Assembly (NCBI RefSeq): GCF_029960785.1
Contig: NZ_JASBQE010000015.1
Location: forward strand, 62,001-126,000
DNA from: Polyangium sp. 15x6
GTDB lineage: Bacteria; Myxococcota_A; Polyangia; Polyangiales; Polyangiaceae
DNA: 64,000 nt
Direction of reading: 5' to 3'
Below, in pieces: positions 1 to 64,000 of this stretch. Made by a program: the position numbers and the translations under genes. Each line of letters begins with the position of its first letter. Position 1 is the first letter of the stretch. The notes under the pieces are model-generated. The model did no database searches, had not been told where the DNA came from, and worked only from the letters and a program-made list of their open reading frames with translations.

Positions 1-1304
1 AAGAGCTCGGCCTCGACGCCGGAGAGGCCGACATCCAGCATCCACCGCTTCACCGCGTGCGCCGCGAGCGGCCCGAGCCCGATCACCGAGGCCCCCGCGG
101 ATTCGCCGAGGAACACGCCCTTCGCGTGGTCGATCTCGGTGACGACGAGGAGCACCGGATCGGAAGGATCGAGCGACCGCGCGAGGGCCGAGAGCGCCTC
201 GCGGTCGTCGTCGGGCAGGAGGTGGACGTCGTCCACGAGCAGCGCCACCGGTGTGCCTCGACGAACCAGCCGATCCCGCGCCTCGAGCGCGGCGCGCAGG
301 CTCCCTTCGGCCAGCGGCTCGGAGGCGGCGCGCGTGACGAGGGATGCGAACGGCCTTCGTGTCGTGGCGAGGGCTTCGACGGTCGCGACCCGCGTCTGCG
401 CGATCCACTTGAGCTCGCGAAGCAGGCGGCTCCTCCCTGCCCCTTCCGGGCCGCGGACGATCGCCATCCGCGGCCCGGCCATCCCCGCTTCGAGACGATC
501 GAGCAGCGCCACGAGAAGGCCGAGCTCCGCCTCCCGACCCACGAGCCGTGGCGCTTCCCGCGGCGGGACGTGTATCCACGACGCGTGCCCGCCGAGCGCC
601 TCGATGACCTCCTCCGCGGACGCGGGACGCGCGGCGGGATCCGGATCGGCGAGCCGACGCGCGAGGCGCTCCACCAGAGGAGGCAGCCCGTGCCCGCGCG
701 CGAGATCGAGCAGCGTGACGCCGACGGCGTAGAGATCGCTGCGCGCATCGGCGCGCTCTCCGCGTAACACCTCGGGCGCGATGAACCGCGGCGTCCCGCT
801 CGGCGCCGCCACGCTCCCGAGCCGGCCCGCGCACGACAGATCGAGCAGCACGCCACGACCACGCTCGTCGACCATCACGTTGGCGGGCTTGAAATCCCCG
901 TGCCGGAGCCCGAGGCGATGCAGGAACGCGAGCGCGGACAGGGCATCGACGAGCGGCCCGCGGAGCGCCTCGAACGAAGGCGCCGCCCGATCGAGCTCGC
1001 GCCCGGCGACGACCTCGGTTGCGAGGTAGTGCAGCGCCGCGTGTTCGCCGTCCCGCGGAAGAGACCCGAAATCGAGCACGCGGACGAGGTGCGGGTGGAC
1101 GAGGCCCGCCAGGTAGCCGAGCTCCGCGCGCAGGGCCCATTCGTCCTCCGCGCGCCGTAGCACCTTCAGCGCGACGTCGGTCTCGAGGACGAGGTCTTTC
1201 GCGAGGAACGTCCGCGCGAGGCCGCCCTCGCCGAGCGTCGCGACGACCCGATAGCGGTGGGCGAGGATCTCTCCCGGGGCGACCAAGCCCGCGGAGTGTC
1301 TCAC
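1..1304 (-). CDS. Ser/Thr protein kinase fused to an AAA-type ATPase region (C-terminus cut by window edge)
   Basis: Read on the minus strand from a GTG start; no in-frame ATG lies nearby, so the start is tentative. The first ~270 residues form a protein kinase fold: a Gly loop (GEGGLART), the VALK lysine, a catalytic loop HGDFKPAN in place of HRDxKxxN, and a DLS in place of DFG, then GTPRFIAPE. The catalytic and metal-binding aspartates are kept, so activity is possible but altered. Next comes an ATPase segment whose P-loop reads GPEGAGRS, with Arg replacing the usual Lys, followed by a VALLVDDVHLLP Walker B-like strand. This is the kinase plus STAND-like ATPase architecture common in myxobacteria. 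The remainder lies beyond position 1. Target unknown; probably cytoplasmic signalling. Confidence 0.85.
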   Translation of the reverse strand, partial: MRHSAGLVAPGEILAHRYRVVATLGEGGLARTFLAKDLVLETDVALKVLRRAEDEWALRAELGYLAGLVHPHLVRVLDFGSLPRDGEHAALHYLATEVVAGRELDRAAPSFEALRGPLVDALSALAFLHRLGLRHGDFKPANVMVDERGRGVLLDLSCAGRLGSVAAPSGTPRFIAPEVLRGERADARSDLYAVGVTLLDLARGHGLPPLVERLARRLADPDPAARPASAEEVIEALGGHASWIHVPPREAPRLVGREAELGLLVALLDRLEAGMAGPRMAIVRGPEGAGRSRLLRELKWIAQTRVATVEALATTRRPFASLVTRAASEPLAEGSLRAALEARDRLVRRGTPVALLVDDVHLLPDDDREALSALARSLDPSDPVLLVVTEIDHAKGVFLGESAGASVIGLGPLAAHAVKRWMLDVGLSGVEAEL

Positions 1305-1424
1305 ACGTGTCTCACATGTCGCAACGAGACACTTCCTGCGGGCGAATCACGCGTCCTGCCTCGTGAATTCGCGCGTCCTGCCCCCGGGTGTCGCCTTGGT
1401 ACGCCCCCTGCTAACGGCCCGCGC

Positions 1425-2129
1425 ATGCATTCCGGTCGCGTGCTTCTTCGTCTCCTCGCCGCGTCGCTCGCCCTGGGGGCGTGCATCGTGAGCCCCCAGC
1501 CGACGCCCCCCGAAGAACCCACGCTCCTCGCGGATCTCGTCTCGACGGGTGGGCCCATGGACATGGCCACCACAAAGCGCTTCGTGGGCGAGCCCGGCGC
1601 GGTCACGCCGCCGCGAGGCAACGTCGTGGTCACGAACCTGGACACGACCGACGCGCCGGGCGTGGCGACGGTCGCCGCGGACGGGAGCTTCGACATCACC
1701 GTCGACGGCACGGAAATGCACGAGTTCCGCGTCGAGATCGTGGGCCCGGACGGCCTCCGCTCCAAGCCCCTCGATCTCGTCCTGAATGCCGCCGGCAGCG
1801 CGTACGAGCCCGGTCCGCGGCCGCTTGCCGAGTGCCTCGTGCTCGACCCGGCGTTTTCCCTCTCGTTCGACGGCGCCGGCGACACCCGGAGCCTCGTCGT
1901 CCGCAACGATTGCCCGGACGAACTCTCGTTCCTCGCGCCTCGTCTGCGCCGCGGGCAAGCCGCATACGGGTTCGATCCGACGGCGCCGTTCGTCCTCGCG
2001 CCGGGCGGCGCGCAGACGATCACGGTCGACGTCGGATCGCAGGCGAACGAGCAGGTCGACGTCTTGTTCGTCGAGACGACCGGCGCCGTCCGGGATCGCC
2101 GCCCAATGACTCTCTTCGTAACCCCCTGA
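1425..2129 (+). CDS. putative lipoprotein of unknown function
   Basis: A 234-residue protein starting at an ATG. Its N-terminus has a basic end, a hydrophobic stretch and a lipobox LGAC (Cys18), so it is probably a lipid-anchored envelope protein. After a Pro-rich linker there is an Ig-like, beta-rich region (residues ~45-130) with phrases such as PRGNVVVTNLD and DGSFDITVDG, resembling carboxypeptidase-regulatory or big-Ig-like folds. A second beta region ends in a motif resembling choice-of-anchor or DUF1573-type domains (FVLAPGGAQTITVDV). No catalytic residues are visible. It is divergent from the kinase gene and followed 35 bases later by another lipoprotein. The longer in-frame extension upstream would lack the signal peptide, so the ATG at 1425 is preferred. 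Confidence 0.7.
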   Translation: MHSGRVLLRLLAASLALGACIVSPQPTPPEEPTLLADLVSTGGPMDMATTKRFVGEPGAVTPPRGNVVVTNLDTTDAPGVATVAADGSFDITVDGTEMHEFRVEIVGPDGLRSKPLDLVLNAAGSAYEPGPRPLAECLVLDPAFSLSFDGAGDTRSLVVRNDCPDELSFLAPRLRRGQAAYGFDPTAPFVLAPGGAQTITVDVGSQANEQVDVLFVETTGAVRDRRPMTLFVTP

Positions 2130-2164
2130 CAAACCATCGATTCACCAGAAAGAAGGAGAACACC

Positions 2165-2641
2165 ATGTTCCAATCGAATACGTTCGCGCTCCTCACGCTC
2201 GCTCTCGTTGCACTGCCTGCCTGCGGGAGCACCGTCGACTCGGGCGGCGATGAGCAAACCGGCTACACGAAGGACGAGGCCCGCGCGATGAACGGCGTCA
2301 CCGAGGACGGCAAGGACGTGTGCGCCCTCGAAAGCTGGTACGACGACGGCACGTGCGACGACTTCTGTCCGGCGAGCGACGGCGATTGTGTGGTGGGCGG
2401 CGGCGGCGAGCTGTGCAGCGAGGAAGCCGGCATGCCGTGCGGAGAGGGCTACTTCTGCGATGTTCCGATCGACACGATGTGCGGGGCGATCATCGATCAG
2501 GCCGGGACCTGCAAGCCCAAGCCCGAAGCGTGCGACCAGAACTACGACCCGGTCTGCGGATGCGACGGCCAGACGCACGCGAACGCGTGCACCGCAAACA
2601 TGGCCGGGACGGCCGTCGCGACGGCGGGGGCCTGCCCCTGA
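2165..2641 (+). CDS. small lipoprotein with a C-terminal Kazal-type domain
   Basis: A 158-residue protein with a strong ribosome-binding site (AGAAGGAGA) before the ATG. The signal peptide ends in LPACGS, a lipobox with Cys20. The mature part is acidic and Cys-rich. The last ~45 residues have the Kazal serine-protease-inhibitor/follistatin pattern: CDQNYDPVCGCDGQTHANAC, then a closing Cys near the C-terminus. In this family the Kazal fold blocks serine proteases or mediates binding; which applies here cannot be told. It is probably exported and lipid-anchored. It follows the lipoprotein at 1425-2129 in the same direction and may be cotranscribed. Its stop lies 10 bases from the converging response-regulator gene. 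Confidence 0.75.
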   Translation: MFQSNTFALLTLALVALPACGSTVDSGGDEQTGYTKDEARAMNGVTEDGKDVCALESWYDDGTCDDFCPASDGDCVVGGGGELCSEEAGMPCGEGYFCDVPIDTMCGAIIDQAGTCKPKPEACDQNYDPVCGCDGQTHANACTANMAGTAVATAGACP

Positions 2642-2651
2642 TCACGCAGGG

Positions 2652-4037
2652 TCATTTGCGGAACTCGTCCGCCGAGAGCCCCGCGCGCCGGAGCAGCCGG
2701 TAAAAGCTCTCCCGCTCGATCCCCGCGTGCTCCGCCGCGGCCGTCACGTCCCCGAAAAACCTCTTCAACACCGCCTCCAGGTATCGGCGGCTCGCCTCGG
2801 CGCGCGACGCATCGACGGCCTCGCGATACGTGAGCTTCGCGAGCTCGGTGTCACGCGCGCCCGTGGCCGCCGCCGCGTTGGCTCCCTGGATTTCCGGCGG
2901 CAAGGAGCCGAGCGTGATCTCGCGCGTCGTCTCGATGATCGCGGCCCGCTCGACCGCGCTCCGGAGCTCCCGCACGTTGCCCGGCCAGCGATAAGCGCTG
3001 AGCGCATCCATCGCCGCCTCGGAAAACCGCGTCGCGCTCGATCCCGCGTGCGGCGCTCGTTCCGCGAGGAACCTCTGCGCGAGCAAGGGAATGTCCTCCG
3101 CACGCTCGCGCAGCGGCGGAAGCTCGAGCACGCACACGTTGAGGCGGAACCACAGATCCTCGCGGAACGATCCGGCTTTCACCATCCCGCGGACGTCGCG
3201 GTGTGTCGCGGCGATCACCCGGACGTCCACCTTCCGCTCGCGCGGCTCGCCGATGCGGCGAACGGAGCGCTCCTCGAGCACGCGCGTGAGCTTCGCCTGG
3301 ATCGTCGGGCGGAGCTCGCCGATTTCGTCGAGGAACAGCGTGCTTTCGTGCGCCTCCTCGAAGAGGCCGGCGCGGTCGGAGGTCGCCCCCGTGAAGGAGC
3401 CGCGCGCGTGGCCGAAGAGCTCGCTCTCGATCAAGGACCGCGGAATGGCGGCGCAGTTGACGGCGACCAGGCGCGAGGGCGCACGCGAGGAGCGCTCGTG
3501 AATCGCGCGGGCCACGAGCTCCTTGCCGGTCCCCGTCTCGCCGAGGATCAAGACCGTCGCGTCCGTGGGCGCGACGCGCTCGATGAGCTGATAGACCCTT
3601 CGCATCGCGGGCGAACGACCGATCATCCCGCCAAACCCGTCCACGTCCCGCGGCTCGTGGCTCTCGTGGAGCACCGCCGCCTGCGCGAGCGCGCGCTCGA
3701 CGAGGGCCTTGAGCGCGTCGGTCTCGAAGGGCTTCGTGACGTAATCGTACGCCCCTTCGCGCATGGCCTGCACCGCCGTCGGGACCGTCGCATACGCCGT
3801 CATCAAAATGAACGGCACCCCCGGCCAGCGCGCGCGCACCGCGCGGAGCACCTCGAGCCCGTCGCCGTCGCTCATGCGCAGGTCACAGAGGACCACGGTG
3901 ATCGGCTCTCGCTCCAGCGCCTCCAGCGCCGATCGCACGCCCCGCGCGGTGACGACGCGCCCGAGCTTGCCGAGCACCTTGGCGAGCATGGCCGTCATGT
4001 TCGGTTTGTCGTCGACCACCAGGATCGTCGGCTTCAC
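2652..4037 (-). CDS. NtrC-family sigma-54-dependent response regulator
   Basis: A 461-residue regulator. Residues 1-120 are a receiver domain (ILVVDDKP; phospho-acceptor Asp52 in CDLRMSDGDG; conserved Lys in YVTKPF). Residues ~138-370 are a sigma-54 AAA+ domain: Walker A GETGTGKE, the sigma-54 contact loop as GSFTGA (Ser in place of the usual Ala), Walker B LFLDEIGEL, and RWPGNVREL. The C-terminus is a Fis-type helix-turn-helix (AAEHAGIERESFYRLLRRAG). It would activate transcription from -24/-12 promoters once phosphorylated by the histidine kinase encoded just upstream, whose stop overlaps this start by 4 bases (ATGA). Its position beside copper-type genes and a sigma-54-like promoter at 5672 suggests a CorR-like copper-response regulator. 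The target is inferred. Confidence 0.93.
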   Translation of the reverse strand: MKPTILVVDDKPNMTAMLAKVLGKLGRVVTARGVRSALEALEREPITVVLCDLRMSDGDGLEVLRAVRARWPGVPFILMTAYATVPTAVQAMREGAYDYVTKPFETDALKALVERALAQAAVLHESHEPRDVDGFGGMIGRSPAMRRVYQLIERVAPTDATVLILGETGTGKELVARAIHERSSRAPSRLVAVNCAAIPRSLIESELFGHARGSFTGATSDRAGLFEEAHESTLFLDEIGELRPTIQAKLTRVLEERSVRRIGEPRERKVDVRVIAATHRDVRGMVKAGSFREDLWFRLNVCVLELPPLRERAEDIPLLAQRFLAERAPHAGSSATRFSEAAMDALSAYRWPGNVRELRSAVERAAIIETTREITLGSLPPEIQGANAAAATGARDTELAKLTYREAVDASRAEASRRYLEAVLKRFFGDVTAAAEHAGIERESFYRLLRRAGLSADEFRK

Positions 4038-5527
4038 GCGGCTTCTTCCTTTCCGGCGTCCACGACCACGCCCGGCAAATCCACGACGAACCGCGCGCCC
4101 CCGCCGGCCCGCGCCTCGGCCCGGATGCGCCCGCCATGCGCGGTGACGAGGCCATAACAGACCGCGAGGCCGAGGCCCGTTCCATCCCGCCGTGTCGTGA
4201 AGAACGGCTCGAAGACGTGGTCGATCACGTCGTGCGACAACCCCTCGCCGCGATCGAGCACCTCGAAACGATACCCGTCCCCCTCGCGCCGCCCCTCGAC
4301 GAGGACCGGCTCGGCGCTCGACGTCGCCTCGCGCGCATTCGAGACGAGGTTCACGATCACCTGACGGATCCGCAAGGAATCGACCAGGACCATCGCTGGC
4401 TCCGCGTCCACCACGACGGCCGGCGCGCCCGGTGAAGTGGATCTTCGCGAGGGCACGCCTTCAGCGCGATCCGCCGCGTCGCGGAGCAGTTCGGCCGCGT
4501 CCACGGGGCGCGGCACGAGCGCGGGCGTACGCGCGTACACGAGCAGCTCCTCCGCGATGCGCTGGCAAAGCGCCGCCTCCTCGTCGAGGATCCGGAGCTC
4601 GTCGCGCATCGCATCGTTCTCCACCTCCTCGCGCATCGTGCTCAGGTATCCCCGGATGACGGTGACGGGATTGTTGATCTCGTGCGCCACGCCCGCTGCG
4701 ACCCGCCCGATCGCCGCCAAACGCTCGGCGGCCACGAGATCCGCCTCCGCGCGCTTCAGCGTGTCGAGCATGCGATTGAACGCGTCCGCCACGACCGCGA
4801 GCTCGACCGCGGGGACGGGCTCGACGCGCGCCGTCCGATCCCCCTCGGCCACGCGCCGCGCGACGCGCTCAAGCGACCCGAGCGGCGTGGCGAACGACCG
4901 CCACAGGTTCCGCCCCGCGAGCAGCGCCACCGCGGCCGCGAGCAGGCCCGTGCCCACGGCGATCAGAAGCGCGAGCCGCACGGCGCTCGCGGACTCGCCT
5001 TCGGCTTTCATCGCCTCACCGTCGAAGTAGCCGGCGATCGCGTCGGCGTGCTCCGTCATCCTGTCGACGAGGGCGTTCGCCCGCTCGTGCGAGCGATGCA
5101 CCTCCGCCCAGTCTTTCCGATCGATCGCCGGCAGGATCTCCTCCGTGAAGACGCAGCTCAAGTCGCAGCTCGCGTCGGCGATCGCGTCGAGGCGCAGGGC
5201 GCCCGCGTCGTCGACCATCGGCCGGAGCGCGCGGAGCTCGTCGTTCAACTTGTCGACCCACTTGTCGTGGTGCGCGACGTGGGAAGGGTCGCGCAGGATG
5301 ATCGTGTGCGCCTCGTGGATGTATTGCTCGCGCGCCACCACGCTGAGCAGCGCCGCGCGGCGCGAGGCCACTTCCAGGTCGTGCGCCTTCAAGATGGCTC
5401 GACGCGACGCGAGCGCCGAGACCACGGCGCTCGCGCCGCTCGCGAGCACGAGGGCCACGAGGAGGCTCACGGTCAGGAGCAGACGGCCGCGGAGGCGATA
5501 CGCCTGCGGCGACGACGACACCGCCAT
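4034..5527 (-). CDS. membrane sensor histidine kinase, partner of the NtrC-type regulator
   Basis: A 497-residue protein with ATG preceded by AAAGG. TM1 spans residues ~13-36 and TM2 ~180-203, bounding a ~145-residue periplasmic sensor region. HAMP follows (~205-255), then HisKA with the phospho-accepting His282 (VAHEINNPV), and a C-terminal HATPase with DRGEGL and GTGLGLAVCYGLV. The sensor region has an unusual cluster of possible metal ligands: His71, His74, His83, His86, His87 and a CxxxC pair at Cys121/Cys125. That fits metal sensing and agrees with the divergent multicopper oxidase set, but the metal is an inference. It forms a translationally coupled pair with the downstream regulator. 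Confidence 0.92.
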   Translation of the reverse strand: MAVSSSPQAYRLRGRLLLTVSLLVALVLASGASAVVSALASRRAILKAHDLEVASRRAALLSVVAREQYIHEAHTIILRDPSHVAHHDKWVDKLNDELRALRPMVDDAGALRLDAIADASCDLSCVFTEEILPAIDRKDWAEVHRSHERANALVDRMTEHADAIAGYFDGEAMKAEGESASAVRLALLIAVGTGLLAAAVALLAGRNLWRSFATPLGSLERVARRVAEGDRTARVEPVPAVELAVVADAFNRMLDTLKRAEADLVAAERLAAIGRVAAGVAHEINNPVTVIRGYLSTMREEVENDAMRDELRILDEEAALCQRIAEELLVYARTPALVPRPVDAAELLRDAADRAEGVPSRRSTSPGAPAVVVDAEPAMVLVDSLRIRQVIVNLVSNAREATSSAEPVLVEGRREGDGYRFEVLDRGEGLSHDVIDHVFEPFFTTRRDGTGLGLAVCYGLVTAHGGRIRAEARAGGGARFVVDLPGVVVDAGKEEAA

Positions 5528-5592
5528 GCCACGCCTTTAGCAATGCGCATGACCCGAAGCCAGCGCGGCGCGAGGGCGCTCGTATCCGCGGA

Positions 5593-5620
5593 GGTCACGT
5601 GTTGTAACCGGTTCGGTCAC
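5593..5620. promoter_or_regulatory. candidate upstream activator site (overlapping inverted repeats)
   Basis: GGTCAC at 5593-5598 is followed by GTAACCG, GTT and CGGTCAC at 5604-5620. GTAACCG and CGGTCAC form an inverted repeat with one mismatch about a 3-base centre, and GGTCAC pairs with GTAACC in a second one. The cluster ends about 50 bases upstream of the sigma-54-like promoter, where an NtrC-type activator could bind. Binding is inferred. Confidence 0.45.
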
Positions 5621-5671
5621 TCCCTCCTCCCCTGGCCACGTGATGCTCCGGGAAACCCGAGGGGTCCGCCC

Positions 5672-5687
5672 TGGCACGAAGCGTGCT
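5672..5687 (+). promoter_or_regulatory. candidate sigma-54 (-24/-12) promoter
   Basis: The sequence TGGCACGAAGCGTGCT matches the sigma-54 consensus TGGCAC-N5-TTGCW at all but one position (GTGCT for TTGCT). The invariant GG (5673-5674) and GC (5685-5686) are exactly 10 bases apart. Transcription would start near 5698 and run into the His-rich lipoprotein, outer-membrane factor and multicopper oxidase genes. The divergent pair encodes an NtrC-type activator and its kinase, which is the expected partner. Confidence 0.55.
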
Positions 5688-5872
5688 GCGCCGCCGCTGC
5701 GGCTTGGCGACGAAAGACCCTGCGGACGACTGTAATCAGCGGCTCCCCCTTGCGTCGGCAAGGCGAGGGTTGCGCAGACGCGGATGCCGCGCGATGAACC
5801 GGAGCCGCCTGCCCGAATCCACCCCCTCCCCCGATCGTGATGCCGAATTCAGAAGGAACTTGGAGTCCACGC

Positions 5873-6244
5873 ATGAAGACCACGCTGGGCCTGCTCGCCC
5901 TGCTCTTCGCATCCGCCTGCAGCGGGCCGGAGGTCCCTTCGGCCTTCCAGCCGGATTCTCCCGCATCACCCGCGGCGTCCCCGGCGCCTCGTCCGCCCGT
6001 CGCGGCGGTGCTCGCGGCCTCGGACCCGCGGGACGCCAGCGTCTGCGTGCCCGAGAAGCCTTGCGTCCTTCCCGACTCCGAGGACGAGGGCGGCTCCGGG
6101 CATCAACACGGCGGCCACGATCACGGAAATCACGGCGGCCACGATCACGGAAATCACGGCGGCCACGATCACGGAAATCACGGCGGAAAAACCCCCGCGC
6201 CGCCCCCCACGGGCCACGAAGGCCATCGCGGCCACCACCATTGA
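5873..6244 (+). CDS. histidine-rich lipoprotein, probable metal-binding
   Basis: A 123-residue protein whose ATG at 5873 opens a clean signal peptide ending in the lipobox ASAC (Cys15). A Pro/Ala-rich linker leads to an acidic stretch (EDEGG) and a C-terminal His-rich tail made of three identical eight-residue units (GGHDHGNH), ending HGHHH-like. Such tails bind Cu, Ni or Zn ions. The short intergenic distance (4 bases) to the outer-membrane factor gene, and the multicopper oxidase next, indicate an operon for copper handling in the periplasm or outer membrane. The specific metal is inferred. An in-frame start exists 36 bases upstream but it would disrupt the signal peptide. Confidence 0.75.
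   Translation: MKTTLGLLALLFASACSGPEVPSAFQPDSPASPAASPAPRPPVAAVLAASDPRDASVCVPEKPCVLPDSEDEGGSGHQHGGHDHGNHGGHDHGNHGGHDHGNHGGKTPAPPPTGHEGHRGHHH
6110..6181 (+). repeat. three tandem 24-bp repeats encoding the His-rich units
   Basis: Three perfect copies of a 24-base unit lie at 6110-6133, 6134-6157 and 6158-6181. Each encodes GGHDHGNH in frame. Perfect identity at the DNA level means the copy number could change by slippage, altering the length of the metal-binding tail by 8 residues per unit. Confidence 0.95.
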
Positions 6245-6248
6245 CCGG

Positions 6249-7703
6249 ATGGAACCTGCCATGACGACGAGGTCTCTCTTTTCGTTCAGCGCGCTTCTGC
6301 TCGCCTTGGGCCTGTCCGCCGGCTGCGCGAGCGGGACGCTCCCCCAGCACGTCGGCGAAGTGAACGACATCTTCGCGGCGCGGAACCGGCCTGATCTCGC
6401 CGTGTCCGTGCCCGGGGAGGACGAAGACTGGGAGAAAATCGCGGCGGAGGTGCCGAAGCTTTTGTCGAAGCCGCTCGACGCCAACGGGGCCGTGCGCATC
6501 GCGCTCGCGCAGAACCGCGAATTGCGCGCGGCCTTTTACGAGATCGGCATCGCCCGCGGTCGGTTCGTCCAGGCGGGCCTGCCGCCGAACCCCGAGATCG
6601 ATATCGGCGTCCGGCGCCCGAACGATCCGGCGCAGCCGCTCCAGCTCGACATCGGGATCGAATACAACCTCACCGGGCTCCTCATGCTCCCGCTGCGCAA
6701 GGGCGTCGCCGAGGCCGAGCTCGCGGCGGAGCGGCTCCGCGTCGCGGGGCAGGTGCTCGACATGGCCTACGCCACGCGGACGGCGTTTTACACGGTCCAG
6801 GCGCGGCAGCAGGAGCTCGACCTCCGCGTCCGCGCGCTGAAAGCGTTCCAGGCCGGCTTTTCCGCGGCCGAGGAGCTCCACCGGGTCGGCAATCTCCCCG
6901 AGATGGATCTCGCCACCCAGCGGGCGGCCGTGGAGTCGGCGCGCGTCGACGTCGCGGAGGCGGAAAACCGCCTGCTCGACGCCCGCGAGAACCTGAACGT
7001 CGCGCTGGGTTTGTCCGGCGAGCAGACTGGCTGGACCGTCGATCCGAAGCTCCCGGATCCGCCGGCCGAGCCTCTCCCGGTCGAGCGGCTCGAGCAGCGC
7101 GCCGTCGCGTCGAGCTTCGAGCTCCAGGAGCTCGAGGCGCGCATGCGTGTCGCCTCGAAGCGCGCCGGGCTCGCGCAGACCGAGGGCACCGTCCCCCACA
7201 TCTCCGGCGGGTTCCACGGCGAGCGGGATGAGCTTGCGTGGGAGATCGGCGGCCACGTCACGGTGGGTTTGCCCATCTTCGATCGCAACCAGGGCACGGT
7301 GCTGAGCGCGCGCTCGGAGTTCGGCGCGCAGCGCGAGCGGTATCTCGCGACCGCCACGTCGCTCCGCGCGACGGCGCGCTCCGCGCTGAACCGCGTCGAA
7401 TCCGCGGGCCGGCGCGCGCGCCATTACCGCGAAGTCGTCCTGCCGGCGCGCGAAAAAGCCCTCGCGGAGACGCTGCTCCAGTACAACGCCATGCAGGTCA
7501 GCGTCTTTCAGGTCCTCGAGAGCCAGCGCCAGGTCACGCAATCGGCCCTCGCCTACGTCGAGACGCTGCTCGATTACTGGAATGCGCGCGCGGCCCTCGA
7601 TCAAATCCTCGCCGGCCGCCACCGCGGCCTCGCGCTCGGCCCCGCCGGCGCCTCGCGAACGAACCTCCCCTCCGGAAGCGACGGCGCCGCCGCCGAACAC
7701 TGA
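6249..7703 (+). CDS. TolC/CusC-family outer-membrane efflux lipoprotein
   Basis: A 484-residue protein. The signal peptide ends with a lipobox LSAGC, so the N-terminus is probably lipidated as in CusC and CzcC. Two homologous halves rich in long amphipathic helices (for example ELAAERLRVAGQVLDMAY, then DLATQRAAVESARVDVAEAEN) match the outer-membrane efflux protein repeat, and the C-terminal half has ETLLQYNAMQVSVFQVLESQRQ. It would form the trimeric exit duct of a metal efflux complex. No RND pump or membrane-fusion gene is present in the window, so its partners must be elsewhere or it acts alone. The start may instead be the ATG at 6261, which keeps the same signal peptide. Confidence 0.88.
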   Translation: MEPAMTTRSLFSFSALLLALGLSAGCASGTLPQHVGEVNDIFAARNRPDLAVSVPGEDEDWEKIAAEVPKLLSKPLDANGAVRIALAQNRELRAAFYEIGIARGRFVQAGLPPNPEIDIGVRRPNDPAQPLQLDIGIEYNLTGLLMLPLRKGVAEAELAAERLRVAGQVLDMAYATRTAFYTVQARQQELDLRVRALKAFQAGFSAAEELHRVGNLPEMDLATQRAAVESARVDVAEAENRLLDARENLNVALGLSGEQTGWTVDPKLPDPPAEPLPVERLEQRAVASSFELQELEARMRVASKRAGLAQTEGTVPHISGGFHGERDELAWEIGGHVTVGLPIFDRNQGTVLSARSEFGAQRERYLATATSLRATARSALNRVESAGRRARHYREVVLPAREKALAETLLQYNAMQVSVFQVLESQRQVTQSALAYVETLLDYWNARAALDQILAGRHRGLALGPAGASRTNLPSGSDGAAAEH

Positions 7704-7721
7704 TTGCAAGGAAGAGATACC

Positions 7722-9029
7722 ATGGATCGCCGCAAATTCGTCCAGTTCGGGGTCGCCGCCGGTGGAGCCTTGCTCGCCTCGCAATCGTTTGGGCAGGCCA
7801 AACCCGGCGCCGCGCCTCCTCGTCCCGCGCCGAAGCGCGCCGCCTTCCCCGGCGGACAGGTCGCCGTCACCACACCGAACGGCGTGACCTTGCCCCTCAA
7901 GGAAAAGGACGGCGTGAAGATCGGCCACCTCGTCGCCATGCCCGTCAAGCACACGTTCGCGCCGGGGCTCGAGGGCGATTGCTGGGGCTACAACGGCCGG
8001 ACGATCGGGCCCACGATCGAGGTCGTCGAGGGCGATCGGGTACGGTTTTACGTGACGAACAAGCTCCCCGAGCCGACCACGGTGCACTGGCACGGCGTGA
8101 TCTTGCCGAACGGGATGGACGGCGTGTCGGGCTTGAACCAGCGCCCGATCAAGCCCGGGGAGACGTTCGTGTACGAGTTCACGTTCCGGCACGCCGGGAC
8201 GTACATGTATCACCCCCATTACGACGAGATGACCCAGATGGCGCTCGGCATGATGGGGATGATCGTGGTGCACCCGAAGCGGCCGAAGGGTCCGCCGGTC
8301 GATCGCGATTTCGTGCTCATGACGCACGAGTGGAAGATCACGCCGGGCTCGCGCCGGCCGGATCCGAACGAGATGACCGATTTCAACGTGCTCACGTTCA
8401 ATTCGAAGGCCTTCCCCGGGACCGAGCCGCTCCTCGTGGGCCGCGGCGAGCGCGTGCGGATCCGGTTCGGCAATCTCTCGGCGATGGATCACCACCCGAT
8501 CCATTTCCACGGCCTGACCTTCGAGACCACGTGGACCGACGGCGGCGAGATCCCGGCGGTCGCGCGTCATCCGGAGACGACCGTGCTCGTGCCCGTCGGC
8601 AGCACGCGCGTCATCGAGTTCGTCCCCGACGAGCTCGGCGACTGGGCCTTCCATTGCCACATGACCCACCACGTGATGAACCAGATGGGCCACGGGATGC
8701 CGGTCATGGTCGGGGCCGACGCGCGGAAAATCGACCCCAAGGTGCAGAGCCTGCTCCCCGGTTACATGACGATGGGACAAACCGGCATGGGCGAGATGGC
8801 CGAGATGGGCATGCCCGTGCCGAAAAACTCGATCCCGATGGGCGGCGGGCCCGGTCCCTTCTCGTCGATCGACATGGGCGGCATGTTCACGATCCTGAAG
8901 GTCCGCGACAATCCCGAGACGGCCGATCCGAAAGGCTGGTACCAGCACCCCAAGGGGACCGTGGCCGATCGCGTGGACGATGCGCAGTTGAAGGCGGATG
9001 GGATCGATCCGGATGTGAAGTTCGGCTGA
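7722..9029 (+). CDS. multicopper oxidase, Tat-exported
   Basis: A 435-residue enzyme starting at an ATG with AAGGAAGAG upstream. The N-terminus MDRRKFVQFGVAAGG is a twin-arginine signal. All four copper-binding motifs are present: HWHG (~residue 120), HPHYD (~160), HPIHFHG (~255) and HCHMTHHVMNQM (~305), the last supplying the type-1 copper ligands including the axial Met. A Met-rich tail (MGEMAEMGM) follows, as in copper-tolerance oxidases such as CueO. It probably oxidises Cu(I) or organic substrates in the periplasm. It closes the operon with the His-rich lipoprotein and outer-membrane factor. A longer in-frame start 18 bases upstream lacks a good ribosome-binding site. Confidence 0.93.
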   Translation: MDRRKFVQFGVAAGGALLASQSFGQAKPGAAPPRPAPKRAAFPGGQVAVTTPNGVTLPLKEKDGVKIGHLVAMPVKHTFAPGLEGDCWGYNGRTIGPTIEVVEGDRVRFYVTNKLPEPTTVHWHGVILPNGMDGVSGLNQRPIKPGETFVYEFTFRHAGTYMYHPHYDEMTQMALGMMGMIVVHPKRPKGPPVDRDFVLMTHEWKITPGSRRPDPNEMTDFNVLTFNSKAFPGTEPLLVGRGERVRIRFGNLSAMDHHPIHFHGLTFETTWTDGGEIPAVARHPETTVLVPVGSTRVIEFVPDELGDWAFHCHMTHHVMNQMGHGMPVMVGADARKIDPKVQSLLPGYMTMGQTGMGEMAEMGMPVPKNSIPMGGGPGPFSSIDMGGMFTILKVRDNPETADPKGWYQHPKGTVADRVDDAQLKADGIDPDVKFG

Positions 9030-9095
9030 CCGCGCGAAGCCGCTCCCGTCCCCTCGCGTGCGCCTCCCGCCGTCCGCGCTACGCTCGCCCCCGCG

Positions 9096-11444
9096 ATGAT
9101 TGGCTCTGCGGTCACGGCCGTGCTCGGCCCGACGAACACCGGCAAGACGCACCGGGCCGTCGAGCGCATGCTGGAGCACGAGTCCGGGATGATTGGCCTG
9201 CCGCTCCGGCTGCTCGCGCGCGAGGTCTACGACCGCATCACGGCGCGCCTCGGGGAGCAGCGCGTCGCGCTCGTGACGGGCGAGGAGAAACGTATCCCGC
9301 GCCGGCCGCAATACTGGGTCTGCACGGTCGAGGCGATGCCGCGGAACCTCGAGGTCGAGTTCGTCGCGGTCGACGAGATCCAGCTCGCCTCGCACCCGCA
9401 GCGCGGGCACGTGTTCACCGAGCGCCTCCTCGATGCCCGCGGCACGAAGGAGACCTGGTTCATGGGGGCCGCGTCGATGCAGCCGATCATCGCCGAGCTC
9501 CTGCCCGCGGCGCGGATCCAGTCGTTCCCGCGCCTCAGCCGGCTCGCCTTCGCCGGGGCCGAGAAGCTCGCGCGGCTGCCGCAAAGGAGCGCGATCGTCG
9601 CGTTTTCCATGCAGGAGGTCTACGAGGTCGCCGAGCGGCTGCGGGCCACGCGCGGGGGCGCGGCCGTGGTGCTCGGGGCGCTCTCGCCGCGCACGCGTAA
9701 TGCGCAGGTCGCGATGTTCCAGTCGGGCGAGGTCGAGTACATCGTCGCGACCGACGCCATCGGGATGGGGCTGAACCTCGACGTGAAGCACGTGGCGTTC
9801 GCGGCGCTGCGCAAGTTCGACGGCCGCGACGTGCGGGACCTCGAAGCCGCGGAGATCGGGCAGATCGCCGGGCGCGCGGGGCGCTACACGAGTGATGGGT
9901 CGTTCGGCACGCTCGCGCCGCTCACGCTGCCGCAGGGCCTCGCGAACGCCGTGGAGGCGCACAGGTTCCCCGCGGTCCGGCGGCTCATGTGGCGGAACGC
10001 GGATCTCGATACGAGCTCGATCGACGGCCTGCTCGCCTCGCTCAGGCGCTCTCCGGGGCGGCGATCGCTCGTGCTGCAGGAGAGCGCCGAGGACGCGGCG
10101 GCGCTCGCGCGGCTGGCCCAGGATCCGGCGATCCGGGCGCGGGCGCAGGGCCCCGAGGCGGTGGAGCTGCTCTGGGAGGTTTGTCGGATCCCCGATTATC
10201 GCAAGCTGCTCTTCGAATCCCACGTCGCGCTGCTCGCGGAAATTTTCGCCCACCTCGCCGGGCCGCGGGCATGGATCGACGAGGCGTGGATGGACGAGCG
10301 CGTGCGGGAGATCGATGATCCGGCCGGGGACATCGATACGCTCATTGCGCGGATCTCGGCCATCCGGACGTGGACGTACGTGTCGCATCAAGGCCGCTGG
10401 GTGAAGGATCCGGCGGCGTGGCAGGAGCGGACGTCGGCGATCGAGGATCGGCTGAGCGACGCGCTGCACGAGCGGCTGGTGCAGCGGTTCGTCGAGAAGA
10501 GCGGCGGCGGGAACAAGGCGCGGGCGGCACAGGGCCCCACGCGAAAACCGGCGCCGACGCGGGCGGAGCTTCGCGCGATGGACAAGGCGAATCCATTCGG
10601 CAAGCTCGCGGCGCTCAAGGCGCCGCAGGCGCGCGAGGCGGGCGGGGCTTCGACCGACGAGGCGCGCTGGGTGGAGTCCGTCGTCGCGGCGCGGCACGCG
10701 GCGATCGGCGTCGATGAATCGGGGCGGGTCACGTTCGAGGACGGGCGCGAGCTCGGGCGGCTCGTGCGGGGATCGAGCCTGCTCCTGCCGGACGTGAAGC
10801 TCGCGGCCCTGCTGGAGCTCGGCGCGGGGGCGCGGGCGCGGATCACGCGGCGGCTCGTGGCGTTCGCGCGCGACCTCGTGGAGGAGCTCTGCGCACCCTT
10901 GCGAGCGCACGCGCCGCGCGGGCTCGGGGCCGCGGCGCGCGGGATCCTTTATCAGCTCGAACAGGGGCTCGGGACGGCGAGGGCCGAGGACGCGGCCGCG
11001 CAGATCGCCGAGCTCGCGCCGGAGGACCGGGACAAACTCGCCGCGGCGGGCATCGTGGTGGGCGCGCGGGTGCTCTACGTACCGGCGATGCTCAAGGGGC
11101 CAGCACTTTCGCGGCGGAGCGCGCTCGTGGCGGCGTTCGCGGGGGCGAAGGCGCCGCGAGCGCCGGGGCCGAGCGTGGTGTCGATGCCGATCACGCGGAT
11201 CGCGGAGATGTCGCTCCACACGGCGGTGGGATATCCGGTCTTCGGGCCTCGCGCGGTGCGCGCGGACGTGGTCGAGAAGGTATTCGCGGCGATCGAGGAG
11301 GACGGCGGCCTGCCTCCGGCGGGAAAGCTCGCGGGATGGCTCGGGTGTCCGGCGAAAGAAGCGGCGAAGGTCGGCGCGGCGATCCTGGGCGAGGCGCGGA
11401 GCGAGGCGGCGGCCCCGGAACCAGCGAGCGCGGCGAAAGCGTAA
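9096..11444 (+). CDS. SUV3-like ATP-dependent RNA helicase
   Basis: A 782-residue superfamily 2 helicase. Walker A is GPTNTGKTH (residues ~10-18), motif II is DEIQ (not DEAD), and motif VI is QIAGRAGRYTSDG. The order and spacing match mitochondrial SUV3 and its relatives in alphaproteobacteria and myxobacteria, which unwind double-stranded RNA and work in RNA decay. The conserved core ends around residue 400. The last ~380 residues are a long Ala/Arg-rich extension ending in a segment (GWLGCPAKEAAKVGAAILGEA) unlike the core. It lies 66 bases after the multicopper oxidase gene and probably has its own promoter. Confidence 0.9.
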   Translation: MIGSAVTAVLGPTNTGKTHRAVERMLEHESGMIGLPLRLLAREVYDRITARLGEQRVALVTGEEKRIPRRPQYWVCTVEAMPRNLEVEFVAVDEIQLASHPQRGHVFTERLLDARGTKETWFMGAASMQPIIAELLPAARIQSFPRLSRLAFAGAEKLARLPQRSAIVAFSMQEVYEVAERLRATRGGAAVVLGALSPRTRNAQVAMFQSGEVEYIVATDAIGMGLNLDVKHVAFAALRKFDGRDVRDLEAAEIGQIAGRAGRYTSDGSFGTLAPLTLPQGLANAVEAHRFPAVRRLMWRNADLDTSSIDGLLASLRRSPGRRSLVLQESAEDAAALARLAQDPAIRARAQGPEAVELLWEVCRIPDYRKLLFESHVALLAEIFAHLAGPRAWIDEAWMDERVREIDDPAGDIDTLIARISAIRTWTYVSHQGRWVKDPAAWQERTSAIEDRLSDALHERLVQRFVEKSGGGNKARAAQGPTRKPAPTRAELRAMDKANPFGKLAALKAPQAREAGGASTDEARWVESVVAARHAAIGVDESGRVTFEDGRELGRLVRGSSLLLPDVKLAALLELGAGARARITRRLVAFARDLVEELCAPLRAHAPRGLGAAARGILYQLEQGLGTARAEDAAAQIAELAPEDRDKLAAAGIVVGARVLYVPAMLKGPALSRRSALVAAFAGAKAPRAPGPSVVSMPITRIAEMSLHTAVGYPVFGPRAVRADVVEKVFAAIEEDGGLPPAGKLAGWLGCPAKEAAKVGAAILGEARSEAAAPEPASAAKA

Positions 11445-11549
11445 GATTTGCTCGGAAACGTGCGTTGGATCCGCGAGCCGCCTTGTGGCGCGGGGCGTCG
11501 ACATTTATAGTCAGGTGCCTACTTTTTTTCCTTAGCGGAGGTCCGTCTC

Positions 11550-13166
11550 ATGCGTGACGCGTGGATGCGTGCGGGTTTGCTTTTGTGCGGCGTCGTGGGG
11601 ATGACCGCGGGATGCTTCCAGGTCCCGGCGGAGTCGAACGCGCCCGATGACAGGAACGAGTCCAGCGGCACCCCGGGCGCGGGCGGCAACGGCGGCGAAG
11701 GAGGCGACGACGGAGGCTTCGGCTCCGGCGGGGAGGGCGGCTCGCAGGGCGGCAACGACGACTGCGCGATCGGGCAATACCCCACGCTCGACGGGATCCC
11801 CGCGAGCGCCACGGTCCGGTACGTGTCGACGATCTGCACCGCGAAGCCCGGCGAGGGAGACGGCACGCGGGACAAACCCTTCGGGAGCCTGCAGGAGGCG
11901 GTGAAGGAGAGCGCGCCGGGCGACTATCTCGTGCTGATGAACAAGTCGATCTTCCTCGAAAACGTGGTGATCGACAAGCCGCTGACCGTCCTCGGCGCCG
12001 ATCCCGAGACGCCCGCCGAGGAGGCCTCGATCATCGTGCAGGCGCCCGCACCGAACGCGATCATCGTGCAATCGAAGGACGTGACGCTGCGCGGGATCAT
12101 CGTGCAGAACCCCCAGGGGGCCGGGATCTGGGTGCAAGGCGGCGCCGCGACGATCGACGGGTCGAAGGTGACGAAGGCCGAGAAGAGCGGCGGAAGCGAG
12201 CTCGAGCGGGGCAACGGGATCCTCGCGACCGACGACGCGAGCATCATCGTGCAGCGCACGATCATCGTGCAATCGGACAACACGGGCGTGCTCGTGCAGG
12301 GCGCGCGCGGCACGATCACGGGCAGCACGATCTCGCAGAACAAGGGCGTCGCCGGGATCTGGGTGCAGCGATCGAGCGGGTTCGTGACGCTCTCGGGCAA
12401 CATGATCGCGGCGAACGCGGGGACCGGCATCTCGGTCCTGAGCTCGCGGGCGATCATCGTGCAAAACACGGTCGGCCAGACTGCCGTCGGCGGCAGCGGC
12501 GACGATCGCGCCGACGGGATCGTCGTGGCCGAGCATTTCGTGAATGGCGTGTCGGAGGGCTTCGCCGAGGCTTCGCTGCAAGGCAACGAGATCAGCGGCA
12601 ATGCGCGGCTCGGCGTGCTGTTCTCGGGCGACGCGCGGGGCATCATCGTGCAGAACACGGTGAAGGGCAACGGCGCCGCGGACACGGCGAAGCGCGGCGC
12701 GGGCATCTGGGTGCAATCGGGCGCCGGCGCGCTCGCGCCGATCACGATCGAGCAGAACGTCGCCTCGGGCAATGGCTTCGCGAACATCGGCGTGGGCGGC
12801 AATTCCCGGGCGATCATCGTGCAGAATCCGTCGATCGGGAGCGCGATCGCAAAACCCTGGACGGCGAACGGCGTGACGGCGAACGCGGGCGAGGGCATCG
12901 TGGTGTTCGGCGGCGGTCACGCGTCGATCAAGAACAACGTGCTCGCGGCGAACGGGCGCTCGGCCGTCTTGCTCGAAGGCCCGGCGAGCGGCACGACGGT
13001 CCAGGGGAACACCATTTCGGGCAGCGAATACGCGATCATCGTGCAAAGCGTGGCCGAGCTGCCCTTCCTCGAAATGAACACCCTCCTCGACAACGGGAAG
13101 ATCGACATCGTCGCGGCCGGAGAGGCCGGTCACCCCGTGCCCCACGAAACCTTCGATACGCCGTGA
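11550..13166 (+). CDS. right-handed beta-helix lipoprotein with repeated IIVQ motif (copy 1)
   Basis: A 538-residue protein with ribosome-binding site GCGGAGG. The signal peptide ends in TAGC (lipobox; Cys21), followed by a Gly/Asp/Ser-rich linker. From residue ~95 there is a DUF1565-like opening (YVSTICTAKPGEGDGTRDKPF) and then a right-handed parallel beta-helix of repeating coils with N-x-I/G-x-I phrases. Nine coils carry the tetrapeptide IIVQ and three more GIWVQ; the Ile codons are always ATC and the Val codon GTG. Such helices are surface-exposed polysaccharide-binding or adhesive scaffolds; no catalytic site is evident. It is followed 14 bases later by a paralogue, indicating a tandem duplication and an operon. 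Confidence 0.85.
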   Translation: MRDAWMRAGLLLCGVVGMTAGCFQVPAESNAPDDRNESSGTPGAGGNGGEGGDDGGFGSGGEGGSQGGNDDCAIGQYPTLDGIPASATVRYVSTICTAKPGEGDGTRDKPFGSLQEAVKESAPGDYLVLMNKSIFLENVVIDKPLTVLGADPETPAEEASIIVQAPAPNAIIVQSKDVTLRGIIVQNPQGAGIWVQGGAATIDGSKVTKAEKSGGSELERGNGILATDDASIIVQRTIIVQSDNTGVLVQGARGTITGSTISQNKGVAGIWVQRSSGFVTLSGNMIAANAGTGISVLSSRAIIVQNTVGQTAVGGSGDDRADGIVVAEHFVNGVSEGFAEASLQGNEISGNARLGVLFSGDARGIIVQNTVKGNGAADTAKRGAGIWVQSGAGALAPITIEQNVASGNGFANIGVGGNSRAIIVQNPSIGSAIAKPWTANGVTANAGEGIVVFGGGHASIKNNVLAANGRSAVLLEGPASGTTVQGNTISGSEYAIIVQSVAELPFLEMNTLLDNGKIDIVAAGEAGHPVPHETFDTP

Positions 13167-13180
13167 AAGGAAGGACGACC

Positions 13181-14647
13181 ATGACGAACCGATTGCATTT
13201 CGTACGTCTGGCTGCACTGCTCGCCGCGCTGCCGATCGGGGGCTGCGGGGCTGACAATTCGCAGGCGACGCCCGCCTGCGGCACATACGCCGACGCGCCC
13301 AAGGGCGCGAGCAGCGCGGTGTACGTATCCGCGACCTGCGGCGCGCGGGACGGGGACGGCTCGGCGGAGCGGCCGTTCGCGAGCATCCAGCAGGGGATCG
13401 ACGCGTCGGCCCAGGGCGGCGCGGTGCTCGTCGACGCCGGGACGTATGCCGAGAACCTGAGCATCACGAAGACCGTGGAGGTGCTCGGCGCGAACACGCG
13501 CGGCGAGCCGGAGAATGCGAGCATCATCGTGCAAGCGCCCTCGCCGTACGCGATCACGGTGGAGGGCTCGACCGTGGTCCTGCGCGGGATCATCGTGCAA
13601 AAGCCCCAGGGCGCGGGGATCTGGGTGCAGAAGGGCGGCAACGCCGTGCTCCAGGACTCACGAATCGAGGGCACGGTCGCGGTGAACGAGGACGGCCACG
13701 GCGTGATGGCCACCGACAGCGGCAGCATCATCGTCCAGCGGACGATCATCGTGCAATCCGAGGGCGCGGGCGTGTACACCAACGCTGCCGCGGCGGCGAA
13801 GGTCGAGCGCAGCATCATCGTGCAGAACGGCGGCTTCGCGGGGATCTGGGTGCAGAGCACGCTCGGCGAGGTTTCCCTCGTGGGGAACGAGATCAGCGAG
13901 AATGCCGAGGGCGGCATCACGATCCTCGGCTCGCGCGCGATCATCGTGCAGAACCAGGTGAAGAACACGAAGAGCCGCATGTCCGGAGGGCTTGCGGACG
14001 GCATCCGGGTGATCGGCGACAGCAAGGTCGGCGAGGCCTACGTGGAGATCGGCGGCGAGAAGCCCGAGAGCAAGAACGTGGTCGAGGGCAACGACCGCGT
14101 CGGGATTCTCTTCTCGGGCGAGAAGGCGCGCGGGATCATCGTGCAAAACGAGGTGGTGGCCAACGCCGACGACACCAAGCGCGGGGCCGGGATCTGGGTG
14201 CAATCGAACGCCGGCACCGCCCCGAACGCGGACCAGACCGTGGGCATTCGAATTGCCCAGAACCGCGTCGAGGGGAACCATTACGTCGGGATCGGCGTGA
14301 CCAACAATGCCCGGGCGATCATCGTGCAGAACCCGAGCATCAGCGGGACGATCGCGGGAGACATCAAGGCGAACGGGATCCTCACCAAGATCGGCGACGG
14401 GCTCGGCGTGTACGCGGGCGCGAGCGCGCACGTCGACAAGAACACGATCAGCGCGAACGCGCGCGTGGGCGCATTGTTCTTCGGGGCGGCGAATACGTGC
14501 GTCATGACGAACAACGTCTTCGAAAAGAACAGCGAAGGGTCGATCATCGTCCAGAACACGGACGGCCTCGCCCTCGATACGAACGAGGCCGACGTCCCGC
14601 CGGTCGCTCCCGCCTTCCCGGTCGGCGTCGACACGTCCGATCTGTGA
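13181..14647 (+). CDS. right-handed beta-helix lipoprotein with repeated IIVQ motif (copy 2)
   Basis: A 488-residue paralogue of the preceding gene. The start is the ATG at 13181 behind AAGGAAGGA; the GTG overlapping the previous stop is less likely. The signal peptide ends in GGCG (lipobox). The DUF1565-like opening (YVSATCGARDGDGSAERPF), the first coils (NASIIVQAPSPYAI, GIIVQKPQGAGIWVQ) and most later coils align with copy 1. Nine IIVQ units (seven with GTG, two with GTC) and three GIWVQ units are present, and the six-residue spacing of one pair (SIIVQRTIIVQ) is identical in both genes. It is presumably an outer-surface scaffold. Function unknown. Confidence 0.85.
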   Translation: MTNRLHFVRLAALLAALPIGGCGADNSQATPACGTYADAPKGASSAVYVSATCGARDGDGSAERPFASIQQGIDASAQGGAVLVDAGTYAENLSITKTVEVLGANTRGEPENASIIVQAPSPYAITVEGSTVVLRGIIVQKPQGAGIWVQKGGNAVLQDSRIEGTVAVNEDGHGVMATDSGSIIVQRTIIVQSEGAGVYTNAAAAAKVERSIIVQNGGFAGIWVQSTLGEVSLVGNEISENAEGGITILGSRAIIVQNQVKNTKSRMSGGLADGIRVIGDSKVGEAYVEIGGEKPESKNVVEGNDRVGILFSGEKARGIIVQNEVVANADDTKRGAGIWVQSNAGTAPNADQTVGIRIAQNRVEGNHYVGIGVTNNARAIIVQNPSISGTIAGDIKANGILTKIGDGLGVYAGASAHVDKNTISANARVGALFFGAANTCVMTNNVFEKNSEGSIIVQNTDGLALDTNEADVPPVAPAFPVGVDTSDL

Positions 14648-14656
14648 TCCCACCCC

Positions 14657-14686
14657 GGCGGGCGCCGTCGCTGACGCGCGCCCGCC
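14657..14686. terminator. GC-rich hairpin between converging genes
   Basis: A 9-bp stem (GGCGGGCGC paired with GCGCCCGCC) with a 12-base loop lies between the ends of the beta-helix gene and the kinase gene. It could terminate in both directions, but there is no T-run, so factor-independent termination is uncertain. Confidence 0.35.
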
Positions 14687-14695
14687 TCCCCCCGC

Positions 14696-17600
14696 TCAGC
14701 CCGATAGCGACGCCGCGAGCGCCCTCGTCTCCTCGGCGAGCTTGCCCATGTTCGCGGATTCGAAGATCGAGATGCTCTCGTCGAGAAAGCGGCTCGCCTC
14801 GGCGAGCGCCGCTCCGTCGCCCTTCGCGCGCGCGTGGAGCACGCGCGCCATCGTGCGGCGCGCCGTGCCCCGCATGTAAGGCGAGCTCATGCGGTCCGCG
14901 AGCTCGATGCAGCGCTCGGCGTGCCCCTTCGCCGCGTCGAGCTCGCCCGTGACCAGGTGGCATTCGGCGAGCGCGCGTTGCGCCTCGGCGAGGCCACGCA
15001 AAGAGCCGAGCCGCTGGTGCAGGACCTCGGCCCGCGAGAGCGTGCGGATGGCCGCGCGGGCGTCACCGCGGGCGAGCTCGAGCTCGCCGACGTTGCTCAG
15101 GATGACCGAGCGGTGCTGGACGAGGTCCCAGCGCTCGGTCTGTTCGAGCGCCGCCCGCCAGGTGGATTCGGCCAGATCGAGGCGGCCGCGGAAGTAATGG
15201 AGCGCGGCGAGCCCGTTGTAGGCGTCGACGGCCTCGACGGGCGCGTTCGCCGCGATGGCGCGATCGATGGCCCGCTGGTAGGTCGGCTCGCCCTCGTCGT
15301 ACCGGCCGGTGTGCAGATAGCCGTTCCCGAGGACGCGGTAGGCCGACGAGAGCGCCCGCTCCCATTCCTGCGTGCGCGCGGCGGCGTCGCCTTTTTCGTG
15401 CGATTCGAGCACGCGGCGGAGACGCTCGGCGCAGTCGCGGTGATCCCCGAGGTGCACGCTCGCCCCCATCGCGCCCGTGAGCGCCCGCAGCGCGAGCAGG
15501 CTCTCGTCCTCGCCGAGCCATTGTTCTGCTCGGACAAACGATTCTCGCGCGTCCGCATATCGCCCGGAGTGCTCGAGCGCCCAGCCTTTTTCGATGGCCA
15601 CGCGGGCCTTTTCGTCGGCGAAATCGTCGCGCTCGGCGGCGCGGGCGAGCGCGTCGTCGGCGACCTCGATGGCGCGCGCGAGGCTGCCCGCGAGAACGAG
15701 CTCGTGCGCGAGGCTGCCCGCGAGCGAGAGGAGCTCGCCGAGCCGCGTGGCCTCGTCCATGGCCGAGGAGGGCATTTCGAGGAGGATCTCGCGCGCCGCT
15801 TCGAGCATCCGCACGGCCTCCTCGATGGCGTGGGTGCGAATGGCGCGCTCCGCCGCGCGGCGCTTGTACGGCAAGGCGAGGGCGAGCTCGCCGGCCTCGC
15901 GGAAGTGGTGGCCGATGAGGTCGTCGTGCGGGCCGGGGGAGCCGCCCGTGGCGCGCTCGAGCCAGAGCGCCGCGGCTCTATGGAGCGCGCGCCTTCGCGC
16001 CTTGGGCACGCGCCGCTGCGCGACCTCCTGCAAGGCCGCCTGCGTGAACGCATAATCGAGCTCGCCGGCCAGCATCGCGTCGCGGCGGTGCGCGAAGATG
16101 CCGCGGCGCACGAGCTCGGCGAGCGAGCGCGGCTCGAAGCGCCCTTCCAGGAGCTCGCCGAGCAGCGACGGCCAGAACCTACGGCCCGCCACGGCCGCGG
16201 CCTCCACGGCCTCGCTGAGGCGCGGTTCGAGCCGATCGAGGCGCCCGAGGAGGAGCTGCTCCAACGTCTCGGGCAGGCGCACGCTCGCCGCCCGCGACGA
16301 CGAGAGCCGCCACGTGCCCTCGCCGACGACGAGCACGCCCTCGTCGACGAGCTGGTGCACGGTCTCCTCGACGATCAGCGGCACGCCGCCCGCGAGCGCC
16401 GCGATCTGCCGCACGAGCCCCGCGGGCACGTCGATGAGCGCGCGGAGGACGTGCCGGATGAGCGCCTCGCACGCGTCGTCTTCGAGCGGGTCGACCGGGA
16501 TCGTGACGACGCCCGAGGCATCGCGGAGGAACGAGAGATCCGGCGCGGCGGCGCCCTCGGCGCGGCTCACCAGGACGAACAGCGCGGGGTAGCCCGCGAG
16601 GCGCTCGATCACGTGGCCGAGCAGGGCCTTCGTCGTCGCCGTGGCCCACTCGAAATCTTCGAGCAAGAACAGCAGCGGCGTGCGCGTGGCGAGCCTGCGG
16701 TAGGCCTCGGCCACGGCGTCGAAGAGCACCTTTTTTTGCGCCTCGTCGCCGGCCACGACGTCGCGCTCGGCGGTCGCGTCGCCGCTCGTGCCCACGCCGA
16801 GCAGCGCGCCGAGGTTGCGACCGAGCTCGACCTCGGCCTCGCCGAGCGTCGTGGGATCGACGGCGCAGTAGCGGCGAATGTAGTGGTCGAGCTTGGCGCG
16901 GACCTGCTCGGGGCCGTCGTCGTCGACGACCCGCGCGCGGTGGCGGATGGCCTGGAGAAACGGCTCGTACGGGACGCCTTGCCCCGCCGGGGTCGAGCGG
17001 CCCATCTCGAAGTAGTAGGTCTCCCCCTCGCGCTCTTCGAGCTCCTCCACGAGCGCCATGCAGAGCCGGCTCTTGCCAACGCCCGCGGGTCCGGTGACGA
17101 CGACGACCTCGGGCTTTTGCTCCATGCGGGCCCGCGCGAGGACGGCGCGCAAGACGGAGAGCTCTTCGTCGCGCCCGATGAGCGAGATGCGAACGCCGTG
17201 GATCTCGTTCGTCCCGAGATACGCGGTGGATTTCTTCGACGCGACGCGGCGGCCGGGGACGTCGGCGCCCGCGCTCGTGGTCTCGTAGAGGCCGCGGACG
17301 CGGCGGAGGACGGCGTGCGTCGCGACAATCTCGCCGGAGGAAGCGGCGCGCGCGAGGCCGCGGGCCTCGAAGACGGGCGCGCCCGAGACGAAGGGGACGC
17401 CGCCGCCACGCGGCTGGGTGGAGACGACGCGGCCGGCGTCGATGCCGAGGCGCACGCCGAGCTTGAACGAGGGCGGGAACGTGGGGTCGGAGGAGAGCGC
17501 GCCGAGCGCGGCGCGGAGCGAGAGGGCGGCGTCGAGGGCGCGCTCGGCGTCGTTCTCGGCCGCGCCCTCGGGCCCGAAGAGGCAAAGCGCGCGATCAGTG

Positions 17601-18919
17601 AAGGGCCCGATGGGCTCGCCGCCGTGACGCGCGAGGACCTGCTCGAGGCGCGCGCCGACGACGGCGAGGCAATCGAGGTGCTCTTCCAGATCGACCGAGG
17701 CGTCGAGCGCGCCGAGGGTGAGGTCGACATAGAGGACCGTGGCGCTGCGGACCGAGCGCGCGTCCTTGGCCTCGCGGGGCGCCCACGCGCCCGAGCCGAC
17801 GGCCGTGGGGAAAGGCCGCGACGCGCCTTCGAGGAGCGAGGTCACGCCGGGCAGCGGCCCGAGGGTGCCATCGGCGCCGACGACGATGGTCTCGGAGAGC
17901 TCGATCGGCGCGGGCGAGGACGGGCTCGGGGGACGATCGGTGACGGCGCCCCCGCCCGCGTCGAGTGATCGGAGCTCGCGCAAAAGCTCGTGCGTGAAGT
18001 GCTCGACGGTCTGGTAGCGATCGCCGGGGTTTGTCCGGAGCGCTCGGCCGATGACGGCGTCGATCCCCGCGGAGATGCCGAGGTCCGGACGGAGGCGCGA
18101 GGGCAAGGTCAGGGTGCCTTCGAGGCGCGCGGCGAAGAGGCGGGCGAGGCCGCCGGACTCGTCGAAGGGCCGCGCCCCGGTGACGAGCTCGCAGGCCATG
18201 ATCCCGAGCGCGTAGATGTCCGCGCGCCCGTCGACGTCGTTCGCCTCGATCTGCTCGGGCGCCATGTACGCGGGTGTGCCGCTCACCTGGCCGTCGACGG
18301 CGAGCTCGGGGCCGCCATCGAGGCCAAACGCCTTGGCCACGCCGAAGTCGACGACCTTCACGAAACACGCGTCGCCCGCGAGGGTCGTGAGCAGCACGTT
18401 GCCGGGCTTCAGGTCGCGATGGACGATGCCGCTCCGGTGGGCCTCGGCAACGGCGCTGCCGACCTGGGCCATCACGTGGCCGACGAGCGCGGGCTCGAGC
18501 CGGCCCACGCGGCGCAGGCGTTCGTCGAGCGACTCGCCGCGCACGTACTCCATCACGATGTAGTGCAGCTCCGTCGAGGCACTGCCGAAGGCGTGGACGA
18601 CGACCACGTTCGGGTGGCTCAGGCGGGCGAGCAGGCGCGCTTCACGGCGGAAACGCGCGTCGGTCTCGAGAAGCGTGGACAGCTCGGGTCGCAGGATCTT
18701 GATCGCGACGAACCGATCGAGGGCGAGATCACTCGCGAGCAGCACCTCGCCCATCCCACCGGCGCCGAGGCGCTTGATGATCTGGTACTTCTGCCCGAGG
18801 ACCGTTCCGGGGGTGAGCTTTGCCGTGTCGATGACGCCCCTCGCGGGCCCCGAAAGACCTCCCCCGATCCCCGTGGGCCGTGTTCGCCCGTCGTACCATA
18901 CCGACGAGCGCCGCGTCAC
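14696..18919 (-). CDS. Ser/Thr kinase with cyclase-like, AAA ATPase and TPR regions (1,407 aa)
   Basis: Domains in order. An N-terminal protein kinase (~residues 38-300) has all key motifs: GAGGMGEV, AIK, HRDLKPGN, DFG, GTPAYMAPE. A region at ~390-570 resembles a class III nucleotidyl-cyclase fold (TVLYVDLTLG, RLGIDAGRVVST), probably without activity. A P-loop ATPase follows, with Walker A GPAGVGKS and LFLLEDFEW. The last ~500 residues are TPR/helical repeats. This matches the large kinase-STAND proteins of myxobacteria that integrate signals through protein-protein contacts. The start is a GTG; no other start lies close to the kinase domain. The gene begins 15 bases after the stop of the DUF218 gene, so they are probably cotranscribed. 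Confidence 0.9.
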   Translation of the reverse strand: MTRRSSVWYDGRTRPTGIGGGLSGPARGVIDTAKLTPGTVLGQKYQIIKRLGAGGMGEVLLASDLALDRFVAIKILRPELSTLLETDARFRREARLLARLSHPNVVVVHAFGSASTELHYIVMEYVRGESLDERLRRVGRLEPALVGHVMAQVGSAVAEAHRSGIVHRDLKPGNVLLTTLAGDACFVKVVDFGVAKAFGLDGGPELAVDGQVSGTPAYMAPEQIEANDVDGRADIYALGIMACELVTGARPFDESGGLARLFAARLEGTLTLPSRLRPDLGISAGIDAVIGRALRTNPGDRYQTVEHFTHELLRELRSLDAGGGAVTDRPPSPSSPAPIELSETIVVGADGTLGPLPGVTSLLEGASRPFPTAVGSGAWAPREAKDARSVRSATVLYVDLTLGALDASVDLEEHLDCLAVVGARLEQVLARHGGEPIGPFTDRALCLFGPEGAAENDAERALDAALSLRAALGALSSDPTFPPSFKLGVRLGIDAGRVVSTQPRGGGVPFVSGAPVFEARGLARAASSGEIVATHAVLRRVRGLYETTSAGADVPGRRVASKKSTAYLGTNEIHGVRISLIGRDEELSVLRAVLARARMEQKPEVVVVTGPAGVGKSRLCMALVEELEEREGETYYFEMGRSTPAGQGVPYEPFLQAIRHRARVVDDDGPEQVRAKLDHYIRRYCAVDPTTLGEAEVELGRNLGALLGVGTSGDATAERDVVAGDEAQKKVLFDAVAEAYRRLATRTPLLFLLEDFEWATATTKALLGHVIERLAGYPALFVLVSRAEGAAAPDLSFLRDASGVVTIPVDPLEDDACEALIRHVLRALIDVPAGLVRQIAALAGGVPLIVEETVHQLVDEGVLVVGEGTWRLSSSRAASVRLPETLEQLLLGRLDRLEPRLSEAVEAAAVAGRRFWPSLLGELLEGRFEPRSLAELVRRGIFAHRRDAMLAGELDYAFTQAALQEVAQRRVPKARRRALHRAAALWLERATGGSPGPHDDLIGHHFREAGELALALPYKRRAAERAIRTHAIEEAVRMLEAAREILLEMPSSAMDEATRLGELLSLAGSLAHELVLAGSLARAIEVADDALARAAERDDFADEKARVAIEKGWALEHSGRYADARESFVRAEQWLGEDESLLALRALTGAMGASVHLGDHRDCAERLRRVLESHEKGDAAARTQEWERALSSAYRVLGNGYLHTGRYDEGEPTYQRAIDRAIAANAPVEAVDAYNGLAALHYFRGRLDLAESTWRAALEQTERWDLVQHRSVILSNVGELELARGDARAAIRTLSRAEVLHQRLGSLRGLAEAQRALAECHLVTGELDAAKGHAERCIELADRMSSPYMRGTARRTMARVLHARAKGDGAALAEASRFLDESISIFESANMGKLAEETRALAASLSG

Positions 18920-18934
18920 GAGGGTCGCGCGGGG

Positions 18935-19897
18935 CTACTGGAACAGGAACGAATGCCAGTACGCGAGGACCTCGCGGACGATGAACCACGGCTCCTTCAA
19001 GAGCCGCCGGCTCATGCGCGCGGGCACCGTGTACACCGCCACGCCCGCGCGCTCGAAGAGCATCTTCACGCGCGGCTCGTGATAATAATGCGTCACCGCG
19101 ATCGCCCGCGAAAAGCCGTGGCGACGCATCAAGAGCGCCCCGTTCCGCGCCGTCCACGAGGACGTGATGCCCGCCTCGTCGAGGATCACCGCGTCCTTGG
19201 GCACGCCCGCCGCGACCGCGCGCGCGCGCATCACCTCGGGCTCCGAAAAACCATTGTGGTCGTCGACAGCGCCGCTCATCACGAGCGCCCCGACGAGCCC
19301 CTGCTGGTAGAGGCGAATCGCCTCGTCCACGCGATCCGAGAGCGCGAGCGACGGCGTGCCGTCGTCCCAGACGCGCGCCCCGAACACAATCGCGCAGTCC
19401 GCCCGGCGTTCGTACCGCGTCGGGCCGAGCGTGACCATGAGGAGAAGCGGCATGGCCACGAAGCTCGCCGCCGTCACGGCCCCGCACGCGGCCGCCCGCG
19501 CGAGCGACCATCGAGGACGATCCGCGCGATCCGTCGCGATGCTCGCCGCGAGCGCGGAGAGACAAACCAGGACGACCAGGGAAGCCGGGACAAACGCCGG
19601 GCCATGGATCGCCCCGCTCGCGAGGACGCCGTAAAACGTGGCGACGTCGCGCGCGGCGAGCGCGGCCCCGATCCCGACCACGATCGCCCCCCCGAGGCGC
19701 GCCCACGCCGGGCGCAAGGGCCGCGCCGCGTGCCACAGGAGGACGACGGCGGAGGCGAGCTCGAGGACGCGGAAGATCGGCCGCGGCAAACCCGCGTCGC
19801 CGAGCCAGGTGTGTGTCGAATCGAAGGGAGGCCGCAAGGCCTCGCCCGCGAGGTTCACGAGGGCGAGCAGGCCGACGGCGAGGCCCACGCCGCGCAA
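18935..19897 (-). CDS. DUF218/YdcF-SanA family membrane protein
   Basis: A ~320-residue protein. The N-terminal half has four or five hydrophobic helices; the C-terminal half carries the DUF218 signature (AIVFGARVWDDGTPSLALSDRVDEAI, VMSGAVDDHNGFSEPEVM, ILDEAGITSSWTARN, VTHYYHEPRV) of the ElyC/SanA/YdcF family, implicated in envelope integrity. The conserved acidic and His residues are present. No ATG fits, so a TTG at 19897 is proposed; GTG at 19888 or a CTG overlapping the globin stop are alternatives. It lies between the globin and kinase genes, all minus-strand. Confidence 0.82.
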   Translation of the reverse strand: MRGVGLAVGLLALVNLAGEALRPPFDSTHTWLGDAGLPRPIFRVLELASAVVLLWHAARPLRPAWARLGGAIVVGIGAALAARDVATFYGVLASGAIHGPAFVPASLVVLVCLSALAASIATDRADRPRWSLARAAACGAVTAASFVAMPLLLMVTLGPTRYERRADCAIVFGARVWDDGTPSLALSDRVDEAIRLYQQGLVGALVMSGAVDDHNGFSEPEVMRARAVAAGVPKDAVILDEAGITSSWTARNGALLMRRHGFSRAIAVTHYYHEPRVKMLFERAGVAVYTVPARMSRRLLKEPWFIVREVLAYWHSFLFQ

Positions 19898-19938
19898 GGT
19901 GAAGGCGGCGTGGGAGCGGAGACGAGAAGCGCGCGAGA

Positions 19939-20589
19939 TCAGGTGATCGTGGGCGGGTTCGAGATGCGGGGCAGGCGCGTGCTCGGCGACGCGCCGCTCT
20001 TCGAAGACGGCGCCGCTTGCGAGTTCGCGCCGCCGTAGAGGGCCTGGATCGAGGCCGGCATGCGCGAGCCGGGCGGCATCGACGGACGGCCCATCGGCGG
20101 GCGGTACGAGGGACGCTTGACGGCGGGCATGCGATGCGCGCTGCCGCGGCGCGAGAGCGGCGTGCGGAGCGAGAGCGGCGCGACCTCGTTCGCCGCGTCC
20201 TTCATGACCTTCGCGAGCACGCCGTAGACCGTGGCCCACGCTTCCTTGACCTCGGGCGTGAACGCCTCGCCGAGGCCCTTTTCCAGCGTCCAGAGGAGCG
20301 CCGCACCGACTGTGTCGTAGTGATCGTCGCGCACACCGTAGGCCAGGTGGCGGCGACCGAGCGCCTGGACGGTCGGGATCAGCGCATCGAGGCGATCGAG
20401 CGCCTGGACCGCCACCTTCAGCGTGGACATGAGCTTCTTGCCCTGGTCCTTCATGTCACCCCGGAAGAGGGGCTTGAGAGACGGATCGACCTCGAAGAGC
20501 CGGCCGTAAAATAGTCCGGCGGCCACGTCCGCAATCGGCGCGACCATCTCGAAGGTCTTCTGGACCAGAAGCTTCTGCTCGTTGTTCAT
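19939..20589 (-). CDS. bacterial single-domain haemoglobin with a basic C-terminal tail
   Basis: A 216-residue protein; the ATG is preceded by GAGGAAA, and longer upstream starts lack this. Residues ~1-140 form a globin of the Vitreoscilla/flavohaemoglobin type: MNNEQKLLVQKTFEMVAPIAD, LFYGRLFEVDPSLKPLF, the proximal His in GRRHLAYGV and LLWTLEKGLGEAFTPEVKEAW. Unlike flavohaemoglobin there is no FAD/NAD reductase domain. In its place is a ~70-residue basic Pro/Arg/Ser-rich tail of low complexity (RPSYRPPMGRPSMPPG). It may bind oxygen or NO. The tail is unusual and its role is unknown. It lies upstream of the DUF218 gene. Confidence 0.88.
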   Translation of the reverse strand: MNNEQKLLVQKTFEMVAPIADVAAGLFYGRLFEVDPSLKPLFRGDMKDQGKKLMSTLKVAVQALDRLDALIPTVQALGRRHLAYGVRDDHYDTVGAALLWTLEKGLGEAFTPEVKEAWATVYGVLAKVMKDAANEVAPLSLRTPLSRRGSAHRMPAVKRPSYRPPMGRPSMPPGSRMPASIQALYGGANSQAAPSSKSGASPSTRLPRISNPPTIT

Positions 20590-20856
20590 CGTTTCCTCGC
20601 GGTCAGCCCTGTTGTCCGGGCGGAGAGATGCTTCGGCGACCACCAGCGCAACGACCTCTATCCAAGATCTGCGCCGACGTTTCACCGTAGCATGGGTCGG
20701 GCAGGCTCCGACAGTATTTGTTGCGAGGACGCCAAGCACATGGCGTCCAGCGCGCATCGTCCGCGCCCCGACGCGAGGCCCGCAACGTTTGCACCCCAAC
20801 GACATGGATGTCGCGCCGAACGGTGGAAACGCGCGGGATCGCAGGGCGCGGAGGGG

Positions 20857-22422
20857 TCAAACGGGAATGATGCCGCGCTTCTTGAAGGGCCGCTCGATGC
20901 GCTTGTGCCGCGCGAGCTCGAGGCCCCAGGCCACGGCGCGCCGCGTGTCTCGCGGATCGATGACGTCATCGATGAGGCCCCAGCCGGCGACCTTCATGAT
21001 GTCGATGTTCTTCTGGAGCATGTCGACCATCTGCTGCTTGAGCTCCGGCGGCGGCGGGGCGTCGCCGAAGAGCTTGCGCGCGGCGATGCCGAGCATGCCC
21101 TCGGGGCCCATGACGCTGATCTCGCCGGTCGGCCACCCGACGATGAGGTCCGGCTCGTAGGCGCGGCCGCACATCACGTAATAGCCGGCGCCATAGGCCT
21201 TACGCACGACGACCGTGACCTTGGGGACGGTCGCGGCGCTCATGACGTGCAGCATCTTCGCCCCGTGCCGGATGATGCCCTCGTGCTCGACCTTCGACCC
21301 GATCATGAAGCCGGGTACGTCCTGCAGAAACACGAGCGGGATGTTGAAGGCGTCGCAGATCTGCATGAACCGCGCGGCCTTGTCGGACGAGTCGACGTCG
21401 AGCACGCCGCCCATGTGGTTCGGCTGGTTCGCCACGATGCCGACGCTCTGGCCCCCGATGCGCGCGAGGCACGTGATGATCTGGCGCGCGAAGCGGGGCT
21501 TGATGTCGAAATACTCGCCGTGGTCCACGATCGCCGCGATGAGCTTGTACATGTCGTACGCTTTGCGCGGGTTCTCGGGGAGCAGGTCGAGCAGCGACTC
21601 CTCGCGGCGATCCGTGGGGTCGGTCACGGCGAGGCGCGGCGGCTCCTCCTCGCAATGCGACGGGAAGAACGAGAGGTACTTCTTGATCGCCGCGATGCAT
21701 TCGGCGTCGTTCTTGAATTCGCCGTCGCCGACGCCGCTCTTCGTGGAATGGATCTTCGAGCCGCCGAGGTCCTGCTCGGAGATGTCCTCGCCGGTCATGG
21801 CCTTGACGAGCGGCGGGCCGCCGAGGGCCATGGAGCCGATTTCCTTCACCATCGGTACGAAATCGGCGAGGCCCGGAATGTAGGCCGTGCCCGCGGCGCC
21901 GGGGCCGACCATGGCCGCGACCTGCGGGACGACGCCGCTCATGACGACCTGCTCGCGGAAGAGGTGGCCGCTGCCCGCGAAGAGCGAGATCGTGTCGGGG
22001 TGGCTCGATCCCGGGTCGATACGCGCGCCGGCGGAATCGATGAACCACACCATGGGCCAGCGGCCGCGCAGGGCCATCTGGCGCAATCGCGTGACCTTTT
22101 CCTCGCCGGTATGGCCGATGCTGCCGCCCTTGACCGTGAAATCGTAGGCAGCGGCGCAGACCATGCGGCCGTCGACCTTGCCGAAGGCGCAGACGACGGC
22201 GTCGGACGGCGGGCGATCCTTGCCGTCGCCGGCGGCGAGGCCCATCTGCGTGCCGTGCATGCCGACCTCGAAATGGACGCCGTCGTCGAAGAACGCGGCG
22301 AGCCTCTCGCGGGCGGTCAGCTTTCCGCGCGAATGTTGCTTCGCGACCTTGTCCTCGCCGCCCATCTTGCGCACCTCGGCGCGCCGGGCCTCGAGGTCCT
22401 TCAAGAGCTCACGCATGTCCAT
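20857..22422 (-). CDS. acyl-CoA carboxylase carboxyltransferase (beta) subunit
   Basis: A 521-residue protein of the propionyl-/methylcrotonyl-CoA carboxylase beta family. It contains the crotonase-like halves: GKLTARERL near residue 34, then VYDFTVKGGSIGHTGEEKVTRL, FIDSAGARID, GMVPQ-type PGAAGTAYIPGLADFVPM and, in the second half, NQPNHMGGVLDVDSSDKAARF, FLQDVPGFMIG, KAYGAGYYVMCGRAYEPDLIVGWPTGEISVMGPEG. It would transfer carboxyl groups from biotin to an acyl-CoA. The biotin-carrier and biotin-carboxylase subunit is not in the window. It is the last gene of the MarR-controlled operon, 3 bases after the enoyl-CoA hydratase. Confidence 0.93.
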   Translation of the reverse strand: MDMRELLKDLEARRAEVRKMGGEDKVAKQHSRGKLTARERLAAFFDDGVHFEVGMHGTQMGLAAGDGKDRPPSDAVVCAFGKVDGRMVCAAAYDFTVKGGSIGHTGEEKVTRLRQMALRGRWPMVWFIDSAGARIDPGSSHPDTISLFAGSGHLFREQVVMSGVVPQVAAMVGPGAAGTAYIPGLADFVPMVKEIGSMALGGPPLVKAMTGEDISEQDLGGSKIHSTKSGVGDGEFKNDAECIAAIKKYLSFFPSHCEEEPPRLAVTDPTDRREESLLDLLPENPRKAYDMYKLIAAIVDHGEYFDIKPRFARQIITCLARIGGQSVGIVANQPNHMGGVLDVDSSDKAARFMQICDAFNIPLVFLQDVPGFMIGSKVEHEGIIRHGAKMLHVMSAATVPKVTVVVRKAYGAGYYVMCGRAYEPDLIVGWPTGEISVMGPEGMLGIAARKLFGDAPPPPELKQQMVDMLQKNIDIMKVAGWGLIDDVIDPRDTRRAVAWGLELARHKRIERPFKKRGIIPV

Positions 22423-22425
22423 GGG

Positions 22426-23217
22426 TCATTTACCCGTCCATTTGGGGGTGCGTTTTTCCAGGAACGCCATCAGGCCTTCCCGCGCGTCGTCCGTCGAGAG
22501 CACGGCCCCGAGGCGCTCGCGCAAGAGAGGCAATGCATGTTCGAGTGCGAGATCGGCTTGCGCGGCGAACGCTTCGAGGCCGAGCTTGACCGTGATCGGG
22601 CTCTTGCTCGCGATCTGCCCCGTGATCCGCGCGACCTCGGCGTCGAGCCCGTCCGCGTCGACGGCCTTTCCGACGAGCCCGATCGCCGCCGCCTCGTCGG
22701 CCTCGAGTTTGTCGCCGAAGAGCATCATCTCCAGCAGGCGCCGCTGCGGTACGACGCGCGCCAGCACGGCCATGATCATCATCGGGAAGAGGCCCCGGTT
22801 GATCTCGGGCGTGCCGAGCTTGATCCCGCGCGCGGCGACCGCGAAATGGCAAGCCGCCACGAGCCCGAGCCCGCCGCCCATCGCGACCCCGTTCACCCGC
22901 GCGACGAGCGGCTTCGGCGAGCGCGTGATGGCGAGCAAGAGATCCGCGTAATCGCCCTTCGGCGGCAATTCCGAGCCCGGCCCGGACGAGCTCATCTGCG
23001 TGAAATCGCCGCCGGCGCAGAACGCGTCGCCCGCGCCCGTCAGGACGATCGATCGCACCGAATCGGCGGCGGCCGCGTCTTCGAGCGCCCAGAGCAGCTC
23101 GTTCACCATCGCGGGGCCGATGGCGTTTTTCTTGGGCGGGTTTTTCAGGGCGATCCAGAGGGCGCCGTTCTCCTTCGCGGCGACCTCCAGAAACCCATAG
23201 GCGCGCGCCGTCGTCAT
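22426..23217 (-). CDS. enoyl-CoA hydratase/isomerase family protein
   Basis: A 263-residue crotonase-fold protein. Diagnostic motifs are the CoA-binding loop GAGDAFCAGGDF, the oxyanion segment AMGGGLGLVAACHFAVA, and the C-terminal RLGAVLSTDDAREGLMAFLEKRTPKW. A catalytic glutamate equivalent is in the GTPEINRGLFP segment. The substrate is not determined; operon context (BKACE, carboxyltransferase) suggests branched or odd-chain acyl-CoA breakdown. The ATG at 23217 overlaps the BKACE stop by 4 bases. Confidence 0.93.
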   Translation of the reverse strand: MTTARAYGFLEVAAKENGALWIALKNPPKKNAIGPAMVNELLWALEDAAAADSVRSIVLTGAGDAFCAGGDFTQMSSSGPGSELPPKGDYADLLLAITRSPKPLVARVNGVAMGGGLGLVAACHFAVAARGIKLGTPEINRGLFPMMIMAVLARVVPQRRLLEMMLFGDKLEADEAAAIGLVGKAVDADGLDAEVARITGQIASKSPITVKLGLEAFAAQADLALEHALPLLRERLGAVLSTDDAREGLMAFLEKRTPKWTGK

Positions 23218-24122
23218 CGCGGCGCTCCGAGCGAGAGGATCTCCCGCGCCTCCTCGACCGTCGCCGGCCGCCGGCCCACGTCGCGCACGAGCCGCACCGC
23301 GGTCTCGACGAGCTCACCGTTCGATTTCGCCATCTCGCCATTCGGCAGATAGAAGTGGTCCTCGAGACCACAGCGGACGTTGCCGCCGAGCACGAGCGCC
23401 GTGGCGATCATGCGCCAGGCGCCGTGGCTGATCCCGATGACCTCCCACTCCGATCCGGCGGGCATGATCTTCGTCTGGAGCTGGAGCGACTCGACATGCG
23501 CCGGAATGCCGCCGAGCACGTTCACGATGAACGAGAACTGGAGCGGCGGCCGGAGCACGCCCATGTCGAGCAGCGGCGCGATCCCGTGCGTGTGCCCCGT
23601 GTCGAAGCACTCGAGCTCGGGCTTCACGCCCGCCTCGTTCATCACCTCGAGCAGCTTGATGATCTTCGAATAGGTGTTCGGAAACACCATGTCGAAATCG
23701 AATTGCTTGCGCTTGGCCGAGTACTTCGCGTAGTTCATCGTGCCCATGTTGAGGGCAGCGATCTCGGGCTTGCTCTCGCGCACGTACGTGCATTGATCGG
23801 ACACGTCTTCGAGGATCGTGCCCGTCGAGAAATTGAGGATGATCGGACAGCGGGCGCGGACCTCTTCCTTGATGCGGGCGAAGACGGCAGGCGAGAAGGT
23901 CGGGCCGCCTTCGTCGTTCCGGGCGTGGATGTGCACGACCGAGGCGCCGGCGTCATAGGCGCGCTTGCATTCGTCGGCGATCTCCACCGGCGTGTACGGA
24001 ATGCCCGGGTTTTGCTTGCGATTGGCGAGGACGCCCGTGACGGCGCAGGTGACGACGCAGATATCGGGATCACGCACGCCGGGCTTCTTGGCCTCGCCCG
24101 TGAACGACGGCTTCTCCTTCAT
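23214..24122 (-). CDS. BKACE (beta-keto acid cleavage enzyme, formerly DUF849)
   Basis: A 302-residue TIM-barrel protein. The N-terminus (VVTCAVTGVLANRKQNPGIPYTPVEIADECKRAYDAGASVVHIHARNDEGGPTFSP) matches the BKACE family, including the HIHAR metal-binding histidines. The remaining motifs (CFDTGHTHG, NVRCGLEDHFYLPNGEMAKSNGELVE) are also typical. The family condenses a beta-keto acid with acetyl-CoA to exchange a CoA unit; individual members use different substrates, so the substrate here is unknown. The ATG forms an ATGA overlap with the MarR stop, and longer alternatives run into the MarR gene. Confidence 0.93.
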   Translation of the reverse strand: MKEKPSFTGEAKKPGVRDPDICVVTCAVTGVLANRKQNPGIPYTPVEIADECKRAYDAGASVVHIHARNDEGGPTFSPAVFARIKEEVRARCPIILNFSTGTILEDVSDQCTYVRESKPEIAALNMGTMNYAKYSAKRKQFDFDMVFPNTYSKIIKLLEVMNEAGVKPELECFDTGHTHGIAPLLDMGVLRPPLQFSFIVNVLGGIPAHVESLQLQTKIMPAGSEWEVIGISHGAWRMIATALVLGGNVRCGLEDHFYLPNGEMAKSNGELVETAVRLVRDVGRRPATVEEAREILSLGAPR

Positions 24123-24634
24123 GGCTTCTCCTCTTCTTCCCCTGCGCGGGGAGCGCCCTCCACCTCGGACACGCGGCCCTCGACGTGCGAGACGACGCGC
24201 TTTTGCAGCTTGGTCAGGATGCGCAGCAAATGTTCGAGATCGCCCTGCGACAGATCCGTCAGCGCGCTCCGGAAGATCTCCATCGGCTCGACCTGGATCT
24301 CCCGCGCGAGCTTCTGACCTTTTTCGCTGAGCCGGATGTAAACGACCCGCCGATCCGTGGTCGAGCGCTCGCGCTTGACGAGCCCCTCGCGCTCCATGCG
24401 GTCGATGATCCCGGTCACCGTGCTGTTCTGGGCCCGGATGCGCTCGGACAGCGACGAGAGCGACAGGTCGCCGAGCTCCTGCAAGAGCTTGATGACGGTG
24501 AGCTGCGGGCCTGTGAGCCCGAACTGCGCCGCCAGGCCCTTCGTCAGGCGGCGCGACTCGGTATAGAGGTAGATCATCGTCTCGACGATCGCATCCACCT
24601 CGGGCTTGGTTTCGGGAGGGAGGGAGGCCGCCAC
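24119..24634 (-). CDS. MarR-family transcriptional regulator, autoregulatory
   Basis: A 171-residue winged-helix regulator. The GTG start lies 2 bases from the candidate operator. Motifs include LTGPQLTVIKLLQELGDLSLSSLSERIRAQNSTVTGIIDRMEREGLVKRERSTTDRRVVYIRLSEKGQKLA, the MarR DNA-binding helix and wing. The gene heads the operon with BKACE, enoyl-CoA hydratase and carboxyltransferase genes, all overlapping or within a few bases. It probably represses its own operon until an acyl-CoA or related ligand is present. There is no recognisable ribosome-binding site before the GTG, so translation may begin on a near-leaderless transcript of about 9 bases. Confidence 0.9.
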   Translation of the reverse strand: MAASLPPETKPEVDAIVETMIYLYTESRRLTKGLAAQFGLTGPQLTVIKLLQELGDLSLSSLSERIRAQNSTVTGIIDRMEREGLVKRERSTTDRRVVYIRLSEKGQKLAREIQVEPMEIFRSALTDLSQGDLEHLLRILTKLQKRVVSHVEGRVSEVEGAPRAGEEEEKP

Positions 24635-24635
24635 G

Positions 24636-24657
24636 GATGTTTCGTGTACGAAATATC
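24636..24657. promoter_or_regulatory. MarR operator (22-bp inverted repeat)
   Basis: The arms are GATxTTTCGT and ACGAAAxATC with a 2-base centre (GT). All positions pair except one (G against T). It lies immediately before the MarR start and overlaps the predicted -10 element and transcription start, as expected for autorepression. Binding is inferred. Confidence 0.7.
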
Positions 24658-24678
24658 CGGGCCGGAACCAAATGTCAA
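24650..24678 (-). promoter_or_regulatory. sigma-70-type promoter of the MarR/BKACE operon
   Basis: On the minus strand, TTGACA (24678-24673) is followed by a 17-base spacer and TATTTC (24655-24650). The -35 is a perfect consensus match. Transcription is expected near 24643, only about 9 bases before the GTG, giving a near-leaderless mRNA. The operator overlaps the -10. Confidence 0.7.
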
Positions 24679-24701
24679 GGAGGGAGTTCTAGCAAGCAAG
24701 C

Positions 24702-25337
24702 TCACGGCTTGAACGGCCGGAGCCCCATGGTCCGCGTCCGAGCGAGCCGTTCGAGGAACTGCTTGCGGGTGAGGACGATGGCGCCGAGCGCCTTCATGTG
24801 CGGCGTCATCACCTGGATGTCGATCCAATCGCAGCCCGCCTTGCCGAGGTGGTCCACGAGATACAAAAGCGCGACCTTCGACGCATTCGGCGTGAGGTGG
24901 AACATGCTCTCCGCCGAGAAATATCCCTCGACGCAGACGCCATAAATGCCGCCCACGAGCGCGCCCGCCTCGTCCCATACCTCGACGCTGTGCGCGAAGC
25001 CGAGCCGGTTCATCTCCTTGTAGGCGTCCATCAGCTCCGGCGTGATCCACGTGCCGTCCTGCCCGGGCCGCGGGACCTCGGCGCAGCGCTCGATGACCGC
25101 GTCGAAGCCTTGATCCACCGTGCAGCGGAGCGGGGTCTTCCGGAGCTCGCGGCGGAGGCTGCGCGAGAGGTGGATCCGCGAGAAATCGAGGATCGCCCGT
25201 TCTTTCGGGCAAAACCAGGGCAAGACATCGAGCCCGTCGATCGGCCAGGGAAAAACCCCGCGTCGGTACGCCTCGACGAGCACACGCGGCTCCAGGCTGC
25301 CGCCCACGGCCACGATGTCGTCGGCGTCGATGCTCAT
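24702..25337 (-). CDS. aat: leucyl/phenylalanyl-tRNA-protein transferase
   Basis: A 211-residue enzyme. Family motifs include VAVGGSLEPRVLVEAYRRGVFPWP, PLRCTVDQGFDAVIERCA, TWITPELMDAYKEMNRLGFAHSVEVWDEAGALVGGIYGVCVEGYFSAESMF and LGKAGCDWIDIQVMTPHMKALGA. It transfers Leu or Phe to proteins with basic N-termini, feeding the ClpS/ClpAP N-end-rule pathway in the cytoplasm. The ATG follows CGGAAG at a normal spacing. The operon promoter of the MarR gene begins immediately downstream of its stop, and SRPBCC is divergent upstream. The length is typical. Confidence 0.94.
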   Translation of the reverse strand: MSIDADDIVAVGGSLEPRVLVEAYRRGVFPWPIDGLDVLPWFCPKERAILDFSRIHLSRSLRRELRKTPLRCTVDQGFDAVIERCAEVPRPGQDGTWITPELMDAYKEMNRLGFAHSVEVWDEAGALVGGIYGVCVEGYFSAESMFHLTPNASKVALLYLVDHLGKAGCDWIDIQVMTPHMKALGAIVLTRKQFLERLARTRTMGLRPFKP

Positions 25338-25430
25338 GCTGGGTCTTCCGGGACGCCGGCCATAAAAGCGCCAAACCCCCCCCAGGTCAAGCCTTTGAGC
25401 GCGGCCGAATCCGGCTTATAGGCCAGGCGC

Positions 25431-25904
25431 GTGCCCGTCTTCGAGAAACGTACCCGGATCCAGGCCCCGCCCGAGGTCGTCTTCGCGTTCCACGAGCGTC
25501 CGGACGCGCTGAACCTCCTCTTGCCGCCGTGGGAGCATGCCCGCATCCTCGAACGCAGCGGTGGCCTGGAGAAGGGCGCGCGGACCGTGCTCGAGACGTA
25601 CATCGGTCCCGTGAAACAACGCCTCGTGGCCGTGCACACGGCATACGAAAAAGGGCGGATGTTCCAGGATACGGTGATCGAAGGGCCGTTCGCCCGGTGG
25701 GTCCACACGCACACGATGGAGCCGGACGGCGAAGGCGGGACCTTCCTCGTCGACCACATCGATTACGCGCTGCCGCTCGGCCCGCTCGGCGCGCTGTTCG
25801 GCGGGGCGTTCGCGCGGCGGAAGCTCGAAAAGATGTTCACGTTCCGCCACGCGGTGACGAAAAAAGCGTGCGAGGGTTCGCTCGGCTCAGCGTTTGTCCG
25901 ATGA
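25431..25904 (+). CDS. SRPBCC/START-like ligand-binding protein
   Basis: A 157-residue protein starting with GTG. It matches the SRPBCC cell-division-inhibitor-like family (VFEKRTRIQAPPEVVFAFHERPDALNLLLPPWE near the N-terminus, and GPLGALFGGAFARRKLEKMFTFRHAVT at the C-terminus). The fold holds a hydrophobic cavity for lipids or other ligands; no specific ligand can be assigned. It is divergent from aat, and its last 18 bases overlap the converging TPR lipoprotein gene. Confidence 0.85.
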   Translation: MPVFEKRTRIQAPPEVVFAFHERPDALNLLLPPWEHARILERSGGLEKGARTVLETYIGPVKQRLVAVHTAYEKGRMFQDTVIEGPFARWVHTHTMEPDGEGGTFLVDHIDYALPLGPLGALFGGAFARRKLEKMFTFRHAVTKKACEGSLGSAFVR

Positions 25905-27104
25905 ACCGGGCCCGCTGCCCTTCTCGAGCGCAGAGAGCTCGAGGAGCACGGCCTTGACGCGCGGATCCTCGGGATCGAGGGCCTGCGCTTTCTCGTACGC
26001 CTCGCGCGCCTCCACGAGTTTGCGCTGCTTGGCGAGGGCGTTGCCGAGGTTCACCCACGCGCTCACGAGCGCCGGATCGAGCGCGAGCGCCTCGCGGTAG
26101 ACGACCTTCGCGCGCTCGAGGTCGCCCTTCTGCGCGATCGCATAGCCGAGGTTCGAACGGTACGTGGCGCGGCGCGGATCCCGCGCGACGGCCGTCTCCA
26201 GGCATCGAACCGCGCGATCGGTGTCGTTCAGCGTGAGCAGCGCGGTGCCGAGGTCGTTCTGGACGCGGGCGTCGTTCGGGGCGAGGCGCGCGGCGCGCTC
26301 GTAGGCGCGGACGGCCTGCTCCCGCCGGCCGAGCGCGAGCAGGGCCGTGCCGAGGTTCGTCTGTCGCTCGGCCACGCCGGGCTCGATCTCGGCGGCGCGT
26401 TCGAGCTCGCGGACCGCTGGTTCGAGCTGCCCCGTCGCGACGAGCCCGACCCCGAGCGCGGAGTGCGCCTCGACGTCGTTCGGCGAAAGCTCGGTGGCCT
26501 TGCGCAAGGCGGCGAGCGCGGCGTCGGCGCGGCCGAGGACGAGGAGCGTGCGGCCGAGCTCGAGGTGCGCCGGCGCATACGCGGGCTCTTTTTGCAGGAT
26601 CGCTTCGAGATCCTTCACCGCCTGGAGCAGCCCGGGGTGCGTGGGCGCGGCGCCGTAATCGACGGGCGCATCCTCGGCGGACAGGCGCGTCCGCACGAGG
26701 CCGACGACCGGCGCGGCATCCTTCGGCGCGAGCGTCTTCGCCTTCTTGTACGCCTTCTCCGCCGCCGGAAAATCGCCCTTCGCGAACGCCTCGTCGCCCT
26801 CGGCGAGCGCCTTGTCCGCGGGCGTCCCCGTGCCGCGCGCGAGCTTCGACGGCGCCGGCTGCGCGGCCTGCTCGGTGGAGACGGGCGCGTCGAGCGGGAC
26901 CCCGGAGCCCGGAGGCGGCGTCGCGGACGCGGGCGCGGAAGCGGGCGCAGGTACGGAAGCCGTTGCGGAAGCGGTTACGGGAGCACTTCCGTAAGTGGTG
27001 GGCGGCAACGGTTGGGGGGGCGAGGGCGCGGGCTGCGTGGCGGGGCCGCAGGCGGCGAGGATCACGAGCGTGATCACGCCGCCCGGGCTGGCTCGGTTCT
27101 TCAT
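25887..27104 (-). CDS. TPR-repeat lipoprotein
   Basis: A 405-residue protein. The signal peptide ends in ILAACGP (lipobox), followed by a Pro/Ala/Ser-rich linker. From residue ~135 there are about eight TPR units with the typical spacing (DEAFAKGDFPAAEKAYKKAKTLAPKDA, HLELGRTLLVLGRADAALAALRKATELSP, and onwards to EAREAYEKAQALDPEDP). It is probably an outer-membrane or periplasmic assembly scaffold, like NlpI or PilF-type lipoproteins. The ATG overlaps the SpoVR stop (TGATG), so it is the third gene of the DUF444-SpoVR operon. Confidence 0.85.
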   Translation of the reverse strand: MKNRASPGGVITLVILAACGPATQPAPSPPQPLPPTTYGSAPVTASATASVPAPASAPASATPPPGSGVPLDAPVSTEQAAQPAPSKLARGTGTPADKALAEGDEAFAKGDFPAAEKAYKKAKTLAPKDAAPVVGLVRTRLSAEDAPVDYGAAPTHPGLLQAVKDLEAILQKEPAYAPAHLELGRTLLVLGRADAALAALRKATELSPNDVEAHSALGVGLVATGQLEPAVRELERAAEIEPGVAERQTNLGTALLALGRREQAVRAYERAARLAPNDARVQNDLGTALLTLNDTDRAVRCLETAVARDPRRATYRSNLGYAIAQKGDLERAKVVYREALALDPALVSAWVNLGNALAKQRKLVEAREAYEKAQALDPEDPRVKAVLLELSALEKGSGPGSSDKR

Positions 27105-28666
27105 CACAGCTTGTACGGGGTCATCGAATGCTCTTTGCCGTCGTAACGCAGGAGCACGGGCTTGTTGTCGAGGCGCGTCGCCACGGCCACGGGCCGCTTC
27201 CAGCAGCGGACGAGCGAGACGAGCGTCTCGCGCGCGTAATCGGCCCGGAGGTCCACGCCGCCGTGCTGGTGCTCGAGCAAGAGCTCGCCGCGATTCTGAT
27301 GATTCGCGTCGACCACGCGGATGTACGGATCGCCGAAGTTCGTGAGCGAGAAGAGCAGCTTCTCCTTCACGTCGCGGAACTGACGGCTCTCGATCTCGAA
27401 CCGATCGTTTCGCCCCGAAAAACCGAACGTGTAGAGCTTCTGCTCCAGCACGAATTCGGGGGTCAAGAACTCGTCGATGAACGTGACGTCGTTGTAGAGC
27501 GCGCGGACCTGGAAGATCTTCTGCCGGCCGAGGCCGAGGCGCATGTCCCAGCTCCGCTTCGCGTCGAGGTCGTTGCACTCCTCCCATTCGCGGCCGAAGC
27601 GCCCCTTGTTCCAGCGCTCCTCGATGTACCGGAAGAGCTCGACCCCGAGCTTGTACGGGTTCAGCCGGCCCGGCGCCGTGGCCATGACGCCCGCGTTGTT
27701 GTCGGCGTAATCGATGATCTCCGAGGCATCGAGGATCTTCTCCGTGAGAATCTTCGAATGCCAGTACGCCGCCCAGCCCTCGTTCATGATCTTCGTCTGG
27801 CGCTGCGGCACGAAATAGAGCGTCTCGTCGCGGATGACCTCCAGGATGTCGCGCTCCCAGCGCTCGAGCGGCGCGTGATCGAGCAAGAAGCCGAGCACGT
27901 CCCGCTCGGGCCGCTCGGGGACCTTGCGCTCGGGTTTGTCCTTCGCGAGCTGCTTCTTCTTGGCCTCGATGTACTCCTCCGGGTTGATGAAGGATTCCAT
28001 GTACTCCTTCGCCCGGAGCCGCGGCACCTCGATCGGCTTCTCGTCCTCCTCCTCGTCGCCCTTCTTCGCGGCGCCGCGGCCCGAGAACGGCTGCCAGGGG
28101 TCGATGAGGTTTTCGAGGGACAGACATCGATCGATGAAATCCTCGACCTTGTTGATGCCGTGCCGCTCGATGTGCCGCGCGACGCGCGCGCCGTGATTCG
28201 CCATCTTGTCGATCCAGCGCCGATCGGGGTCGTACGGCGTCGTCTTGCGGACCGGATCGATGATGTTCCCCTTCTGATCGAGGTCGGTCGAGCGGAAGCA
28301 GAAGTTGTTCTTGAAGAAGTCCACGTGCGCGTACACGTGGGCCATCACGAGCTTCTGATCCGTCAGCGAGTTCCCTTCGAGCAAATAGGCGTACGAGGGG
28401 TTGTTGTTGATGACCATCTCGTAGATCTTCGAGAGGCCATACTCGTAGCTCTTCGAGAGCTGCTCGTACTCCATGCCGTACCGCCAGTGCGGATACCGGC
28501 TCGGGAAACCGCCGTACGCGGCGATCTCGTTCATCTGGTCGTACGTCAGGATCTCGAAGATCACGGGGAAGAAGTCGAGGCCATAGTCGCGCGCCACGGC
28601 CTCGACGCGCTGCTGTGTGTCCCGCAGGTAGCGGGGGAGCGCGGTGTTCAGGGCAAACTTGCTCAT
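27104..28666 (-). CDS. SpoVR-family protein
   Basis: A 520-residue protein. It contains characteristic motifs of the SpoVR family, such as [112 protein letters not shown] and [21 protein letters not shown]. In Bacillus SpoVR influences spore cortex formation; in proteobacteria it is linked to a PrkA-type kinase and the DUF444 protein under stress. Here the DUF444 gene lies just upstream (22 bases) but no PrkA gene is present in the window. In a sporulating myxobacterium it may contribute to stress or myxospore functions. Confidence 0.93.
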
Positions 28667-28687
28667 CTCGCCTCTACGCTCCCTCTC

Positions 28688-29797
<1,110 letters not shown>

Positions 29798-30068
29798 CTC
29801 GGAAGTGTAGCAGATCCGATCCAAGCGAGGCTCTTTCTGCCCGACGAACTGCGCGGCCGCCAAGCACGTTTTCCGCACGTCCAGCCTGGTCTACACGAGG
29901 GTCGCGTCCCCCGTCGCTCGCGCTCTCGATCGTCGGGTCGCTCACGCGGTCCTCGATTCCTTGCCCGGGGGCGCGGCCGTTCAGCGCGCGGAGCAGGCGG
30001 TCAGTGATCCGCGCGATCGCACGGTGAATTGGGCGTCCAGGACAGGGCTTGTGATACGCTCCCAGGTG

Positions 30069-31796
30069 ATGTCGCGGGGCACTTATTCCATAAGGATGCT
30101 TTGGTTCTTGCTGTCCTTCGTGGCCCTCGGATGCGGGGGTCGAGCGGAGCTGCTCGGGCCAGGACAAGGCGAGGGCGGCCAAGGCGGCCAGGGCGGCCAG
30201 GGTGGCCAGGGCGGAGGCAATCCCTGCGTCGAAGACGGGAACCCCTGCCAGGACGGAAACGCCTGCTGCAGCGGCACCTGCGAAAACGGCGTGTGTGGCC
30301 CGAGCGCGTGTCTTCCCGATCAGGCGCCTTGCACGGACGCAAGCGAGTGCTGCGCGAAGATCTGCCAAAACGACCGCTGCGGCTTCAACCAGTGTACCCC
30401 CGACGGGTTCGGCTGCGAGTCGAGCCTCGATTGCTGCAGCGGTATTTGCCAGAACGGCATCTGCGGGATCGGCCCGTGTTTGCCCAACGGCGCGAGCTGC
30501 ATCGAGGGCATCCAGTGCTGCAGCGGCAGTTGCTTCGACGGCCTCTGCGGGTTCGGCGAGTGTTTGCCCGACGGCTTCGACTGCTCGCAGGACCCCCAGT
30601 GCTGCAGCGGCGTCTGCAACGCGTTCGGCGTCTGCGGGTTCGACCAGTGCGTGCCCGACGGCGGCTCCTGCGGCGATCTCCTCAAGTGCTGCAACAGCCC
30701 GTGCATCAACGGGGTCTGCACCATCGGGCAGTGCACGGGCAACGGCATCATGTGCAGCTCGTCCGACGAGTGCTGCTCGGGCCTGTGCGGGAACGGCGTC
30801 TGCCTCGGCAAGCCCTGCACGCACGACGTCTGCGTGGTCGGCCCCGCGCTCGATCCCGGCTGCGGCCCGTGCATCGCGTCGATCTGCAAGCTCGACGCGT
30901 TCTGCTGCACCACGAACTGGGACGGGCTCTGCGTGAACGCCGTGGACTCGGTCTGCGGGCTGAATTGCGGCGAGTGCACGGAGGATGGGCTGCCGTGCAT
31001 GTCCGGGGATCAGTGCTGCTCGCAGGTCTGCAACGCGAAGGGGACCTGCGGCGCGCTCGTCTGCGCGCCCGACGGCAAGCTCTGCCAGACCGGGTCCGAT
31101 TGCTGCTCCGGGCAGTGCTCGAACGGCGTCTGCGGTCCGCCGCAGTGCAAGTCCGACGGCGTGCCGTGCATGATCGCCGGCGAGTGCTGCACGGCGCAGT
31201 GCTCGAACGGCGTCTGCGGCCCGCCCAAGTGCCAGCCCGACGGCGCGATGTGCGCGAGCGCCGCCGACTGCTGCACGGGGCAGTGCTCGAACGGCGTCTG
31301 CGGCCCGCCGCAGTGCCAGCCCGACGGCAAGGCCTGCATGACGGCCGGCGACTGCTGCACGGGCGCCTGCACGAACGGCGTCTGCGGCAAACCCGTCTGC
31401 CAGCCCGACGGCGTTCTCTGCAACGTGTCGAGCGAGTGCTGCTCGGGGCTCTGCTCGGGCAACGTCTGCGGTCCGCCGGAGTGCCAGCCCGACGGCGCGA
31501 TGTGCGCGGGCGCGGCCGACTGCTGCAACGGGCAGTGCACGAACGGGATCTGCGGCGCTTCCGCGTGCCCCTCGGACGGCAGCGTGTGCGGCGACTGCGT
31601 GGCCCAGAGCTGCTGCAACCAGCTCCAGAACTGCTTCAACAGCCCGACCTGCCAGAACAACGTGCAGTGCTTCCTCACCTGCGTGGCCGGCGGCTCGGGC
31701 CCGGGTCAGTGCTTCTTCCAGTGCGTGAACAGCCCGCAAGCCGTGCAGCTGCTCGTCTGCCTCGGATCGAACTGCGGCCAGGGCGTCTGCCTCTAG
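30069..31796 (+). CDS. lipoprotein with 14 tandem cystine-knot-like Cys modules
   Basis: A 575-residue protein. The ATG at 30069 precedes a signal peptide ending in ALGCGG, a lipobox. A short linker of Gly-Gly-Gln repeats (GGQ x ~4) follows. Then come 14 modules of ~28 residues, each with the pattern C-x6-C-x5-CC-x3-C-x4-C, for example CQPDGAMCASAADCCTGQC. A different Cys-rich insert (about 55 residues, with CCTTNWDGLCVNAV) separates modules 7 and 8. The C-terminus is a further Cys-rich region without the module pattern. The C-C-CC-C-C framework resembles inhibitor-cystine-knot peptides and Dickkopf-type domains. It is probably surface-exposed. Function unknown. Confidence 0.85.
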   Translation: MSRGTYSIRMLWFLLSFVALGCGGRAELLGPGQGEGGQGGQGGQGGQGGGNPCVEDGNPCQDGNACCSGTCENGVCGPSACLPDQAPCTDASECCAKICQNDRCGFNQCTPDGFGCESSLDCCSGICQNGICGIGPCLPNGASCIEGIQCCSGSCFDGLCGFGECLPDGFDCSQDPQCCSGVCNAFGVCGFDQCVPDGGSCGDLLKCCNSPCINGVCTIGQCTGNGIMCSSSDECCSGLCGNGVCLGKPCTHDVCVVGPALDPGCGPCIASICKLDAFCCTTNWDGLCVNAVDSVCGLNCGECTEDGLPCMSGDQCCSQVCNAKGTCGALVCAPDGKLCQTGSDCCSGQCSNGVCGPPQCKSDGVPCMIAGECCTAQCSNGVCGPPKCQPDGAMCASAADCCTGQCSNGVCGPPQCQPDGKACMTAGDCCTGACTNGVCGKPVCQPDGVLCNVSSECCSGLCSGNVCGPPECQPDGAMCAGAADCCNGQCTNGICGASACPSDGSVCGDCVAQSCCNQLQNCFNSPTCQNNVQCFLTCVAGGSGPGQCFFQCVNSPQAVQLLVCLGSNCGQGVCL

Positions 31797-31798
31797 TC

Positions 31799-32734
31799 GT
31801 GCCCGTCTCGCCCCTCCGGATCGCCGCGGCGTTTTCCCTCCTCGTCTCGCTCCTCATCCCGGAAAACGCCGCGGCAGAGCCGCCCACGCCCGCCGAGTCC
31901 GCGCTCCTCCACGACCTCGAGAAGATCGTCGAATCGAAGGCGAACGCAGGCTGGAAGATCGATCGGTACGAGCTCGAGACGATGATGCCGGACGCGCTGC
32001 AGAGCATCTGCGGCGCGCCGGAGACGGCGCGGCTCGACGCGCTGGACAGGCAAGCGCGCAAGGTGGAGTCGCTCGGAGGGCCCATCGCCGAGGCGTTTCG
32101 CAAGAACGGCGGGAAGCTCAGCGGGCTCTCGGATCTGCTCGCCGCGACACGGGTGCACGATCTGCTCGCCGAAGCGTTGAAGCGCGCGCCTGCCGAGTGC
32201 CCGTTCTGGATCACGCCGAGCCCCGCATTCCGTGGTCTGCAGACAGACGCGTCTCGCTTCACGCTGAACCTCGAGACCGGCGGGCTGTTTCTGCTGCGAC
32301 GAACAGAGGGAGTGTTTCTCCCCGGCGCAGGCACGCTCGGCCGGCTGCTCGTCGGGCGCGGGCTGTCGGAGCGCTGGACGGCGCTCTTCGGTCTGGAGTT
32401 CGGCGGATGGGCGATCATCGAGCAGAGCGACGGCACGACGAACTTCCCGCTGGAGTTCATCGGCGCCGCGCCGTTCGTCCTGCGTCACGTGCGAACGACG
32501 TGGCAATACGATCTCGAGCTCGCGCCCGTCGTGTTCCTGACGCAGTCGGATCTACGGCCGAGCGCAGGCGGCCGCGTGGGCATCGCAGTGGGCGTCTCGA
32601 CGCTGCGAATCCGAGGCATCATGCCGTGGGCCGGCGTGCAGCTCTCTGCCGAATATTTCCCGGAGAACGGAGTGCGCGACTCCGTGACGGTGCTGAAGGG
32701 CGGCGCGCGCGTGGGCTTCGACTGGGACTTCTGA
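31799..32734 (+). CDS. exported protein of unknown function
   Basis: A 311-residue protein starting with a GTG that overlaps no other gene; two bases separate it from the preceding stop, indicating cotranscription. Residues ~1-29 look like a Sec signal peptide ending AAAEP. The mature protein has an acidic helical N-terminal region, then a C-terminal region of alternating hydrophobic strands (FTLNLETGGLFLL, WTALFGLEFGGWAII, YDLELAPVVFLTQ, LRIRGIMPWAGVQLSAEY) ending GARVGFDWDF, with an aromatic last residue. This looks like a small beta-barrel outer-membrane protein. No named family is recognised. Confidence 0.7.
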   Translation: MPVSPLRIAAAFSLLVSLLIPENAAAEPPTPAESALLHDLEKIVESKANAGWKIDRYELETMMPDALQSICGAPETARLDALDRQARKVESLGGPIAEAFRKNGGKLSGLSDLLAATRVHDLLAEALKRAPAECPFWITPSPAFRGLQTDASRFTLNLETGGLFLLRRTEGVFLPGAGTLGRLLVGRGLSERWTALFGLEFGGWAIIEQSDGTTNFPLEFIGAAPFVLRHVRTTWQYDLELAPVVFLTQSDLRPSAGGRVGIAVGVSTLRIRGIMPWAGVQLSAEYFPENGVRDSVTVLKGGARVGFDWDF

Positions 32735-33241
32735 TCAGCGCGAGAAGGAGAGGCCCCACCAGGCAATGACGCGCGGCGAGCCGCCCTGATCGAAGATCAC
32801 AGGGCCGATGCCGATGCCCGGCGCGATCCCGCGGAGCTCGTCGCGGAGCGCGCGCACGGGCCAACCATGTCCCTGCGCAGGATCGTCATACCGAAACACG
32901 AGCGTGGGCCCGCCATCGAGCGACGAGTCCGCGCGCTCGATGCGAAACGGCGCGACCCGGCGGCCGCCCTTGAGGAGGTTCCACCCGATCTCCGCCTCGA
33001 TGGCCTTGCCCTCCCAGGGCAAGAGGTCCGTCGCAAGGAGGCGAACGAGGCTCCGCACCGCGAGGAACGCGCCAGGCGCAGCAACGAGCGCAAGGACGCG
33101 CCCACGCCCTTCACCAATCGAAGAGGGATCGAGGGAGCTCCCAGCCGCATAGATGCGGCGGAGCGACTCGGGATGCGCACCGACGAGCTCGTCGAGCGAC
33201 CGAACCTGCGAGACGACACGACCGTGCTGCACTGCCTGCAT
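32735..33241 (-). CDS. hypothetical protein
   Basis: A 168-residue protein (ATG at 33241; a longer in-frame start extends to 33277). It carries no recognised motif. Features are an acidic N-terminal helix (RSLDELVGAHPESLRRIYAAG), a segment with SLDGGPTLVFRYDDP, and a Gly-Ile-rich stretch (ELRGIAPGIGIGPVIF) before a terminal WWGLSF. There is no signal peptide or membrane helix. Its stop abuts the stop of the preceding converging gene with no gap. Codon use is ordinary for the window. No function can be suggested. Confidence 0.6.
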   Translation of the reverse strand: MQAVQHGRVVSQVRSLDELVGAHPESLRRIYAAGSSLDPSSIGEGRGRVLALVAAPGAFLAVRSLVRLLATDLLPWEGKAIEAEIGWNLLKGGRRVAPFRIERADSSLDGGPTLVFRYDDPAQGHGWPVRALRDELRGIAPGIGIGPVIFDQGGSPRVIAWWGLSFSR

Positions 33242-33303
33242 ACGCCGGCAAGTCGCACGGTTTGAGACGCGCAGCAACGCGGAAGCTCGTCTTGGGCCGC
33301 CGC

Positions 33304-33411
33304 GCCGCCGGGGCTCTGCCCCGGACCCCGCGGGGGCTATCCGCCCCTCGACCCGGACCAGGGCAAGCCCTGGACTCGGGGTGGAAGAACTGCGCGATGC
33401 GCAGTTCTTCC
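33304..33411 (+). repeat. repeat element, left copy
   Basis: About 108 bases. Internal short hairpins include GGGGCTCTGCCCC, GGGCAAGCCC and the palindrome-like GAAGAACTGCGCGATGCGCAGTTCTTC at the right end (33382 onward). The reverse complement of the right copy at 33501-33609 aligns with it over nearly its whole length at roughly three-quarters identity by eye. The style is that of REP/MITE-type non-autonomous elements, with no recognisable coding capacity. Confidence 0.75.
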
Positions 33412-33500
33412 AACGAGCCCGTTGGATCGCCTCGCCAGTCGAAAGGACAGCGCGGCCGTCTTGGTTGGCAGGGTCGTCGGTGGTCTTGAGATCGGCCTGT

Positions 33501-33609
33501 TCGATGAACTGCGCGAAGCGCAGTTCATCGACCCCGGGTCCAGCGCTTGCGCTGGTCCGGGTCCAGGGGCGGACAGCCCCGGTGGGGCCTGGGGCAACGC
33601 CCCAGCGAG
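33501..33609 (-). repeat. repeat element, right copy (inverted)
   Basis: Read on the minus strand, this runs from GCTGGGGCGTTGCCCC through GCGCAAGCGC to GATGAACTGCGC followed by GCGCAGTTCATC. Block order and spacing match the left copy (GGGCAAGCCC, GAAGAACTGCGC, GCGCAGTTCTTC). The stems vary in compensating fashion (GAAGAACTGCGC in one copy, GATGAACTGCGC in the other), which suggests that base pairing is conserved. It lies 20 bases beyond the stop of the SPFH gene and may act as its terminator. Confidence 0.75.
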
Positions 33610-33629
33610 GCGTCCCCAGGAAAACCTCG

Positions 33630-34958
33630 TCAGGCGCGCGGCGTGCGGCCTGGCGGAGGCGTGCTTCGCGAGGGGACCTGCTGCGGCACGGGCGGCGGGG
33701 ACGGGGGCGCGAGTGCGGGTGCTGGTGCGCTCGTGCCGAGACGGCGCGCGACGTCGGTCAGATCGAGGCCTGTGGCTGCGCGGATCTGCTCGGACATGGC
33801 GATGGCCTTGCGCGCGAGCGAGCCGTCGTCGCCTGACGGGAGCACTGAGAGCGTCCCGATCTTCGTCGGCGTGCGGGCGCCTGCGATGTGCGGCAAGAGC
33901 GGCATCATCTGCTGGAGTGCGAGGATTTCCAGCGCGCCGGGCCCGGCCTTGCGGATCTCGTCGACGATGCGGTGCAGCGCCTCGGCTTCGGCTTTGCCGA
34001 GCTCGATGATCTTCGCTGCTTCGCCGCGTGCTTGCTCCTCGAGGTTCCGCCGCTCGGCGTCGTGCGGCTGGATCACGTCGGCGAGCAGCTGCCGCTCGAC
34101 CTGGAGTGCGCGGGCCTTCTGGCGGTTGATCTCTGCCTTGACCTGCGCGATCTGCGCGAGGACCTGACCCTTTGCCTCCTGGATCATGGCCTCGCGACGG
34201 CTCATCGCGTCCTTGATCCGCTTCTGCGTCTCCTGCCGCGCGATGGCGAGGTCTGCGTCGATCTTGGCGACCTCGCTCTTCGCCCAGTTCTCCGCCTTCT
34301 GCTCGGCCGACTCCGCCTGCGTCCTGGCCTCGACGATGCTCGCGTCCATGCGCACGCTCGCGCCACGCATGCGACCGATCGAGTTCAGGTAGTTCGCGTC
34401 GTCGGCGACGTTCTGGATCTTCAGCGTATCGAGCACGAGACCCATGCGCTGCATGTCGTGCTCCGCCTCTTCGAGCAGCTTGTCCGCGAACGCGGTCTTG
34501 TCCTGGTTGACCTGCTCGGGCGTGAGCTGCGCCAGCACGCCGCGCACGTTGCCTTCGAGCGTCTCGCGCGCGATCGCCGCGATCTCGTCGCGCGACTTGC
34601 CGAGGAAACGCTCGACCGCGTTCGAGAGCCGCGGCTCCTCGCCCGGCAGTTTTACGTGCGCGACGCCTTGCACGTTCAGGGGGATGCCGCCCTTCGAGTA
34701 GGCGCCCTTCACGGAGATGTCGACCGGGATGTTGTTCAGATCCATGCGGTCGACGCGCTCGAGCAGCGGGATGCGCACCGCGCGGCCGCCGCGCACCGAG
34801 CGATAACCGACCTCACGCGAGCCCACCTGATGCGACCCGCCCGAGAGGACGAGCACCTCGTTCGGCGAGCTCACGAGCAAGAGGTTCTTCAGCGTGTAGA
34901 CGACGAAACCCACCACGACGAACGCGGTGAGACCGAGGACCATGATGATCGGAATCAC
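33630..34958 (-). CDS. SPFH/flotillin-family membrane protein (copy 2)
   Basis: A 442-residue protein. One N-terminal transmembrane helix (~residues 5-30) is followed by an SPFH domain (VSSPNEVLVLSGG, then GRAVRIPLLERVDRMDLNNIPVDISVKGAYSKGGIPLNVQGVAHVKLPG) and a long Glu/Ala-rich coiled coil (IDADLAIARQETQKRIKDAMSRREAMIQEAKGQ). The C-terminus is Pro-rich. Such proteins oligomerise into membrane microdomains. The start overlaps the stop of the upstream SPFH gene by 4 bases (ATGA), so the two are translationally coupled; NfeD lies further upstream in the same operon. Confidence 0.9.
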   Translation of the reverse strand: MIPIIMVLGLTAFVVVGFVVYTLKNLLLVSSPNEVLVLSGGSHQVGSREVGYRSVRGGRAVRIPLLERVDRMDLNNIPVDISVKGAYSKGGIPLNVQGVAHVKLPGEEPRLSNAVERFLGKSRDEIAAIARETLEGNVRGVLAQLTPEQVNQDKTAFADKLLEEAEHDMQRMGLVLDTLKIQNVADDANYLNSIGRMRGASVRMDASIVEARTQAESAEQKAENWAKSEVAKIDADLAIARQETQKRIKDAMSRREAMIQEAKGQVLAQIAQVKAEINRQKARALQVERQLLADVIQPHDAERRNLEEQARGEAAKIIELGKAEAEALHRIVDEIRKAGPGALEILALQQMMPLLPHIAGARTPTKIGTLSVLPSGDDGSLARKAIAMSEQIRAATGLDLTDVARRLGTSAPAPALAPPSPPPVPQQVPSRSTPPPGRTPRA

Positions 34959-36325
34959 GAAGCCCTCCCGTGCGATCCGAGGACCTGCTGGATGTCGATG
35001 CCCATCGCGCGCCCCGTCTCCTGAAGGACACGCGTCACCGCGGCCGGGTACGCCGCGACGAGCGCGCTGAACGCCTCGACGTCGTTGCCCGCCACCACGT
35101 TCACCTCACCGACCTGCGTCTGCGCCACGCGCGCCGCCGCGGCCGTCACGAGCTGCCGGAGCTGCTGGAGCACGTACGCGTCCTTCGCGAGCTGCCCTGC
35201 GGCCGCCCACTCCTGCGCCACGAGCCGGAGCGCCTCGGCCGTCGCCTTGCCGTTCTCCACCGTCGGCGCCGCCTCGCCGCGCGCCTTGAGCTCCTGCGCC
35301 TTGCGGTTCGCCTCGGCCGGCAGGATGACGTCGCAGTTGAGACGGAGTTTTTCGAGCTCGGCGCGCAGGGCCTGGAGCTCCTGCTCGGCCACGGCGCGCT
35401 CGGTCTCGGCCGCGATCTCGGCCTCGTTCTCGATCTGCTTCGCCTCGGCTTCGAGCTTGGCGCTCTCGGCGCGGTAGTTGTTGCGGCTCTGCACGATCAC
35501 CGTCTCGGCGCGCTTCGCCGCCGTCTCGGCCGCCTGCCGCGCCGCCGCTTGCGCCTCGGCCACCGCCTGGTTCGCTGCGTTCTCGGCGTTCGCCGCGTCG
35601 CGCAGCATCGTCGCGATCCGGCCGCGGCCGAGGTTCGCGAGGTAGTGCTGATCATCGGAGACGTGCTGGACCTTGAGCACGTCGAGCTCGAGCCCGAGCT
35701 TGTCGAAGTCGTCGCGCGCGTTCTCCACGAGCGTCTCGGCGAACTTCAGCCGATCCTCGTTCACCTCCTCGGGCGTGAGCTGCGAGATGACCTCGCGGAG
35801 CACGCCTTCGAGCGTCTGCTGCGCCGCGATCGAGATCTGCGTGGGCGTCGTGCCGAGGAAGCGCTCGACGGCGTTGCGCACGGCCGTGTCGTTGCTCGCG
35901 ATCTTCACGTTCGCGATCGCGTGCACGCTGAGCGGGATGCCGCCCTTCGAGTAGGCGTTGTGCACCTGCACCTCGACGGGGAACAGCCGCATGTCCATGC
36001 GGGCCACGCTCTCGAGGAAGGGCACGCGGAAGCCGCGGCCGCCGTGCAGGATCTTGTAGCCGCTCACCGTGCCGTCGGGCAGGACGTGCTTGCGGCCGCT
36101 GAAGACGAGGATTTCGTTCGGCCGGCAGATGAACAGGAACTGCCGCAGGACCGCCACGAAGATCCCGAAGAGCACGATGATGCCGCCCGCGGCGAGCAGC
36201 ACGAGGACGGCTTGATCGAGGTCGGGCGTCCCCGCGCCCGACGTCTCTGGATACGGACGGCTCGTGCGTCGCTGCTGCGCGTCGATCGACGCGAGGAGGG
36301 CACTGCCGAGAAGATGATACCCCAT
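34955..36325 (-). CDS. SPFH/flotillin-family membrane protein (copy 1)
   Basis: A 456-residue protein from the ATG at 36325; a longer in-frame start adds a non-hydrophobic, Arg-rich segment and is unlikely. The transmembrane helix is at ~residues 35-62 (QAVLVLLAAGGIIVLFGIFVAVL). The SPFH domain (FICRPNEILVFSGRKHVLPDGTVSGYKILHGGRGFRVPFLESVARMDMRLFPVEV) and an Ala/Glu-rich coiled coil follow. It is clearly a paralogue of the downstream SPFH protein, sharing the AYSKGGIPL and FLG segments. The pair may form hetero-oligomers organising membrane domains together with NfeD encoded upstream. Confidence 0.9.
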   Translation of the reverse strand: MGYHLLGSALLASIDAQQRRTSRPYPETSGAGTPDLDQAVLVLLAAGGIIVLFGIFVAVLRQFLFICRPNEILVFSGRKHVLPDGTVSGYKILHGGRGFRVPFLESVARMDMRLFPVEVQVHNAYSKGGIPLSVHAIANVKIASNDTAVRNAVERFLGTTPTQISIAAQQTLEGVLREVISQLTPEEVNEDRLKFAETLVENARDDFDKLGLELDVLKVQHVSDDQHYLANLGRGRIATMLRDAANAENAANQAVAEAQAAARQAAETAAKRAETVIVQSRNNYRAESAKLEAEAKQIENEAEIAAETERAVAEQELQALRAELEKLRLNCDVILPAEANRKAQELKARGEAAPTVENGKATAEALRLVAQEWAAAGQLAKDAYVLQQLRQLVTAAAARVAQTQVGEVNVVAGNDVEAFSALVAAYPAAVTRVLQETGRAMGIDIQQVLGSHGRAS

Positions 36326-36398
36326 CCGCCGAGCGTAGCAGGCATGACGCCGCGCCCGGTGCGTGATCGACCACGCGATCGCCCGATTTCCTGAGACC

Positions 36399-37004
36399 TC
36401 AAGCGAGCTCGGAGGGCCGCCGCGACACGCGCGCCACGTCGCCCTCCACGTCCTCCACGAGGACATGGTCGCCGCGCGCGATCTCCTCGCCGTCGCTGCG
36501 CGCGAGGATGTCGACGCTCTGCCCCTTCAAGACGATACGAATCTTGCCGACCTTGTCCTTGCCGACGGGCACGAGCACGCGCCCCACCGAGCCGCCGGCG
36601 TGGGTGACGTCCGCCGACGTCGACGCCGATCCTTGGGACACGAAACGAAATGCGAGCTGCGCGAAGAGGCCCGATGAGAGACCCGAGGTCGCCGCGAGCA
36701 CGAAGATCACGACGGGCCCCGCGAGCGCGAAGAGGTGCAGGAGCGAGCCCGACATGCCGAAGCCGAGGAGCGTGAAGACCCAGAACCGGAGCGAGAGAAA
36801 AAACGCCAGGATGTCACTGGCTCCCGTGCCCGCGGGCGTCGTGGTGAGCGCCTTGCCGGAGACGTCCTTCGCGAGGTCCTTGCCGCCGCCGTCGCTCGCG
36901 TCGTGCGCGTCGCCGGCGTCGGCGTCGCCCTTGCCCCCCGATACGATCTGCACGAGCAAGATGCCCAGACCGACGACCAGGGAGAAGAGGTAGACGAGGC
37001 CCAT
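36399..37004 (-). CDS. NfeD-like / SPFH-associated membrane protein
   Basis: A 201-residue protein from the ATG at 37004, chosen because the sequence then begins with a transmembrane segment (MGLVYLFSLVVGLGILLVQIVSGG). Two further hydrophobic helices follow (~residues 65-125), and the C-terminus is an OB-like beta domain (GRVLVPVGKDKVGKIRIVLKGQSVDILARSDGEEIARGDHVLVEDVEGDVARVSR), the NfeD/YuaF domain. It partners SPFH proteins in membrane domains. The gene heads the SPFH operon; an in-frame 42-bp tandem repeat lies directly upstream. Confidence 0.8.
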   Translation of the reverse strand: MGLVYLFSLVVGLGILLVQIVSGGKGDADAGDAHDASDGGGKDLAKDVSGKALTTTPAGTGASDILAFFLSLRFWVFTLLGFGMSGSLLHLFALAGPVVIFVLAATSGLSSGLFAQLAFRFVSQGSASTSADVTHAGGSVGRVLVPVGKDKVGKIRIVLKGQSVDILARSDGEEIARGDHVLVEDVEGDVARVSRRPSELA

Positions 37005-37070
37005 CGGCAAGAGAGTATCGCGATCGAAGGGCCGAACGATATGGATCGGCGACCGAGACGCCCGGTCGCC

Positions 37071-37218
37071 GATCCGTACGATCCGGATCGGCAACCTTGC
37101 CTCCAGGGAGGCGATCCCAACGATTCGGATCGGCAACCCGGGCTCCAGGGAGTCGATCCGAACGATCCGGATCGGCAACCCTGCCTCCAGGGAAGCGATC
37201 CGAACGATCCGGATCGGC
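37071..37218. repeat. 42-bp tandem repeat, three units plus a partial
   Basis: Units at 37071-37112, 37113-37154 and 37155-37196, with a partial copy to 37218 and a degenerate one before 37071. Each contains GATCCGGATCGG-like blocks and TCCAGGGA. A length of 42 makes it 14 codons. On the minus strand it is open in frame with the NfeD start and would encode LPIRIVRIDSLEPG-like units, but the ATG at 37004 begins the likely real protein. It lies between glnE and NfeD. No similar repeat was seen elsewhere in the window. Confidence 0.85.
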
Positions 37219-37229
37219 GATCGTGCGCC

Positions 37230-40205
37230 CTAGCTGCCGCGCAGCACGGCCTCGTAGACCTCGCGCACGCGCATCGTGACCTCCCGGTAGCGCGCGAGCA
37301 GCTCCACGGCGGCCTGCGCGCCCGGTCGATCACGGATGCCCATGCGCCGCGCCAGCGGCCAGAGGCCCGGCGCGCTCTCTTCGAGCAGGTGCGACGCGTC
37401 GGCGTGCACGATCCGGATGCGCCCGCCGAGCTTGCGCAGGAACGCATATCCATCCCGCAACGCCTCGGCCTGATCCGGCGAGAGCTTGCCCGACGCCGCG
37501 AGCGCCTCGATCGCGAGCGCCGTCTCCGTGGTGCGTACGCCGGGATCCGCGCCGCTCAACATCTGCAAGAACTGCACGCAGAGCTCGAGCTCGAAGAGCC
37601 CGCCGCGCCCGAGCTTGAGGTCGTATCGGCCATGCCGCTCCAGCGAGAGCTCCTGCTCCATGCGCCCGCGGAGCCGGCGGAGCTCGTCGGCGACCCGCGC
37701 CGGATCCCCCGGCATCGCGTAGGCCGCCGCGTGCGCGATCTCGATGGCCCGCGCCCCGAGCTCGACGTCACCCGCCACGGCGCGCGCCCGCAAGAGCGCG
37801 AGGCGCTCCCAGGCCGCGGCCTCGACGTGCGGCGTGTCCGGCCCCTTCGCGTGGTAGCGCGCGAAGGCGTCGATCGACGTGACGAGCAAGCCCTGGTTGC
37901 CCGAGGGCCGGAGGCGCGTGTCGAGCTCGTAGCCGGGCCCTGCGGGATGGAGGATCGAGATCAAGCGGATCACGCGGCGCGCCGAGCGCGCGAAGAACGC
38001 GTCGGGATCCGCGCCGGCCGGGGCCTTCTCCGGATCGAAGAGGAAGAGGACGTCGAGGTCCGAGCCGTAGCCGATCTCGCGCCCGCCGAGCGTGCCGACG
38101 GCGAGCACGGAGAGGCCTCGCACGGGCTCGCCTTCCGGCGTGCCGAGCGCATGCCGCGTCGCCGCTTCGAGCGAGGCATCCGCGAGCTCCGAGAGCACGT
38201 AGCCGACCTCGCGCGGGCCGAGCTCGCTCGCGAGATCCGCGAGGCCCACGTCGATCACGACACGCGCCTTCGCCTGGCGGAGCGCGCGGACGAGCTGCTC
38301 GTCGGGATCCTCGTCCGCCGTCGCGGCCTCGCGCTTGGCCTGTTCGAGCTCCGCGCGCACGGACGCGCGCGTCGGGACGCCACGCGCGAACAGGATGCGA
38401 TCGCCGTGCTCGGGGTGCTGCACGAGCGCCTCGGCGAGGAACGCGCTGCCCCCGATCGCCTCGACGAGCCTTCGCACGAGGCGCGGCTCGTCGCCGAGGA
38501 AACGCAGGTACACGCCGGGATGACGGAGCCGCGTGAAGAGCCGGCGTAACGTGCGCGCGGCCTGCTCGGGATCGGCCGCGTCGGCCACGGCGTCGAGGAC
38601 CGCCTCGCCGAGCCGAGGATACGCCTCGCGGCTGCGCGCGCCGAGCACGGCGTCCGGGCGGCGCGAGAGGTCGAAGAGATCCCGCGCGACGTCACCCCAG
38701 CGCTCGACGGTCTCGAGGGCATCGGTCGCTTCGGGCGTCGCGCCGGGCAAGGAGACCTGCGCGACGCGGCGGAAGGCCGCCTCGAACGCCGCGGCGTCGC
38801 CGTCGTCGAGCGCGGCGAGGGCCTCGGCCCAGGGGGAGGGCGCAGGCGCGCCGTCGGGCACGAGCGAGCGAAAGCGCTCTTCGACGCGGCGGAGGTGTTT
38901 TGCCAGGTCGACCTCGAACGCCTCCGCGGATGCGAAGCCGAGCGCCCGCGCGAGCCTGCCTGCGGACTCAGCGTCCGCGGGCCAGACGTGCGTCTGCAGG
39001 CCCGTGGCGAGCTGCACGGCGTGCTCGGCGCGGCGGAGCACGAGGTAGGCCTCGGCGATCTCGCGCGCCTCGCGATCGGTCACGAACCCGGCCGCGCGCA
39101 GGCGCCGGAGCCCATCGAGCGTGCCCTTCACGCGGAGGCGCGCCTCGCGGCCGCCCCAGATGAGGAGCAGCGTCTGCACGAAAAACTCCGCCTCGCGGAT
39201 GCCGCCCGATCCGAGCTTCAGATCCCGCCCCGGCTCGCGCGAGAGCTCGGTCCGCGCCCGCTGCACGAGCTTCGTCATCTCGACGGCGATCGTCGGATCG
39301 ACGCGCCTGCGCCACACGAACGGCTCGAGCGCGGCGAGCACCTCGTCGCCGAAGTCGAGGTCCCCCGCGATGGGCCGCGCGCGCACGAGCGCCGCGCGCT
39401 CCCACGTCCGCCCGAACGACTCGTAATACCGCTCGGCCGCGGCGAGCGAGTTGACGAGCGGCCCGCTCCGCCCCTCGGGCCGCAAGCGCAGATCCACGCG
39501 CCACACGAACCCGTCCGCGGTCACGTCTTCGAGCGACGCCGTCACGCGCCGCGCGACACGCGTCCAGAAGTCGTGGAGCGGGAGCGTCTCGCCGCCGCCC
39601 TGCGAGCACCCGCCCTCGTCGGTGTCGTAGAAGAACACGAGATCGACGTCGGATCCCACGTTGAGCTCGCCCCCGCCGAGCTTGCCCATGCCGAGCACCA
39701 CGAACCGCGCGGGCGCGCCGCTGTCGCGCCGCGGAGGACCGAACCGCGCCGAGAGCTGCGCGATCGCGGCCTTCACGGCCGCGTCGATCGTCACCTCCGC
39801 GAGCACCGCGATCTCCTGCGACGTCACATCGACGTCGGCGCCCCCGAGCGAAGGTGGCAAGAGCTCGCGCAGCGCCACGCGGATCCGCTCTTCCCGCGCG
39901 AATCTCCGCAGCTCCCGCGCCACGCGCTCGCCGTCGTCGCCGTCCCCGATCCGCGCCCGGAGCCTCGCGACGAGCCCGGCGTGATCCCGCGCGGCCTGGT
40001 GCCCCTCGGCCGCGATCGTCTCGACGATCTCGGGCGACGCTTCGAGCGCGGGAGCGAGGCCCGGGTAAGCGCTCGCGAGCAGCACGGCGAGGGCGAAGCC
40101 GACCGAGCCGGGTTCGAGCCGCTCGGCGAAACGCGCGGCGTAGATCTCGGCGCGCCGCCGATCGACCCGCTGCGCGAGGGCGTGGAGCCGGGAGCGCCGG
40201 AGCAT
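37230..40205 (-). CDS. glnE: bifunctional glutamine synthetase adenylyltransferase/deadenylase
   Basis: A 991-residue protein, close to the usual ~950. Two homologous nucleotidyltransferase halves are present: the first with GKLGGGELNVGSDVDLVFFYDTDEGG, the second with GTLGGREIGYGSDLDVLFLFDPEKA. The two GSD-x-D motifs supply the metal ligands, and both halves have the associated helical regions. The enzyme adds AMP to, and removes it from, glutamine synthetase according to PII signalling. The ATG at 40205 starts with MLRRSRLHALAQ; longer open frames upstream are not protein-like. It is followed by the NfeD gene with a 225-base gap. Confidence 0.94.
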   Translation of the reverse strand: MLRRSRLHALAQRVDRRRAEIYAARFAERLEPGSVGFALAVLLASAYPGLAPALEASPEIVETIAAEGHQAARDHAGLVARLRARIGDGDDGERVARELRRFAREERIRVALRELLPPSLGGADVDVTSQEIAVLAEVTIDAAVKAAIAQLSARFGPPRRDSGAPARFVVLGMGKLGGGELNVGSDVDLVFFYDTDEGGCSQGGGETLPLHDFWTRVARRVTASLEDVTADGFVWRVDLRLRPEGRSGPLVNSLAAAERYYESFGRTWERAALVRARPIAGDLDFGDEVLAALEPFVWRRRVDPTIAVEMTKLVQRARTELSREPGRDLKLGSGGIREAEFFVQTLLLIWGGREARLRVKGTLDGLRRLRAAGFVTDREAREIAEAYLVLRRAEHAVQLATGLQTHVWPADAESAGRLARALGFASAEAFEVDLAKHLRRVEERFRSLVPDGAPAPSPWAEALAALDDGDAAAFEAAFRRVAQVSLPGATPEATDALETVERWGDVARDLFDLSRRPDAVLGARSREAYPRLGEAVLDAVADAADPEQAARTLRRLFTRLRHPGVYLRFLGDEPRLVRRLVEAIGGSAFLAEALVQHPEHGDRILFARGVPTRASVRAELEQAKREAATADEDPDEQLVRALRQAKARVVIDVGLADLASELGPREVGYVLSELADASLEAATRHALGTPEGEPVRGLSVLAVGTLGGREIGYGSDLDVLFLFDPEKAPAGADPDAFFARSARRVIRLISILHPAGPGYELDTRLRPSGNQGLLVTSIDAFARYHAKGPDTPHVEAAAWERLALLRARAVAGDVELGARAIEIAHAAAYAMPGDPARVADELRRLRGRMEQELSLERHGRYDLKLGRGGLFELELCVQFLQMLSGADPGVRTTETALAIEALAASGKLSPDQAEALRDGYAFLRKLGGRIRIVHADASHLLEESAPGLWPLARRMGIRDRPGAQAAVELLARYREVTMRVREVYEAVLRGS

Positions 40206-40358
40206 CGGAAGGCCGCAACGTAGCAGCGACGCGCGTCCGGCGCCTCGTCTCGTTTTTTCCTTCTTCCTCGGGGCCGCGCCGAGCAGGCGGGGCGGAAGCA
40301 TCGCCGATCTCCCTCCCGTCGATCCCGATGCGCCTTGGCGAGTCTCCGCCCACCTCCT

Positions 40359-41036
40359 ATGCTCCGCTGCGTGCGTCTCCTCTGCCTGTCCGACATCCAT
40401 GGACGCGCGGATGCGCTCTCCGCCGTGCTCGCGGTGGCCGAGCGCCGCGGCTACTCGAAGATCCTCGTCGCCGGCGATCTCTGCTTTCCCGGCCCCGATC
40501 CGCTCGAGACGTGGCGTCGCCTCACGCAGATACAGGCCATCCTGGTCCAGGGCACCGGCGATCGCGCGCTCGCGACACTCGACATCAGCAAGGTCGTCCC
40601 GAAGAGCCCTCATGAGCGCTCGCGGCTCGAGCGCCTCTCCGCGGTGCGCACCGAGCTCGGCCAGCTCATCCTCGCGCGGCTCGGCCGGCTCCCCACGACC
40701 CACCGGATGAACCTCGAAGACGGCAGCGAGCTCCTGCTCGTCCACGGATCCCCGGTCGATCCGTTCGAGCCGTTCTCCCACGACATGACGGACGAGGAGA
40801 TGGCGGCCCTGCTCGGCGACGACCCGGCGGACGTGATCGTCTGCGGCGGCTCGCACGTGCCGTTCGACCGCATGGTCCAGGGCGTGCGGATCGTGAACGT
40901 GGGCAGCGTCGGCGAAGCCCCGGGCGGCGAGGGCGCAGGGCAAGGCTTTTCGCATGCCGATGTCACGCTCCTCGAGACCAGCATCGCCGGCGTCGAGGTC
41001 GAGCAGATCTCCGTCCCCCTCGGGAAGGCGGCTTAG
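40359..41036 (+). CDS. YfcE-like metallophosphoesterase
   Basis: A 225-residue calcineurin-like phosphoesterase. Metal-binding motifs: LSDIHGRAD (D-x-H), AGDLCF, GTGDRA, VHGSP and CGGSHVPF (terminal HxP-type). The ATG at 40359 is preferred over a TTG eight codons upstream because the sequence then starts with LRCVRLLCLSDIHG. It is divergent from glnE. The last ~60 residues (VNVGSVGEAPGGEGAGQGFSHADVTLLE) are typical for the family. The substrate is not known. Confidence 0.9.
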   Translation: MLRCVRLLCLSDIHGRADALSAVLAVAERRGYSKILVAGDLCFPGPDPLETWRRLTQIQAILVQGTGDRALATLDISKVVPKSPHERSRLERLSAVRTELGQLILARLGRLPTTHRMNLEDGSELLLVHGSPVDPFEPFSHDMTDEEMAALLGDDPADVIVCGGSHVPFDRMVQGVRIVNVGSVGEAPGGEGAGQGFSHADVTLLETSIAGVEVEQISVPLGKAA

Positions 41037-41174
41037 TGAGGGCGCGGCGAACCCATCGGCGTTTCAGTCGGCTGGCTTTCTTTCATCTTCTTGTAACCCC
41101 GAGAAACCACACCGTCCCTGCACGGTAGCCGTTCCCAAACGACGACGTGCAGCGCTATGATGTAGTTTGGCAGC

Positions 41175-42104
41175 ATGAACAGCGGGCCGCCTGACGACGA
41201 TATCGAAGCCACGCGGGTCGCCCACGTGAAGGAGCTCCAGGACGAGCTCAGGGCTCGATCGCAGCGTGATCGCGCCTATCTCATCGTGCTCGTCGGCTCG
41301 AACGTCGGCGAGATGTTCGAGGTCGAGTTTCCGGAGACCGTCCTGGGCCGCGGGGCGAACGCCACGGTGCGTCTGAACGACGACGGCATCTCGCGTCGGC
41401 ACGCGCGGCTCGTCCGCGCCGGCAACGACGTGGTGCTGGAAGATCTCAACAGCTCGAACGGCACCTCGGTGAACGGCGAGAACATCAGCCAGCGCATCCT
41501 GCGCGACGGCGACAAGATCCGCCTGGGATCGACCACGATCCTCAAGTTCACCTACCACGACCACCTCGACGTCAGCTTCCAGCAGCAGATGATCGATGCG
41601 GCGCTGCGCGACGGGCTGACGAAGGCGTTCAACAAGCGCTACTTCCTGAGCCGCCTCGAGACCGAGATCGCCTACGCGAAGCGGCACCGCGCGCCGCTCT
41701 CGCTCGTGATGTTCGACGTCGACCACTTCAAGCGCGTGAACGACACGTACGGCCACCTCGCCGGCGACTACGTGCTCACGAAGATCTCGAAGCTGACGAT
41801 GAACACGGTGCGGACCGAGGACGTCTTCGCGCGCTACGGCGGCGAGGAGTTCGGCGTGATCTGTCGCGGTGTGTCGCTCGGCAACGCGGGCATCCTCGGC
41901 GAGCGGCTGCGCTCGGCCGTGGAGACCGCGTCGTTCGAGCACGAGGGGACGCGTATCCCCATCACGATCAGCGTCGGCGTCGCCGCGAGCCCGGATCTGC
42001 CGGTGGAGACGCCCGAGCAGCTCATCGCCGCCGCCGACGAGGCGCTCTACCAGGCGAAGCGGACGGGTCGAAACCGCGTCCTCCTGAAGCACGGGACAGG
42101 CTGA
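41175..42104 (+). CDS. FHA-domain diguanylate cyclase
   Basis: A 309-residue protein. Residues ~37-125 are an FHA domain (VLGRGANATVRLNDDGISRRHARLVRAG, EDLNSSNGTSVNG), which binds phosphothreonine. Residues ~150-305 are a GGDEF domain with the active-site signature GGEEF and the usual Mg-binding DVDHFKRVNDTYGHLAGD. It would make cyclic di-GMP, probably controlled by a Ser/Thr kinase through the FHA domain. The ATG is isolated; the stop lies 8 bases before the converging trpA. Confidence 0.94.
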   Translation: MNSGPPDDDIEATRVAHVKELQDELRARSQRDRAYLIVLVGSNVGEMFEVEFPETVLGRGANATVRLNDDGISRRHARLVRAGNDVVLEDLNSSNGTSVNGENISQRILRDGDKIRLGSTTILKFTYHDHLDVSFQQQMIDAALRDGLTKAFNKRYFLSRLETEIAYAKRHRAPLSLVMFDVDHFKRVNDTYGHLAGDYVLTKISKLTMNTVRTEDVFARYGGEEFGVICRGVSLGNAGILGERLRSAVETASFEHEGTRIPITISVGVAASPDLPVETPEQLIAAADEALYQAKRTGRNRVLLKHGTG

Positions 42105-42112
42105 CAGGCTTT

Positions 42113-42949
42113 CTACGCGGGTTCGTCGAGGGCCCGTCGCAGATCGCCGACGAAGGAACGGACGACGCGCCGTTGTTCGTCGCCGCTCGCGGCCTGCTCG
42201 ATGCGCCGCGCGAGCGCGGTGCCGACGACGACGCCATCAGCGCCGCCGGTCGCCTCGCCCGCCGCGAGCCTCGCGCTCACGCCGCTGTCGATGCCGAAGC
42301 CGACGAGCACGGGCCGATCGAACGACCGACGCATCGCCTCGGCATCCCGCGCAGCCGCGGCGAGATCCGACGGGCTCGCCCCCGTCACGCCCGTCATCGA
42401 GATCGAGTACACGAACGCGCGAGGCGCGCCGTCGAGCGGCATGGAAGCGCGCCGGATCGCCTCGACCCGCGCCGCGTGGCTCGTCGGTGAGACGAGCGGC
42501 ACCACGCCGAGCCCCTCGGCCGCGCACGCGCCTCGGAGCGGCCCCGCCTCCTCGGGCGGCAGATCCACGACGAGCAGCGCATCCACGCCGGCCTCGCGCG
42601 CGAGCCGCGCGACCTTTGCTTCCCCCGCGACGAGCACGGGGTTGTAGTACGTGAACAGGACGAGCGGCGCTTCCGAGCGAGCGCGGATGCGCGACGCCAC
42701 GTCGAGCACGCGTTCGAGCGTCGCGCCCGCCGCGATCGCTCGCTCCGCCGCGCGCGCGAGCGTCGGGCCGTCGGCGGTGGGATCACTGAACGGCACGCCG
42801 AGCTCGAGGATGTCGGCGCCCGCGTCGATCGCCTCGACCGCGAGGAAGCCCGACGCCTCGAGCGAAGGATCCCCGACGCAGAGGTACACGCAGAGCGCCT
42901 TCCGGCCCGCGCGACGGAGCTCGACGAAGCGCTGATCGATCCGGTGCAT
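42113..42949 (-). CDS. trpA: tryptophan synthase alpha subunit
   Basis: A 278-residue TIM-barrel enzyme. Key segments include LCVYLCVGDPSLEASGFLAVEAIDAGADILELGVPFSDPTADGPTLARAAERAIAAG (with the catalytic Glu in ELGVPFSDP and Asp in the next strand), LVLFTYYNPVLVAGEAK, and VYSISMTGVTGA, and GFGIDSGVSARLA near the end. It cleaves indole-3-glycerol phosphate to indole. The ATG overlaps the trpB stop (TGATG), so the two subunits are coupled as usual. Confidence 0.95.
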   Translation of the reverse strand: MHRIDQRFVELRRAGRKALCVYLCVGDPSLEASGFLAVEAIDAGADILELGVPFSDPTADGPTLARAAERAIAAGATLERVLDVASRIRARSEAPLVLFTYYNPVLVAGEAKVARLAREAGVDALLVVDLPPEEAGPLRGACAAEGLGVVPLVSPTSHAARVEAIRRASMPLDGAPRAFVYSISMTGVTGASPSDLAAAARDAEAMRRSFDRPVLVGFGIDSGVSARLAAGEATGGADGVVVGTALARRIEQAASGDEQRRVVRSFVGDLRRALDEPA

Positions 42950-44151
42950 CACTTCCCTCCGCCGTACGCCGTGATCGTGTCCAGGTCCTTGTCGCCGCGG
43001 CCCGAGAGGCAGACGAGGATCCGCGCAGGCCGTCCCCTCGCCTCGGCCTCGCGCCGCGCGATCGCCCCGATCGCCGCGAACGCGTGCGCCGTCTCCAGCG
43101 CGACCACGATGCCTTCGGCGCGCGCGACCTCCCGCGCCGCGTCGAGCGCCTCCGTGTCCGTCGCCGAGACGTACGTCGCGCGCCCCGTGTCGCGCAGCCG
43201 CGCGTGCTCCGGCCCCACGCCTGGATAGTCGAGGCCCGCGCTCACCGAGTGCGCCTCGTTCACCTGCCCCGCGTCGTCGCAGAGCACGTACGTCTTCGCC
43301 CCGTGCAGCACGCCGACGCGCCCGCGCGAGAGCGTGGCCGCGTGCTTGTCCGTGTCGAGCCCGTGTCCCGCGGCCTCGACGCCGTAGAGCGACACGCTCG
43401 GATCGCCCTCGAACGCCTTGAAGATCCCGATCGCGTTCGAGCCGCCGCCCACGCACGCGATCACCGCGTCCGGTAGCGCCCCGCGATCCAGGCACGACGC
43501 GCGCGCCTCGTCGCCGATGATCCGCTGCAGCGACGCAACGAGCGTGGGATACGGGTGCGGTCCCGCCGCACTGCCGACGCAGTAGTACGTCGTGCGCACG
43601 TTCGTCACCCAGTCGCGCAGCGCCTCGTTCATCGCGTCCTTCAGCGTCCGCGATCCCGACTCCACCGGCACCACGCGCGCCCCGAGCAGCCGCATGCGCG
43701 CGACGTTCGGCGCCTGCCGCTCCATGTCGAGCGCGCCCTGGTAGACCTCGCACGGTAGGCCGAGGAGCGCCGCCGCCGTCGCCGTCGCGACGCCGTGCTG
43801 CCCCGCGCCCGTCTCCGCGATGATCCGCGTCTTGCCCATCGCCTTCGCGAGCAAGAGCTGGCCGAGCGCGTTGTTGATCTTGTGCGCCCCCGTGTGACAG
43901 AGGTCCTCGCGCTTGAGCAGGAGCTCCGCGATCGCGCCTCCGTCGGGATCGATCCGCCGCGCGAGCCGCTTCGCCTCCGTCAGGGGCGTCGGCCGCCCGA
44001 CATAGCTCCGCAAGAGCTCGTGGAGCTCCGCCTGGAACGAAGGCGCCGGCAAGATCTCCTGCCGCGCGCGATCGAGTTCCTCGAGCGCGGGCACGAGCGT
44101 CTCTGCGACGAAGCGCCCTCCGAACTGTCCGAAATACCCTGCCCCGAGCAC
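42949..44151 (-). CDS. trpB: tryptophan synthase beta subunit
   Basis: A 400-residue PLP enzyme. The PLP-lysine segment is HKINNAL; the [16 protein letters not shown] and [13 protein letters not shown] motifs are all present. It condenses indole with serine to tryptophan. The GTG start at 44151 is the expected place, giving [14 protein letters not shown] at the N-terminus. A 12-bp-stem hairpin (44160-44191) lies directly before the start and covers the apparent ribosome-binding sequence. The upstream neighbour is an M13 peptidase, not another trp gene. Confidence 0.95.
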
Positions 44152-44159
44152 CCGAGAAG

Positions 44160-44191
44160 CCTGCTCGCCCGCGTACTACCGGGCGAGCAGG
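44160..44191. promoter_or_regulatory. hairpin covering the trpB ribosome-binding site
   Basis: A perfect 12-bp stem, CCTGCTCGCCCG with CGGGCGAGCAGG, has an 8-base loop. On the minus strand the 3' arm ends in GAGCAGG, the nearest purine-rich site 8 bases before the GTG. It could terminate the peptidase transcript or regulate trpB translation. There is no following T-run. Confidence 0.5.
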
Positions 44192-44234
44192 TCCTTCCTG
44201 AAAGGCGCGTGCAGCGCGCCCCGCGGCGCGCAGG

Positions 44235-46337
44235 TCACCAAACGGCGCACATCTTCGCCGGGTGCATCGGCGTGCCCTCGGCGCACGAGAACGCCTGGGC
44301 GAACTCGGGCGTGTTCACGAGCGGACCGTTCACACGGAACTTCGGCGCCGAGTGCGTGTTCGTCTTCGCGTGGAGACGCGCGTACTCGTCGCGGCTCTTG
44401 GCGCACCAGGCCTGCGCGTGCGCGAGGAAGAACTGCTGATCCTCGGTGAAGCCGCCGGCGACGGTCATGTTCGCCGCGCCCTTGCGCATCTCGCGGTAGG
44501 CCATGAACGCGAGCCTGATGCCGCCGAGATCCGCAATGTTCTCGCCGAGCGTGAGCTTGCCGTTGAGCTTCACGCCGGGCAGCGGCTCGTACGTCGAGTA
44601 CTGCTCCTCGACGCACGTCGTCTTCTTCTTGAAGAGCTCGCCGACGGCGGGCTCCCACCAGTTCTCGAGGTTGCCGTTGCCGGCGTACTGCGAGCCCTCG
44701 TCGTCGAAGCCGTGCGTGAGCTCGTGGCCCACGACCATGCCCATGCCGCCGAGGTTCACCTGGATCGCCGACTTCACGTCGTAGAACGGCGGCTGCAGGA
44801 TGCCGGCCGGGAAGACCATGTGGTTCTTCTGCGCGTCGTAGTACGCGTTCACCATCGGAGGGCTCATCTGCCACTCCTCGCGGTCGACGGGCTTGCCGAT
44901 CTTGGCGAGCCTGCGCTTCTGCTCGAACGCGCCGGCGGCCATCGCGTTCTTCCCGTAGCTCTTCCGGTCGATCTCGAAGTCGTAGCTACGCCACTTCGCC
45001 GGGTAGCCGATGAGGTAGGCCATGGTGGAGAGCTTGGCGAGCGCGCGCTCCTTCGTCTTGTCGTCCATCCAGTCGAGCGAGCGGACGCGGACGCCGAAGG
45101 CCTTGCTGATCTCCTGCACCATCTGCTCGGCGGCGCGCTTCGAATCGCCCGCGAAGTGCCGCGATACGAATGGCTGCGCGACGAGCTCGCCGAGCGCGTG
45201 ATCCGTCGCCTCGACGCACCGCTTCCAGCGCGGCTTCTGCTCCTTCAGGCCGAAGAGGCGGGCGCGAAGGGAGAACGCTTCGTCCACGAACGGCTTCGAC
45301 AGCTCGTCGGCCGACGCGCGCACGATCTGCCACGTCAGGTAGCTCTGCCAGACGTTCGGCTTCACCGACGCGAGCAGCTTGTCGAGGCCCTCGAAGAAGG
45401 GGATCGACGTGAGGTTCGCCTGCTTCACGTCCGAGATCCCGAGCGCCTTGAAGTACGCATCCCAGGGGAACGTGGGCGCCTTCTTGGCGAGATCCGCGCG
45501 GCTCACCATGTTGTAGATGCCCTTCGGATCACGACGCTCCACGCGCGTCTTCGAGATCTTGGCGATGTCGGTCTCGAGCGCGAGCACGTCCGCCGCGGCC
45601 TTCTTCGCGTCCGCCTCGGCGAGCCCCGCGAGCTTCAGCATGCGCTCGACGTGGGCCACGTACTCGGCGCGGAGCTTCTTCGAATCGTCGTCGTCCTTCG
45701 TGTAGTAGTCGCGGTCCGGCAAGCCGAGGCCGCCCTGATCGAGCGTGGCGATGACGCGCGTCGCGTCTCCGGGATCCTGTTCGCCCGAGATCCAGAACAG
45801 CGGGAAGATCCCCTTGCCGTGCAGGTCGGTGACCAGCGCGGTCACGTCCTTCGCCGACGAGACCTTCCGCGCCCGATCGACGAGCGGCTTGATCGGCGTG
45901 ATGCCCGCGGCGTCGACGGCCGCCTCATCCATGCACGCGGCGTAGTAGTCGCCGATCTTCTGCGTCGTCGGATCGGGGTTCTTCGCCTTGCCCGCGTCCT
46001 CGAGGATCGTCTTCAGCGCGAGCTCGTTGCGCTTGTCGATCTCGCTGAAGCTCCGCACCCAGGTCGCCTCGTCGGACGGGATCTCCGTCGACTTGAGCCA
46101 GCCGCCGCAGGCGAACGAGTAGAAGTCCTTGCAAGGATCGACGGATTTATCGAGCGCGGCGCCGTCGAGGCCCACGCTCTCCAGCGTGACCTCCACGGGC
46201 GGCGGGCCCTTGTCGGCGGGCGGAGCGACGGTGGGCACGGGGCCCGCGGTGTCGGTGATGGGCTCGGGTGTAGCCGAGCCACACCCAGCGAGGAGGGACA
46301 TCGCCACGGAGGCGAAGGCGAGGGAAAGCGTGCGCAT
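44235..46337 (-). CDS. M13-family (neprilysin-like) metallopeptidase lipoprotein
   Basis: A 700-residue protein from the ATG at 46337, with GGAG upstream. The signal peptide ends in LLAGCGS (lipobox). The peptidase has the zinc motif HELTH (within VVGHELTHGFDDEGSQY), the third-ligand region GENIADLGGIRLAF, and the NxYYDAQKNHMVFPAGILQPPF active-site strand, as in PepO/neprilysin. It would degrade extracellular peptides. It sits between a beta-helix MYXO-CTERM gene and trpB, all on the minus strand. Confidence 0.94.
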   Translation of the reverse strand: MRTLSLAFASVAMSLLAGCGSATPEPITDTAGPVPTVAPPADKGPPPVEVTLESVGLDGAALDKSVDPCKDFYSFACGGWLKSTEIPSDEATWVRSFSEIDKRNELALKTILEDAGKAKNPDPTTQKIGDYYAACMDEAAVDAAGITPIKPLVDRARKVSSAKDVTALVTDLHGKGIFPLFWISGEQDPGDATRVIATLDQGGLGLPDRDYYTKDDDDSKKLRAEYVAHVERMLKLAGLAEADAKKAAADVLALETDIAKISKTRVERRDPKGIYNMVSRADLAKKAPTFPWDAYFKALGISDVKQANLTSIPFFEGLDKLLASVKPNVWQSYLTWQIVRASADELSKPFVDEAFSLRARLFGLKEQKPRWKRCVEATDHALGELVAQPFVSRHFAGDSKRAAEQMVQEISKAFGVRVRSLDWMDDKTKERALAKLSTMAYLIGYPAKWRSYDFEIDRKSYGKNAMAAGAFEQKRRLAKIGKPVDREEWQMSPPMVNAYYDAQKNHMVFPAGILQPPFYDVKSAIQVNLGGMGMVVGHELTHGFDDEGSQYAGNGNLENWWEPAVGELFKKKTTCVEEQYSTYEPLPGVKLNGKLTLGENIADLGGIRLAFMAYREMRKGAANMTVAGGFTEDQQFFLAHAQAWCAKSRDEYARLHAKTNTHSAPKFRVNGPLVNTPEFAQAFSCAEGTPMHPAKMCAVW

Positions 46338-46475
46338 ACGAGTCTCCGGTCGGGGGAGCGGCATCCTAGGACGAACCGCGGACGTCGCAACGATGGACGT
46401 CGCTCCGAAGCCCGTGTGAACCCGCGAGAGCGCGTGAACCGGAGAGGACGTGGAAGGCCGTGTTCGAGACTGCGA

Positions 46476-47918
46476 TCAGCGACGCGAGATTTCTACGCGC
46501 CGCCGGCCCCTGCGCGCCGCGACGGCCGCGCCGACCGCGAGGCCCGCGATCCAGCCGAAGGATGCATCGCTCCCGCCGCCGACGACCCGACACCCGCAGC
46601 TCGCCTCCTCGCCACCGTCCGTGCCGCCGCCGTCGCTCCCGCCCCCGCCTCCGCTTCCGCCGGCAGCTCCGCCTCCGCCCGCGCCTCCGCCGCTTCCACC
46701 GCTTCCGCCGCTTCCGCCGCTCCCGCCGGCGCCTCCGATGCCGCCCGCGCCACCCTCACCGTTGAGCTCGTAGGCGCCGATGTCGATCGTGCCGACCGTC
46801 GTGCGTTTCGCGCCGTCGTACGGGTGTACGTACTGAATCTTGGGGGTCAAATCGATCCCGCCGCCCATCCCCGGCGCCTCGCCCGCGTCCACGCAGGGCG
46901 AGCCTTCCTTCAGCCGGTAGTTGAACCCGGCCTGGTCGACGAACATCGGATCGCCCTGGAAGTTCTTCCCGAGGCTCGCGTTGCCCTGGTTCGTGAGCGT
47001 CCCCGGCCCGACGAAGATGTTGTTCCGGATGACGGCCGGCACGGCGTTCGAGCCGATGTTGAGGAACGTGCCGCCGTTCGGGCGCTCGTTGACGAACGTG
47101 TTGTTCACGACGAACAGCTCGGTGATCGGGTTCGCCCCGTTCGACTCGAGGCCATAGGCGAGGATCGAGCTGTTGTCCGTGTTCGGCCCCTGCTGGATGA
47201 GGTTGCCGATGATGAACGTCAGGCCGCTGCTCGGAATGTCGATCTCGTAGCTGCCCGTCCCGTCCTCCTGCGTGAGGCGGTTGTAGAGCACGTGGTTCTC
47301 GAGCGCGCGGCTCTTCAGGAGGTGGCCGATCTTCGATCCGTGCGACCAGTTGTGCTGGAAGACGAACTTCTTGACGTGGTTGATGTAGAGGTTGTGCGAC
47401 TGGCCGTCGCCCGCGCCGTTCTGCGCGAACTCGCTGAACTCGATCAGGATCGTGCTGTCCGGGTTGTCGCCGGCGAGGATGCCGTTCTCGTTGTCGTGGA
47501 AGTAGCTGTTGCGGACCGTGAGGTTCGCGCCTTCCTGACGGATGCCCGCGCCGTTCTTGGCCGGGACCGCGGCGCCCGAGAACTCGATGTACTCGATCGT
47601 CGTGTCGTTCCCCGCGATGACCCAGGTCGCCTTGCCGCCCGAGTTTTTCCCCCCCGCGTCGATCTTCGCGACCCCACCCACGCCGCGGATCAAGAGCCCG
47701 TTCTTCGACCAGCTGCAAACATCGCCGGTGTAGTCCCCGGCCGCGTCGATGTGGATCCAGTCGCCGTCTTCCGCCGCCGCGATCGCCTGGCAAGGCGTCT
47801 CGTACGTCTTCCCCGGGCCCACGCTCAGCGTCCCCGCCGATGCCGTCGCCGCCACGAGCGCGCACGGCGCCGCAACGAGAACTGCCCAAAGCACTCTCGA
47901 ACCACTACGCATCATCAT
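46476..47918 (-). CDS. beta-helix exported protein with MYXO-CTERM-like sorting tail
   Basis: A 480-residue protein. ATG at 47918 follows GGAGG with an 8-base spacing; a TTG two codons upstream is less likely. The signal peptide is followed by a right-handed beta-helix with DUF1565-like coils (TLSVGPGKTYETPCQAIAAAEDGDWIHID, then NGAGIRQEGANLTVRNSYFHDNENGIL). A long Gly/Ser-rich linker (GGSGGSGGSGG) leads to CGCRVVGG, a hydrophobic segment, and RRGRRR: a Cys plus helix plus Arg-rich end like MYXO-CTERM. It is probably anchored to the cell surface. The gene starts 17 bases after trpF. Confidence 0.88.
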   Translation of the reverse strand: MMMRSGSRVLWAVLVAAPCALVAATASAGTLSVGPGKTYETPCQAIAAAEDGDWIHIDAAGDYTGDVCSWSKNGLLIRGVGGVAKIDAGGKNSGGKATWVIAGNDTTIEYIEFSGAAVPAKNGAGIRQEGANLTVRNSYFHDNENGILAGDNPDSTILIEFSEFAQNGAGDGQSHNLYINHVKKFVFQHNWSHGSKIGHLLKSRALENHVLYNRLTQEDGTGSYEIDIPSSGLTFIIGNLIQQGPNTDNSSILAYGLESNGANPITELFVVNNTFVNERPNGGTFLNIGSNAVPAVIRNNIFVGPGTLTNQGNASLGKNFQGDPMFVDQAGFNYRLKEGSPCVDAGEAPGMGGGIDLTPKIQYVHPYDGAKRTTVGTIDIGAYELNGEGGAGGIGGAGGSGGSGGSGGSGGGAGGGGAAGGSGGGGGSDGGGTDGGEEASCGCRVVGGGSDASFGWIAGLAVGAAVAARRGRRRVEISRR

Positions 47919-47934
47919 CACCAAGACCTCCTAC

Positions 47935-48606
47935 CTACGCGTCGTCCGCGCCGTCCGCCGCTCCTGCGGCTTCCTGCGCGGCGCGCCGAGCTTCGTGGAC
48001 GAACGCGCGCATCTTGCGCTCATCCTTCACGCCCGGCGCGTACTCGACGCCGCTCGCGACGTCGACGCCCCACGGACGCACGACGCGCACCGCCTCGGCG
48101 ACGTTGTCGGGCCCGAGCCCGCCCGCGAGCAGGAGGCGACGCGCACGCGCGAGCTCGACGACGAGCGCCGGATCGACACGCACGCCCGTTCCCCCCTTTT
48201 GTCCCGGGACATGCGCGTCGACGAGCAGGAGATCACCGCCGTACCGCGCCGCGAGCGCGACATCCTCCGCGCTGCCGACGCGCAGCGCCTTGAACGCGCG
48301 CGGCCCGAGCGCGTCGATCACCTCGGGCAGCTCGTCTCCATGGAGCTGCACGCGATCGAGCCCGACTTCTCGGGCGAGCTCCTCGACGCGCGGCGGATCC
48401 AGATCGGCCACGACGCCGACGATCTCGACGCGCCCACGCGCGGCATCCGCGAGCGCACGCGCGAGCGTCACGTCGATACGACGTGACGAACCTGGAACGA
48501 AGTTGAGGCCGATCATGTCGGCGCCCGCGGAGACGGCGGCCTCCACGTCCTCGATCCGCGTAAAGCCGCAGATCTTGACGTGGAGGGCCGGGGGGGGCCG
48601 ATTCAC
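47935..48606 (-). CDS. trpF: phosphoribosylanthranilate isomerase
   Basis: A 223-residue TIM-barrel enzyme. Motifs: HVKICGFTRIEDVEAAVSAGADMIGLNFVPGSSRRID (catalytic Cys in KICG), VVGVVAD-like (VEIVGVVADLDPP), DRVQLHGDE, LLLVDAHVPGQKGGTGVRVD, LAGGLGPDNVAEAV and VDVASGVEYAPGVKDERKMRAFV. It converts phosphoribosylanthranilate in tryptophan synthesis. The GTG start overlaps the stop of the CheY-like gene (GTGA). The tail after KDERKMRAFV is Ala-rich. Confidence 0.95.
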   Translation of the reverse strand: MNRPPPALHVKICGFTRIEDVEAAVSAGADMIGLNFVPGSSRRIDVTLARALADAARGRVEIVGVVADLDPPRVEELAREVGLDRVQLHGDELPEVIDALGPRAFKALRVGSAEDVALAARYGGDLLLVDAHVPGQKGGTGVRVDPALVVELARARRLLLAGGLGPDNVAEAVRVVRPWGVDVASGVEYAPGVKDERKMRAFVHEARRAAQEAAGAADGADDA

Positions 48607-48980
48607 TCGATGCCGAGGAGCTCTTTGACCTTGGCGATCACCTGCGGCGCCTGGATGGGCTTGGTGATGTACGCGTTCGCGCCGAGCTGCAGCGCGCGCT
48701 GCCGGTCTTCTTGCGAGCCCTCGGTCGTGATGATGATGATCGGCGTGTCCTTGTGTACCGGATCCGACCGGACACGCTTGACGAGCTTCAGCCCGTCCAT
48801 GATCGGCATGTTGATGTCGGTGATGATGACGTCGTACTTCGTCGAGGCGAGCTTGCGCAGGCCGTCGACGCCGTCGTCCGCCTCCGTGACGCGCAGGTTC
48901 TTGAGCCGCGCGAGCGCGAAGACCAAGAGCTGCCGCATCATGGGCGAATCTTCGACAATCAGGCAGGAGTACTCGGCCAT
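48603..48980 (-). CDS. single-domain CheY-like response regulator
   Basis: A 125-residue receiver domain with no output domain. The phosphorylation site Asp is in VIITDINMPIMDG, acidic residues in IVEDSPM, and Lys in TKPIQAP. CheY-type sequence (SPMMRQLLVFAL near the N-terminus) suggests a chemotaxis-style or signalling role. The gene is 3 bases downstream of the GAF gene and overlaps trpF by 4 bases. Confidence 0.93.
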   Translation of the reverse strand: MAEYSCLIVEDSPMMRQLLVFALARLKNLRVTEADDGVDGLRKLASTKYDVIITDINMPIMDGLKLVKRVRSDPVHKDTPIIIITTEGSQEDRQRALQLGANAYITKPIQAPQVIAKVKELLGIE

Positions 48981-48983
48981 CGA

Positions 48984-49838
48984 TCAGTCCTCCAGGTCGA
49001 GGAACGCCTGTACGGAAGGCACCTTGCGACCTGCATCGGTAAACAGCCGCGCGCTGACGAGCGCGAGGGCGGCCTGCGCGCCCAGGAGCCGGAACAGCTC
49101 ACCGTCCTGGTCGTCGAAGGCCGTCTTTTGGGAAAGCGTCCCGAAGATGGCGATGACGCCGATGGGCTGGCCATCGATGAGCAGCGGGACCACCGCCGCG
49201 GGGCGCTCGACCGTACCCTTCGAGACGTCGTTTTCGGCGTCGTAGTACAGCTTGCCGGTGGAGAAAGCACGCCCGATCGGGCCGTCGTCCACCGGTAGGG
49301 TCGCGATGTCGGCGAAGCTCTGGCCCTCGGTCGCCACCGCCACGAGCTCCTTCTTGTCGTCCGAGGCGATGTAGACACCGAACCGAGCCGCGCCGAGCAG
49401 CTGCGCCAGGAGCTCCTTGATGTTGCGGAGCACGTGGCGAACGTTCGTCGAGGAGTGGAGCTGCGAGGTCGCGACGTAGAGGTTCGCGAGGCTCGCGAGC
49501 TCCGACTCCACTTCTTGATGGCGCGAGGTGTAGCGATCACTCACCGCCTCCATCGCCACCGAGCGCTGGAGCAGCGCGTTCTTCTCGCTCTCGAGCGCCT
49601 CGATCTTCCGCACGAGATCCCGGATCGCCGTGTCGCTGGCGATGTGCGAGCGGAGCCTCCCGTTCTCGTTCTCGAGCTCCGAGAGGCGCTCGCGGAGACG
49701 CTCGTTCTCCTTCAGGACCTCTTCGGTCAGCTGAGCGCCTTTGCGGAAGAACTGCTGGATGAACAAATCCCGCTCCCTTTTCAGGTCTTCCGGAGGCTGT
49801 TCGCTGGGCGCTTTGGATCGCCCTTCGTTGTCGCTCAT
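48984..49838 (-). CDS. coiled-coil and GAF-domain protein
   Basis: A 284-residue protein. Residues ~20-140 are a long coiled coil (ERDLFIQQFFRKGAQLTEEVLKENERLRERLSELENENGRLR). Residues ~145-265 are a GAF domain (FGVYIASDDKKELVAVATEG, VPLLIDGQPIGVIAIFG, FRLLGAQAALAL). The ligand is unknown. It is followed by the CheY-like gene, suggesting a signalling pair. Confidence 0.88.
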   Translation of the reverse strand: MSDNEGRSKAPSEQPPEDLKRERDLFIQQFFRKGAQLTEEVLKENERLRERLSELENENGRLRSHIASDTAIRDLVRKIEALESEKNALLQRSVAMEAVSDRYTSRHQEVESELASLANLYVATSQLHSSTNVRHVLRNIKELLAQLLGAARFGVYIASDDKKELVAVATEGQSFADIATLPVDDGPIGRAFSTGKLYYDAENDVSKGTVERPAAVVPLLIDGQPIGVIAIFGTLSQKTAFDDQDGELFRLLGAQAALALVSARLFTDAGRKVPSVQAFLDLED

Positions 49839-49922
49839 CGTCTCCCTGGGATCTCCAGCGACCCGGACGGTAGCACGCCCGGCTCGCCGGCAGGAAGGCC
49901 CCTTAAGATGGGCGGGCCAAGC

Positions 49923-51020
49923 TCATTTCTTCCGGCCGCCGGCCGCGAGGGCCGCCCAACGCTCGAGATCCGGGGAAAGAAGGGTCGGTACTCGCCGAAG
50001 GGCTCGTACGTCCCGTGCGCCCACCAAAAGCATGACGGCGCGAAGCTCGGACTCTACCTGGTCGAGGAAGGCGAGCGCACCATCCCGGCCCCCCGAAAGA
50101 AGCGCTTGCAGAACGGGACGCGCGATCCCAGCCGCATGCGCGCCGAGGGCGATCGCCTTCGCCACGTCGACGCCGCTCGTGACGCCGCCGGTCGCGATGA
50201 TGCTCTTGAACCGCGGCCGCACCTCGCGCGTGAACAGCACCGAGGCCGCCGTCGGCACACCCCAGTCACGCAGCTTCACGCCGAGCGATCGCTCCTGTCC
50301 CGCGGCGCGCGCCGTCTCCACCGCGACCCAGCTCGTGCCGCCCGCACCCGACACGTCCACGTGCCGCACGCCCGCCTTCGCGAGCTTCTTCGCGGTGCGC
50401 GGCCCGATCCCGCAGCCCGTCTCCTTCGCGACGACCGGCACCGGCAGCTCGGCGACGAGCCGTTCGAGAGCCCCGACCACGCCCTCGAAATCCCGATCCC
50501 CGCCGGGCTGCACGATCTCCTGCGCCGGGTTCAGGTGCACGCAGAGCGCGTCGGCGCCCACGGCCTCGACGAGCTCCGTGACCTTCGCGGTCTCGAGGCT
50601 CTTGGCCTGCACGCCGCCGATGTTGCCGAGCACGAGCGTCGTCGGCGCCACGTCCCGCACCATGTACGTCTCGCGCGGCTCGCCCTTCAGGATCGCGCGC
50701 TGGCTGCCGAGGCCGAAGCCATAGCCGCGCTCCTCCGCGATCCGCGCGAGCTCCCGGTTGATGCCGCGCGCGCGCTCCGTGCCGCCCGTCATCGCCGCGA
50801 TCACGAGCGGCACGCGGAGCTTCTTGCCGAGCAGCTCGATCGACGTGTCGATGTCGTCGATCACGAGCTCGGGCAGCGCGTCGTGCACGAGCTCGACGCC
50901 CTCGAACAGCGTCGTCTTCGCGCGGAAACCCACGTCACCCGTGGCACAGAGGTCGATGTGGTCGGCCTTGCGCGAGGAGATCGACGAGGCCTGAGCCGGG
51001 AGTGTATGCAGTTCGGTCAT
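49923..51020 (-). CDS. fni: type 2 isopentenyl-diphosphate delta-isomerase
   Basis: A 365-residue FMN- and NADPH-dependent isomerase of the type 2 family. Motifs: SSRKADHIDLC, LRVPLVIAAMTGGTERARGINRELARIAEERGYGFGLGSQRAIL, and GNIGGVQ; then HLNPAQEIVQPGGDRDFEG, VVAKETGCGIGPRTAKKLAKAGVRHVDVSGAGGTSWVAVE, and SIIATGGVTSGVDVAKAIALGAHAAGIARP. It interconverts IPP and DMAPP for isoprenoid and carotenoid synthesis. The ATG at 51020 follows GGACGGATC-type sequence; a longer start adds a non-conserved stretch. Confidence 0.94.
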   Translation of the reverse strand: MTELHTLPAQASSISSRKADHIDLCATGDVGFRAKTTLFEGVELVHDALPELVIDDIDTSIELLGKKLRVPLVIAAMTGGTERARGINRELARIAEERGYGFGLGSQRAILKGEPRETYMVRDVAPTTLVLGNIGGVQAKSLETAKVTELVEAVGADALCVHLNPAQEIVQPGGDRDFEGVVGALERLVAELPVPVVAKETGCGIGPRTAKKLAKAGVRHVDVSGAGGTSWVAVETARAAGQERSLGVKLRDWGVPTAASVLFTREVRPRFKSIIATGGVTSGVDVAKAIALGAHAAGIARPVLQALLSGGRDGALAFLDQVESELRAVMLLVGARDVRALRRVPTLLSPDLERWAALAAGGRKK

Positions 51021-51123
51021 TCGATCCGTCCGCCCCCTCCATGAGGCTTGGCGGTCCACGAATCAAGGGAAAGAATCCCCGACACTTTTCGACGCGAAGC
51101 CGCTCACGCACTAGACTGATCGC

Positions 51124-52086
51124 ATGGATCTACCCGCCGAACCGAGAGTCCGCTGGATCCTCCATCGCGCCGCGGCCCTGCTCGAGCAAGGCGCCGAGCC
51201 CGTGCGCGGCCTCGTGCTCCCCACCGCCGACTATTTTCCCGATCCCTTCGACGGAACGCCGAACGCGGTGGCGAAGCTCCTCGAGCGCGTGCAAGCGCTC
51301 GCGGGCCTCTCGGATCTCACGGTCGAGCTCACGCTGGTCACGCCCGAAGGCGAGGCGATGAGCACGGGCTGCGGCAGCGGCGCCTGTGGCTCCGGCGGCA
51401 AGATCGAGGCGCGCCTCGATCGCGTGGGTCGTCGCCCCGATGGCTCGTACGTCGTCGCGGTGGGCACGGGCGAGGTGCGTGATCCGGTGGTCCTCACGAC
51501 GGCCCTCGTCCGCTCCGTGGCCTGCATGTTCATGACCGAGGCCGACGCGTACGACGGGCTCTCCGCGGCCGAGCGCGAGCCCGTCACGGATCTCGCGGGC
51601 GTGCTGCTCGGCTTCGGCGTCCTCCTCGCGAACGGATCACACGTCGTGGTGAAGGGCTGCGGCGGCGCGAAGATCCACTCCGCGACGCGCCTCACCACGA
51701 ACGAGCTCACGCTCGCGCTCGCGATGTTCTGCAAGCTCTTCGGCACGGACGGCCGGATCGCCACGCGCCACCTCGACGCCGTGCCGCGCGAGCGCTTCGC
51801 GGAGTCCGAGACCTGGGCCCGCGCGAACGCGGCCGTCGTGCGCAGGCTGCGCGAGGATCCGGAGGGGATCCAAAGCGACGCGTTCGTCCTCGATCAAGCC
51901 GAGGGATGGATGTCACGCCTCTTCGGCTTCGGCCGCAGCAAGCGCGCGCCCACGGCCGAGGAGACGCTCTCCGAACTCGAACGATCGATGCGCGCGTCGG
52001 CGCCGAAGAAGACCGTCGATCCCGAGCGCGCCAAGAAGCTCGCCGAGCTCCGCGCGCTCGTGGACGAGACCCTGGAAGGACAATGA
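51124..52086 (+). CDS. uncharacterised protein coupled to argH
   Basis: A 320-residue protein with no recognised family. Features: an N-terminal segment with CGSGACGSGGK (Cys83 and Cys88), a central segment with two more Cys (VLLANGSHVVVKGCGGAKIHSATRLTTNELTLALAMFCKLFG), a FGFGR stretch and a Lys/Glu/Ala-rich C-terminus. No signal peptide or membrane helix. Its TGA overlaps the argH ATG (ATGA). The Cys pairs could bind a metal or Fe-S cluster, but this is a guess. Confidence 0.75.
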   Translation: MDLPAEPRVRWILHRAAALLEQGAEPVRGLVLPTADYFPDPFDGTPNAVAKLLERVQALAGLSDLTVELTLVTPEGEAMSTGCGSGACGSGGKIEARLDRVGRRPDGSYVVAVGTGEVRDPVVLTTALVRSVACMFMTEADAYDGLSAAEREPVTDLAGVLLGFGVLLANGSHVVVKGCGGAKIHSATRLTTNELTLALAMFCKLFGTDGRIATRHLDAVPRERFAESETWARANAAVVRRLREDPEGIQSDAFVLDQAEGWMSRLFGFGRSKRAPTAEETLSELERSMRASAPKKTVDPERAKKLAELRALVDETLEGQ

Positions 52087-53381
52087 GCGGACGACTCTGG
52101 GACAAGGGCGGCGCCACCGACGCCGCCATGCTCCGTTACACCTCCCGCGACGACTGGAAGCTCGATCAACGCCTGCTCGCCTACGACCTCGTGGCCACGC
52201 GCGCACACGTGCGCGGGCTCCGTCGCATCGGCGTCCTCTCGGAAGGCGAGCTCGACGCCATGGAGCGCGCGCTCGCCGAGCTCATCCGCAAGAACGACGC
52301 GGGCGAGCTCGTGCTCACCGAGGCCGATGAGGACGGCCACACGGCAATCGAGGCCGCGCTCGTCTCGATGCTCGGCGACACCGGCAAGAAGGTGCACACG
52401 GGCCGCAGCCGCAACGATCAGGTCCTCGTGGCGATGCGCCTCTACGAGCGCGACGCGATGGACGAGCTCGAAGCGCTCGTGCTCGCCGCGGCCTCGGCCC
52501 TCGTCGCGCTCGCGCGTCGCGAGGAGAAAACACCGCTCCCCGGCTACACACACCTCCAGCGCGCCGTGCCGAGCTCGGTGGGCCTCTGGGCTGGCTCCTT
52601 CGCCGAAGGCCTCCTCGACGCGGTCATCATCGTCCGCGCCGCGCGCGCGCTCACCGATCGCTCCCCGCTCGGCGCCGCCGCCGGCTACGGCGTGAACCTC
52701 CCGCTCGATCGCGAGGGCGTGGCGCGCGAGCTTGGTTTCTCCGACGTCGCCTGGAACCCGCTCGGCTCGCAGACCTCGCGTGGCATCGTCGAGGCCACGC
52801 TCCTCGCCGCCGCATGGCAGGTCATGGCCATCGTCCGCAGGCTCGCTTGGGACCTCTCCCTCTTCACGACGAGCGAGTTCGGCTTCGTGCGCCTCCCCGA
52901 CGCGTTCACCACGGGCTCGTCGATCATGCCGCAGAAGCGCAACCCCGACGTCGTCGAGCTCATGCGCGCCGCCTGCTCGATCGTGCAGGGCGCGCTCGTC
53001 GAGGTACAGACCCTCGTCGCGCTCCCGTCCGGATATCACCGCGATCTACAGCTCACGAAATCGCCCGTGCTGCGTGGCCTCGACGAGACGCTCGCCACGG
53101 TCCGCCTCCTGCCGCGCCTCGTCGAGGGCCTTCGTTTTGACCACGAACGAATGCTCGCCGCGATCACGCCAGAGTGCTTCGCCACCGACCGAGCCGTCGA
53201 GCTCGCCGCCTCCGGCGTCCCCTTCCGCGAGGCCTATCGCCGCGTCGCCGACGAGATCAAAGGGCTCGCTCAGGGAGACGCGCCGGCGAGCCTCGCCGCG
53301 CGCGTCTCACCGGGCGCCCCTGGCGATCTGCGCCTCGATCTCCTCGAAGCGCGCCTCAAGTCGCTCACCGCATCTCGGTAA
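52083..53381 (+). CDS. argH: argininosuccinate lyase
   Basis: A 432-residue protein of the aspartase/fumarase fold. Motifs: GRLWDKGGATDAAMLRYTSRDDWKLDQRL, VHTGRSRNDQVLVAMRLYERD, PGYTHLQRAVPSS, and SSIMPQKRNPDVVELMRA with the signature catalytic loop. It makes arginine and fumarate. The start overlaps the upstream gene. The last 17 bases overlap the 3' end of the converging rpiA. Its C-terminus is similar in length to family members. Confidence 0.95.
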   Translation: MSGRLWDKGGATDAAMLRYTSRDDWKLDQRLLAYDLVATRAHVRGLRRIGVLSEGELDAMERALAELIRKNDAGELVLTEADEDGHTAIEAALVSMLGDTGKKVHTGRSRNDQVLVAMRLYERDAMDELEALVLAAASALVALARREEKTPLPGYTHLQRAVPSSVGLWAGSFAEGLLDAVIIVRAARALTDRSPLGAAAGYGVNLPLDREGVARELGFSDVAWNPLGSQTSRGIVEATLLAAAWQVMAIVRRLAWDLSLFTTSEFGFVRLPDAFTTGSSIMPQKRNPDVVELMRAACSIVQGALVEVQTLVALPSGYHRDLQLTKSPVLRGLDETLATVRLLPRLVEGLRFDHERMLAAITPECFATDRAVELAASGVPFREAYRRVADEIKGLAQGDAPASLAARVSPGAPGDLRLDLLEARLKSLTASR

Positions 53382-54057
53382 CCGCGTCCGCGCCGCCCAC
53401 CAGCACCACGTCCGCCAGGCCGACGAACAGGCCCGTATCGACGACGCCCGGGATGCGCCGCACCTCGGCGTGCGTCCGCTCCGGGTCGTCGAGCGGCTCG
53501 AAACGCGTGTCGAGAATCCAGTTCATGTTGTCCGACACGAAGGGGAACCCGTCCGCCTTCTTGCGCACGACGGGCTCACCCCCGAGATCTTTCAGGTGCC
53601 GCGACGCCGTGGCCACCGCGAATGGCACCACCTCGATCGGGATCGCCGTCCTCGATCCGAGCTTGTTCACGAGCTTCTCCGGCGTCACCAGAATCACGAG
53701 CCGCTCGGCCTCGTACGCGACCACGCGCTCGCGCAGGAGCGCGCCGCCGAGGCCCTTCGTGAGCGCGAGCTCCGGCGTCACCTCGTCCGCGCCGTCGAAC
53801 GCCACGTCGATCCCGTGGATCTCGTCGAGCCCGACACACTCGATCTGCAGCCTCTTCGCGAGCTCCTCCGAGCGCTTCGAGGTCGGCACGCCCCGCACCC
53901 GGAGCCCTCGGCGCACCCGCTCGCTCAGGCGCTCGATGAACGCCTCCGCCGCGCGGCCCGTACCGAGGCCGAGCGTCATGCCATCCGCCACGTGCGTGAG
54001 CGCTGCCTGCGCCACCCGATCGAGCGCCGCCGGATCCGGCCCCTGAGACATCGTCAT
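53365..54057 (-). CDS. rpiA: ribose-5-phosphate isomerase A
   Basis: A 230-residue enzyme. Motifs: MTLGLGTGRAAEAFIERL, GVPTSKRSEELAKRL, DVAFDGADEVTPELALTKGLGGALLRERVVA, ILVTPEKLVNKLG, PIEVVPFA and NMNWILDTRFEPLDDPE. It interconverts ribose-5-phosphate and ribulose-5-phosphate in the pentose phosphate pathway. The ATG overlaps the PLD-like gene's stop (ATGA); a second in-frame ATG lies two codons downstream. It ends the run of genes from fur. Confidence 0.94.
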   Translation of the reverse strand: MTMSQGPDPAALDRVAQAALTHVADGMTLGLGTGRAAEAFIERLSERVRRGLRVRGVPTSKRSEELAKRLQIECVGLDEIHGIDVAFDGADEVTPELALTKGLGGALLRERVVAYEAERLVILVTPEKLVNKLGSRTAIPIEVVPFAVATASRHLKDLGGEPVVRKKADGFPFVSDNMNWILDTRFEPLDDPERTHAEVRRIPGVVDTGLFVGLADVVLVGGADAVTEMR

Positions 54058-54728
54058 GCCCCGCCCTTGCTCGATCGCGGCCGCCGCGGCAACCGCGAAC
54101 GACCTTTTTCCGCGGCCGTCTTCGCCGGCGACTTCGCGCTCGGCTTCACGCCGCCTCCCGCACCGTCGAGCGGCGCCGGGCAAACGTCGCGCACCCTGCA
54201 GCCTTTGCACTCTCTCCCGGACCAGATCCGATCGAACGCCTCCTGCATCTCGTCGAGCAGCACGTCGTCGTCCGTCAGGATCCCCGCCTCGAAATTGCGC
54301 CGCCCCTCGCCCTTCGCGCCGAGCCCCGCGCCCGTCAGGTTCGCCGATCCGAGGTACAGCGCCGCGCCGTCGACCGCGATCATCTTGAGGTGCACGCGCG
54401 GACAGCGGCGCATCGCGAGCCCACCCGCGGCGAGCTCCCCGTGCCGCGCGAGCTCCTCGCGAAACGCGCGTGACGGCACGCCCGCGTGAAGCAGCCTGAG
54501 CTCCACCCCGCTCTGCGCGAGGCCCTGCAAGACGGAAAGCAGCGACACGTATCGACCGCGCGCGCGCGCCCTCGATCCCACGGGCGCCTCCACGCGGAGC
54601 TCCTTCACGTTCGCCGTCGCGATCCACACGCTCACGCGCGCCGACGCGAGCACGCGCTGCACGAGCACGTCGTAATGCGCGCGGTCTCGGAGCAGGCGCA
54701 GCTCGACGCGCCGGCCGCCCAGGCTCAA
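54054..54728 (-). CDS. phospholipase D-like domain protein
   Basis: A 224-residue protein starting at a TTG that overlaps the thioesterase stop (TTGA). The PLD motif is HLKMIAVDGAALYLGSANLTGAGL (H-x-K-x4-D with the N of the SAN triad). One HKD motif is complete; only weak traces of a second exist, so this is probably a single-domain (Nuc-like dimerising) PLD. A Cys-rich tail (CKGCRVRDVC) and Lys/Ser-rich C-terminus follow. It may cleave phosphodiesters in nucleic acids or lipids. Substrate unknown. Confidence 0.8.
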   Translation of the reverse strand: MSLGGRRVELRLLRDRAHYDVLVQRVLASARVSVWIATANVKELRVEAPVGSRARARGRYVSLLSVLQGLAQSGVELRLLHAGVPSRAFREELARHGELAAGGLAMRRCPRVHLKMIAVDGAALYLGSANLTGAGLGAKGEGRRNFEAGILTDDDVLLDEMQEAFDRIWSGRECKGCRVRDVCPAPLDGAGGGVKPSAKSPAKTAAEKGRSRLPRRPRSSKGGA

Positions 54729-55150
54729 GGCGACGTGGCCTCGACCGAGAGATGCGCGGCGAGGATCGACCGCACGTCGTCCGGCATCGGGCACGACGCC
54801 ATCACGTCGAGGTTCGTCGTGACGATCGTGTGCTCCACCAACGCCACGAGCACGGCCCCCTCCTCGCGCAGCATCCGGTACCTGAGCGTCGCGCTCCGAT
54901 TCCCGAGGTGCGCCGTGCTCGTCTCGATCCGCAGCGCCTCGCCGTACCGCGCCGGCGCGCTGAACGACATGTTCACCTTCACCGCCGGCAAACCCACGCG
55001 CCGCTTCACGATGAGGTGCGGGTATCCCCCGTCGAGCCCCGCGAAGAAGTGCTCCATCGCCTCGTGCGCGAAGCCGAGGTAGTGCCCGAAGAAGACGATG
55101 CCCGCGGCGTCGACCTCCTCGAACTTGATCGGCCGCACGAAGGCGATCAT
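54725..55150 (-). CDS. 4HBT-type acyl-CoA thioesterase
   Basis: A 141-residue hot-dog-fold protein. The N-terminus FVRPIKFEEVDAAGIVFFGHYLGFAHEAMEHFFAGL is the 4-hydroxybenzoyl-CoA thioesterase signature (D-x-A-G-I-V-x-F-x-x-Y), with the catalytic Asp. It would hydrolyse an acyl-CoA; substrate unknown. It follows DUF3501 by 4 bases and overlaps the PLD gene. Confidence 0.88.
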   Translation of the reverse strand: MIAFVRPIKFEEVDAAGIVFFGHYLGFAHEAMEHFFAGLDGGYPHLIVKRRVGLPAVKVNMSFSAPARYGEALRIETSTAHLGNRSATLRYRMLREEGAVLVALVEHTIVTTNLDVMASCPMPDDVRSILAAHLSVEATSP

Positions 55151-55154
55151 GGCT

Positions 55155-55730
55155 TCAAGCGAGATCCTCGGCGAGCTTCGTGATCGACGCGGGCCCGAAC
55201 TCGGCCCGCGCCACGTACCGCGGGTGATCCACGCACACCGCGACCTTCGCCGTCTTCGCGCGGATCGCCGCGACCGCCTCCTCGGAGAGCTTCACCTTGA
55301 AGTAGTGCACCGCCGTCGTCCGGTCCGGCATCACGCCCTTCGGATCACTCTTCGCGGGCGCGCGCACCCCGTCGACTTCCACGCTCACGCAGCCTTCGAG
55401 GCCCTGGAGCTCGATCAGCATGCGGTCGCGGACCACGGCGTCCGGGATCTCCACGAACAAGGTCAGGCTGAGCTCGCCCGGGCCCGGGATCAGATCGTTG
55501 TACGTCTCGATCTCGTGCGCGATCGCGCTCTCGCTCGTGATGCGCTCGGTGCGCAGCATCTCCTGGATCTGCAGGAGCACCGAGTCTCGGTTCTCGAACA
55601 CCCCCGACATCTGCTCGCCGAGCTTCACCCGGCGCGGCCGTTTCTCCTCGATGACACGCGCCCGGAACCTCGCCCGGATCTGCTCGTAGTCGCCGAGGGG
55701 CAGGATCTCGCTCCGATCGATCGGTCGCAT
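55155..55730 (-). CDS. DUF3501-family protein
   Basis: A 191-residue protein. The sequence MRPIDRSEILPLGDYEQIRARFRARVIEEKRPRRVKLGEQMSGVFENRDSVLLQIQEMLRTERI matches the DUF3501 family, which is found with rubrerythrin and CCG-type Fe-S oxidoreductase genes. The remaining part has PGELSLTLFVEIPD and DHPRYVARAEFGP segments. Function undetermined. It is 20 bases downstream of the Fe-S oxidoreductase gene. Confidence 0.88.
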   Translation of the reverse strand: MRPIDRSEILPLGDYEQIRARFRARVIEEKRPRRVKLGEQMSGVFENRDSVLLQIQEMLRTERITSESAIAHEIETYNDLIPGPGELSLTLFVEIPDAVVRDRMLIELQGLEGCVSVEVDGVRAPAKSDPKGVMPDRTTAVHYFKVKLSEEAVAAIRAKTAKVAVCVDHPRYVARAEFGPASITKLAEDLA

Positions 55731-55750
55731 CGCTCTCTTCTCCTCCAGGA

Positions 55751-57130
55751 TCAGGCTCGTTCGGCCTTCGTCGTGGGTTCGGCGCCCTCGGCCGACAAGA
55801 GCCCGTAGGCGCGCGCGAGCGCCTCGATCGGGTGGAGAACGTGCTTGCCCGTCTCCTTCACCACGCGCAGCCCCGCCAGCGTGCAGTCACTCACGACCAT
55901 GTCCGGCTCCATGTCCGACACGCCGCGCACGAGCTTCTGCGCGTAGCGGCGCCCCGTCTCGTAGTTCGCCGCCTTCATGCCCCACGTCCCGTCGACGGCC
56001 GAGCACTGCTCGATCACGCGCACGTCCGTGTCGGGCACGACGCCGAGCACGCGCGCGCCGGGAAAACCGACCTTCTGCGCGCGCAGGTGGCAGGCCGCGT
56101 GATAGGCGACCTTGCCGAGCTTCTCCGGGAACTCGCGCACGAGCTTCTTCTCGCGGCCGAGCTTCACCAGAAACTCCATGAGGTCGATCGTCGCCGCCGC
56201 GACCTCCTTCGCCTCGGGCGTCGGCAAGTACTCCGCCCACTCCTTCTTCATCGTGTAGCCGCACGTCGGCCCCGGCACGACGATCGATCGGCCCGCGCGC
56301 ACGTGCGGCAGGAGCAGCTCCACGTTGTGCCGGATCTTCTCGGTCGCGGCCTTCACGTCGCCGCCATCGAGGTTCGGCATCCCGCAGCACGTTAGCATCG
56401 CGCCGCGATCTTCCCCCGCGCCGGGGTAGCGCACGCGCACGCCGTTGTGCTCGAGCACGCGCACCGTCGCGTGCGCCACGTTCGGCACGTTGTACTCGCC
56501 GTAGCAGGTCGCGAAGAGCACGACCTCGCCGTTCTTCCCCGCGCTCTCGGCCGGCTCGTGATCCGCGAACCACTCGCCGAACGTCACCTTTGCCATCGGC
56601 GGCAGCGGGAACTCCGCCGAGATGCCCGTCACCTTCTCCTGCACCTTCCGCACGAGGCTCGACGCGAGGACGAAGTTCGAGATCGGCGCCATCACGCCCC
56701 CGCCCACGGCGCCGATCGCCTGCGGCTCGCCGAGGATCTTGTCGACGAACGTGATGCCGTCGCGCGCGGCGCGGTTCGCTCGCTCGCGGGCCATGAGCCG
56801 CGGGAAGTCGAGCATCTCCGACGAGCTCTCGTCGGGCGTGTACGGGCACTTGATATAACAGAGCTTGCACTGCCAGCAGGCGTCGCTGACGGCCTTGATG
56901 TCCGCGTCGTCGATGAGCTCCGCGCCCTCGGCGCGGCCCGACTCGATCGCCTTGTCGACCCGGTTGAACAGCTCCGGGAACGAGCCGCAGTAGCCCACGC
57001 ACATGCGGCACTCGTGGCAGATCTGGAACGCGCGGCGGAGCTCCTCCTCGAGATCGCGCGCGTCGTAGTAGCGCGGATCGTGCGGGCTCGTCGCCGGCGG
57101 GGCCTTGGGCTTGCGGGGGATGACGCTCAC
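55751..57130 (-). CDS. CCG-type heterodisulfide-reductase-like Fe-S oxidoreductase
   Basis: A 459-residue protein. Residues ~38-105 hold two [4Fe-4S] motifs ([24 protein letters not shown]). The C-terminal half has CCG-type segments ([40 protein letters not shown] and CSAVDGTWG), as in GlcF and HdrB/D. It would move electrons to or from a thiol or flavin partner; the partner is likely to be rubrerythrin. It is 115 bases downstream of rubrerythrin. Confidence 0.9.
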
Positions 57131-57245
57131 GGCTTGCTCTCGTCTCCGGTTCGTCCGGGCAAAGGGGAGGACGCGCCTTGGGACGCGGCAGGCGCGCGGG
57201 AGAGCAGCGGCTGCCGCTCACCCGCGCGCCGCGCGGCGCGCTCGA

Positions 57246-57668
57246 TCAGAAGTCGAGCGAATCGAGGGCCTTCGCGAAGCGGCCCGCGTGCGACTTCTCG
57301 GCCTTCGCGAGCGTCTCGAACCACTCGGCGATGTCGTCGAAGCCCTCCTCGCGGGCCGTGCGCGCCATGCCGGGGTACATCGTCTCGTACTCGTGCGTCT
57401 CGCCGGCGACGGAGGCCTTGAGGTTCTTCTCCGTGTTGCCGATCGGCAGGCCCGTGGCGGGATCGCCGACCTGCTTCAGGTAGTCGAGGTGGCCGTGCGC
57501 GTGGCCCGTCTCGCCGTCGGCCGTGTCCTTGAAGAGGCCCGCGATCTCGGGGCGCCCCTCCACGTCCGCGACCTTGGCGAAGTAGAGATAGCGGCGGTTC
57601 GCCTGCGACTCGCCGGCAAACGCGTCCTTCAGGTTCTGGTGGGTCTTGGTTCCTGCGAGGTTCGCCAT
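57246..57668 (-). CDS. rubrerythrin (no rubredoxin domain)
   Basis: A 140-residue diiron protein. The ferritin-like motifs are [22 protein letters not shown] (E-x2 helix), [37 protein letters not shown] and [16 protein letters not shown]. All the diiron ligands expected from a rubrerythrin are seen. There is no C-terminal rubredoxin (CxxC) domain, so electrons must come from a separate carrier. It reduces hydrogen peroxide. It is 56 bases downstream of the fur gene. Confidence 0.93.
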
Positions 57669-57724
57669 GGGTGATCTCGTCTCCTTCGTACTTCGGAACG
57701 ATGGGGAGGAACTGCGAGGTGAAA

Positions 57725-58225
57725 CTAGCGTGGTTTGCCCGCGCGCGTACGGAAAGCCGTGGGCACGTCTGCGGCGCAGGCCTCGCACAGCCCGCGGTAG
57801 ATGCGCTCCACGGCGCGCAGGGAGAACCCCGGCGCGGCCGCGTTCACGCAGGGCGCGAACTCCGTGATCGGCTCGCCGTTCGCGCACGAGGGCACGTCGC
57901 GCACGAGCCCGCAGCGATCACACACCGCGTGGTTGTGCGGCGTCATGTTCGCGTCGAAGCGCGCCGCGCCCGGTGACAGGCTCAAGGACACGCAGAGCCC
58001 TGCCGCGGCGAGCGCGTCGAGCGTGTTGTACACGGTCGCGAAGCTCATCGTCGGCATCCCGGGGCGGAGCCGTTCGAAGAGCTCCTGGGCCGTCGGGTGC
58101 GTCGGGTCGCCCGCGAGCTCGCGCGCGATGGCAAGCCGTTGCGGCGTCAGCTTGAGGCCGGAGGCCCGGACGCGCGCCAGCATCTCGGCGTAACGTGCTT
58201 CGGCCTCGGGGCACGCGTTCGGCAC
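57725..58225 (-). CDS. Fur-family (PerR-like) metal-dependent regulator
   Basis: A 166-residue protein from a GTG at 58225; a later ATG (58183) is possible but would cut the first helix. Motifs: LTPQRLAIARELAGDPTHPTAQELFERLRPGMPTMSFATVYNTLDALAAAGL (winged helix), HNHAVCDRCGLVRDV (metal site and CxxC) and CEAC near the C-terminus for the structural zinc. It heads the rubrerythrin operon and has a Fur-type operator at 58238-58254. By analogy with PerR it may sense peroxide. Confidence 0.9.
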   Translation of the reverse strand: MPNACPEAEARYAEMLARVRASGLKLTPQRLAIARELAGDPTHPTAQELFERLRPGMPTMSFATVYNTLDALAAAGLCVSLSLSPGAARFDANMTPHNHAVCDRCGLVRDVPSCANGEPITEFAPCVNAAAPGFSLRAVERIYRGLCEACAADVPTAFRTRAGKPR

Positions 58226-58237
58226 GTCCGGTGGATA

Positions 58238-58254
58238 CTTAGAAAATTTCTCAG
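58238..58254. promoter_or_regulatory. Fur/PerR-type operator
   Basis: The 17-base sequence CTTAGAAAATTTCTCAG is an inverted repeat with seven of eight positions paired per arm about a central A, and contains a 7-1-7 core (TTAGAAA-A-TTTCTCA). It lies 13 bases upstream of the fur GTG in a locally AT-rich patch and is the likely autoregulatory site for the fur-rubrerythrin run. Confidence 0.65.
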
Positions 58255-58405
58255 CTGCAAGAACTCCTGAGTTGAGGAAAATCCCTACACTTCTCTGCGT
58301 CAGCGGCCCCCCTAGGAGCGACAGGGGGACGCGAAAAACCGTGGAGAAGCTCACGTTTTTACCTGGCCCACGATCCACCGGTCTCTCGAACACGCGTGGA
58401 CGGCC

Positions 58406-58434
58406 TTGCCAGACAAAAAACCGACTGACATACT
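58406..58434 (+). promoter_or_regulatory. rpsU promoter, sigma-70 type
   Basis: TTGCCA at 58406-58411, a 17-base spacer and CATACT at 58429-58434. Four or five of the six bases of each element fit the consensus. Transcription would start near 58441, leaving a 130-base leader before rpsU that contains the palindrome. Confidence 0.5.
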
Positions 58435-58454
58435 GTCGCCCCCTCGCGAACCGG

Positions 58455-58474
58455 GTTCACGTATACGTGTACCT
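58455..58474. promoter_or_regulatory. 20-bp palindrome in the rpsU leader
   Basis: Arms GGTTCACGTA and TACGTGTACC match at nine of ten positions around a perfect 12-bp core CACGTATACGTG. It would lie about +15 to +34 in the rpsU transcript, suited to a repressor site or an RNA hairpin. The bound factor is unknown. Confidence 0.6.
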
Positions 58475-58571
58475 GCGCGCTGCGGGGAAACCGGAAAACG
58501 AGGACGACAACGCCCCGCGCGGCCCGGGGGAACAGGGCCCGCACGATGGAAACGAGAGGACGCGTTCAGAG

Positions 58572-58796
58572 ATGCCTACCGACGCCATTCAGTGCAAACC
58601 GCTCGAGGTCGCCGTGGGCGACAAGGGAATCGAGCGCGCGATCAAGCACCTCAAGCGGAAGATGGCCGCGGAGGGCATCCTTCGTGAGCTCAAGAGGCGC
58701 CGGCACTACATGAAGCCCTCGGTCAAGCGCCGCAAGAAGGCGTCCGAGGCTGCCCGCCGCCGCCGCAAGCGGTCCAAGATGGACGTGATGCAATAG
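58572..58796 (+). CDS. rpsU: 30S ribosomal protein S21
   Basis: A 74-residue protein. It starts at the ATG with GAGAGG-type sequence upstream. Key segment: VAVGDKGIERAIKHLKRKMAAEGILRELKRRRHYMKPSVKRRKKASEAARRRRKR, the S21 helix and basic tail. It binds the 16S rRNA 3' end in the 30S subunit and helps mRNA recruitment. A longer in-frame reading to 58272 is not real. The gene is divergent from fur. Confidence 0.95.
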   Translation: MPTDAIQCKPLEVAVGDKGIERAIKHLKRKMAAEGILRELKRRRHYMKPSVKRRKKASEAARRRRKRSKMDVMQ

Positions 58797-58912
58797 CCCG
58801 GCGGCGCGTCCGCGCGCCTCCTGGTAACCCGGTGCGCCTCCGCGCGCCTCGGGCCATCGACGATGACGCCGGCCGCTCTGCGAAGTCCGGCGTTTCGTCG
58901 TTTTGTTCGACC

Positions 58913-59980
58913 TTGAAGCTGCTCGTCGTCACCACCTCCTATCCCAAAAGCGACGCCGATCCCTCGGGGCACTTCGTCCGCGCCGAGGCACGCGCGCTCG
59001 CGCGGCAAGGCCACGAGGTGCACGTCGTCGCGCCCGGAGGATCGCCGTTCGACGAACCCGCGCGCGATCCCGCGGCGCCCTCGCTCCACGTGCATCCGGC
59101 GGGCGGAGGCGCGCTCTTCGGATGGCCGGGCGCGATCGATCGCGCCCGCCGCGCGCCCGCGCGCCTGCTTCATGCGCTCCCCTTCGCCGTCGCCGCGCGC
59201 GCGCGTGCCTCCGCGATCGGTCACGTCGATCGCGCCATCGCGCACTGGATCGTCCCCTCGGCCGTTCCCCTCCTCCTCGGTTTTCCCGCGCCGCTCGAGG
59301 TCGTCGGCCACGGCGCCGACGTGCGCCTCCTCTGCGCGATGCCCGCCGCCGCGCGCATCCTCGTCATGCGATCGCTTCTCGATCGCGACGCCTCCTTCCG
59401 CTTCGCCGCGGCGTCCTCTCTCGACGCCCTCTCTCGCGCCTTGCCCGCGCCGCTCGCTGCGCGCCTCGAACGCGCCTCTCGCGTCGAGCCCGTCCTCCTC
59501 GATCTTCCCGACGTCACGACGCGCGCCCGCATGCTCCGCGCCTCGCTCGTGAAGGACCCATCCGCGGACAAACTCGTCGTCGCCGCGGGCCGCCTCGTCC
59601 CTTCGAAGCGCGTCGACCTCGCGATCGAAGCCGCGGCCTCGGCGTCGATGTCGATCGTCGTCGTGGGAGATGGCCCTCTGCGCGCCGAGCTCGAAGCTCT
59701 CGCGCGTGCTCGTCGCGCCGATGCGCGGTTCGTCGGCCTCGTGCCGCGGGACGAAGCCCTCGCGTGGATCGCCGCGGCCGACGTCCTCCTGCATGCCTCC
59801 GCGGCAGAGGCTGCGCCCACCGTCGTACGCGAGGCGCGCGCGCTCGGCGTGCCCGTCGTCGCGTGCGCCGCCGGGGACGTCGCCGCGTGGGCTCGCCATG
59901 ACCCTGGCCTCGTCGTCGTCGCGCCCGACATCCGGGCCCTTTCGGCCGCGCTCCGGGCCGCCGCGGCTGCGCGTTCGTAG
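58913..59980 (+). CDS. GT4-family glycosyltransferase
   Basis: A 355-residue protein. A TTG at 58913 begins KLLVVTTSYPKSDADPSGHFVRAEARALARQGHEVHVVAP, the classic GT4 N-terminus. The C-terminal half has LVVAAGRLVPSKRVDLAIEAAA and VVVGDGPLRAELEALARARR, DEALAWIAAADVLLHASAAEAAPTVVREARALGVPVVACAAG, with the donor-site E-x7-E motif. It transfers sugars to an unknown acceptor, probably in envelope or polysaccharide synthesis. A longer in-frame ORF starting at 58832 is less likely. Confidence 0.88.
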   Translation: MKLLVVTTSYPKSDADPSGHFVRAEARALARQGHEVHVVAPGGSPFDEPARDPAAPSLHVHPAGGGALFGWPGAIDRARRAPARLLHALPFAVAARARASAIGHVDRAIAHWIVPSAVPLLLGFPAPLEVVGHGADVRLLCAMPAAARILVMRSLLDRDASFRFAAASSLDALSRALPAPLAARLERASRVEPVLLDLPDVTTRARMLRASLVKDPSADKLVVAAGRLVPSKRVDLAIEAAASASMSIVVVGDGPLRAELEALARARRADARFVGLVPRDEALAWIAAADVLLHASAAEAAPTVVREARALGVPVVACAAGDVAAWARHDPGLVVVAPDIRALSAALRAAAAARS

Positions 59981-60097
59981 GGTGCCATCCCGAGTTCGGA
60001 ACGGACGTACAAAGCGACGAACGTGGCTCTTGCAATCCTCGACAGTTCGACTAGGGTGCCGCCTCGCGCTGCGGGGCAAACACCACGCAGAGCGGCT

Positions 60098-60172
60098 CGG
60101 GGCGTAGCGCAGCCTGGTTAGCGCACTTGACTGGGGGTCAAGGGGTCGGTGGTTCAAATCCACTCGCCCCGA
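60098..60172 (+). tRNA. tRNA-Pro (anticodon GGG)
   Basis: 75 bases fold as a cloverleaf: acceptor CGGGGCG/CGCCCCG, D arm GCGC...GCGC, anticodon stem CTTGA/TCAAG with loop CTGGGGG (anticodon GGG, reading CCC and CCU), T arm GGTGG-TTCAAAT-CCACT and discriminator A. CCA is not encoded. Confidence 0.95.
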
Positions 60173-60173
60173 C

Positions 60174-60216
60174 AAGGTCCGGAGGATGAAAGTCCTCCGG
60201 ACCTTTCGGTTTTTTG
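60174..60216 (+). terminator. strong intrinsic terminator after tRNA-Pro
   Basis: A 13-bp perfect stem AAGGTCCGGAGGA/TCCTCCGGACCTT with a 6-base loop (60187-60192), followed by six T. It ends the tRNA transcript immediately after the 3' end. Confidence 0.92.
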
Positions 60217-60302
60217 TGCTTCGGCGTCGAACGAGACGCGGACGAAGGCCGTTCGCGCCTCGGCGCGTCGTGCCTTCAGGGTCCGTTTGTCGAGGGGATG
60301 GG

Positions 60303-60331
60303 AAAAACCGCGCGGCCGCTCGTGCCGCGCG
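60303..60331 (-). terminator. intrinsic terminator of the lipoprotein gene at 60335-60817
   Basis: On the minus strand, CGCGCGGC pairs with GCCGCGCG around a 7-base loop and is followed by G and five T. It lies just after the stop of the lipoprotein and faces the tRNA terminator. Confidence 0.8.
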
Positions 60332-60334
60332 CGC

Positions 60335-60817
60335 TCACTTGAAGCCGATGCGGAAGTTGACCGGGCCGCAGTCGGGCGCGTCCTCCATCGACAGCGTCGC
60401 CTCGTGCCGGCCGGGGTCGCCCGTCAGCGTCAGGCTGCCGCCCGTGCTGCGGTCGCCCTTGTCGCCGATGCCGATCGGCAGGTCGAGGGCCGCGCCCGCG
60501 CCGGCCCAGGTCAGGCGCAGCGTCGCCGTCGTCTGCTGATCGACGGGGCTCAGGTTCTCGCCCTTGAACTCGACGACCAGACGCTCGGCGTTGGCGATAT
60601 CCGAACGGAACGTCGCCTTGGCGCCGCAGTCCATGCGGAAGCGGTGCGTCTCTCCGCGCTTGATCGATAGCGCCGCCGAGGGCGGAGGCTGGAACGCGTC
60701 ACCCTTCTTCGGCGGCGGGATCTTCACGACGATGCAGCCCGTGGACGCCGCGGCGAGGACACCGAGCGTCGCGATACGCGCGGCCCCGGAAAGAATCGCG
60801 GAAACCTTCTTCGACAT
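60335..60817 (-). CDS. small lipoprotein with beta-sandwich region
   Basis: A 160-residue protein. ATG at 60817 follows GGAGGCGCTTGTC. The signal peptide ends in ASTGC (lipobox). A Pro/Lys linker precedes a C-terminal domain of alternating strands (THRFRMDCGAKATFRSDIANAERLVVEFKGENL, TATLRLTWAGAGAALDLPI, SLTLTGDPGRHEATLSMED) with two Cys (in MDCG and PDCG) that may pair. Function unknown. It ends in its own terminator. Confidence 0.8.
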   Translation of the reverse strand: MSKKVSAILSGAARIATLGVLAAASTGCIVVKIPPPKKGDAFQPPPSAALSIKRGETHRFRMDCGAKATFRSDIANAERLVVEFKGENLSPVDQQTTATLRLTWAGAGAALDLPIGIGDKGDRSTGGSLTLTGDPGRHEATLSMEDAPDCGPVNFRIGFK

Positions 60818-60972
60818 GACAAGCGCCTCCATGGAGCCCGCCGGCCCCCTCCGCGCCCGTGCGGGTACGGATCGGCGGCTACCATTTCGCGTATAAACGA
60901 CGTCGCACGGAAGATCCACACTTTCACGCGGTCCGTGGCGCGCCTCGCGCTTCGTAGTATCGTGCGCGTCCC

Positions 60973-61461
60973 ATGGCCGAATCCACCCCCGATCTCCGCG
61001 ACCTGCCCAAGGACCGCGCTTACGACGAATTGGACCGCACGCTCGAAGCCGTCCTCGCCGGCATCGAAGATCCCATCGCGGCCATGGCCACGATGAGCGC
61101 GCTCCTGCATCACGGCTTCGGCCATCTCTGGACCGGCTTCTACCGCGTCGTCGCCCCCGACCTCCTCCGCGTCGGTCCTTATCAAGGCACGCTCGGCTGC
61201 CTCGAAATCCCCTTCGGCAAGGGCGTCTGCGGCGCCGCGGCAAAGGAGCGTCGAACGGTCGTCGTCCCCGATGTCCACGCCTTCCCCGGCCACATCACCT
61301 GCGACGCCCGCTCCCGCTCCGAAATCGTCGTCCCCGTCCTCGATGCCTCGGGCGCGCTCCTCGCCGTGCTCGACATCGACTCCGACCGCCCCGCCGCCTT
61401 CGACGACGAGGACCGGCGCCGCCTCGAAGCGATCGTCGGCTGGTTCGCCCGCACGCCCTGA
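60973..61461 (+). CDS. msrC: free methionine-(R)-sulfoxide reductase (GAF-type)
   Basis: A 162-residue GAF-fold enzyme. The three Cys used for catalysis in the fRMsr family are present at residues 76, 86 and 110 (GTLGCLEIPFGKGVCGAA and HITCDARSRSEIVVPV). These spacings, 10 and 24 residues, are the same as in E. coli YebR/MsrC. It reduces free methionine-R-sulfoxide, an oxidative-stress function. Cytoplasmic. Confidence 0.93.
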   Translation: MAESTPDLRDLPKDRAYDELDRTLEAVLAGIEDPIAAMATMSALLHHGFGHLWTGFYRVVAPDLLRVGPYQGTLGCLEIPFGKGVCGAAAKERRTVVVPDVHAFPGHITCDARSRSEIVVPVLDASGALLAVLDIDSDRPAAFDDEDRRRLEAIVGWFARTP

Positions 61462-61506
61462 AGGCGCATCTTCCCTCTTCGCAGCCCTTCCCTTACACTC
61501 GGCCGC

Positions 61507-62292
61507 ATGCTCCGCCCCACCTTGCGAATGCCGTCCGGATATCCCGACGCGGCGCCGCATCTCCGCGACGAGGTCCGCGTCCTGCAACGCGAGCTCAAGC
61601 GCTGGGCGTATTCCATGAGCCCCGACGGCCAGTTCGGACCGCGAACCGATGCCGCCGTGCGCCATTTCCAGCGCAAGCGTGGCCTCAAGGACGACGGCAT
61701 CGTCGGACCGCGCACCTGGGACGCCGTCCTCGATCCCGACGCGAAGGCCATTGGCGCGAGCTTTCAGTATCAGCCCGTCGGCGCCTCGGATCCCACCCCC
61801 TCCAAGCCCAAGCCCTCCGAGCCCGAGACGACCCCGACGAATCCCGGCGCGGGCGGCGCCTCGTGGATGACCATCGCGCGCAAGGAAGAGGGCGTCCGCG
61901 AGACGTCGGGGAAGGCGGCCAATCCGCGCATCGTCGAGTACCACGCGACGACCACGCTCCGCGCGAAGTCGGACGAGATCGCGTGGTGCGCCTCCTTCGT
62001 GAACTGGGTCCTCAAGAAGGCCGGGTACAAGGGCACGAACTCCGCCGCCGCGGCGAGCTGGGTGAAATGGGGTTCGCCCACGACCGCGCGCCAGGGCGCG
62101 ATCACCGTCATCTACAATGCCAGCGCCGCGAATTCGTCCTTGTCGACCTCCGGCAATCACGTCGGATTCCTGGTCCGCGAGACGAGCACCCATTACGTGC
62201 TCCTCGGCGGAAATCAGTCGAACTCCGTGAAGGAATCGAGCTTCGCCAAGACGAAATGGCGGCTCAAGGCCTATCGCTGGCCGTCGTCCTGA
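61507..62292 (+). CDS. peptidoglycan-binding and CHAP-like (TIGR02594-type) hydrolase
   Basis: A 261-residue protein. Residues ~18-78 are a PG_binding_1 domain (LRDEVRVLQRELKRWAYSMSPDGQFGPRTDAAVRHFQRKRGLKDDGIVGPRTWDAVL). A Pro/Glu/Thr linker follows. Residues ~118-255 form a NlpC/P60- or CHAP-like domain with EIAWCASFVNWVLKKAGYKG (catalytic Cys) and the SGNHVGFLVRE (catalytic His) motif. No signal peptide is visible. It likely cuts peptidoglycan cross-bridges. Confidence 0.88.
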   Translation: MLRPTLRMPSGYPDAAPHLRDEVRVLQRELKRWAYSMSPDGQFGPRTDAAVRHFQRKRGLKDDGIVGPRTWDAVLDPDAKAIGASFQYQPVGASDPTPSKPKPSEPETTPTNPGAGGASWMTIARKEEGVRETSGKAANPRIVEYHATTTLRAKSDEIAWCASFVNWVLKKAGYKGTNSAAAASWVKWGSPTTARQGAITVIYNASAANSSLSTSGNHVGFLVRETSTHYVLLGGNQSNSVKESSFAKTKWRLKAYRWPSS

Positions 62293-62310
62293 GGGCGACG
62301 CCTCGCGCCC

Positions 62311-64000
62311 TCACCGCTTCGTCGCCGGAACACTCGCGTCTCGTTGCGCGAACGCCGCGGCGGACGGCAAGAGCCGGGTCGTGCCCTCCACGGTGAATCG
62401 ATGCTCGTCCCCGCGCGCGTCCCAGATCACGACGCGCCGGATCGCCCCGAGATCCCCCCGCGCGACGAGCACCCGATCGACCTCGATCCGGGCCCGCGCG
62501 CAGCCCGCTCGCGGCCTGCGCGGAACCGCGGAGATCACCGCCATCCACGCGCGCCCCTCGTCCCCCGAGACGACGACGTCGAACGCGGCGCCGAGGCCCT
62601 CCGAGAGGACCGCGGCGAGCGCGACATAAGGCGAATCCTCCAGCGTCGACTTCGCGATCACGTGCCCTCGACGCACGAGCGAGGTCTCGTTCCCATTCGC
62701 GAGCAGGACCTCTTCCGCCGGATCGTCCGGGAAAATCCGCACGAGCGGCTCGCCGTCCTCGCCGCGCCACGCGTCCACGAGCTCCGCCACCTCCTCCACG
62801 CCCCCCGCGTGCACGGTCGTCCGCCGCAATGCCGCGCGGTAGGCCGACGTGCCCGTGTACAGCGCCGCGAGCACGCCGAGGAGATCGCCCTCGGGCCCCG
62901 TCCTCGGCGCCGGCAGCGTGATCTCCGGCAGCGCGACCTCGGGCACCTCGCCCCGCGCCCGCCCGGAGACCCCGCTCGCCGACGTGATCACGCCCTCGTC
63001 CTGCTGTTCGAGGAGGAGCAACGGGCACGAGAGCCAAGGGGTCGGAGGCTCCGTGGAGAGTAATGTGTCGGGTCGACAAACAGCCGCCGCGTGGGTGCGT
63101 ATCGCCCGCGTGTTCGCCCGACCGAGCCCCCCGCCCGGCGCTCCCTCCGGCGGCGTCGCGCCTCGGGCGGTAGCGCCCTCCTCCCGCGCGGCGACGGGGG
63201 CGCCGGCGAGCGCGTGAATCCAGGCCAGGCCCGAAGGATCCCGTGCGCCGAGCGCGTCGCGCGTCTCGCCGGAGATCGACGAAATGCGCGCCCCGATCTC
63301 GCGAACGAACCAGCTCTCGTGGGGCTTCATGGCCGCTCGCACGGCGCCCCACGCCCGCGCGAGCGCCGCTTCTCCGCCTCGCGTGAAGGCTTTCTCCAGA
63401 AAACCGCGCGCCTCTTCCTCGTCCGCGCGGAAGAGCGCGAGGATCCCCGCGCAGCCGAGCAGGAATGGATCCGATCCGCCATGCTCCGCGGCCTCCCGAA
63501 GATGCTTCCGGGCGACCTCGAACGAAGCCTCGCTCGCCGGCACGCCGAACCCCTGGAGCATCGACGCGACCCGCAAGAGCGCGAGCCCGGCCCGCCCCAG
63601 GATCCGCGGCCTCCGTGGATCGTCCCAGCGCGCGCGCAAGGACGCCTCCGCGAGCGCCGCGCGCGCCTCGTCCACGCGACCTTGCCGCTCGAGCACGTAC
63701 GCGAGCGAATACGACACCCCCGCGACCAGCGCGAGCAGGCTCGGCCCCGCTTCGAGCCGGAGCCACGCGCGCATCAGCCGATCCCGCAGGACGGAAAGCG
63801 TCTCGCTCGCCTCCCCTGCCCGGCCGCGCGCGGCGCCCACGATCGCGTGCGAGCACTCCGCCGCGCAGAGCGCCTCCAGGATGGGCAGGTGAAGGCTCCC
63901 CGCGAAACGCGCGCGCACCTCGGCGATCCGCGCGTCCGCCTCTTCGTGTCGGCCCGCGGCGTCGAGCGCCGTCACCTCGTTGCACGCGACCGCGGCGGCG
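62311..64000 (-). CDS. TPR-like large protein, 5' end outside window
   Basis: The frame stays open to the window edge, so the start is not seen; an internal GTG at 63975 is a less likely start. The visible 560 residues begin with TPR/helical repeats (TALDAAGRHEEADARIAEVRARFAG, SLAYVLERQGRVDEARAALAEASLRA, LAEALCAAECSH-type pairs). A long C-terminal part follows with FDVVVSGDEGRAWMAVIS and ARIEVDRVLVARGDLGAIRRVVIWDARGDEHRF. No catalytic motif or family could be recognised. It may be the end of a kinase-TPR protein. Confidence 0.7.
   Translation of the reverse strand, partial: AAAVACNEVTALDAAGRHEEADARIAEVRARFAGSLHLPILEALCAAECSHAIVGAARGRAGEASETLSVLRDRLMRAWLRLEAGPSLLALVAGVSYSLAYVLERQGRVDEARAALAEASLRARWDDPRRPRILGRAGLALLRVASMLQGFGVPASEASFEVARKHLREAAEHGGSDPFLLGCAGILALFRADEEEARGFLEKAFTRGGEAALARAWGAVRAAMKPHESWFVREIGARISSISGETRDALGARDPSGLAWIHALAGAPVAAREEGATARGATPPEGAPGGGLGRANTRAIRTHAAAVCRPDTLLSTEPPTPWLSCPLLLLEQQDEGVITSASGVSGRARGEVPEVALPEITLPAPRTGPEGDLLGVLAALYTGTSAYRAALRRTTVHAGGVEEVAELVDAWRGEDGEPLVRIFPDDPAEEVLLANGNETSLVRRGHVIAKSTLEDSPYVALAAVLSEGLGAAFDVVVSGDEGRAWMAVISAVPRRPRAGCARARIEVDRVLVARGDLGAIRRVVIWDARGDEHRFTVEGTTRLLPSAAAFAQRDASVPATKR

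Follow-up and report, generated by a model that had tools for sequence, protein, structure and literature searches.

The 64,000-nucleotide stretch of DNA from Polyangium sp. 15x6, a predatory soil bacterium, analysed in this work (hereafter, the window) contains two adjacent genes, which we call A and B:

11550..13166, + strand: gene A, beta-helix lipoprotein of 538 aa with nine IIVQ and three IWVQ (ORF, PF13229, AlphaFold; signal peptide by inspection)
13181..14647, + strand: gene B, beta-helix lipoprotein of 488 aa with nine IIVQ and three IWVQ (ORF, PF13229, AlphaFold; conserved in five species)

The most likely start of gene B is the ATG at 13181, which has a Shine-Dalgarno sequence (GGAAGGA) upstream and replaces the GTG at 13163. 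The gap between the stop codon of gene A (13166) and this ATG comprises 14 nt, and the two genes probably form an operon and are co-transcribed. They are flanked by a gene for a Suv3-like helicase and by a protein kinase/AAA/TPR gene on the opposite strand. The original prediction regarded A and B as tandem beta-helix paralogues, and both the profile scores and the structural models agree with this view: they are right-handed beta-helix proteins of the PF13229 family, tandem paralogues of Polyangium, with scores of 99.7 bits (A) and 77.2 bits (B) against a Pfam gathering cut-off of 25.9. The AlphaFold models, built on five-sequence alignments, are beta-helices in both cases (pLDDT 72.7 for A; pLDDT 75.7 and pTM 0.78 for B), with three short strands per coil according to DSSP. 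Their top structural matches are right-handed beta-helices as well, the closest solved folds being the AlgE/AlgG epimerases, tailspikes and NosD, with sequence identity mostly in the range of 12-18%; such a match demonstrates the fold, not the function. Sequence searches of solved structures returned no match to either protein, and searches of Rfam and PHROGs returned none for the region. By inspection, each protein begins with a putative signal peptide and a lipobox-like Cys (...VVGMTAGC in A, ...LPIGGC in B, LAGC in Polyangium sp. y55x31), and, as far as location can be judged from these two elements only, both proteins are most likely exported and form rigid rods anchored in the outer membrane.

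Both proteins repeat a short word. The 11-base string ATCATCGT(G/C)CA (ATCATCGTSCA), which encodes IIVQ, occurs in 18 in-frame copies, nine in each gene, all on the + strand and none elsewhere in the window, while dinucleotide shuffles of the window yield on average 0.05 copies. The related word IWVQ (ATC TGG GTG CAR, within GIWVQ) is present three times in A and three times in B. The sites are listed below in window coordinates; s1, s2 and s3 are the three faces of the helix, p1-p12 number the positions of a coil from the beginning of strand s2, G214 stands for a homologue from another genus of the same family, and G001 is a further Polyangium genome.

12030..12041, + strand: IIVQ, A residue 161, s3 (p7-10); VELT in G214 (AlphaFold/alignment)
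12060..12071, + strand: IIVQ, A 171, s1; ITVE in gene B (AlphaFold/alignment)
12096..12107, + strand: IIVQ, A 183, s3 (p7-10); LRIV in G214 (AlphaFold/alignment)
12126..12137, + strand: IWVQ, A 193, s1 (AlphaFold)
12243..12254, + strand: IIVQ, A 232, s2 (p2-5), first I and V inward; LTLR in G214
12261..12272, + strand: IIVQ, A 238, s3 (p8-11), second I inward; AVSN in G214
12357..12368, + strand: IWVQ, A 270, s1 (AlphaFold)
12453..12464, + strand: IIVQ, A 302, s2 (p3-6), second I inward, V outward; IIDT in G214
12642..12653, + strand: IIVQ, A 365, s2 (p3-6); IIDT in G214, LILH in gene B of G001
12705..12716, + strand: IWVQ, A 386, s1 (AlphaFold)
12813..12824, + strand: IIVQ, A 422, s2 (p3-6); IIDT in G214, LLWE in gene B of G001
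13035..13046, + strand: IIVQ, A 496, s1; MILQ in G214 (AlphaFold/alignment)
13523..13534, + strand: IIVQ, B 115, s3 (p7-10) (AlphaFold)
13589..13600, + strand: IIVQ, B 137, s3 (p7-10) (AlphaFold)
13619..13630, + strand: IWVQ, B 147, s1 (AlphaFold)
13727..13738, + strand: IIVQ (with GTC), B 183, s2 (p2-5) (AlphaFold)
13745..13756, + strand: IIVQ, B 189, s3 (p8-11) (AlphaFold)
13814..13825, + strand: IIVQ, B 212, s3 (p8-11); TISQ in gene A (AlphaFold/alignment)
13844..13855, + strand: IWVQ, B 222, s1 (AlphaFold)
13940..13951, + strand: IIVQ, B 254, s2 (p3-6) (AlphaFold)
14135..14146, + strand: IIVQ, B 319, s2 (p3-6) (AlphaFold)
14192..14203, + strand: IWVQ, B 338, s1 (AlphaFold)
14318..14329, + strand: IIVQ, B 380, s2 (p3-6) (AlphaFold)
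14543..14554, + strand: IIVQ (with GTC), B 455, s1 (AlphaFold)

Among 170 predicted genes sampled from this genome, which comprise 91,145 codons, a single IIVQ was found; at this rate about 0.011 copies would be expected in the 1,026 residues of A and B, as compared to the 18 seen. The whole 13.4 Mb genome harbors only 24 further copies of the 11-base string, which are scattered. Thus, the coordinates, the reading frame, the shuffles and the gene sample all confirm the 18-fold in-frame reuse of IIVQ in two tandem paralogues, a strict reuse beyond chance; the original prediction was also right about GIWVQ as a second form and about the codon counts in the IIVQ words (GTG for Val in 16 of 18, eight CAA and ten CAG for Gln). 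An assembly artefact is rejected by the presence of identical words in several independent assemblies, in one of them in two contigs. A search of the available literature yielded nothing on an IIVQ motif (the text matches were pharmacokinetic terms) or on beta-helix proteins of Polyangium, and, as had been claimed, we found no described family with this motif.

Every word of A and B sits in a strand in the respective AlphaFold model. According to DSSP of these models and the alignment with the G214 homologue, the words are spread over all three predicted faces and over five or more registers, with their side chains in either orientation, where the registers are inferred from strand boundaries, the position of the N ladder and the homologue rather than from measured side-chain angles. 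The Val of the word aligns with Leu of the homologue at A 232 and with Asp at A 302, and the second Ile aligns with Glu, Arg and Thr at 161, 183 and 232, respectively, which indicates that the same tetrapeptide faces opposite ways at different sites. The stacked Gln/Ile ladder or single binding face that had been suggested is therefore not supported, and A and B do not conform to an antifreeze-like beta-helix, in which repeated residues keep one register on one face of successive coils, although face s1 taken alone could form a partial I/W/L-Q ladder.

Comparison of A with B reveals how strictly the word is kept. At the 11 shared word sites 44 of 44 residues are identical, versus 63/156 (40%) in the other strands (p 6e-15); counted by column, identity amounts to 48/52 in words, 63/156 in other strands and 99/223 elsewhere. 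The tetrapeptide is thus under strong constraint at the protein level, tighter on the word than in any other strand of the two proteins. On the other hand, the Gln codons of A and B at the shared sites agree in only 5 of 11 cases within the genome and in 4 of 11 between genomes, and the last base of the word is at background, so that the residues stay fixed although the underlying bases change. Since Gln codons match no better within than between genomes, ongoing gene conversion between A and B was rejected; insertion of a mobile word was rejected as well, as word and non-word sites align without gaps.

Gene B is found in five of the six sampled Polyangium species (the host and four others), while gene A is intact in two, the host and Polyangium sp. 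y55x31. In P. fumosum and in G005 an internal deletion has left the outermost tens of bases at either end of A, and G001 has a shorter remnant; hence, the A/B pair is ancestral in the genus. The remnants map to about 5880-5934 of locus L010, about 1424 of L011 and about 1354-1446 of L015 (window 11622-13113), and G005 retains a short ORF that includes the signal peptide of A, with Ser in place of the lipobox Cys. Polyangium sp. y55x31 keeps 18/18 words, and gene B of P. fumosum and that of G005 keep 9/9. Gene B of G001 has seven: a pair of neighbouring sites reads LILH and LLWE, separated by IWLQ; LILH and LLWE differ from the word in several of its 12 bases, and the flanking codons are almost unchanged. 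A recombinant segment as the source of these missing words was rejected, because the flanks outside the words are not unusually divergent.

Beyond the genus, a search of the class detected a single full-length homologue, that of G214 (L016, E 6e-55), plus a few weak partial matches. It shares the architecture of the Polyangium proteins, to which it is about 34% identical along most of its length, and it carries a repeated word at three s2 sites equivalent to A 302, 365 and 422. However, this word is IIDTNN (ATCATCGAYACCAACAAC), present in four copies that always adopt one register, and ordinary diverse strands take the other sites where Polyangium has IIVQ. Thus, each of the two lineages has a recurrent word at these three sites, and the words differ. 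The four IIDTNN copies lie on the minus strand; each spans 18 nt, and their codons are nearly identical. When about 50 beta-helix genes from this genome and from the order were compared, only Polyangium A and B had a tetrapeptide that recurs at least seven times between dissimilar flanks (flank identity 0.10-0.13); the other multi-copy cases are whole-coil repeats or unrelated Cys motifs. The DNA pattern of a double word, searched in 318 genomes of the class, matches only Polyangium A/B and short head-to-tail arrays in four other genomes: in one genome of the same family (L064, G018:C5:34225-34281) ATCATCGTGCAG units follow each other with a 15-base period, and three other genomes have similar double matches (L063, L070, L062). 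A large beta-helix protein of another genome (L017, G023:C6:998764-999645) contains many near-identical two-coil units (RASLVEQNHDVGVFV..DATIEATVVRATQP), a plain unit duplication.

It had also been suggested that the reuse reflects selection on the DNA string itself. The near-fixed codons are real as a count, but almost what is expected from codon context, as calculated from the 170 genes of the same genome: Ile is encoded by ATC in 97.5% of cases when followed by A and in 94.9% when followed by G, and 68% of V-Q pairs use GTG. Given this context, the exclusive use of ATC in IIVQ and IWVQ words (42/42) has p of about 0.05, and GTG in 16 of 18 IIVQ words has p 0.04. CAA, by contrast, is used in 11 of the 24 words versus 5.2 expected (p 0.006; window 12030-14554) in a genome that prefers CAG, so that base 12 shows no conservation and tends against the genomic preference. 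The flanks of the words (-24..-3 and +1..+24) are almost everywhere no more alike than random in-frame sites, with the exception of one or two positions right before the word, where small or Arg residues account for the likeness. A function of the 11 bases as a nucleic acid, be it a small-RNA or protein sponge on the mRNA or a recombination or modification site, could draw on the uniform ATC and on the excess of GTG, which reaches 22/24 in both types of words (p 0.007 versus V-Q pairs). However, it is the least probable of the explanations we considered, and a very improbable one: codon context, the free base 12 and the background flanks all speak against it, GTC is tolerated, IWVQ interrupts the string, Rfam contains no match, and the other 24 copies are dispersed through the genome.

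We propose instead, with a probability of roughly 0.4, that IIVQ serves as an interchangeable beta-strand brick specific to this lineage, on which purifying selection acts through the amino acids rather than the DNA. The data themselves show that the reuse is old, constrained at the protein level and indifferent to register; the brick is our reading of them. In this scenario, IIVQ (or, on face s1, IWVQ) became the sequence of many strands in the Polyangium lineage at a time when A and B had yet to split. The beta-branched residues of the tetrapeptide would fit the helix core in either orientation, leaving I/W/V and Q exposed on all faces, and purifying selection would then preserve the word without any single stacked ladder being formed. 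It is tempting to speculate that the hydrophobic strands thus exposed may help in lateral packing or in adhesion, and that the word may have first spread by copying of short stretches or coils. The weak point of the brick is that it leaves the need for identical residues unexplained, as other combinations of I, V and T would fold equally well.

Alternatively, the words could be relics of coil duplication, left over from the copying of an ancestral IIVQ coil, the copies having since diverged more quickly outside the word. Words of the same register class do occupy equivalent places, on s1 (171, 193, 270, 386, 496) and in every second coil on s2 (302, 365, 422), and other beta-helix genes of the order (e.g. 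L017 and L032) show obvious duplication of coils. However, five register classes would require separate origins or register shifts, the flanks resemble each other no more than random in-frame sites do, save for the one or two codons in front of the word, and the strands of the G214 homologue are unrelated at most word sites; we find this origin doubtful, yet the strongest competitor of the brick. Two further explanations appear quite unlikely, and equally so. If the unfolded chain were read, with IIVQ and IWVQ as linear recognition sites for a chaperone, a protease or a secretion factor, the folded orientation would be irrelevant, in line with conservation of the word in any register and either orientation; short aliphatic stretches are typical of Hsp70 sites. 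Such sites, however, normally tolerate exchange of I, L and V without requiring identity, and the word is absent from the other beta-helix proteins of the genome that we examined. A carbohydrate- or protein-binding ladder restricted to s1 (IIVQ/IWVQ/VLVQ, from which I/W/L and Q point outward), with only an incidental role for the remaining words, would agree with the single register of the s1 words and with the fold matches to AlgE/AlgG epimerases and tailspikes, and outward Trp and Gln are common in sugar-binding beta-helices. However, the s1 words fill only coils 1, 2, 4, 5, 9 and 13, those on s2 and s3 are equally conserved, and a common fold proves no function. Concerted evolution, by which short-tract conversion or template switching would rewrite strands to the word of the lineage (IIVQ in Polyangium, IIDTNN in G214), could account for different words at three equivalent sites in two genera and for the clustered changes of LILH and LLWE in G001. 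Nonetheless, we consider it still less likely, as base 12 and the Gln codons are homogenised neither among sites nor between A and B of one genome, the borders of the word are codon borders, and 11-12 bases are short for conversion. A bolder notion, that of a solenoid family that writes one lineage-specific strand word into many sites regardless of register, through an undescribed word-level rewriting or through linear-peptide recognition, strikes us as unlikely, albeit less so than either of these processes considered singly.

With respect to known systems, the fold of A and B is ordinary, but their word usage is not. They resemble PF13229 (Beta_helix) and TIGR03804 (para_beta_helix) in scores far over the cut-off, coil lengths, the N ladder, the G-I-x-V strand and the predicted beta-helix; however, the coils of usual members are only loosely similar, and the approximately 50 relatives in the order lack a repeated, register-independent tetrapeptide. 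The fold is also common to NosD (structural Z 28.5, PF05048 above its cut-off), but with TIGR04247 scores of 43.1 bits (A) and 35.3 bits (B) against a cut-off of 300 the two proteins fall outside NosD proper. The AlgG/AlgE mannuronan epimerases, compared by fold alone, show the same fold (Z 31.7 for AlgE6 and 27.6 for AlgG), but A and B adjoin helicase and kinase genes rather than nos or alg genes. Repeat proteins are usually explained by duplication of whole units or by ladders of fixed register, whereas in A and B an identical tetrapeptide recurs within unrelated flanks, at sites where its side chains face opposite ways, while the bases that encode it drift. Should a structure bear this out, the pair would be a clean test case for what constrains a solenoid strand: the fold, the surface or the linear peptide.
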